A stretch of 36,446 nucleotides of DNA from Candidatus Tharpella sp. (GTDB lineage: Bacteria; Desulfobacterota; Anaeroferrophillalia; Anaeroferrophillales; Tharpellaceae). Location: assembly GCA_021161425.1 (NCBI GenBank), contig JAGHAQ010000120.1, positions 1 through 36,446 of the forward strand. Direction: 5' to 3'. Below the pieces are notes generated by a model. The model saw only the letters and a program-made list of their open reading frames with translations, did no database searches and was not told the DNA's origin. Shown piece after piece: positions 1 through 36,446 of the stretch. Numbering within the stretch: the first letter of the stretch is position 1; every line of letters begins with the position of its first letter. The translations under genes were made by a program, and so were the position numbers.

Positions 1-19
1 ACCCGAGGGCGCTTCACGC

Positions 20-66
20 GGAAGGCGGCATGTTGTCTTGGTCGATGCGTGCCGCCTTCCCTCTTT
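20..66 (+). terminator. Probable intrinsic terminator of a gene left of the window
   Basis: 11-bp perfect inverted repeat GGAAGGCGGCA (20-30) / TGCCGCCTTCC (50-60) followed by CTCTTTTCC. Confidence 0.6.
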
Positions 67-130
67 TCCGTCCGAAATTAGGTTGTTGATATTTTCTTCT
101 CGATCACCTCATCCTTTCATTTAACACATA

Positions 131-186
131 AAAAAAGCCACGAAAGCTCTCTCCCCCATCTCGGAAAGAAAGCCTTCGTGGCTTTT
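131..186 (-). terminator. Intrinsic terminator, possibly bidirectional
   Basis: 12-bp perfect inverted repeat AAAAGCCACGAA (133-144) / TTCGTGGCTTTT (175-186); A-run on the left gives a U-tract for minus-strand transcripts. Confidence 0.65.
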
Positions 187-457
187 GTACTCAAGTTACT
201 ATCTTTCCCCGAAGAGCAACAACGGGGCGGTCTTGACAAAGGTTTACCGAATTAAATCTCGAACTTTGCGCTTTAGATATGGCTTTGTATTATTATATCG
301 AGCGGCTTCTGTCGCTCAAGTTATCAGCCCCTTTACAGCCTTTGTCGCGGGGTGTCAAGGTTTTTGTCGGTTTCAGCCGTAGGGTTAATTGTGATCGACA
401 AACCTTTTTATTTTCAGCTGCGATTACGCACCTGATCCGGAAAACCGACATATCGAA

Positions 458-823
458 TCAGCGACCGGGGATGATGATCCGGGAGCTGTCCCTCTCCTTA
501 AGCTGCTGCTGTTGCTGCATCTCCTTGATTTTTTCGACCATCTCCGCCAGGGCTTGGCGCATGGCATCCGGAAAGACGGCCATCGCCTCTTCAAGGTTGT
601 TGGCCTCTAAAGGCGCCTGCAACGGCACCGGCCCTTCCGGAGACATCAGTTGGGTGTTGCCGATATAGATCGGCGTACGGCTCTGATCTTCGCTGCCGTC
701 AAGGTTGATGGGCGTCAGGATCTTGATCGATGCAACCTTGAGATCGGTGATCGTCTCTTCACTATAGAGGTGATTGAAATCAACCGAAAAATCGGATTTT
801 GGGCCTTGTTCATTTGCACTCAT
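458..823 (-). CDS. Hypothetical protein, 121 aa, Gln-rich near C-terminus
   Basis: Uninterrupted ORF in line with the upstream minus-strand genes. Confidence 0.65.
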   Translation of the reverse strand: MSANEQGPKSDFSVDFNHLYSEETITDLKVASIKILTPINLDGSEDQSRTPIYIGNTQLMSPEGPVPLQAPLEANNLEEAMAVFPDAMRQALAEMVEKIKEMQQQQQLKERDSSRIIIPGR

Positions 824-903
824 GCTAATCTCCAGTTTATCGGGTTAAAATAGACCAGCGTTGCCGGGATAGATAATAATTATCAGCAGATCAATATTGG
901 GAA

Positions 904-1179
904 CTAACGCGATTCAAAAACAAAAAGAATCTCATTGTCGCGAATCATATGGAGTTCGCGGCGAACAACGAGTTCCTGATAACGGATATCACTCTGCAAA
1001 AGGCGGATTTTGTGACTTAAACACTGATTTTCAACCTTAAGCTCCAGGTTGTGCTCCCCGATACGATCAATTTCTCTTTCGACCGTCCTTAAAGCCCGAT
1101 CCCCGCGGCTACCAAACCAGGTAAGCCAGACGAAATAGCAGATAACAACCAGCAAGAAGCCGGAGATCAACTGTTTCAT
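904..1179 (-). CDS. Small membrane protein with one N-terminal TM and a coiled coil, FtsB/DivIC-like
   Basis: MKQLISGFLLVVICYFVWLTWFGSRG TM, then a heptad-like segment. ATG at 1179 overlaps the TGA of the tonB-like gene (ATGA), so the start is placed downstream of the track ORF start. Confidence 0.6.
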   Translation of the reverse strand: MKQLISGFLLVVICYFVWLTWFGSRGDRALRTVEREIDRIGEHNLELKVENQCLSHKIRLLQSDIRYQELVVRRELHMIRDNEILFVFESR

Positions 1180-2039
1180 CGGGGCACCCGAAAAACGATG
1201 CTGATCGTCCCCCACTGCTCCGGCTGCGGAAGATCAGACACAAGGATGGAAAAACGCCACTGCTGCAAAAATCTCTCGGCCACATTGACAAGTTTCAGAT
1301 CGCCAATTTTTAAGGCCTCAACCCGGCTGACTCTGCCATCGGGCCGCACCCAGAAACGGAAATCAACAGTGACATCTTTGACTAGAGAAATTTTCGGCAA
1401 CTCCGGGCGAAAGAGTACTTGCCGACTCCGCGCCACCGGCCCACTCAAACCATAATCCTCTTCAGCGACTGCTTTTTCAGGTGCATCGACCGAAAGTAGG
1501 GATTTCTTGCCGGAGGAGGATAGCAGCTCTTCGACCAAAGCCCCTGATTCAGCAGTCGATCCCTTAGGGGCTCCACCAAAACTTCGGCCGCTCAATCTGC
1601 CAGCCGGTTTTTTGCCCAACCGCCCTAAAAGTTCTTGCGGCCGGGTCAAAACCACCGTTTCAGGCAGAGGAAGTGTTTGAAACGGTGATTTATCCAGAGG
1701 TATCACCACCGGCAATTTGATCGGCGCCGGGGGCAAGAGCGGTGCCTCACCGAGAGCTGATAACTCTTTCAAACGATGATCAATTAAAGTTGAAACATGA
1801 CCATCAGCCAACAGAGAGGAAGGCTTTTCCGCCACAGGAGGCTCAGGCTCGGGTATAACTTCCGGCTCAACCAAGGTAACCTCAATTACAGTTCCGGTCA
1901 ACAGGGCCAAACGATTGAGATGGATATTGAAGTATCTGGTTATATCCGGCAGAGCCGCAATCAGTACAGCATGCAAAAGGCCGGAGAGAATCAGAAAAGG
2001 AATCAGGCGAACCGGCTTATAGCGTAGTGTTGACAGCAA
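1176..2039 (-). CDS. TonB-family energy transducer
   Basis: N-terminal TM, Pro/Glu-rich linker (EPEVIPEPEPPVAEKP) and C-terminal TonB-like domain (GRVSRVEALKIGDLKLVNVAERFLQQWRFSI...ISIVFRVP); next to ExbD/ExbB-like genes. Confidence 0.85.
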   Translation of the reverse strand: MLSTLRYKPVRLIPFLILSGLLHAVLIAALPDITRYFNIHLNRLALLTGTVIEVTLVEPEVIPEPEPPVAEKPSSLLADGHVSTLIDHRLKELSALGEAPLLPPAPIKLPVVIPLDKSPFQTLPLPETVVLTRPQELLGRLGKKPAGRLSGRSFGGAPKGSTAESGALVEELLSSSGKKSLLSVDAPEKAVAEEDYGLSGPVARSRQVLFRPELPKISLVKDVTVDFRFWVRPDGRVSRVEALKIGDLKLVNVAERFLQQWRFSILVSDLPQPEQWGTISIVFRVPR

Positions 2040-2068
2040 CGATCACCTCTTTTCCAGTGAACTTACCC

Positions 2069-2479
2069 CTACTCTTCATTGGGCTCGGTAGCAATCGCCA
2101 ATTTGTTCAAACCGGCACTCTTGGCGGCATCCATAACCTTGACCACGAGACCGTGATAGACCTTTTTATCAGCTTCAATCACGACCAGAACATCATCACC
2201 TTGCTCTTTTCCCACAGCCTGAAATTTTTCCCGTAACTGAGGTAAAGAGAGTTTCTTCCCTTCAAGATAGATCCTGCCGCTGGCTTCAATCGCCACCCGT
2301 AAAGTGGTCTTCTTCTTTTTTATCTGTTCGGCGGAAGACTTCGGCAAATCAATCTTTATCCCGGGATTAACTGAGAGACTGGTGGAGAGCATAAAAAATA
2401 TCAACAACAGAAAAACAACATCGACAAGCGGTGTCATATCAAGCTGTACATCATCCCGACTGCGAGTTTGAAAACGCAT
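2069..2479 (-). CDS. ExbD/TolR-family biopolymer transport protein
   Basis: RDDVQLDMTPLVDVVFLLLIFFMLSTSL is the characteristic ExbD/TolR TM with functional Asp. Confidence 0.93.
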   Translation of the reverse strand: MRFQTRSRDDVQLDMTPLVDVVFLLLIFFMLSTSLSVNPGIKIDLPKSSAEQIKKKKTTLRVAIEASGRIYLEGKKLSLPQLREKFQAVGKEQGDDVLVVIEADKKVYHGLVVKVMDAAKSAGLNKLAIATEPNEE

Positions 2480-2491
2480 AAGCTGTTACCC

Positions 2492-3103
2492 TCACTCCCC
2501 GTCCTGATCAATAAGATCAAGAATCTCAATCGAAACCCGCTCCATACGCAGGATCCGCTTATCAACCCGGGAGCGCAGGAGTTTATAGAAAACAAAAGCG
2601 GGAATCGCCACCGTCAAACCGGTCGCCGTCGTAATCAACGCCTCGGAAATACCACCGGCCAGCATCTGGGGATTTCCGATACCGGCGTGAGAAATAACAC
2701 TGAAAGCCTTGATCATACCGGTTACCGTACCTAACAGACCAAGCAGAGGAGCGATTCCGGCAATGGTTCCGAGAATGGTCAAAAAACGTTCAAGATTGGC
2801 CGCTTCGAGACGACCAACATCCTCAATCGCTTCTTTAACCTGCTGGCGCGATTTATTGTGCCGTGAGATGCCGGCCATCAGAACCCGGGCAATTGAGGAA
2901 TTATTGAGACGACACTGGGTCAGGGCATCCTCCATCCGCTGCTGGCGAACCAGATCACTGACCTCAATAATAAACTTATCCGGGATGATCCGGCTCCGAC
3001 GCAGAGCAAAAAGACGCTCGAAAAGGATTGCCAGAGTAAGAACCGAGCAGATCATAATCGGGTACATCAGGTACCCGCCCTTCATAACAAACTGATACAT
3101 CAA
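2492..3103 (-). CDS. ExbB/TolQ/MotA-family proton channel protein
   Basis: MotA/TolQ/ExbB signature ...IAGIAPLLGLLGTVTGMIKAF...GGISEALITTATGLTVAIPAFVFYKLL. Confidence 0.93.
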   Translation of the reverse strand: MMYQFVMKGGYLMYPIMICSVLTLAILFERLFALRRSRIIPDKFIIEVSDLVRQQRMEDALTQCRLNNSSIARVLMAGISRHNKSRQQVKEAIEDVGRLEAANLERFLTILGTIAGIAPLLGLLGTVTGMIKAFSVISHAGIGNPQMLAGGISEALITTATGLTVAIPAFVFYKLLRSRVDKRILRMERVSIEILDLIDQDGE

Positions 3104-3188
3104 AAGCCTCCAGTTAACGGGAAAAAGCGTATATTATTCACCATCAAATCCATAATCACAAATCTAAACCAATAATTCTATCGTTCTC

Positions 3189-6100
3189 TTACATTTTCAG
3201 CAACAAGTATTTCAACTCTTTTTTCTGAACCTCTGTAAGGGGTATAGAATTCAATTTTTCGGTCATTTTTTTTAGCGTCTGTTCATCCTTCTCTTTTTGG
3301 GCCAAACGAACCACCGCCAGCAGAGCGTCGGCAACCAGTTTCTCCTGTTTAGGGAAGAGATAACTTAAGCGCAGGTAGGATTGCTGCGCCTCACTGATGC
3401 GCCCGGCTTTTTCAAGAACTGCGGCCCGGGCCAGAGCCGCAGCCGCGGCCTCGGTGAGAAGTGGGTTCTTAACCGCCTTGTCGTAAAAAAAGAGAGCCTC
3501 ATCGAACTTTTCCTGTTCAGCAAAGAGGGTTCCAAGACCGACAAAAGCGACAAAAGCCGAATTGTCGCGACGTTTTTCATCAATCACGGCCAGATAATGA
3601 CTGCGCGCGTTGGCAAAATCTCCCTGCTGTTGATAGATCTCGGCCATCAGCAGCGTTACCTGTCTTTTGAGACCGGGATCGGGACAAGCCTCCGACAACC
3701 CGGATAAGGTCGCCAGGGCCGCCTCTAAGTCTTTTTCGGCAAAAGCATAACGGGCCAGAAATAAACGACAGTCACACTCATATTTACTCAAAGGAAAACG
3801 CTTCAGTAGGCGCCGGCAATCATCTCGGGCCTCTTTTTGACGGCCTTTATCGAGATCGAGTTTAAAGTGACGATAAAGAGCCTCAAGGGCAAGATCCCCG
3901 GCGTAATCACCCTTTTCCAACTGCTTTAGAAGCACCACTAGATCAGCCTGACGGCCCTGACGCTGGTAGAGATCGGTGAGCAGCAACATCAACGGTACGG
4001 TATAGGAAGACTCTGGGAAACGGGCTATAAAATTTTTCACCTCAATCTCAAGATAGGAAAATTTATCCTGATTGTAGGCCAGAAGTAACATCCCGTAACT
4101 CGCTTTTTCATCAATCGGCCCGCCGGAATAAGAGCGCTTGGCATCAAGATAGACAAGCTGGGCTTTCAGATAGTCCCCCAAATTAAAGTAACTCTCTCCC
4201 ATCCTGATCAAAGCCCGACCGCTGACTTCGTCACCGGGATACTTATCTATCAGCCGCTGATAGGTTTTTATGGCCTCCGGAAATTTCTCAAGACTGAATA
4301 AACTCTCCCCGAGGTTGTCGAGTATCTCGGCATTCAGGCCAGCATCAATGCCGCTTTCAGGAGCTAAAAGGTCAGTGAAAATAGCTGCTGCCTCTTCAAA
4401 CTCTCCCTGCCGAAGAGCGATCAGACCTCTATAGTTTTGCGCTCGGGAAAGAAAAGGACTCTGTGGATAACGCTCGACAAACCGGTCCAGAGCCTCTTCC
4501 GATTTCCGGTCACGATGCTGGTTAAAGAGCGCTTCAGCCCGATTAATTTCAGCATTCTGAATAATGAGTGGCGATTTTCCGGTCTCCTCGGCAAACCCCA
4601 GATAGACGGAGAAATCATTGATTGCCCAATCAAATTCATTGTTTTTCAAAGCCGCCCAGGCCCGTTCGTAGAGAAGGTCGGCCCGCGCTGATGGGGCACA
4701 ATCAATCGGCAGTGATAAAAGGAGACTCAAAGTTTGAGGGAATTTTTCGAGACGGTTCAAGGAACGAGCCAACAAAAGATACATGAGAGAGAGGTCGGCG
4801 CTCGGCAAAATCTTCTCTTTTGCGGCAAACAATCCCTCCAAAATAACAAGAGCTTTATCCGGCTCCCCGGCTACAAGCAGAACCTGAGCCTGTTCAAGCC
4901 GTAAAGCGCGGGCTGCATTTCCATCGAATACCTCAATGCCGAGGCCAAGGGTTTCCAGAGCCTTATCATTATCGCCCAATTTAGTCTGAAGCCGGGCCAA
5001 GCGGCGATAATCATCGGCCTGCACCAACAAAACGGGAAAAGAGGTTATTAGTCGCTGCCCCAAAACCGTAGCCTCTTCATACTCTTCAGACTCAAGGTAA
5101 GCAGCTGTCAACTCCCGCAAGGCGGCAGCCGCAACTGCGGCTTCTTGCAACTCATCCGGGCGGGAATCAAAAATGTGTCGGGCTTCAATCAACTTTTTCT
5201 GCTTAAGCAGTGAAAGTATTTCACCTAAAAAAGCGAGCGGCACAACATCATCAACACTTGCGATATCACTTTCTAAACCTCTAAAAAGGGCTTGGGCATC
5301 ACCAAAAATCCCAAGGAAATAGAGACACCAGCCGCGCGCGAGATCAGCTTGACGCTGCAACATATCACTACCGGAAACCGACTCGGGCAGGGCCTCAAGA
5401 TAGCTGAGTGCCGTTTGATAGTCGCGCTGGTTAAAGGAGATCGTCGCCAGACGATAGAGAGCCACTCGATACTCCGCAGCTTCGGGATAGCCGTCCGTCA
5501 GTCGCAAAAAGGTTAAACGACCCGCCTTCGGCTGGCCGGCATGAAAAAGGGCTTCGCCCTTCCAGAAAAGAGCCGCCGCCGATAAGCGCTGATCAAGGCT
5601 TTGGGCAGCCACTGTAAACCACTTTACAGCTTCCTGATACTCTTTCTCACGATAATCAAGCCAAGCTAGCGAGTAACATGAAAAATGGTAAAAACGGTTC
5701 GTTGTGGATTCTGTCACAAAAGCAAAATGGCGCCTGGCTGTACTATAGTTCTCATCTCGAAAAGCGATCTCGGCCAACCAGTAATGAAAATCAGGAACTA
5801 ATTCGGAATTCTTAAATTTTTTAAGTCCGGCCCGAAAATACCCCTTGGCTTCATCCAGAAGACCATCAAGGTACTTTTGCCGACCGCTGCGATAATAGCT
5901 TTCAACCCCACCAAAACCCCGGGCTAAAGAAGCGGTAACCGGATTCCGGTAGGCACAGCCGGGGGTTTGGGCAGCTGCGGTCTCCCAATTGGGGCCCGTC
6001 CGGCTCTCACTAACCTCAAGAGTCAATTTATCGGCCACCGGTTCCAGTTTGATTCCAGGAGCCAACGCCGGCAACAGACCGAAATCACGAAAACCCTCAA

Positions 6101-6251
6101 GCCGGGCACTATCCTCACCAATAACCACGACCTCGGGCAAGTGCAATCCCTCCCCTGACTGGTTTGAGAAGAGGGGCTGCCAGGAGAAGATCAACATGGT
6201 GACCAGAAGCCAGGCGGCAAAATTTCTAATTCGCAACATAAAAGATGTCAA
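3189..6251 (-). CDS. Large exported tetratricopeptide-repeat protein, 1020 aa
   Basis: N-terminal signal-like segment (MLRIRNFAAWLLVTMLIFSWQPLFS), many TPR-like motifs (e.g. ALFNQHRDRKSEEALDRFVERYPQSPFLSRAQNYRGLIALRQGEFEEAAAIF); heads the ExbB/ExbD/TonB gene string. Confidence 0.9.
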   Translation of the reverse strand: MTSFMLRIRNFAAWLLVTMLIFSWQPLFSNQSGEGLHLPEVVVIGEDSARLEGFRDFGLLPALAPGIKLEPVADKLTLEVSESRTGPNWETAAAQTPGCAYRNPVTASLARGFGGVESYYRSGRQKYLDGLLDEAKGYFRAGLKKFKNSELVPDFHYWLAEIAFRDENYSTARRHFAFVTESTTNRFYHFSCYSLAWLDYREKEYQEAVKWFTVAAQSLDQRLSAAALFWKGEALFHAGQPKAGRLTFLRLTDGYPEAAEYRVALYRLATISFNQRDYQTALSYLEALPESVSGSDMLQRQADLARGWCLYFLGIFGDAQALFRGLESDIASVDDVVPLAFLGEILSLLKQKKLIEARHIFDSRPDELQEAAVAAAALRELTAAYLESEEYEEATVLGQRLITSFPVLLVQADDYRRLARLQTKLGDNDKALETLGLGIEVFDGNAARALRLEQAQVLLVAGEPDKALVILEGLFAAKEKILPSADLSLMYLLLARSLNRLEKFPQTLSLLLSLPIDCAPSARADLLYERAWAALKNNEFDWAINDFSVYLGFAEETGKSPLIIQNAEINRAEALFNQHRDRKSEEALDRFVERYPQSPFLSRAQNYRGLIALRQGEFEEAAAIFTDLLAPESGIDAGLNAEILDNLGESLFSLEKFPEAIKTYQRLIDKYPGDEVSGRALIRMGESYFNLGDYLKAQLVYLDAKRSYSGGPIDEKASYGMLLLAYNQDKFSYLEIEVKNFIARFPESSYTVPLMLLLTDLYQRQGRQADLVVLLKQLEKGDYAGDLALEALYRHFKLDLDKGRQKEARDDCRRLLKRFPLSKYECDCRLFLARYAFAEKDLEAALATLSGLSEACPDPGLKRQVTLLMAEIYQQQGDFANARSHYLAVIDEKRRDNSAFVAFVGLGTLFAEQEKFDEALFFYDKAVKNPLLTEAAAAALARAAVLEKAGRISEAQQSYLRLSYLFPKQEKLVADALLAVVRLAQKEKDEQTLKKMTEKLNSIPLTEVQKKELKYLLLKM

Positions 6252-6302
6252 AAATAAAGTTAAAAAGAGCAGCTTTAAACTTTGCTTCGCCCTGCTTCGC
6301 TT

Positions 6303-6383
6303 GGGGACGCTCTTGCTTTATTGCTTTATAGCTCCACCTGCGGAGCAGGCGAGACAATAAAGCAATAAAGCAAGAGCGTCCCC
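6303..6383. repeat. Long palindromic element, MITE/REP-like
   Basis: Perfect 27-bp inverted repeat GGGGACGCTCTTGCTTTATTGCTTTAT (6303-6329) / ATAAAGCAATAAAGCAAGAGCGTCCCC (6357-6383) around a 27-nt loop that contains GCTCC/GGAGC. Confidence 0.9.
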
Positions 6384-6413
6384 GTTTAAGACGTTTAAGT
6401 CTATCGGGTTGAA

Positions 6414-7607
6414 TCAGACGTTGTTATTGGCGCCCATAAGTTCATGACCGGGGAAAAGCATCTGGGCTTCGCCTAAGGTGAAACGCCCTGAGGCGATCCA
6501 CTCTTTCAGGTTGTCGGCGATTTCTAAAGCCCGACTGTAACTAGAGAGTGGGGTGGCCGGAGTTTTCTTGCCGTTGACCTCGATCATCCCACTTTTAAGA
6601 TCGGCATAACTGACCTCACCGTAGCTGCGGGAGACGGCCATCGGATAGTCGTAACCATAATCTATGACCTGGGTATAGATATCGGCGTCGCGAACCGCCG
6701 TAAATTGTGCCATCTGCTCATTAATAATAGGAATCGGGATACCGACCCCGACTGACAGGCTACAACCATAACCCAGCATACTGACCCCGACCAACCAACG
6801 CGGCGACATATCTTTGAGGTTACCAGTCAACATCAGGGTCCCGGCCGCCTCTTTGACCACACCATTTTCTCCTCGGGGCACATGCGGGTTATGCTGGGTT
6901 CCACTCCAGGTAACGAAACCAACCCCGCCGCCTAAGAAAATTTTGGTTCCCAAGCCGGTAGTCGTATAGTAAGGGTCATTAAAGAGAGGACTGAGCTGAC
7001 CGGCACTGCAATAGGTGGCATTGCCGCATTTAGGCCGCAGAACCCCCATGTAGGTATAGATAGTTTTTTCCGCCAGGTTAATGGCGCAGTTGTAATTCTG
7101 GTAAACATTGCGCGGGTTGCAGAGAATGGCATTGGGCATCGATTCAAGGTCAATATCTTTCTCCACCACCTTACTGGGATAGCAGTCGGTGCCATAACCC
7201 TCCATATAGAGATGCACCTTCTTACCGTCCACCAGGTCCTGGATCACATGGCCGCCGCCATAGCGGAACTGGCCAGGAGGAACCTTGTTCAAAGGATCAT
7301 CATCACTGGGTTCGGTGGCGCCAAGAAAGAAATCGACCGCCGCCACACCACCGTAGGCCGGCACATTATTGATCCAGGCCCGACTCGCTTTGATCTTAGG
7401 TGAGGTATGACCAACATTGAGAAAGACCCCGGAAGAGCACATCGGCGCAAAGGTTCCCGTAGTAACAACATCAACCATACGGGCTGCCTCTACGGCACCC
7501 TGCTTCTCGACAATATCGATCATCTCCTCGGCGTTGACAACCACCACCTTGCCACTTTTGATCCGCTCGTTGATCTCTTGAATGGATTTTTGTACTTTAT
7601 AAGCCAT
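6414..7607 (-). CDS. Homocysteine biosynthesis protein family (DUF39)
   Basis: Sequence resembles the COG1900/DUF39 family (SSGVFLNVGHTSPKIKASRAWINNVPAYGGVAAVDFFLGATEPSDDDPLN...FLGGGVGFVTWSGTQHNP). Confidence 0.88.
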   Translation of the reverse strand: MAYKVQKSIQEINERIKSGKVVVVNAEEMIDIVEKQGAVEAARMVDVVTTGTFAPMCSSGVFLNVGHTSPKIKASRAWINNVPAYGGVAAVDFFLGATEPSDDDPLNKVPPGQFRYGGGHVIQDLVDGKKVHLYMEGYGTDCYPSKVVEKDIDLESMPNAILCNPRNVYQNYNCAINLAEKTIYTYMGVLRPKCGNATYCSAGQLSPLFNDPYYTTTGLGTKIFLGGGVGFVTWSGTQHNPHVPRGENGVVKEAAGTLMLTGNLKDMSPRWLVGVSMLGYGCSLSVGVGIPIPIINEQMAQFTAVRDADIYTQVIDYGYDYPMAVSRSYGEVSYADLKSGMIEVNGKKTPATPLSSYSRALEIADNLKEWIASGRFTLGEAQMLFPGHELMGANNNV

Positions 7608-7621
7608 TTTCTAAAAAACTC

Positions 7622-8047
7622 CTAAACTAAAAGCGCCAAATTAAAAAGCTCATCCTGGCGGCGCTCCATAGAGGCGGCCACTTCCGCTTCGACCCCGACA
7701 TGTTCATAACCCAAAAGGTGAAGAATCCCGTGAATCAGGTAGTAGACAACCCCCTCCTCAAGACTATAACCGAGAGCTTCGGTCTCACGTCGAGCGGTTT
7801 CCACCGAAACCACGACATCACCCAAATGACCATCGACCTTCTCCTGGGGAAAGGATATCACATTGGTCGGCCGGGAACGACTAAAAAATTTTTCATTAAG
7901 CTCAGCAATCTGCCGGTCATCGAGCAATTCTATTTCAAGATTAAGCTCAACAACGGCAAGCTCTGCAAGGACCGGCGCCAATAACTGCCGAATTCGTTCA
8001 AGATCAAGTTTCTCACTCTTTTGCCGGTCGGTTAAATAAAGAGACAT
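7622..8047 (-). CDS. ybeY: Endoribonuclease YbeY
   Basis: HGILHLLGYEH zinc-binding motif and RPTNVISFP motif; next to a phoH-like gene. Confidence 0.93.
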   Translation of the reverse strand: MSLYLTDRQKSEKLDLERIRQLLAPVLAELAVVELNLEIELLDDRQIAELNEKFFSRSRPTNVISFPQEKVDGHLGDVVVSVETARRETEALGYSLEEGVVYYLIHGILHLLGYEHVGVEAEVAASMERRQDELFNLALLV

Positions 8048-8050
8048 CAG

Positions 8051-9010
8051 TTAAACTTGCCCTTCATGTCGTTCATATGCAATGATTATTTTCTGGACCA
8101 GAGGATGGCGAACAACATCGACCGCACTCAAATGACAAAAATCGATCCCCTTCACATCTTTAAGAATCTTTTGCACTGTAATCAGGCCCGACTCGCGGTC
8201 ACCCGGCAGATCGGTTTGGGTTACATCTCCGGTAACCACCGCTTTGGAAGAAAAGCCGAGCCGGGTCAAAAACATCTTCATCTGCTCATTAGTCGTATTC
8301 TGGGCTTCATCGAGGATCACAAAAGAGTCATTTAAGGTTCGGCCCCGCATGAAAGCCAACGGGGCCACCTCAATAATACCCTTATCCAACATTTCCCGAG
8401 TCTTGTCAAACGAGATAATATCATGCAGGGCATCATAGAGAGGACGCAGGTAAGGATCAACCTTCTCCCGCAAGTCTCCAGGCAGAAAACCTAAACGTTC
8501 ACCGGCTTCAACCGCAGGCCGGGTCAGGACGATCCGCTCAACTTTATGTTCATTAAGCGCAGCGATCGCCATCGCCATCGCCAGATAGGTCTTTCCGGTA
8601 CCAGCCGGGCCCACGGCAAAGACAATATCATGCCGCCTGATGGCGTCGACATAAAACTTCTGTCCCCGACTCTTGGGAGAGATGAAACGGCGCTGTCCCC
8701 CCTTGCTGCGAATATAGACCTTATCAAGAAAAATCTCTTTTAAGACGGCCCCGGCATCGGCCGATTTTATGCGCCAGGCATAGTCGATATCAGCAGCATA
8801 TAGAGGGTAACCGGCAACTATCAGATCGTAGAGCTCCTGCAGTACGGCGAGAACCAGCTCCGCTTTCAAGGGGTCACCTTCGACCATAACCGTGGTGCCC
8901 CGAGTATTAATCGTCACTCCGGCACTATCAGAAAGTTGCTGCAAATGTTCGCCGCCCTCACCAAAGAGAACCTGAATAACCGCTGCATCGGCAAAATTCA
9001 GCTTAAACAT
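8051..9010 (-). CDS. PhoH-family ATPase
   Basis: Walker A GPAGTGKTYLAMAMA, Walker B FVILDEAQNTT, N-terminal KH-like region; upstream of ybeY. Confidence 0.93.
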   Translation of the reverse strand: MFKLNFADAAVIQVLFGEGGEHLQQLSDSAGVTINTRGTTVMVEGDPLKAELVLAVLQELYDLIVAGYPLYAADIDYAWRIKSADAGAVLKEIFLDKVYIRSKGGQRRFISPKSRGQKFYVDAIRRHDIVFAVGPAGTGKTYLAMAMAIAALNEHKVERIVLTRPAVEAGERLGFLPGDLREKVDPYLRPLYDALHDIISFDKTREMLDKGIIEVAPLAFMRGRTLNDSFVILDEAQNTTNEQMKMFLTRLGFSSKAVVTGDVTQTDLPGDRESGLITVQKILKDVKGIDFCHLSAVDVVRHPLVQKIIIAYERHEGQV

Positions 9011-9018
9011 TTTTTTTC

Positions 9019-9084
9019 CAGTTCAAAGTTCAAAGTTCAGGGTTCAAAGTTTTTATTACAACTTTAGCCGTTAACTTTGAACTG
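9019..9084. repeat. Inverted repeat with internal short tandem TTCAAAG units
   Basis: CAGTTCAAAGTT (9019-9030) and AACTTTGAACTG (9073-9084) are exact reverse complements; GTTCAAAGTTCAAAGTTCAGGGTTCAAAG lies inside. Right arm overlaps the 3' end of the aminotransferase CDS. Confidence 0.75.
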
Positions 9085-10174
9085 ATTTAAGAAGTGTATT
9101 AATAACCAGTTCCTGCTCTTCCCCTTTCAAAAAGGGGTGCATCGGTAGAGAAAAAATCTCGGTCGCGATTTTTTCGGCGACCGGAAAATCACCGGCACGG
9201 TAACCCAAATCCACAAAAGCCGGCTGTAGATGCAGAGGTATGGGATAGTGAATAGCCACCGGAATCCCGGCTTCCTGCAGGCCGGCAACAACCTCATCCC
9301 GTTTTTGCGAACGCAACGAATATTGGGCAAAAACCGAAACACAAGCAGAGGCTACTTGAGGAGTTATAAAATGGTCAGCCAGGGCTGAATTATAACGGGC
9401 TGCTACCTGAATACGCTGGCTTATCTCATCGGGAAAATGAACCAACTTTGCCAACAGGATGGCGGCCTGCAACGTATCAAGACGGCTGTTACAGCCGATC
9501 ATCTCATGATAATAACGCTTTCTCTGGCCATGATTTCGGAGACAACGCAAGCTTTCGGCGGCTTCCGCATCAGCTGTAAAAAGCATGCCGCCGTCACCAT
9601 AACAACCTAAGGGTTTGGCGGGGAAAAATGAGGTTGCGGCGATATCGCCGAAACTGCCGCAATTGCTCCCCAGGCGGGCGGCGCCCAACGATTGAGCCGC
9701 ATCTTCAATAAATTTCAAGCCATGCTTTGCAGCCACTTTTTCTATCTTTTCATAAGCTGCTGGATGGCCGTAGAGGTCGACCGCAATAATCGCTTTTGTG
9801 GACTCGGTAATCGCAGCCTCCAACAGATCTGGATCAAGATTGTAGGTATCTTCTTCGATATCGACAAAAACCGGCCGGGCTCCGGCCAAAGCAATGGTCT
9901 CGGCGGTAGCGATAAAAGTAAATGGGGTGGTGATAACCTCATCACCGGAACCGATTCCTAAAACCATCAGGGCCAGCTGCAGGGCATCGGTCCCCGAGGC
10001 GCATGCGACCGCGTGTTCGACACCAACAAAATCGGCCAAGGCCTCTTCGAGCTCCTGCACTTGAGGGCCATTAATAAACTGGGCCGATGCGGTCACTTCT
10101 TTGATAGCAGTATCAATCTCCGCCTGGTAGGCACAATACTGCGCTTTAAGATCAATAAATTGCATAAAATCCAC
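9071..10174 (-). CDS. DegT/DnrJ/EryC1/StrS-family PLP aminotransferase
   Basis: ACASGTDALQLAL, EDAAQSLGA, SFFPAKPLGCYGDGGML (PLP lysine), NHGQRKRYYHEMIGCNSRLDTLQAAIL. Confidence 0.93.
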   Translation of the reverse strand: MDFMQFIDLKAQYCAYQAEIDTAIKEVTASAQFINGPQVQELEEALADFVGVEHAVACASGTDALQLALMVLGIGSGDEVITTPFTFIATAETIALAGARPVFVDIEEDTYNLDPDLLEAAITESTKAIIAVDLYGHPAAYEKIEKVAAKHGLKFIEDAAQSLGAARLGSNCGSFGDIAATSFFPAKPLGCYGDGGMLFTADAEAAESLRCLRNHGQRKRYYHEMIGCNSRLDTLQAAILLAKLVHFPDEISQRIQVAARYNSALADHFITPQVASACVSVFAQYSLRSQKRDEVVAGLQEAGIPVAIHYPIPLHLQPAFVDLGYRAGDFPVAEKIATEIFSLPMHPFLKGEEQELVINTLLKSVQS

Positions 10175-10192
10175 CTTTATTTTAGATTGGTT

Positions 10193-10876
10193 TTACCCTT
10201 TTTTCATTTCAGCCAGAAAGGTTGTCATCTTCTCCGCAGCTTTTGCGACCTGCGGCAGAACCATTTGATAGTTACTCTCATACTCAGTTACCAGATCGTC
10301 GCCGCCGATATCTGTAACCCCTCGTAAAACCAGGGCCGGAATCCCCATTCTACGAGCAACCCGGACGATTGAAGCCCCCTCCCAGTCGGCAGCGACGGCC
10401 TGATACTGAGCAAAAAGACCCTCTCTAATCTCAACGGTATCAGCATTACGATCGGCGGAAGCCAATGGACCAATTTTAAGACCGGAAAAACAGCGACTCA
10501 GCTCGGACAACAGTGAGGCATCACAATCGGTCGTCGGTACAGCTTTATGTTCACTCGTAAAATCGTATTCGATAACCTGTGAAGCAAGTACCAGATCGCC
10601 GACTACAAGTTCCGGATCAAGAGCGCCGCAAGAGCCGAAATTAAAGACCAGATCGACCTCGAAACGATCGATCAACATCTGCGTGGTAGCTGCCGCCATG
10701 ACCTTACCGAGGCCGGAAGTCGTAGCGATAACCTCTTTGCCCGCAAAACTGCGGCAGTAAAAGCTACGCCCGGCGATCTTTTCTTGACGCCAGTTCCCTG
10801 AGGCCAGTAGAGGCTGTAATTCATGCCGCAGGGCGGTAATTAGGGCAAGGTGTGAAAACATCAAAAAAAACCTCAA
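10193..10876 (-). CDS. MTA/SAH nucleosidase-like phosphorylase superfamily protein
   Basis: ALITALRHELQPLL, TSGLGKVMAA, FNFGSCGALDPELVVGDLVLA, AADWEGASIVRVARRMGIPALVLRGVTDIGG. Confidence 0.8.
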   Translation of the reverse strand: MRFFLMFSHLALITALRHELQPLLASGNWRQEKIAGRSFYCRSFAGKEVIATTSGLGKVMAAATTQMLIDRFEVDLVFNFGSCGALDPELVVGDLVLASQVIEYDFTSEHKAVPTTDCDASLLSELSRCFSGLKIGPLASADRNADTVEIREGLFAQYQAVAADWEGASIVRVARRMGIPALVLRGVTDIGGDDLVTEYESNYQMVLPQVAKAAEKMTTFLAEMKKG

Positions 10877-10894
10877 CCAAAAAAGAGTAAGCGA

Positions 10895-12040
10895 TTAAGA
10901 AACATGACCCTTGTCAGTATAACGATAACAACACTTATCGAGCCAATGACTTAACTCCTGGTTGTCGGCCGGGGCAAAACCAAAGGTATCCCGCCAGAGG
11001 TATTGATCCTCCATACAAAAATAGATAAAGACGTCCGGCGCATAACGCCTGATTTCAGTCACCAGAAAACGGTAGAGTTGGCGGCGGATGGCACTGAAAT
11101 AGCGCTGTTTGCCATCAATTCCACGAATAAATTCACCGGCGGTTATATTGGTCTGCGGATGATTGGCCTTAAGTACCTCTTTGACCTGGGGCATGAAACG
11201 AAAAGCGCCAATCGAGATCCAGATAATATCATCCCCTTTAAGATGAGTAAAGATAGAAGCTACGGTCTGCCGGTACTCATCCTGCCAGCCGGTAAAATAG
11301 AGCAGCGGATCAAAATGGAGCCCGATTCGGTAGCCGCGTTGACGACATAAAACGGCAGCCGTCAAGCGCTCTTCAATGGTTGCGGCATGCCCCTCCTCTT
11401 TTTTGCATACCCGAGGTGCATTCAGACTCCAGGAGACAATCGTCTCGCCGATCTCACCCGGATAATCGAGCAGGCCGGCAATTGCGACACTCTTGGTTTT
11501 CAATTCGAGCACGGCATTTTTTGCGCGCCCGAAATAATCGAGTAGTCGTGGTGCCAGGTCGGTCAGGGGATCCATAAAAAGACTGTCGGTAAACTCTCCC
11601 GTACCGATACGGTAGAAAACCCCCGGACGCTCAAGTTCACGATCAAGTTCGGCAAAGGCGTCGTCAAGATTGACAAACTGGGTAATAAAAGGATTATTGA
11701 GATAACCCTGGAGCACGCAATAACTGCAGCCGATATTACACCCCAGACCAAGATGGAGAATCTGATAGAGACAGCAACGATAACTCTCGGCAGTTCCGGG
11801 ACAGGCTTTAAGGAAGCGACCACGATGAAGGCCTAAGAGCAGGGTTGTATGAGGACTGAATTGCTGGCTTAAACGAACAAGATTTTCACTGCTTGGACGC
11901 TTAATGACAACAACTTCAGCATTGGGCAGACGACCGAGAATCGACTCCGTCAAAGGATAGCCCGAAGCCTCATCTTCGACCAACACCGTCGTCGGACGAA
12001 AGAGGGAACGAGAATATTTATCCACGTTGACAGAGCTCAT
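10895..12040 (-). CDS. Spore-photoproduct-lyase-like radical SAM protein
   Basis: CX3CX2C radical-SAM motif (CNIGCSYCVLQGYLN) in an SPL-like context (ELKTKSVAI; RIGLHFDPLLYF; WISIGAFRF). Confidence 0.8.
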   Translation of the reverse strand: MSSVNVDKYSRSLFRPTTVLVEDEASGYPLTESILGRLPNAEVVVIKRPSSENLVRLSQQFSPHTTLLLGLHRGRFLKACPGTAESYRCCLYQILHLGLGCNIGCSYCVLQGYLNNPFITQFVNLDDAFAELDRELERPGVFYRIGTGEFTDSLFMDPLTDLAPRLLDYFGRAKNAVLELKTKSVAIAGLLDYPGEIGETIVSWSLNAPRVCKKEEGHAATIEERLTAAVLCRQRGYRIGLHFDPLLYFTGWQDEYRQTVASIFTHLKGDDIIWISIGAFRFMPQVKEVLKANHPQTNITAGEFIRGIDGKQRYFSAIRRQLYRFLVTEIRRYAPDVFIYFCMEDQYLWRDTFGFAPADNQELSHWLDKCCYRYTDKGHVS

Positions 12041-12968
12041 CTATCTCTTCCAGATCTACCGAAGTAAGCTTGCTACAGATTTTTTCCCAATCTTTAGAAC
12101 CTGTGAAGATGAAACTCAAACGATAATCGCCGCCCTCGAAATCGGGCGGGGGATCGAGATGCAGATTGGCGGGCCAGGAAAATTTCTCCTGGCGAATAGC
12201 AAACTCCCGGCGAGCCGCTGTCAGATGGGGATAGAGCAAGGCTTTGAGATGGCCGCGCAATAATTCGACATCGATGCCGCCACCCTCACTAAGAGCGGCT
12301 TTTCGAGCCGCAGACAAAAATTCGAGCGCGGAGACTTCATCACGGCGAGCCAAATCATCCAGCCGGCTGACGACTTCACGTAATTTATTGCGCCGTAACC
12401 CGGTCTCTTCAACCAGGTCTATCAAAGCAGCCTTCTCACCTGTTGACCACTCCCTGATAAGATCAACCGTTTCCGCATCGACACTGCCAGCGGCCAGCAA
12501 ATCACGTAGTTTCCAAGGAAATCCGGCAATCGCCTGACAACGTTGCCTGAAACGCGGCCGCAAAGGAAGTTTTAAGGCCGGCATAATCTCTTTCTCAAGC
12601 TCATCTACAGCAAAGATATTTAAAGCCGCAACATAGATATCTGCCGTCTCTACCAGGTTAAACTCACGAAGCGCCAGATTATCCCAGAGGGCTCGCCGAA
12701 AAAGTTTCTTAAGATTGCTGTTTTCGACCAGATAGAAAGAAATTTTTTCGGCCCCGTCAGTTAATTTTCTGACAACCTCAAGGCGCCGCCGCCCGCAGAC
12801 AATATTGAATCCCCTATCCCCGGCTACCAGTAATGGGGGCTGCAAAAGACCAACATTTGCGATCGAGCTCTCGAGAGGGGCCGGCAGCAACCCATAAGAG
12901 AAGGGAAAAGTCCGATCATCAAAATCGATGTCGGCCAGATAACAACTGCTGATATTGACGCTATTCAT
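12018..12968 (-). CDS. ParB-like N-terminal domain protein
   Basis: SIANVGLLQPPLLVAGDRGFNIVCGRRRLEVVRKL matches the ParB/Spo0J N-terminal signature; 23-nt overlap with the radical SAM gene. Confidence 0.78.
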   Translation of the reverse strand: MNSVNISSCYLADIDFDDRTFPFSYGLLPAPLESSIANVGLLQPPLLVAGDRGFNIVCGRRRLEVVRKLTDGAEKISFYLVENSNLKKLFRRALWDNLALREFNLVETADIYVAALNIFAVDELEKEIMPALKLPLRPRFRQRCQAIAGFPWKLRDLLAAGSVDAETVDLIREWSTGEKAALIDLVEETGLRRNKLREVVSRLDDLARRDEVSALEFLSAARKAALSEGGGIDVELLRGHLKALLYPHLTAARREFAIRQEKFSWPANLHLDPPPDFEGGDYRLSFIFTGSKDWEKICSKLTSVDLEEIDELCQRG

Positions 12969-12971
12969 AAA

Positions 12972-14609
12972 CTATTTAACTTTCTGACTGTAACACTGCC
13001 CATCTTCAAGCACCGTATCAATCAACCAATTTTCATCGTCAAGTTCAGGGTAGTCGATATTATAGTGCAGACCACGACTCTCCTTACGATACAGGGCCGA
13101 GGTAATTATCAGGTCGGCAACCACAGCGATATTACGGAGTTCTAAAAGGTCGACCGATAGGGCCTGGTCCCAGTAGAACTCATGTAGTTCATGGGCGAGG
13201 GAATCAATACGCCGCTTAGCCCTTAAAAGACGTTTATGGGAGCGCACAATCCCGACATAGTTCCACATGAAGCGACGGATTTCGTCCCAATTCTGGGTAA
13301 TCACCACCTTCTCATCCGGATCATTTTTATGGGTATAGCGCCAATCCGGAAATTTGGGCAGATTTAACGGTTTTCGAGAATGTTCTTTTTTAATATCGGC
13401 GGCCGCTAAAGTGCTGTAAACCACTGCTTCCAAAAGCGAGTTGCTGGCCAGACGGTTAGCACCATGCAGACCGGTACAGGCAACCTCACCGGAAGCGTAG
13501 AGGCCCGGCAACGAAGTTCGTCCTCGCTTATCAACCTGGACTCCACCGCAAAGATAGTGGGCCGCAGGAACCACGGGAATCGGCTCTTTGGTGATATCGA
13601 TCCCGAGTTTGAGACAGGTGGAATAGATCAAAGGAAAGCGATTTCTAATAAAATCCGCCGGCTTAAAACTGATGTCGAGAAAAACACAGTCGTCACCACC
13701 CGTTTTCATCTCAAAATCGATCGCCCGGGCGACAATATCCCGAGGTGCAAGTTCTTTACGCTTATCATAGGAAGCCATAAAGGGCGAGCCATTCTTAAGT
13801 TTCAAGATTGCCCCTTCACCGCGCACCGCTTCTGAAATGAGAAAATTTTTCACCACCGAATGATAAAGACAGGTAGGATGGAATTGAAAAAACTCCATAT
13901 TGGCAACTTTGGCCCCAGCCCGATGCGCCATGGCAACCCCGTCTCCGGTAGCAATATCGGGATTGGTCGTATAAAGGTAGACCTTACCGACCCCGCCGGA
14001 GGCCAAGACAGTCGCTCCGGCAACAAAAGCATGAACCCGGCCACTGGCCCGATCAAGAGCGTAAGTCCCCCAACAGTAATCATCTTTACGACTAGCTTCG
14101 AGCCATTTATGCGCCGTCAGCAGATCGATAGCCGCCATATCTTCCCAAAGCACAATATTTTCATGCTCCCGACAGCGGGCCACCAACACCTCTTCTATCT
14201 CACGCCCGGTCCAATCGGCCGCATGGAGAATCCGGCGCCGGGAGTGACCACCTTCACGGGCGAGATCGTAACCTGTTGCAGAATCAGGGTTACGGCTGAA
14301 AGAGACCCCCAAAGAGATCAGCTCTTTAAGAGCTTCCGGTCCCTTTTTGACCACCAGATCAACCACCTCGCGATGACCAAGCCCGACCCCGGCCCGCATC
14401 GTGTCTTCAACATGCCCGGCAAAAGAGTCCGCCGCATCGAGTACCGCCGCAATCCCGCCTTGGGCCAGATTAGTATTGGTATCGGTCTCCTTTTTCTTGG
14501 TAATAACATGAACCAGTCCGGAATCGGCCATCTGCAAAGCAAAAAAGAGCCCGGCAATACCGCTGCCCAAAACCAGAAAATCGCTTTCGTGAAAAGTAGT
14601 CATGGGCAT
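12972..14609 (-). CDS. nadB: L-aspartate oxidase
   Basis: VLGSGIAGLFFALQMA, NTNLAQGGIAAVL, REGGHSRRRILHAADWTGREIE, HPTCLYH, YLCGGVQVDKRGRTSLPGLYASGEVACTGLHGANRLASNSLLEAVVY. Start placed at MPMTTFHESDF. Confidence 0.94.
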   Translation of the reverse strand: MPMTTFHESDFLVLGSGIAGLFFALQMADSGLVHVITKKKETDTNTNLAQGGIAAVLDAADSFAGHVEDTMRAGVGLGHREVVDLVVKKGPEALKELISLGVSFSRNPDSATGYDLAREGGHSRRRILHAADWTGREIEEVLVARCREHENIVLWEDMAAIDLLTAHKWLEASRKDDYCWGTYALDRASGRVHAFVAGATVLASGGVGKVYLYTTNPDIATGDGVAMAHRAGAKVANMEFFQFHPTCLYHSVVKNFLISEAVRGEGAILKLKNGSPFMASYDKRKELAPRDIVARAIDFEMKTGGDDCVFLDISFKPADFIRNRFPLIYSTCLKLGIDITKEPIPVVPAAHYLCGGVQVDKRGRTSLPGLYASGEVACTGLHGANRLASNSLLEAVVYSTLAAADIKKEHSRKPLNLPKFPDWRYTHKNDPDEKVVITQNWDEIRRFMWNYVGIVRSHKRLLRAKRRIDSLAHELHEFYWDQALSVDLLELRNIAVVADLIITSALYRKESRGLHYNIDYPELDDENWLIDTVLEDGQCYSQKVK

Positions 14610-14852
14610 GCTATAACATAAAAATCGCCACCATGAAAGTAGTAACCTCAAGGGTTGTACATAAAAATATGGATTGACTCTTATCCGTGATTATGATCTT
14701 AACCAGATAGGTTGATAAAGGAATTAATGACAACGATCGCTAGGGTTATATCTATCTGAACCGACCAGCCACAACTTCCTTGATTTTTCCTCACCATTAT
14801 GCAATCTTGAAAGATCTTTTCCACACACTGACTTCCAGGGAGACAGATTTTT

Positions 14853-15056
14853 ATGGAGTGCAAACAAACCGTCAACATCGAAAACTGCAACTGCAGTTAT
14901 GAACCCTGTTCACGCAAAGGCATATGTTGTGACTGCCTGCGCTACCACCTGAAAAACCGCCAGCTTCCCGGCTGTTGTTTTCCGAATGACGCGGAAAAAA
15001 CCTTTGATCGCTCTTTTACCCATTTTGCCCGCCTGGTTCAGGAAAACTGGGTGTAA
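14853..15056 (+). CDS. Small Cys-rich protein, DUF6485-like
   Basis: 67-aa ORF with patterned cysteines (MECKQTVNIENCNCSYEPCSRKGICCDCLRYH...LPGCCFP); SD-like CAGGGAGA upstream. Confidence 0.72.
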   Translation: MECKQTVNIENCNCSYEPCSRKGICCDCLRYHLKNRQLPGCCFPNDAEKTFDRSFTHFARLVQENWV

Positions 15057-15066
15057 ACGTCAAACA

Positions 15067-16359
15067 TTGAATTTCCTCTTCTATTTTTTCATTCTGATCT
15101 CTTTTCTGGTCGCGGGCTGGCGCCAGCTCACCTGGGTGCCCGTGGCCGGAGTTCAGGAGCCGTTGACGGCGCTGACCGCAACCATCGTCAGCACGGCCGG
15201 TGATGCGGTTCAATTGGCCCTCGGTCTGGTGGGGGTCATGGCACTCTTTCTTGGCCTCATGAAAGTCGCCGAGGAGGGCGGCCTCTTAAAACTTGCAGCC
15301 CGCGGAATCCGCCCCCTTCTACTGCGCCTTTTCCCCGAAATCCCGGCTGATCACCCGGCCATGGGCGCCATGGTCATGAATATGGCCGCTAACCTGCTGG
15401 GCCTCGGCAATGCAGCCACGCCTTTCGGAATCAAGGCGATGCAGGAGCTTGAAACCTTAAATCCGGAACCGGGTACGGCAACCAATGCGATGGCCCTTTT
15501 TCTGGCTATCAACACCTCCAGCATCACCTTACTGCCAACCGGGGTTATCGCCTTAAGGGCCGCTGCCGGCTCGACCAATGCCGCCGGCATCCTTCCGACA
15601 ACTCTCTGCGCCACCCTTTTTTCAACCGCTACCGCCATCTTTTGCGCCAAGCTTCTGGCCCGACTGGGCCGCCGAAAAACTCCAAACCAACCCCTGAACA
15701 AGCCCGGTAAAAAAACGGCGGGCGTACTGGATTTACCATCAACATCTGACGGCCACGACCTCTCATGGTGGAAGTCAATAGCCGTTTTGGGAGGTCTCGT
15801 AACCCTGATTCCCCTGATGGTTATCTACGGACAGAATATTTCCGGCTGGATCGTTCCCGGTCTGATGGTCGCCCTGCTCAGTTTCGGCATCTGGCGCCGG
15901 GTTCCGGTCTATGAAGCTTTTGTCAACGGCGCCAAAGACGGTTTTCAGGTGGCGATCAAGATTATTCCCTATCTGGTGGCGATCATGGTCGCCATCGGCA
16001 TGCTCCGCGGCAGTGGCGTCATGGAGATCGTAGCTGACAGTATCGGCCATTATACGGCAGCCCTGGGAATGCCGGCCGAAGCCCTACCGATGGCGATTTT
16101 ACGCCCTTTGTCGGGCTCCGGCGCCTATGGCATTCTGGCCGCGACCATCAACAATCCGGCCATCGGCCCGGACAGCTACACCGGATACCTGGTCTCAACC
16201 CTACAAGGTTCCACTGAAACCACCTTTTATGTTATGGCTGTCTATTTCGGCGCCGTACAGATTAAAAGAGTACGCCACACCCTAGCCGCCGGCCTGCTGG
16301 CTGATCTTGCTGGAGTTATCGGCGCGATAATAGCCTGCAAAATATTTTTACAACTTTAA
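15067..16359 (+). CDS. SpmA-SpmB-type fusion (nucleoside recognition/Gate domains)
   Basis: MNMAANLLGLGNAATPFGIKAMQELETLNP is SpmA-like; the C-terminal half (KDGFQVAIKIIPYLVAIMVAIGMLRGSGVM...LMAILRPLSGSGAYG...GSTETTFYVMAVYFGAV) is SpmB-like. In-frame TTG at 15067 lies just after the DUF6485-like stop; the track start at 14986 would overlap that gene. Confidence 0.87.
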   Translation: MNFLFYFFILISFLVAGWRQLTWVPVAGVQEPLTALTATIVSTAGDAVQLALGLVGVMALFLGLMKVAEEGGLLKLAARGIRPLLLRLFPEIPADHPAMGAMVMNMAANLLGLGNAATPFGIKAMQELETLNPEPGTATNAMALFLAINTSSITLLPTGVIALRAAAGSTNAAGILPTTLCATLFSTATAIFCAKLLARLGRRKTPNQPLNKPGKKTAGVLDLPSTSDGHDLSWWKSIAVLGGLVTLIPLMVIYGQNISGWIVPGLMVALLSFGIWRRVPVYEAFVNGAKDGFQVAIKIIPYLVAIMVAIGMLRGSGVMEIVADSIGHYTAALGMPAEALPMAILRPLSGSGAYGILAATINNPAIGPDSYTGYLVSTLQGSTETTFYVMAVYFGAVQIKRVRHTLAAGLLADLAGVIGAIIACKIFLQL

Positions 16360-16395
16360 ATAGCGTCACTGACAACAGACCACTGACTAATAATC

Positions 16396-16689
16396 ATGCC
16401 TAACTGGTTCTGGACATTTATGTTGTTTGTTTTCGCCATCCACTTTCTGCTTTTTGCCTGGCTGGCGGTGAAACGAAAACAGCCCTCCTCAGCTTTGGCG
16501 GCGGGTACTTTTTTTCTCCTATTTTTTGCCATCGAGATTCGCCTCTGGCAACCAGAGAGCTACCTCTTAGGGATTCATAGTTACTGGTTTCTAAGAATTC
16601 CGGCTTGGGGGCTGGCCCTGGCCGGGATTTCGCTGGGCTGGCGGCAACGCCGGAGAAAAGATCATGAAAAAAGCCTCACAAAAGAATAG
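16396..16689 (+). CDS. Small membrane protein, 97 aa
   Basis: ORF with three hydrophobic segments between two confident genes. Confidence 0.6.
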   Translation: MPNWFWTFMLFVFAIHFLLFAWLAVKRKQPSSALAAGTFFLLFFAIEIRLWQPESYLLGIHSYWFLRIPAWGLALAGISLGWRQRRRKDHEKSLTKE

Positions 16690-16703
16690 GTAAGGGATAG
16701 AGT

Positions 16704-17444
<741 letters not shown>

Positions 17445-17453
<9 letters not shown>

Positions 17454-17912
17454 GTTGAGCGAATACTGACGGCGGATTGATTGAATCACCTCATCGAGCT
17501 GATGCAGAAAGCGGGATCGATCACGCTTTTGCAGCGGCGGCGGCCCGCCGGTCATCTCTCCTGCACTACGAAGTTCCGCCAACAGGTCCCGAGTCGCAAC
17601 GGCATCACCGATGTTATTTTCCGTGAACAACTTTCCGCTTGAACCAATCACACGTGCACCTTTCTTTAGGCAGCGGCTCGCGAGCAGAATATCAGCGGTC
17701 ACCACTATGTCGTAAAGTTGCACATGGTCGACAATCCAATCATCGGCTGCATCTAATCCGTCCCCGACAACTTCGAGTACAACAGATCGTTCATTCGGAA
17801 TTCTCATCCAGGAGTTGGCCACCAATGTGACATCAAGGTGATATCGGTTTGCGACACGGTAGACCTCCGGTTTGACCGGACAGGCGTCAGCATCGACAAA
17901 GATGTGCAGCAT
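17445..17912 (-). CDS. YaiI/YqxD family protein (UPF0178/DUF188)
   Basis: IFVDADACPVKPEVYRVANRY...DAADDWIVDHVQLYDIVVTADILLASRCLKKGARVIGSSGKLFTENNIG. Start placed at MLHIFVDADAC. Confidence 0.92.
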
Positions 17913-17964
17913 ACAGAAATCCCTCATCATCAATCCCGGGTCTTGTCCGGGTGCAGCCAAAGAA

Positions 17965-17996
17965 AAAAGCGTCCCAATATTATCTGGAACGCTTTT
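17965..17996 (-). terminator. Intrinsic terminator downstream of the dodecin gene
   Basis: AAAAGCGTCCCA (17965-17976) / TGGAACGCTTTT (17985-17996), one G-U-type mismatch, with an A-run on the left giving a minus-strand U-tract. Confidence 0.7.
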
Positions 17997-18026
17997 ACTT
18001 ACGAAAACATAAATTAAAAAATATCA

Positions 18027-18236
18027 CTAATCGTTAAATCTGAATGATATCCTTAATTTTGTCCGATAGGTAACAATTACCCCCTCTTCAATTTTCAGGT
18101 CTTGCTCAACTACTTCGGCAATCCTGAGTTCCTCCAAGGATTTGGATGCCCTGGTAATGGCTTGTTTAGCTGCATCTTCCCATGATTTACTGCTTGTACC
18201 GATAATTTCGATAACCTTATAAACACTGTCGCCCAT
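18027..18236 (-). CDS. Dodecin family flavin-binding protein
   Basis: VYKVIEIIGTSSKSWEDAAKQAITRASKSLEELRIAEVVEQDLKIEEG...YRTKLRISFRF matches dodecin; AGGAGG Shine-Dalgarno upstream. Confidence 0.93.
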   Translation of the reverse strand: MGDSVYKVIEIIGTSSKSWEDAAKQAITRASKSLEELRIAEVVEQDLKIEEGVIVTYRTKLRISFRFND

Positions 18237-18293
18237 AAAACCTCCTGTTTCTAAAGGGTTAGAAAACTACCATACTTACGAGCATGTTTTTAG

Positions 18294-18330
18294 AACATAA
18301 TCAAAATCTGGTTAAAAGTCAAATTTTGAC
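18294..18330 (-). promoter_or_regulatory. Sigma-70-like promoter of the dodecin gene with palindrome over the -35
   Basis: Minus strand reads TTGACT - 17 nt - TATGTT. The 13-nt palindrome GTCAAATTTTGAC (18318-18330) overlaps the -35. Confidence 0.6.
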
Positions 18331-18396
18331 GGCGAAATAGAAGGTATTTTAAAAAATAATGATAGATTGGGAAAAAAAGTATTCTCTAGAAATTTC

Positions 18397-19563
18397 CTAG
18401 AAACGTTCAATCAATTTGTTGATCAGATAGCCGCTTTCGCGAATCGCCTGATCGCTGAAAGGGCCGAACCATTCGGCAATTCGCTTGAATTCGGCAACAA
18501 AGCTTTCGCGGCCGCTTTCACCCCCCGTGTCTCTATCGGAAAGCATTTCGAGGTTACGTTTAAAACTCTCAAGATAGTCCCGTAGAAGATTTAGGCGCTC
18601 GGGTGTAGCGAAGATGATTTCACTGTAGAGTTCTGGATCCTGAGCAAAGAGGCGGCCAACCATATCAAGTTCAAGACGATAGATAGGGCTGGAAAATTCG
18701 AGGGTACGGTTGAGATTGATCTTGCGCTGGTAAAGAAAACGGCCAAAGGTGAAGGTGGCAAAATGGCGCAGGGCCTGAACAATGGCCATAATCTCATCGT
18801 GTTCTGCGGCCTCAGCCCTAACCACAACTCCGCCCCAGGCGGCAAACTGCTCGGCCGGCCAGCGGTCTTCAGGCCGCTCCCGACCCGGGGTTATGACCAT
18901 AATTTGGCGCTCCATAGTCGGGGTATCAGGCCCGAACATCGGGTGAAAACCAAGCACCGGACCGGGGAAATTATCGAGCATGGCTTTAACGGTCGGCCCC
19001 TTGACACTGGTCAGATCCGCTAAGATACAATCTTTTGGCAGATATGGAGCCAACCGGACGACCGTACTGACGGTTTCGGCAATCGGCACACTGATCAGAG
19101 CCATGTCGAGACCTGAGCAGAGTTCGGCAACCCGCTCCCAATCACTAACTTCTAAAACCCTCACCTCATAGCCCGAAGCCGTAAACCAACGGGTAAAGAG
19201 CCGCCCCATGGCACCGCCACCGCCGACAAGCAGAATTTTCGCCCCCGGTTTGACCCCAACTCGGGATATTTCAGCGGTCTGAGTGGAGCGCGAATAGCGC
19301 ATAATGCCGCGAAAGATCTCTTCCAGATAATCGGGGTCAAGCCCGACTTTAAGACCATGATGCCGCCTTAAATCGATCATATCGGCTTCCCGGGCAGGGT
19401 GGTAGACCGACATCTGGCGCTCTTTTTTGAAGGCGACAACCTCGGCAACGATTTTTTGACGACGAGCCAGCAGTTCAACTAACTGATGATCAAGATCATC
19501 GATCTGCCCGCGCAAAAGAGCCAGTTGCGCCTGTTCTTTATGATTAGGTTCCATGGTTGACAT
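18397..19563 (-). CDS. tyrA: Fused chorismate mutase / prephenate dehydrogenase (T-protein type)
   Basis: N-terminal AroQ-type chorismate mutase (LALLRGQIDDLDHQLVELLARRQKIVAEVVAFKK) fused to a dehydrogenase (KILLVGGGGAMGRLFTRWFTASGYEV...LADLTSVKGPTVKAML...GFHPMFGPD). Confidence 0.9.
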   Translation of the reverse strand: MSTMEPNHKEQAQLALLRGQIDDLDHQLVELLARRQKIVAEVVAFKKERQMSVYHPAREADMIDLRRHHGLKVGLDPDYLEEIFRGIMRYSRSTQTAEISRVGVKPGAKILLVGGGGAMGRLFTRWFTASGYEVRVLEVSDWERVAELCSGLDMALISVPIAETVSTVVRLAPYLPKDCILADLTSVKGPTVKAMLDNFPGPVLGFHPMFGPDTPTMERQIMVITPGRERPEDRWPAEQFAAWGGVVVRAEAAEHDEIMAIVQALRHFATFTFGRFLYQRKINLNRTLEFSSPIYRLELDMVGRLFAQDPELYSEIIFATPERLNLLRDYLESFKRNLEMLSDRDTGGESGRESFVAEFKRIAEWFGPFSDQAIRESGYLINKLIERF

Positions 19564-19636
19564 TATCTTTCGTCCTTCAACTTCGGCCAAGCCTGGGAGG
19601 CTGTCCGAAAATAGCAATTTTTTCTCAAACAGTCCC

Positions 19637-21670
19637 CTACGCTATCGTGTCATAACGAGAGGATTTCATGGCGAAACTGCCGCGCCCTTTGGTCGCCGAA
19701 CGTAGAGCCGTAGTGTAACCAAAAAGACGCTGCAGGGGAACGTCAGCGGTGATCCGACTAAAATGTTCCTGACTGTCGATATCAAGAACCCGACCGCCGC
19801 GACCATTGAGTTCACCGATGACATCGCCAAGATTCTCTTCCGGCACTGTAATCTCGGTCTCCATAATCGGTTCAAGCATGGCCGGCCCGGCCGCCTCTAA
19901 GGCCTGCCGGGACGCATTGGCACCGGCGACTTTAAGGGCAACTTTGGTAAAATCGTTATTTTCCCCTTCAACCTTGACAATTCGCAGTTCGACATCGACC
20001 AGAGGATAACCCTGTACCGGTCCGGAGCTCAAGACCTCTTGAAGCCCTTCAGCTACAGCCGTCTTAAAAGCTTCGGAAAGGATGGCACCAGCACCATCCT
20101 CCCAGACGACCTTATTACCATCGTCCCGCTGACGCGGAACCACACGCACGGTCAGGCGGGCGAACTGACGCTCTTTCTCCTCTTCATCAATCCGTTCAAA
20201 TTCAGCACTCGATAGCGCCTCTTTGGTAACTGTCTCCTGATAGAGAACTTGAGGTTTACCCAGTTTGCATTCGAGGTTGAACTCCTGGCGCAAACGCTCA
20301 TGAATAATCTCCAAATGGAGCTCACCCATACCGGATATCACCACCTGGCCGGTTTCATCATCCATCTTGATCCGAAAGGTGGGATCTTCATCGGCCAATT
20401 TGGCCAGACTCTCCCAAAGCTTATCAAGATCACTGTTGCGCTGGGGTTCAATCGCGGCCGAGATCACCGGCACCGTAAACTCCATACCCGGCAAAACCAG
20501 GGGTTCAGTTGAGGTACATACTGTATCACCGGTGGCCGAATGTTTGATCCCCATAACCACCACGATATCTCCGGCGACAGCCTTTTCGATACGGTTTTTT
20601 TTATGTGCCTGCATCTGAAAGAGACGCGACACCTTCTCTTTTTTCTTGAGCCGAGGATTAAATATCTCCTGACCAACGCTTAGGGTTCCGGAATAGAGAC
20701 GCAGGAAAACCAGACGTCGGCCCTCCATCATCGCAACCTTGAAAAGGAGAGCCGCAAGGGGTTCACTGTTTTTGGCCGACCGCTCAATCTCCACTTTGCT
20801 TTCAGGGTGCTGGCCGCAAACCGGCGGCACCTCGACCGGAGAGGGCAGAAAATCAACGACCGCTTCAAGCAAAGGCTGAATGCCTTTATTCTTAAGACCG
20901 CTGCCGCATAAAACCGGCACCAATTGGCCGGCAATCGTCTGGCTCCGCAACACCTTAACTACTCGATCGACCGGCAAAACTTCCCCCTCAAGAAAAAGTT
21001 CCAGGAGTTCATCATCACCTTCGGCTACCGCCTCCCAGAGATTTTGCCGGGCAGCATCAACCGCGGCCTGCATATCTTCGGGAATTTCAGCCTCTCTGAA
21101 ATCAAGTTCCTGATCGTCATCCCAGTACAAAGCCTTGCCGGCCAGCAGATCGACCACTCCACAAAAATCGGATTCACTGCCGATCGGCAGCTGAATCGGC
21201 ACCGGAGAAGCTCCCAGCTTTTCCCGCAGCTGCGCTATCACACCGCCGAAATCACTCCCTAAACGATCCATTTTATTGATAAATACCACTCTCGGCACGC
21301 GATATCGGTCAGCTTGCCGCCAGACCGTTTCGGACTGCGGTTCAACCCCGCCAACAGCACAAAAAACCGCCACCATACCATCAAGCACCCGCAAACTACG
21401 CTCAACTTCAGCCGTAAAGTCGACATGACCGGGGGTGTCAATAATAGTTATCGTATGTTTATGCCAACTACAGGTGGTCGCGGCCGAGGTAATCGTAATC
21501 CCGCGATCCTGCTCCTGATCCATCCAGTCCATTACCGCCGTTCCCTCATGCACCTCTCCGAGCTTATGAGTCTGCCCGGTCGCAAAGAGGATACGCTCGG
21601 TAATCGTGGTCTTGCCCGCATCAATATGAGCGGCGATACCAATATTTCTGATTAAATCTATTTTCGCCAT
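19637..21670 (-). CDS. fusA: Translation elongation factor G
   Basis: [60 protein letters not shown]; 677 aa. Confidence 0.94.
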
Positions 21671-21672
21671 TT

Positions 21673-22908
21673 TTATAATTCTTTCTCTAAAGTCTGCAAC
21701 TCACTCAAAATGAGTTGTTCGAGCCTGGTCAAAGGCAGCACATGACGCTCGGCTAAGGCCACCAGATCATCATGCTCGGGTTTAATATTTAACACTTTAC
21801 CATGTTGATCCCGGGCAATTTTACAACGGATTTCACCAAATATAGTCCGATATTGCCGGATCTCCCGTTCAAGAAAATAGCGTTCACACTGACGTCGGCG
21901 AATACCCAAGGTCGGACTTTCGCTGAAAACCAGATTGACAATACTTGGTTCGTCGGTTTGACGCAGAATGATCTGGAGAATCACCCCCAAACGGCCCTTT
22001 TTCATAGCAACTGGCCAACTGACGACATCAAGTGCCCCACATGTCAATAAACGCCCCTGCAAAGCCGCCACCTTTTCCGGTGTCATATCATCTAGAGTAA
22101 CCTCAAGGATAATGAAAGGCTCTAAAGCATAGGGCTTGTCGTCAATGACACTACCCCGATCAGTACTTCCCAATGTAAGACGTAAAAGATTAGGTCGCTC
22201 AAGGTGTTGATGACTACCAGCGCCGTAACCACAGCGGCCCAGTTTATAGTCCGACTTTGTAAAGGTTGGAAAAAGTTCGACTAAAGTCTTAAAGATCGCC
22301 GCCCCGGTCGGGGTTACAAGCTCCGCCTCAATCCCGCTTTCTACCACCGACAAGCCTTCAAGTAAGGCCACCACCGCCGGCACCGGTATCGGCAGACGCC
22401 CATGCGCACAATCAACAAAGCCGGTCCCGAGCGGGACCGGCTTAATAGAAACCAATTCCGGACCACACCAATCAAGGGCCGTCGCCACCCCGACAATATC
22501 GGCCAGGGTATCGTAATCACCAACCTCATGAAAATGGATCTTTTCGATGGTGCTACCATGCACTTTGGCTTCGGCGGCCGCCAGTCGATGAAAAATTTCA
22601 AAACATGTTTCAGTAACTTTTTCCGGTAATGCGGCAACCGTCAAAAAACTTTTCACTGCAGCCATCGTCTTTGGGGCCGGATTTGCCGCGGCCTCGACCA
22701 GGGCGGGAAAATCGACCTTTAAAGCAGCAATCCCATGACGCTCGACAGAGGCGGTATTGAGAGAGAACAAACGCCCCAATCCGATCTTTTCAAGATTTTC
22801 CCGTAAAAGTTTAAGGGGCAAACCGAGATCGAGGAAAGCACCCAGAAACATATCGCCACTGAAACCGCCCACAGGATCGATGAAAAGTACTTTTTTACTC
22901 ACTACCAC
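21673..22908 (-). CDS. larC: Nickel pincer cofactor biosynthesis protein LarC
   Basis: [59 protein letters not shown]; a single uninterrupted frame. Confidence 0.93.
22418..22443. repeat. Perfect intragenic 12-bp inverted repeat in larC
   Basis: AAGCCGGTCCCG (22418-22429) AG CGGGACCGGCTT (22432-22443). Confidence 0.9.
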
Positions 22909-23671
22909 TCAACCTTTCACAGGCAGCTACAATCTCAGGTAAAACTTCATCCGCCGGACCCAGGATAGTCAGGTCGGATACCGGACCGGAGAGCGATGTC
23001 GGCCCAAGGTTAATCTCGATCACTCTGCCGCCGGCTTTTTTGGTCAAAATCGGCATCTCGGCGGCAGGATGAACATTCGCTGAAGTGCCTACCACCAGCA
23101 TAACCTTGGCTTTCTCAGCCGCCGAACTGGCTTCAAGCAAGGCCCACTTAGGAATCTGTTCACCAAAGAAAACGACGTCAGGCTTAAGGATGGCACCGCA
23201 TTCCTGACAACGAGGCGGCATGTTTTTACACTTTGAGAGTTTAAAATTGGCCCAGCGCCAGTCACATTCTAGACAACAAAGATGCCTGGTTGCACCATGA
23301 AATTCTATCACTTTCCGATTGCCGGCGGCCTGATGCAGGCCATCAACATTTTGCGTTATGAGACTTTGTAAAAGCCCTTTTCCTTCAAGCTTAGCCAGTG
23401 ATTTATGAGCTTTATTGGGCTGCGCTTTTTCAACCACGGCCAGCATCTCACCCAACATTCCCCAAACCTTCTCCGGCTGCCGTCTGAAACTGCTAATCTC
23501 AGCATATTCAGAAGGATCGTATTTATCCCAAAGCCCCTGACTTCCACGAAAAGCCGGAATCCCGCTGGCAACCGAAATCCCGGCACCGGTCAATCCGGTC
23601 GCTCGGCCGTCAGCCTCAAGAATAAACGCGGCCGCCCGTTCAAAGACCCGAATTAATGATTTTGGATACAT
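22895..23671 (-). CDS. Sir2-family NAD-dependent protein deacetylase, second paralog
   Basis: LTGAGISVASGIPAFRG, ITQNVDGLHQAAGNRKVIEFHG, CLEC...CQECG zinc ribbon, KPDVVFFGE. Confidence 0.93.
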   Translation of the reverse strand: MYPKSLIRVFERAAAFILEADGRATGLTGAGISVASGIPAFRGSQGLWDKYDPSEYAEISSFRRQPEKVWGMLGEMLAVVEKAQPNKAHKSLAKLEGKGLLQSLITQNVDGLHQAAGNRKVIEFHGATRHLCCLECDWRWANFKLSKCKNMPPRCQECGAILKPDVVFFGEQIPKWALLEASSAAEKAKVMLVVGTSANVHPAAEMPILTKKAGGRVIEINLGPTSLSGPVSDLTILGPADEVLPEIVAACERLSGSE

Positions 23672-25104
23672 CTTTCACTCCGTAAGTCGTGGTTTAAAAA
23701 AAGTTCAATAAAACTACGGCTTTCCGAGGTAATGCGGAAGCGGTGATCGAGACGCTCTCCGACAACCCAGATAATCTTTCCCTCTTGATCAAGCAGAAGA
23801 GATAGAGCTGAGCGCGCAAACCGGGAGAGATGCCGGTCGGCCAGAAAATTCTTAAGCTTACAACTTCTCCCCTGCAAGCCCAAGGGTTGGAAACGATCCC
23901 CGGGCCGCCGGTTGCGGACCTCAAGAGGGAAATGGAGTTTGTCTGCATCAACGATCTCTAGAAATCTTTGTCCTTCTTTTAGGGTTTTCGACTCCAACAA
24001 GTTTTCTTTTGCTAAGATCCGCCCGATTCGCAGAGTTCCAAGGTTATGTGGTAGCTGGTAGAGGCCACAGTCAGGTAGTGCAATTTGATACGCAGGCACT
24101 TCCCCGTCGGATCGACTCCATTTCTCCTCGATACCGATAAAAATGGATTCAGGCAAAGCCCTGAAAATGAGACCGCCACCCAGATCATAGCGACTTTCCC
24201 GACGCTCACCAGGACTTCCCACGAGCGCACAAAGATCATCCAGAACCCGCGCTGAAACCTGTTTGACGGCCCCGGCCCTACGGATCATGCGACCCAAGAT
24301 ATGGGGCAAAAGAGCCGTCGGGCTCTTTTGTAACAATATCCGCTCAACCTTAAGACCGGATCTCACCGGTTTGACATGCGGCCAGAGATCATCGAGTTGA
24401 CCATCAATGATCTTAAGATCAGCCGCCAGGCGCAGACCGGCCCCGGCAATACGCTCTTCGACACCGTTGCCGCCGAGTTTACGAATGACCGGCAAAAGTT
24501 CCAAACGAACCCGATTCCGACTGAACTCCAAAGAACAATTACTGGGATCTTCTCGATACGCTATCCGATTACGAGAAACATAATCCGCCAATTCAGCCCG
24601 GGTCACCTGCAAAAGCGGCCGCCCAATACGACCTCGACGACGAGGAATCCCTTTTACTCCCCTCAAACCCGACCCCCGCATCAAATTCATCAGGATGGTC
24701 TCGACCTGATCAGTGGCATTATGGGCCGTAACTATTACCGCTTGCTCACGACTTTTAAGAAAACGCTGAAAAAAGGCATAACGTACCTTACGGGCTGCGG
24801 TCTCCAGAGAGAGATGGTCACTTATGGCATCATCTCTTAAATTCCGGGCCTGCCCGACAATCAGGGGCAAACCCGATCTTAAGGCGTGGGTCGCGATAAA
24901 AAGCTCGTCATCCCGCGCTTCCGGACGCAGACCATGATTGAAGTGTATGACCCCAACAGGAATACCGGCCCGGCCGGCAAACTCCCGAACCAGAGAGAGG
25001 AGCGCCATAGAATCAAGACCGCCGGAACAAGCGACCCAAATCTCGCGGGTCCCGGTTTCGGCCGAAAACCGAGTCAAAAACTCAGTTATCCAATGTCGAC
25101 TCAT
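23653..25104 (-). CDS. tilS: tRNA(Ile)-lysidine synthase
   Basis: PP-loop ACSGGLDSMALLSL, HFNHGLRPEARDDE, TAHNATDQVETILMNLMRGSGLRG; C-terminal NRRPGDRFQPLG. Confidence 0.94.
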   Translation of the reverse strand: MSRHWITEFLTRFSAETGTREIWVACSGGLDSMALLSLVREFAGRAGIPVGVIHFNHGLRPEARDDELFIATHALRSGLPLIVGQARNLRDDAISDHLSLETAARKVRYAFFQRFLKSREQAVIVTAHNATDQVETILMNLMRGSGLRGVKGIPRRRGRIGRPLLQVTRAELADYVSRNRIAYREDPSNCSLEFSRNRVRLELLPVIRKLGGNGVEERIAGAGLRLAADLKIIDGQLDDLWPHVKPVRSGLKVERILLQKSPTALLPHILGRMIRRAGAVKQVSARVLDDLCALVGSPGERRESRYDLGGGLIFRALPESIFIGIEEKWSRSDGEVPAYQIALPDCGLYQLPHNLGTLRIGRILAKENLLESKTLKEGQRFLEIVDADKLHFPLEVRNRRPGDRFQPLGLQGRSCKLKNFLADRHLSRFARSALSLLLDQEGKIIWVVGERLDHRFRITSESRSFIELFLNHDLRSERCIQNH

Positions 25105-26305
25105 AGATCACCCGTACCAGATAGTGCTCCGGGGTCTCGTCCAGGGGATAAACCTTAAATGTAAAAGGGAGATCATCGGAATGAAAATCATTGAGCCATT
25201 TAATCAGCAGTGGAGCCGGGGTCAAAATCCGCACCCCAAGCTCAAGAGACCCGGCGGCAAGCGCCATCAAACTGACCTCTTTGACCGTACGCAACGATTG
25301 AAGACGCTCTTTTAACACGGCAAAATCAGCTGGGCGGCGAAAACCATCACATTGCAAAACCACCAGTTCGTCACCCTCTTGCGGCATGATATAGTCACGC
25401 AGAAGCCGGTCAAGACAGGTTTTTTGCACCTGTTCAGTCAGATTTTCCGTTAACTGTTCCAACCCAACGACATAGTCTGAGTTGATAACTTTAGCGGTCA
25501 AGGTCGGTAGATGCGTAATTATACTATTTTTTGTATCGATAAAAACAAGCTCTACCTGACAGCGCCAGAAAGATTTCCGCAAAGAGACAATCCTCTCTTC
25601 ACTAACCTCGGTGGATCTGAGCGCAACAATCAGGTCACCAGGCAGTAAGCCCTGGAACCAGGCTGCGTCAGGCTTTTGTCGACTCTCAGTTTCACTTGTT
25701 TCGAGAAGCTGAACGAACATGGTCATCAGATCCGGAGAGATAGTGTCAACCATCTCCAAGCTGAAGCCATAAACGGCCAATTCCTGCTGTAAACCTTGTC
25801 GCAGAGCTGTAGGCTCCAGGGCCAAGGCATGACCCCCGCCATTCTCAATCTGTGAATGATTCTCAGTTAACCCGGCCGGTGGCAGGACAACCAGCGTCAG
25901 ATGCTCGACCTGACGTCTCTTCCGCCTTTCAATTTTTCGTAACTCCTGCTCTAAAAGATCGCTCTGCAGTTCAACTCGCAACTCAACTTGATAGAGGTCA
26001 CCAAGGGTACGTTCACTCTGGATTTCATAACTTTTGACGTAGAGTTTTCGCTTTTTCAGAATGTTTTCATTGATTTGCTGTTCATATTCATGGCTGGCAG
26101 CCATATCATCATAAAGATAACGACTCAGGGCCTCTCCAAGAGCATCAAAAACCGCTTCACTGCGGGCCTTTTCAGACCCGCTGACCAGCACCGCCTGACC
26201 GGCTGTCGTTTTGACCACGGAAACCGCCTGCGCAAACGCAAAATTGCGGCCGAGAGTAAGCAGTAAAAACCCGGCCACAAGTAAACTAACTCTCACAATC
26301 TTCAC
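25082..26305 (-). CDS. Exported protein of unknown function, 407 aa
   Basis: N-terminal signal-like segment (MKIVRVSLLVAGFLLLTLGRNFAFA), no family recognised with confidence; overlaps tilS and abuts cvpA-like. Confidence 0.78.
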   Translation of the reverse strand: MKIVRVSLLVAGFLLLTLGRNFAFAQAVSVVKTTAGQAVLVSGSEKARSEAVFDALGEALSRYLYDDMAASHEYEQQINENILKKRKLYVKSYEIQSERTLGDLYQVELRVELQSDLLEQELRKIERRKRRQVEHLTLVVLPPAGLTENHSQIENGGGHALALEPTALRQGLQQELAVYGFSLEMVDTISPDLMTMFVQLLETSETESRQKPDAAWFQGLLPGDLIVALRSTEVSEERIVSLRKSFWRCQVELVFIDTKNSIITHLPTLTAKVINSDYVVGLEQLTENLTEQVQKTCLDRLLRDYIMPQEGDELVVLQCDGFRRPADFAVLKERLQSLRTVKEVSLMALAAGSLELGVRILTPAPLLIKWLNDFHSDDLPFTFKVYPLDETPEHYLVRVIYESTLDN

Positions 26306-26841
26306 TTAGAAGTTTCTCCCTTTTCAGCGCCTACAGAGAGGTCATTGAGAAACTCATCCAGAGGTGCTTGCATGGTTTCAGGCAACAACATTACAATTGT
26401 CTTACAATGGGGCAGGAAACGGGGCAGAAGCTTACCTCCTGAAGTAAAAGAGTTTTCCGGACCCCAGAAAAAAATTACCAGAAAAAGCACCATGGCAACA
26501 AATACGGCACTTTTTACCCCTCCCAGAACTGCGGCTGGAAAACGGCTTTCAGGGCCTATGGCACCACCCGCCATATTCGATTTCACCACCAGATGAATCA
26601 GAAAAAAGGCCAGCACCCCAGCCGCATAGAGAACCAAAAAAGCAATAAATAAAGTAACCTCTTGATTCCGTAAAGTCGACAGGAGAACCTCGGCCACCTG
26701 CAGATAGAAACGTGATGCCAGCGAAATGCCCAGAATAACCCCAACCAGGGCTATCACTTCAGCCAGCAACCCCCGGCAATAACCCAAGTAAGCTCCGGCA
26801 AAAATAATAATAATGATTATCACATCAAGTGAATTTACCAC
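26302..26841 (-). CDS. CvpA family membrane protein
   Basis: SLDVIIIIIIFAGAYLGYCRGLLAEVIALVGVILGISLASRFY and following TMs are CvpA-like. Confidence 0.87.
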   Translation of the reverse strand: MVNSLDVIIIIIIFAGAYLGYCRGLLAEVIALVGVILGISLASRFYLQVAEVLLSTLRNQEVTLFIAFLVLYAAGVLAFFLIHLVVKSNMAGGAIGPESRFPAAVLGGVKSAVFVAMVLFLVIFFWGPENSFTSGGKLLPRFLPHCKTIVMLLPETMQAPLDEFLNDLSVGAEKGETSK

Positions 26842-26856
26842 CAGATCTCTCCTCCT

Positions 26857-28065
26857 TCATCTATTCAACTCATTACTAAGCACTGCAGTAGCGGCCTGAC
26901 GGGCGCTGTAGACCAGACCGCCAAGACCAAAACCTGGCAAGTTATGCCAGCCAACCTGATAAAAACGGCAAAAGCTTCCGGTCAATGGCAGAAAACCACC
27001 GCCCATCATCGCCGGTAGCCGGGGCTGCCAACCCCAGACAGCGCCCTTCTCCGGTTCGATATGATCATCCACAGCCTGCCAGCGATGCTCAATTGAGCCT
27101 TGACCGTTTTCAGCTTTAGGCCCGAAGAAAGTAGATGCGCAGAAATCATCCGCTTCCCGGCAATCAAGATGATATAAAGCTGAACCAATTGGCCGCTGAA
27201 TTTGATCATGAACTGTCTGAAGATGACTAAATCCCGGATCATCAAGTCGAAATTGACGTTTGAAATCCCGCCTCTGCTGGCCCAAAGAAACCTCTTGCGT
27301 TAAAGAGTTAGGATCTGAGTCAGCCAGAAATACCGTTGCCCGACAAGCCACTTTCGCATCATTGCCGACCCCGATAAACCACTTGCCATCAAAGACCGGT
27401 GACCACTCTTCATCTACCTGATGCGCTCCCTGAGAAAGCAAGTATTCATGCAGGCGTTTTTTAAGTCCCTCGACGCCAATCCAGGCATCGGGTGCCAAAA
27501 GAGTCTGCACCCCATAGGCAAATGACAAAAGTGGCGGATCCGCAAAGCGGCTCAAAGAAACCAATGGTATCAACGAACGCCATAGCTGCTGCTCTTTAAG
27601 CGGGATTTCAGCTGTATCAAGCCAGCTTTTAAGGGTACAATTGCGACGTTCGCGCAAAAGTTCATTACGCACCAGCAACCAGATCATACGCCCGAGACCA
27701 CCCAGGGACGAGGCCGGCATTTCGAGACCTTGTACCATACAACGGTCAAGCAGTTGCCACAATTGTTTCAGCTCAAGCCATAACTTTTGCGAAAGTGTCG
27801 ACTCTACAAAATCAGACCAAGACCTGACCCGGGCTTCGTTCTGCCAGGAAAAAAAATCGACCGGGGGATTTTCCATATCAGTCACGGTCGCCAGCAATTT
27901 GGTCGGATAGCCGCGCACAACAGGAATCAGAAAATTCGGATCCGGCGCTTTATTGGGCAATGGTGGCAAGAGCAGAACCCGGCATTTTTCTTTTACGAGA
28001 AAAGCTGCCGCCAGCAACGGACCAAGATCATCTTTGCGGCAGATCAGCTCATAATCAACGGCCAT
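26857..28065 (-). CDS. Degenerate FAD-dependent oxidoreductase/CrtI-like protein
   Basis: N-terminal DYELICRKDDLGPLLAAAFLVKEKCRVLLLPP aligns by eye with flavoprotein dinucleotide-binding segments but lacks GxGxxG; C-terminal FCRFYQVGWHNLPGFGLGGLVYSARQAATAVL resembles the CrtI-type C-terminal FAD motif. Confidence 0.6.
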   Translation of the reverse strand: MAVDYELICRKDDLGPLLAAAFLVKEKCRVLLLPPLPNKAPDPNFLIPVVRGYPTKLLATVTDMENPPVDFFSWQNEARVRSWSDFVESTLSQKLWLELKQLWQLLDRCMVQGLEMPASSLGGLGRMIWLLVRNELLRERRNCTLKSWLDTAEIPLKEQQLWRSLIPLVSLSRFADPPLLSFAYGVQTLLAPDAWIGVEGLKKRLHEYLLSQGAHQVDEEWSPVFDGKWFIGVGNDAKVACRATVFLADSDPNSLTQEVSLGQQRRDFKRQFRLDDPGFSHLQTVHDQIQRPIGSALYHLDCREADDFCASTFFGPKAENGQGSIEHRWQAVDDHIEPEKGAVWGWQPRLPAMMGGGFLPLTGSFCRFYQVGWHNLPGFGLGGLVYSARQAATAVLSNELNR

Positions 28066-29008
28066 CTTCTCTCACCGCACTCTCCAAAAGGGTTATCATT
28101 CCCCTCCGACAATCAAACTCCATCATGATCCCTTGTGGAAATATAAAGCTTTGTGGGCAGTGCCCATAGGAAAAATTTATCAACACCGGAAAATCATCGC
28201 CGGCGAAAAAATCTTTCAGAAAATTCGGCAAAAGTGGTTCTTCAATTTTATTCGGCAGGCTAAACTCTCCACAGACAACCGCCGCAGGAGAGTTAAAGAC
28301 CCCAGCCAGACGCAGCTGAGTCAAAGCCCGGTCAATCCGATAAAGAGGCTCACCACGATCCTCAATAAAAATAATTTTCCCAGCAAGATCCGGCATATAG
28401 GGAGTACCGACTAGGCTTGCCAACAATGTCAGGGTGCCCCCCAAAGAGCGACCGGAAAAACGCGAGGCCCGCAGATACTCAATTTTTTGAGAGACTAAAT
28501 AGGCTGACAGCAAGGGCTTGACTTCAGCCTCTTTGGCACCAGTCAAAAGGCCCCACAATAAAGCACTGTTAACGGTTCCGGGTCGCGCCATCTCGACCGC
28601 CAGCATGGGTCCTGAAAAGGTCACCAGCTTAAGTCTTTGCCAAAGCGCGAGCTGAAGAGCAGTCAAATCACTGAATCCAAGAATAATTTTGGGGTGCCGG
28701 CCAATCAGCGCAAAATCGAGAAACGGCAAAAGCGGCAAGCTACCGTAACCCCCACGGGCCGCGATCAGACCCTTGACCTCGGGATCAAGCAATAGATTTT
28801 CAAAATCAGCCAGACGGGCTCGCAGATCACCAGCCACATGATAAGATCGACCTAAAAGTGAGCCCCCCTCCCGGTTCCTAAAACCTGATTGAGTGAGATA
28901 CTCTTGCCCTTTACGAACATATTCCAGGCGCACCGGACTGGCGGGAGCAAAGATCCCCAATTGGTCTCCAAATTGCAGAACCGGCGCTTTCAGTATTTTC
29001 ATTGTCAT
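28055..29008 (-). CDS. LD-carboxypeptidase (peptidase S66 family)
   Basis: GDQLGIFAPASPV, LIAARGGYGSLPLLPFLDF, ILGFSDLTALQLALW, TFSGPML, GGTLTLLASLVGTPYMPDLAGKIIFIEDRGEPLYRIDRALTQL. Start placed at MTMKILKAP. Confidence 0.92.
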   Translation of the reverse strand: MTMKILKAPVLQFGDQLGIFAPASPVRLEYVRKGQEYLTQSGFRNREGGSLLGRSYHVAGDLRARLADFENLLLDPEVKGLIAARGGYGSLPLLPFLDFALIGRHPKIILGFSDLTALQLALWQRLKLVTFSGPMLAVEMARPGTVNSALLWGLLTGAKEAEVKPLLSAYLVSQKIEYLRASRFSGRSLGGTLTLLASLVGTPYMPDLAGKIIFIEDRGEPLYRIDRALTQLRLAGVFNSPAAVVCGEFSLPNKIEEPLLPNFLKDFFAGDDFPVLINFSYGHCPQSFIFPQGIMMEFDCRRGMITLLESAVREDGR

Positions 29009-29201
29009 AATACAGTTGAAAATCGATAAAAACAGTCTACCATAATCAGTCTCAAATTGAATTGGCAACCAGCCTTAGCAAAACAATTGACAAAAGTCAA
29101 AAATTATATTAAGTCCTTCAAATAATTAGATTTTTATGATGGCATAATAGGGTTTTAATCGATCTCGACACTAACACCATCGTAATAAGACACAAAGCAA
29201 A

Positions 29202-29216
29202 TGGCACAATAAATGC
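29202..29216 (+). promoter_or_regulatory. Sigma-54 -24/-12 promoter element
   Basis: TGGCACAATAAATGC: TGGCAC-N5-aTGC with the diagnostic GG-N10-GC spacing, upstream of the plus-strand operon. Confidence 0.65.
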
Positions 29217-29333
29217 TTTAAATAAGCAACGGTGCTTACGCCCTTTAGGAGTGTGCAACTTACAAAAGGCGGGGTCTTTACGGGCCGTCAAAATTAAAGA
29301 TTTTCAAGCCTGCAACTATGGCATTATTTAAAA

Positions 29334-30482
29334 TTGACTAAAAAACCAGGTTTTTTATCCAAATTCAAAAACGCCTTTACCCGCCACAAGGGTAAAATGG
29401 TCGAGATTCCTGAAGAGGTTATAAGTTCGCTTGAAGAACAACTCAGGCAAACTCCTAACAATTTTCGACTGCGCCTGAAACTGGCCGACAACTACCTGTC
29501 TTACGGTGAACGGGAACAGGCCCTGGAAGAGTATTGCAAAAGTGCACGCCTATATCTGGAACATGATTTTACGCCACTAGCTGTCGCCACCTACAAAAAA
29601 ATTCTCAATGAAGAACCGCAACACCTTGAAGCCAACCTCGAACTGGGCCGCATTTACCGACAAAAGAAGTTTTACGCCGATGCAACATCTTATTTCCGCG
29701 TGGCCTTTGACAATTATAGAGAAAATGGTTTAAACGACAGCGCTCTGCAAACACTGGAGACTATCATTGAGATCGCCCCGGACAAGGAGCCCTTCAGACT
29801 GTTGCTACAGGAGCTTTTTCCGGATCACCGGGAGAGCGAAAAGAGTATCTATTCAGATATTATCGTCGCCCACGCACAAACCCCACCCGAACCCCAGCCA
29901 CACCCGGAGAACAGTGATGACGCGGGCCTTTTCTTCGATCTAGGAGCTGAACTTGGAGATGAGATTACAAAGATTGATGATTTTTCCATAACCGAAACCG
30001 ATACCGACGAAGCTGAGGGAAACCCTCAGGAACACGGCGTTGAGGAGATTTTTCAAACCCTGAAATCAACCCTTCATGAAGATAAAGACGGCACTGACTC
30101 TGACAAATTCCATTACAATCTGGCTTTATCTTACAACGAGTTAAAAATGCCGGAACAAGCTTTGCTGGAAAGTGAAGAAGCCCTGAAATCAACCAATTTC
30201 CGCCTCCCGGCCCTACTTTTACGCAGCCGCATTTTTTTAAGTCAGGGGTCACCTTCGACAGCTTTGTCCCAAATCCAGCAAGGTCTACTGGAAAAGGGGC
30301 TGTCCCGACAGGATTTTTCAACCTTCAAATTGCAACTCGGCCTGATACTCAAAGAGATGGGCCATTATCCCCAGGCTCTTGAAGCTTTTCGTGAAGTCTA
30401 CTCACTCGACCCCGATAACAAGAAACTGGCCGATGAAATTTCTTCACTCGAAAATTCCACCAACCAGACAAAGTCCACCTAA
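29334..30482 (+). CDS. TPR protein, 382 aa
   Basis: TPR motifs (LRLKLADNYLSYGEREQALEEYCKSARLYLEHDFTPLAVATYKKIL...; LGLILKEMGHYPQALEAFREVYSLDPDNKKLA). Start codon TTG, uncertain. Confidence 0.85.
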   Translation: MTKKPGFLSKFKNAFTRHKGKMVEIPEEVISSLEEQLRQTPNNFRLRLKLADNYLSYGEREQALEEYCKSARLYLEHDFTPLAVATYKKILNEEPQHLEANLELGRIYRQKKFYADATSYFRVAFDNYRENGLNDSALQTLETIIEIAPDKEPFRLLLQELFPDHRESEKSIYSDIIVAHAQTPPEPQPHPENSDDAGLFFDLGAELGDEITKIDDFSITETDTDEAEGNPQEHGVEEIFQTLKSTLHEDKDGTDSDKFHYNLALSYNELKMPEQALLESEEALKSTNFRLPALLLRSRIFLSQGSPSTALSQIQQGLLEKGLSRQDFSTFKLQLGLILKEMGHYPQALEAFREVYSLDPDNKKLADEISSLENSTNQTKST

Positions 30483-30561
30483 TCTTTTCTATATCTATAT
30501 CGAAGAAACATAATTCTTGACCATCTTAAGTTAAAATCAATTAGGTAAGCGAAGAATTACA

Positions 30562-31509
30562 ATGGCCATTTTCAATTACAAAAAGAGAGAGATCAGTGCC
30601 AAGATTGTCTATTACGGCCCGGCCCTTTGCGGAAAAACAACTAATGTTCAGCATATTCACCAGAAGTTAAATCCGCGACAGAGAGGCGAACTGGTCTCTT
30701 TGGCAACCGATGCCGACCGCACCCTCTTTTTTGATTTTCTGCCGATTGAACTGGAAAATGTGGGCGGTTTTAAAACCCGTTTCCAGATCTACACGGTTCC
30801 AGGGCAAGTCTACTACAACTCCACCCGCAAAGCGGTCTTGACCGGGGTCGACGGCGTCATTTTTGTGGCCGATTCCCAAATTTCCATGGAACAGGAGAAC
30901 CTCGAAAGCTTAAACAACTTGATAGAAAACCTCAAATACTACAATCGCGATGTCAACCAAATCCCCCTGATTCTGCAATACAACAGGCGTGATCTTGACA
31001 ATATTATGACCATGGAGGAACTCGACAAGCTCCTCAACCATCATCAGCTCCCCAGTTTTGCCGCTTCCGCAGCTACTGGAAACGGTGTCCTACAACCCCT
31101 GACAGCCTGCTGCAAACAGGTATTGCAGGATTTAAAACGCAAAAGCTTACAAACTGAACAGATCGCATCAAACAAACCGGGACCAAGCACATCTCCAGCC
31201 GCCCCCCCAGCTGGCAATAAATCCACAGAACCCGGCACCCAACCACAAAACCTCATCGAAAATAACGCCCTCACCACCGGCAACCACCCCCCGTTTGCCG
31301 TCCCCCAGACCGATCAGCCACCAACCGAGATGCACTCGGCAACCGGCAAACCATTTAAACCTGAAATCGCACAGGTAGGTAAAGCCAGACTCATCAACCC
31401 GCACACCATAACTCTACCTCTGCGCTTATCAACTGACGCCGACCAACGTAACCTGATCAGCGTCGATATCACTTTCAGCATTAACGATTTTTGTCGAGCG
31501 GATCCTTAG
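30562..31509 (+). CDS. MglA-like small GTPase with ~120-aa C-terminal extension
   Basis: AKIVYYGPALCGKTTNVQHIHQKL (P-loop), DRTLFFDFLPIEL, QIYTVPGQVYYNSTRKAVLTGVDGVIFVADSQ, YNRRDLDNI; Pro/Thr/Asn-rich tail then a short C-terminal domain. Confidence 0.9.
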   Translation: MAIFNYKKREISAKIVYYGPALCGKTTNVQHIHQKLNPRQRGELVSLATDADRTLFFDFLPIELENVGGFKTRFQIYTVPGQVYYNSTRKAVLTGVDGVIFVADSQISMEQENLESLNNLIENLKYYNRDVNQIPLILQYNRRDLDNIMTMEELDKLLNHHQLPSFAASAATGNGVLQPLTACCKQVLQDLKRKSLQTEQIASNKPGPSTSPAAPPAGNKSTEPGTQPQNLIENNALTTGNHPPFAVPQTDQPPTEMHSATGKPFKPEIAQVGKARLINPHTITLPLRLSTDADQRNLISVDITFSINDFCRADP

Positions 31510-31513
31510 AACG

Positions 31514-33382
31514 ATGCCGAAAGAAACACAAAAAAACCGCCTCAGTGCAAAAACCAGAAAACAGTTTCTTCTGGCCTTACTGTTGTTGGTTATTCTATGG
31601 CCGGCAACCAGCTGGGGAAGCGATCCATCGGGAGCCGCTTGGCAAAAAGTTATCCAATCACCCAGAACCTCGGTTCAGTTTTTAGAGCCGTCGCTAAACC
31701 ATTTCATCCAAAAACAACGACAGAGCCATATCCGCAATGCCACAATGTACTCCCTTGCCCTCCTTGAAATGGCCGCCCGAACAGACTTGAAAGATGAGGT
31801 TAAGACCCTGTTGACAAATGCGGCGATTACGATCTCGCCGGACTACTCATTTCCCGAAACCGCCCTGTGCAAACTCCTTTTTCAACAACACCACTACCTA
31901 AGATCCCTGCTCAGCATGGTTCGAGCCGTCAAGAAATTCCAGACCAATCCTCAGGAAAACTTTTACGCTTCAACCTTTTTCTGGTTTGCCGCCGCTTTCA
32001 CCCCTTTAGCACTGTTTTTTCTAATCACTTTTTTAATGACGATCAAATACTACCGGGCCTTTTGCGAAATGGGCCGGATCAAATTAAACCGCCAGGGGAA
32101 TTTCACCTTGCTAGCGGTCACGGCGGCAGCCTCCGTTATTATAATCCTAGTTCCGGCCCCCTTGCCCGGCCTACTCCTGCTGGCAATCGGGATCTCCCTA
32201 CTGGCAACCAGGCGGGATGCAATCACTTCAGCCCTGCTGCTCTCAACCCTTCTCATCGTGCCTCTGGCCTACGAAAAAGGCATGGCCTCACTACTGGCAC
32301 TCGACTCATCATTTTTCAAAGCAGCTCGGCATAACACGTCCGGTCTTTACAGTGAAACTGATGGAGTCGCCTTAAGACAGCCGGCCACCAACCAAAGCCA
32401 ACTGGCATTGCAGCTTTTTTCTCAAGCCGAGTCCGCCCGCCTCCGGGGAGAATACGCCAAAGCCAAAATTTTTCTGGAGAAAATAATCTCCGACAAGATT
32501 GAACTGGGCGCCGTTTACAACAACCTTGCCAACCTCTATCTTCTACAGGACAAGCCCGAAAAAACCGAAGCCCTATATCTTCAGGCCGGCAAACTTGAAA
32601 AAACCTCTGGAGCCCCATACTACAACCTCAGCCAAACCTATATCCGCCAATCTTTTGCTCTTGAGAAGAGTTCACAAGCCTTAGAGCGAGCCTTCAAGCT
32701 GGACCCGGCCTTAAGGCAATCTCTTGACAACAACAAAGAGCTCACCATACAGGGCAACACTAAACTGATATTCATGTCCTTACCTAAAAAATTTTACCGG
32801 CGCTATGCCGACTCTCAGCCCGGAAAAGATGTTTTTCTGCCGGAATTTCTCAGCCGCATTCTCTTTCCCGGAGCCGGCAACGGCAGCTATTTCACTATGG
32901 TTCTATTATCTCTGGGCGGCCTTTCCTACTTAGCAAAGCGGGCTCCGACAAACAGGAGAATCTGCATTAATTGTGGCCGACTGTTTCATCCGGCCCGAAA
33001 ACAGAGGGAAAAGAGCTGCCCCTCCTGTCGTTTCAGCAAACAGCCTGAGTTATCCGCTTTAGTGGATAACGCGACGAACGAAACCGGCCGGATGAGGAAT
33101 CGATCGTCAACCCTGATACTGACCGTAGCCGGTGCCCTTTTGCCTGGTTTTTACCCATTCATGACCGGTAACATTTTTATCGCCATGAGCCTATCACTCC
33201 CGATTCTACTCTGGCTCTACAATCTCCTCATCTGCCAAACCGGTATTATGGATCTTTTCCCACCTTCAACCGCATGGCTGAACTTTGTCTTTCCGGTCAT
33301 CTTCTGGAGTATTAATCTTGTTGCACTGGTTCTGACGCGCTACCGGCACCAGCGCCGGAATTTATCCAGGAGCAACTCATGA
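31514..33382 (+). CDS. TPR-containing multi-TM membrane protein with zinc-ribbon CxxC...CxxC
   Basis: Signal/TM at N-terminus, several TMs, TPR stretch (ALQLFSQAESARLRGEYAKAKIFLEKIISDKIELGAVYNNLANLYLLQDKPEKTEALYLQAG), CINCGRLFHPARKQREKSCPSC, further C-terminal TMs. Confidence 0.85.
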   Translation: MPKETQKNRLSAKTRKQFLLALLLLVILWPATSWGSDPSGAAWQKVIQSPRTSVQFLEPSLNHFIQKQRQSHIRNATMYSLALLEMAARTDLKDEVKTLLTNAAITISPDYSFPETALCKLLFQQHHYLRSLLSMVRAVKKFQTNPQENFYASTFFWFAAAFTPLALFFLITFLMTIKYYRAFCEMGRIKLNRQGNFTLLAVTAAASVIIILVPAPLPGLLLLAIGISLLATRRDAITSALLLSTLLIVPLAYEKGMASLLALDSSFFKAARHNTSGLYSETDGVALRQPATNQSQLALQLFSQAESARLRGEYAKAKIFLEKIISDKIELGAVYNNLANLYLLQDKPEKTEALYLQAGKLEKTSGAPYYNLSQTYIRQSFALEKSSQALERAFKLDPALRQSLDNNKELTIQGNTKLIFMSLPKKFYRRYADSQPGKDVFLPEFLSRILFPGAGNGSYFTMVLLSLGGLSYLAKRAPTNRRICINCGRLFHPARKQREKSCPSCRFSKQPELSALVDNATNETGRMRNRSSTLILTVAGALLPGFYPFMTGNIFIAMSLSLPILLWLYNLLICQTGIMDLFPPSTAWLNFVFPVIFWSINLVALVLTRYRHQRRNLSRSNS

Positions 33383-34392
33383 AAACTTCCCAGCCAGCCA
33401 AAGGCTTGAATGCCGACCTCGAAAACTTTGAACTGACCGACATCATGCAGCTCATCACCCAACAGGTAAAATGTGGTATTTTAAGTGTAGAGGGCGATGA
33501 CGGCAGATGTTCATGGTCATTTATGGATGGCAGCCTGATCGATTTCAATTGCCACTTTCCCGGCCAAGCCCTTGACCTGGAAACTATCCTGATCAAAGGT
33601 GGTTATATTGGTAAAAGTCATCTCCACTCTTTACTGGGAGAAGGCACCTTAAGCCCCGCCCACAACCTGGAAAAAACACTCATAAAGAACGGTATTATCA
33701 GCCGGGAAGAGCTTGAAAAAACAAACCTGCGCCGCCTGGTAGAGTCATTCATTATCACTTTGCAATGGACCAAAGGTCGATATAAATTTATCCCCACCAG
33801 CGAAGTCAAAAGCAAACCCTTCTTTCCACCTCAAGACACCAATTTCATCATCCTTGAAGCCCTGCGCCAGATAGATGAAATGACGGTCATGAAAAAACGA
33901 CTATTGCCATTGGAAAAGGTTTATGAAACTACGCTGGCTTTAAGCAGCGATGAATCTTCAACAAAGGATGATTCACTATTTCAGGAAGGACTGGAAAATC
34001 AATTCGACAAGGATGAGCTCGGCGTCTACAAGCTTATTGATAGCAAACATTCTCTGGCCGATATTCTCAACATCAGCATAATTGGCCAGTTTCACACCTG
34101 CCGCATCATGCTGGACTTCCTTGATCGGGGTATTATAGCCCCTCTGACTTCAGGTTCAGCCAAGCCCTACCGCAGCAAATCTTCCGAGAGTAACAGGAAC
34201 TTTACGGGAATCGCCCTACTACTTTTAAGCGGGGCACTGATGCTCACGGTCTTCATTTCAGGCTGGCACCATAAAAAACCTGAAAAGAAGAAAGGCCCGA
34301 CTTTTTTTACTGCAATCATAGACAACTTGCGGGCCGACCAGCAACAGGTCCGGGAACAAGCTCGAAAGTTGCTGCTTCAACAAAAACCATAG
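33379..34392 (+). CDS. DUF4388 (PATAN-like) protein with C-terminal TM
   Basis: ADLENFELTDIMQLITQQVKCGILSVEGDDGRCSWSFMDGSLIDFNCHFPG is DUF4388-like; C-terminal TM GIALLLLSGALMLTVFISGW. ATGA overlap with the preceding gene. Confidence 0.82.
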   Translation: MKTSQPAKGLNADLENFELTDIMQLITQQVKCGILSVEGDDGRCSWSFMDGSLIDFNCHFPGQALDLETILIKGGYIGKSHLHSLLGEGTLSPAHNLEKTLIKNGIISREELEKTNLRRLVESFIITLQWTKGRYKFIPTSEVKSKPFFPPQDTNFIILEALRQIDEMTVMKKRLLPLEKVYETTLALSSDESSTKDDSLFQEGLENQFDKDELGVYKLIDSKHSLADILNISIIGQFHTCRIMLDFLDRGIIAPLTSGSAKPYRSKSSESNRNFTGIALLLLSGALMLTVFISGWHHKKPEKKKGPTFFTAIIDNLRADQQQVREQARKLLLQQKP

Positions 34393-34414
34393 ACTTAATA
34401 AGGAGGTCGAAACG

Positions 34415-35410
34415 ATGGCTGTAGAGTATCAAAAACTGGGCTTTGTCAACACCAAAGAGATGTTCGCCAAAGCTTTTGCCGGCGGCTATGCCGTACCGGC
34501 TTATAATTTTAATAACATGGAGCAACTGCAAGCAATTATCAACGGCTGTGGACAGTCCAACTCACCGGTCATCATTCAGGTTTCAAGCGGAGCCCGAAAA
34601 TATGCTGATCAGACCCTGTTGCGCTACCTCGCCGAAGGGGCCGTCGCCATGGCCCGTAAAGCTGGATATCAAAATCCGATTGCCCTTCATCTCGACCATG
34701 GTGATTCGTTGGAACTCTGTATTTCATGCATTGAAAGCGGTTTTTCTTCAGTCATGATCGACGGTTCCCACCTACCCTATGAAGAAAACGTTGCCCTGAC
34801 TGCCAAAGTCGTCGAATTCGCCCATAGTTTCGAGGTCTCGGTTGAGGGAGAACTCGGGGTTTTGGCCGGGATTGAAGATGATGTGGTGGCCGCCAAATCG
34901 ATTTACACCAACCCTGAACAGGTCGAAGATTTTGTCCGCCGAACCGGAGTCGATTCTCTCGCCATCTCAATCGGCACCTCACATGGGGCTTATAAGTTTA
35001 AACCCTCGCAATGCAGTTGTAATGAGCAAGGAATTCTGGTACCGCCACCTCTACGGTTCGATATTCTTACAGAGATTGAACGCCGGATTCCCGGTTTTGC
35101 CATTGTTTTGCATGGTTCCAGCTCGGTCCTGCCCAAATATGTTGAGACCATTAACCGGCACGGCGGTAAACTTGAAGCCGCGGTCGGCATTCCCGCCGAG
35201 CAACTCAGACAGGCTGCAAAGTCAGCGGTCTGCAAAATCAACATCGATTCAGACGGCCGCCTGGTAATGACCGCCATGATTCGCAAAGTGTTTTCTGAAC
35301 AACCACAGGAGTTCGACCCCCGCAAATATCTGGGACCAGCCCGGAATGAATTAACGAAAATGATTATTGAGAAAAATGAAAGTGTCCTAGGCAGTGCCGG
35401 ACGAGGGTAG
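34415..35410 (+). CDS. fba: Class II fructose-bisphosphate aldolase
   Basis: FAGGYAVPAYNFNNMEQLQAI, IALHLDHGDSLELC, SVMIDGSHLPYEENV, VEGELGVLAGIEDD, AISIGTSHGAYKF, VLHGSSS, KINIDSD; strong SD AAGGAGG. Confidence 0.94.
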   Translation: MAVEYQKLGFVNTKEMFAKAFAGGYAVPAYNFNNMEQLQAIINGCGQSNSPVIIQVSSGARKYADQTLLRYLAEGAVAMARKAGYQNPIALHLDHGDSLELCISCIESGFSSVMIDGSHLPYEENVALTAKVVEFAHSFEVSVEGELGVLAGIEDDVVAAKSIYTNPEQVEDFVRRTGVDSLAISIGTSHGAYKFKPSQCSCNEQGILVPPPLRFDILTEIERRIPGFAIVLHGSSSVLPKYVETINRHGGKLEAAVGIPAEQLRQAAKSAVCKINIDSDGRLVMTAMIRKVFSEQPQEFDPRKYLGPARNELTKMIIEKNESVLGSAGRG

Positions 35411-35429
35411 ATTAGTGGTCAACTTGAAA

Positions 35430-35446
35430 CGGGTTTAAAAAACCCG
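35430..35446. terminator. Possible terminator hairpin between convergent fba and ubiD-like genes
   Basis: CGGGTTT-AAA-AAACCCG perfect 7-bp stem; no immediate T-run. Confidence 0.4.
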
Positions 35447-35472
35447 AGGCTACAACTTTTTCGCCACCACAC

Positions 35473-36446
35473 TTATATCAAACCATTTAAAGGACCACCC
35501 TTGACGGCTAGACGTTCAATTCGGGCCCGGCTCTTAGAATCCTCAATCAACAAAGGAGCATGATGCACCTTGTGGCGGGCATCAATCAGTAAAGGGCCGC
35601 CGCAACCCCAGTGCTTATCGACAACCCGGGCTCTAACGCCGTAGATATCGAGGGCCGGATCAGAACGGGTAAAGGTGACCCAGAGAAAATTATCGAGGGT
35701 GCGGGCCGTAAATTCACTGTCATCGACGACCAGCAGCAGAGGCAAGCCCTCTTCCTGATGGTTTTGAGACAAGCCACGCAACAATCTTTCAATTGCCGTC
35801 CGCGTCTGGGCTCGGCTCTCCTCACGACAGCTCGGGCCCTTGATCGCGACGATACCGGGCAGAACCAAACGGGGCTCGGAAAAACCGTCAGCCAGACGCC
35901 AATCCGAAGGCCATTCTTCGATTAAATCCCGCACCTTATCTCCGACTGCCGCAATCACCACTTTCGACCCTTGGTTGAGACCGGATCCCGAATAATCAAG
36001 TGTATCGATCGTGGTTCGGGTCTGGAAATGAAGATCTCGACGCCAGTCAACCCTTTCGAGTAGATGCCTGAAAAAGGCCGGCAGATCATTAAGATCGAGC
36101 TGCGGGTTGTCCTCTTTAGCAGCAATTAACAGATATTTAGCTAAAGAGAGCTGACCCTGGCCTAAAATAGCATTGGCTTGGGTCAGAAGTTCCCGAGGCT
36201 CCCGACGCTTCTCATAAGGAAGATAACGCTCACTACCCAAGACTAAAAGCAGAGGGTGAACCCCGGCGGCATCCACTGCATGGACTCCGACAACCCCCGG
36301 TAGCACCGAAGGGATCAGACGACCGGTAAGTTCATGAATAAATTTGCCAAATACCGTATCTTCCTGAGGCGGTCGACCAACCGAGATAAAAGGCCAGATC
36401 GCGCCGGGACGGTGGTAAACCTTTTCAACCCTGACAACCGGAAAAT
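35473..36446 (-). CDS. UbiD-family decarboxylase, 5' end outside the window
   Basis: The frame stays open to the right edge (minus strand reads VRVEKVYHRPGAIWPFISVGRPPQEDTVFGKFIHELTGRLIPSVLPGVVGVHAVDAAGVHPLLLVLG..., UbiD-like). Confidence 0.88.
   Translation of the reverse strand, partial: FPVVRVEKVYHRPGAIWPFISVGRPPQEDTVFGKFIHELTGRLIPSVLPGVVGVHAVDAAGVHPLLLVLGSERYLPYEKRREPRELLTQANAILGQGQLSLAKYLLIAAKEDNPQLDLNDLPAFFRHLLERVDWRRDLHFQTRTTIDTLDYSGSGLNQGSKVVIAAVGDKVRDLIEEWPSDWRLADGFSEPRLVLPGIVAIKGPSCREESRAQTRTAIERLLRGLSQNHQEEGLPLLLVVDDSEFTARTLDNFLWVTFTRSDPALDIYGVRARVVDKHWGCGGPLLIDARHKVHHAPLLIEDSKSRARIERLAVKGGPLNGLI

Follow-up and report, generated by a model that had tools for sequence, protein, structure and literature searches.

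The window (the whole stretch of 36,446 bp that was analysed) stems from a Desulfobacterota MAG of 1.6 Mb that is 63% complete; most of the genomes used for comparison are also MAGs. Candidatus Tharpella and Candidatus Anaeroferrophillacea are among its closest named relatives in the public set. According to ORF calling and Pfam, five consecutive genes on the minus strand code for a TPR protein of 1020 aa, ExbB, ExbD, TonB and DivIC (Table 1). A preliminary description of this DNA had listed the first four as a string of TPR, ExbB-, ExbD- and TonB-like genes, and both the coordinates and the Pfam families agree with it. The gaps between the first four genes are 85, 12 and 29 bases long, and the probable start of DivIC shares an ATGA with the stop codon of tonB, so that the five genes look like a single operon. 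The TPR ORF starts with TTG in the window; orthologues favour an ATG at 6239. HcyBio, YbeY and PhoH are encoded on the 5′ side of the TPR gene.

Table 1. Features of the TPR-TonB locus in the window.
Feature	Position	Strand	Basis
Exported TPR protein, 1020 aa	3189..6251	-	Pfam (many TPR families); structure model
Ton-box-like motif LPEVVVIGED, residues 38-47 of the TPR protein	6111..6140	-	conservation; profile and matrix scores
PGCAYRNPVT, residues 97-106 of the TPR protein, linker/solenoid junction	5934..5963	-	top-conserved 10-mer
ExbB-like proton-channel subunit	2492..3103	-	Pfam MotA_ExbB 2e-35; own clade
ExbD-like subunit	2069..2479	-	Pfam ExbD 1e-36
TonB: N-terminal helix with SxxxH (SGLLH), linker, C-terminal TonB fold (about 200-287)	1176..2039	-	Pfam TonB_C 0.002; fold
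DivIC/FtsB-like protein (likely start 1179)	904..1215	-	ORF and Pfam

The order PhoH-YbeY-HcyBio-TPR-ExbB-ExbD-TonB-DivIC is kept in two families of relatives, f1 and f2, as far as the contigs reach. This comparison covers 20 relatives, of which two more distant ones have the arrangement TPR-(ExbB-ExbD)-TonB-DivIC. The order from TPR to DivIC is also conserved in many families beyond f1 and f2, and DivIC adjoins tonB in most of the Desulfobacterota relatives.

The HcyBio/TPR intergenic region carries an inverted repeat (6303-6383) with arms of 39 nt that are 87% complementary and a loop of 3 nt. Fragments of these arms recur elsewhere in the genome (contigs C48, C92 and C30), and the repeat resembles a palindromic mobile or REP-type element. 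A 121-aa ORF downstream of DivIC (458-823) has no family match. Two adjacent ORFs of 315 and 622 aa, upstream of a class II aldolase gene (30562-33382), have no Pfam match at 1e-10.

The TPR protein and its N-terminal motif

The TPR protein had been described as exported, and its architecture is in line with this. Pfam reports TPR-type families only, and the structure model (mean pLDDT 86) consists of an N-terminal helix that corresponds to a hydrophobic segment, the box region with a weak set of short strands, a disordered linker (about residues 73-106) and an all-helical TPR solenoid (about 104-1020). Plug domain and beta-barrel are thus absent from this protein. A fold search returned generic TPR solenoids only, e.g. 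from IFT-A, Ctr9 and Ski complex subunits. The protein scores 156 with the CpoB model TIGR02795 (cut-off 90), which we attribute to its repeated TPRs; a separate CpoB is encoded with TolB-Pal in relatives. CpoB/YbgF is a small TPR protein of the tol locus, which the protein from the window is not.

The segment GLHLPEVVVIGEDSARL was found exactly where it had been placed. Within it, LPEVVVIGED is the third most conserved of the 1011 10-mers of the protein among the 20 relatives, surpassed by the overlapping 10-mers of the PGCAYRNPVT stretch, the best of which ranks first. A motif model of 22 columns detects a single protein in each of 20 genomes, at E-values of about 1e-9 to 1e-11, the next matches being above 0.05. 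This indicates that the motif marks a single protein and not a family of clients; a search of the genome with the motif model for extra Ton-box clients gave none within an E-value of 0.05. The motif recurs in many Desulfobacterota families and in Schekmanbacteria. It is weaker in Nitrospirae, where the TPR-TonB pair and SxxxH are kept and exbB/exbD are not adjacent.

For a comparison with receptor Ton boxes, a scoring matrix was built solely from 14 boxes of receptors that belong to the same order or to its neighbours. Of the roughly 1010 windows in the protein, the motif scores best (9.6 bits, in the register HLPEVVVIGED; the register LHLPEVVVIGE scores badly). As high a score is reached by 0.014% of 535,000 background windows and, within residues 25-60, by 5 of 2000 shuffles, while most of the receptor boxes themselves score higher (leave-one-out, 0.6-28 bits). 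The box ranks first in 22 of the 31 TPR proteins from clusters that hold ExbB/ExbD. Among the remaining nine, three have the box on a barrel, one lacks its N-terminus, and in two more the top N-terminal window comes second (L049 and L099), being the box itself in L099 and not in L049. Some clusters with ExbB/ExbD have weak boxes (VFFGKD or VFLGKD in L110/L224, VIAIGRS in L247). In clusters with TonB directly behind the TPR gene the box never takes the first rank, and the four cases that seem to lack ExbB and yet rank first are contig ends.

By inspection, several relatives could plausibly be cleaved at an A-x-G site that precedes the box by about 8-12 residues (e.g. in L113, between AFG and VEGGTDPLELPELVV), so that the box should lie in the mature protein. 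In the protein of the window, a clear A-x-A site is missing from the signal segment, which may stay uncleaved. The preliminary description had asked whether the motif is lost with the signal, whether it is better conserved than the TPRs, and whether it co-occurs with an adjacent tonB. It sits after the signal segment, exceeds the TPRs in conservation, and accompanies an adjacent tonB across the relatives. The TPR protein thus carries a conserved, receptor-like box near its mature N-terminus, as is typical of Ton-box clients, and it is very likely, judged from sequence, that the motif is a true Ton box and that it sits on a protein other than a receptor. Residues 41-45 are modelled with low confidence (pLDDT about 60) in a small strand set with 54-58 and 62-65, and for this reason the box strand could also be structural.

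TonB, its motor and the rest of the genome

The TonB_C match of the window protein is below the curated cut-off, while all 33 of its 33 orthologues match PF03544 at E<=0.01. Residues 201-287 are modelled with a pLDDT of about 80-94 and in the TonB strand order. In Foldseek, this domain matches TonB from the FoxA complex (6i97), 1u07 and the BtuB:TonB complex (2gsk, TM 0.75), well above TolA, and is thus predicted to fold like TonB and not like TolA. In E. coli, the SxxxH of the N-terminal TonB helix couples TonB to ExbB/ExbD. SxxxH is present in every ExbB-bearing cluster with a readable TonB start, and in the window both partner genes are adjacent to tonB.

For ExbB of the window, NCBIfam scores pointed to TolQ. 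This assignment was rejected because in the tree ExbB from all TPR clusters forms one clade (90/97) that is apart from the TolQ of tolB operons. Two extra ExbB matches in f1 (G001:C57 and G012:C38) are MotA next to MotB.

The genome and its relatives also have TolB. It could be argued that ExbB, ExbD and TonB replace TolQ, TolR and TolA in division, that the TPR protein is a giant CpoB-like coordinator, and that the DivIC neighbour reflects division. DivIC is indeed a conserved neighbour, the window ExbB and ExbD score best to TolQ and TolR in NCBIfam, and tolQR is missing next to tolB-pal-cpoB in f1/f2 and in several further lineages. However, ExbB branches apart from TolQ, the predicted fold is that of TonB and not of TolA, tolB itself is kept elsewhere with TolB and Pal absent from the window locus, and G016 has a TolA-like gene beside tolB. 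The locus thus lacks what defines Tol-Pal (an ExbB from the TolQ clade, a TolA-type domain, TolB/Pal), and we regard such a replacement as improbable. As the tol loci of f1/f2 and of these further lineages lack tolQR, the ExbB and ExbD of the window could additionally drive TolA.

In a wider sampling (L122, L125, L126, L135, L138, L139 and others), lineages with TPR-TonB usually have tolB-pal-cpoB without tolQ and tolR. Most sampled lineages without a TPR-TonB cluster have tolQ-tolR-tolB-pal-cpoB together.

The system had been called an orphan, which holds for the contig, on which no plug domain was found. It does not hold for the genome, which codes for four receptors with plug domains and classical boxes and, on contig C92, for a separate canonical TonB2-type cluster. 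The latter has its own TPR protein, which is TtpD2-like, has 410 aa and does not carry a box.

These receptors leave room for another reading, in which the TonB of the window supplies energy to receptors whose genes lie elsewhere, and the TPR protein is an accessory of ordinary uptake that the box does no more than park on TonB. A precedent is TtpD2, the TPR protein of the Vibrio TonB2 operon, which is essential for iron transport (PMC6957404), and clusters that combine TPR protein, barrel and TonB do exist (see below). Against this, the genome has the separate C92 cluster with its boxless TPR protein, a receptor was found in the window-type cluster of none of the f1/f2 relatives, and the box remains in the TPR protein rather than in a partner. 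We consider an accessory role unlikely.

Boxes on barrels and loss of the motor

In clusters of the Goldiibacteriota/FCPU426 type (L241, L244, L248) and of the Omnitrophota type (L251, L253, L255, L256), the TPR protein has no box and its repeats begin right after the signal peptide. The product of the next gene is barrel-like, measures about 470-570 aa and has the same box close to the N-terminus (e.g. FKVPEILITGQ, IEIPETIVTGK); ExbB, ExbD and TonB follow where the contig is long enough. When 1050 ORFs were scored with a box model trained exclusively on TPR proteins, the barrels of L256, L253 and L251 exceeded all other non-TPR ORFs; the fourth, from L255, is close behind and also above background. 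In the box, P-E and T-G do not vary between barrels whose identity is otherwise only 14-19%. One barrel passes the cut-off of the receptor-barrel family PF00593 and others match this family weakly, and the family search recognised no plug in them. The box-bearing barrels are predicted outer-membrane proteins related to TonB-dependent receptors.

In Aquificaceae (L252, L254), a TPR protein of 852-854 aa with LKVRVVGKILEE near its N-terminus is immediately followed by ExbB and ExbD. A TonB adjoining ExbB/ExbD was not recognised there.

In family f9, which includes Syntrophaceae, the cluster no longer has exbB and exbD. SxxxH has been lost from the transmembrane helix of TonB in all loci (10 of 10), the C-terminal domain of TonB is kept, and the box is degraded (PEIIFLGKEE and similar) and never ranks first with the receptor matrix. 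By sequence comparison the box decays together with the motor; f9 counts as one loss. The remaining ExbB/ExbD of f9 adjoins a BtuB-like receptor in two of the three loci that were read.

At L289:2585-6060 and L290:217-4054, an ExbB/ExbD pair of f9 genomes adjoins a BtuB-like receptor with the classical Ton box VTLEPVVVTATRD. This type of ExbB/ExbD pair holds the only ExbB found in G100, G129, G157 and G270. In the one-contig genome G131 (1.1 Mb), the TPR gene is broken into two parts (L093:6106-8346) and its surroundings hold no recognisable gene for ExbB, ExbD or TonB, which looks like decay of the system.

Short motifs of a hydrophobic strand match easily, and together with the low-confidence strands around the box this might suggest a mere lookalike, i.e. 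a structural or docking element, for example one that docks to an outer-membrane partner. It would then not be expected that receptor-like barrels of sister clusters have the same motif close to their mature N-terminus, nor that this motif decays with the motor, so that we judge a lookalike to be very improbable. The swap of the box between TPR protein and barrel is the strongest evidence that the motif may be taken as a Ton box; swap and loss are associations seen among related genomes and do not count as independent trials.

Proposed mechanism and comparison with known systems

We think it reasonably probable that the adjacent TonB has the TPR protein as its client, binds it through the box and pulls it, where we infer binding, pulling, partner and output. 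This had been the hypothesis at the outset, and it is supported in part, as the box is conserved, lies next to tonB and is found on a barrel where the TPR protein lacks it; the orphan status fails at the level of the genome. The mature N-terminus would present a true Ton box (LPEVVVxGxD). The proton motive force would drive ExbB and ExbD, which would act on TonB via its SxxxH transmembrane helix, and the box would join the C-terminal domain of TonB as an additional beta strand. TonB would then pull the solenoid through the flexible linker, and the solenoid would probably hand the force to a partner in the outer membrane or the cell wall. Such a relay would replace the direct contact between TonB and barrel that is expected in the clusters with the box on the barrel. 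The barrel-bearing clusters suggest that the partner is in the outer membrane, and the DivIC neighbour hints at a role in division or envelope constriction.

Almost the only clients known for TonB are outer-membrane receptors, which it energises, as TolA does with TolB. Nothing relevant to a TPR protein with a Ton box was found in literature searches. On balance, we lean towards a widespread and undescribed class of TonB machines with a TPR-solenoid client and a portable box that has moved between the outer-membrane barrel and the TPR protein of one operon, in which proton-driven force is passed on via an adaptor instead of directly to a receptor. If this is true, several phyla have a third type of client that is resident and has its motor encoded alongside, which would broaden the uses of envelope-spanning force. 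The locus would also be a clean test system with one motor, one box and one client, for which the lineages with box swap or loss are natural controls.

With the classical TonB-ExbB-ExbD system and its receptors, the cluster shares the motor subunits, the SxxxH helix, the domain with TonB fold and the position of the box just after the signal peptide. It differs in the carrier of the box, an all-helical TPR solenoid that has neither plug nor barrel. Group B colicins are soluble proteins that carry a Ton box. Unlike the TPR protein they are secreted foreign toxins and not resident clients encoded with the motor.

In the Tol-Pal system, the disordered N-terminus of TolB binds TolA by beta-augmentation (PMC8928145). 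By analogy, a soluble periplasmic protein would be pulled by an N-terminal strand in both systems, pulling being a proposal for the window, and Tol-Pal also has a TPR protein (CpoB) and a link to division. In contrast to Tol-Pal, ExbB of the window is outside the TolQ clade, the TonB domain is not TolA-like, TolB and Pal are not in the cluster, and the client is a TPR solenoid and not a beta-propeller. The Vibrio TonB2 system resembles the window cluster in that a TPR protein is encoded with TonB, ExbB and ExbD. There, however, TtpD2 has 425 aa and is encoded at the end of an operon that also holds TtpB2 and TtpC2, whereas the TPR protein of the window has 1020 aa and is encoded first in a cluster without TtpC.
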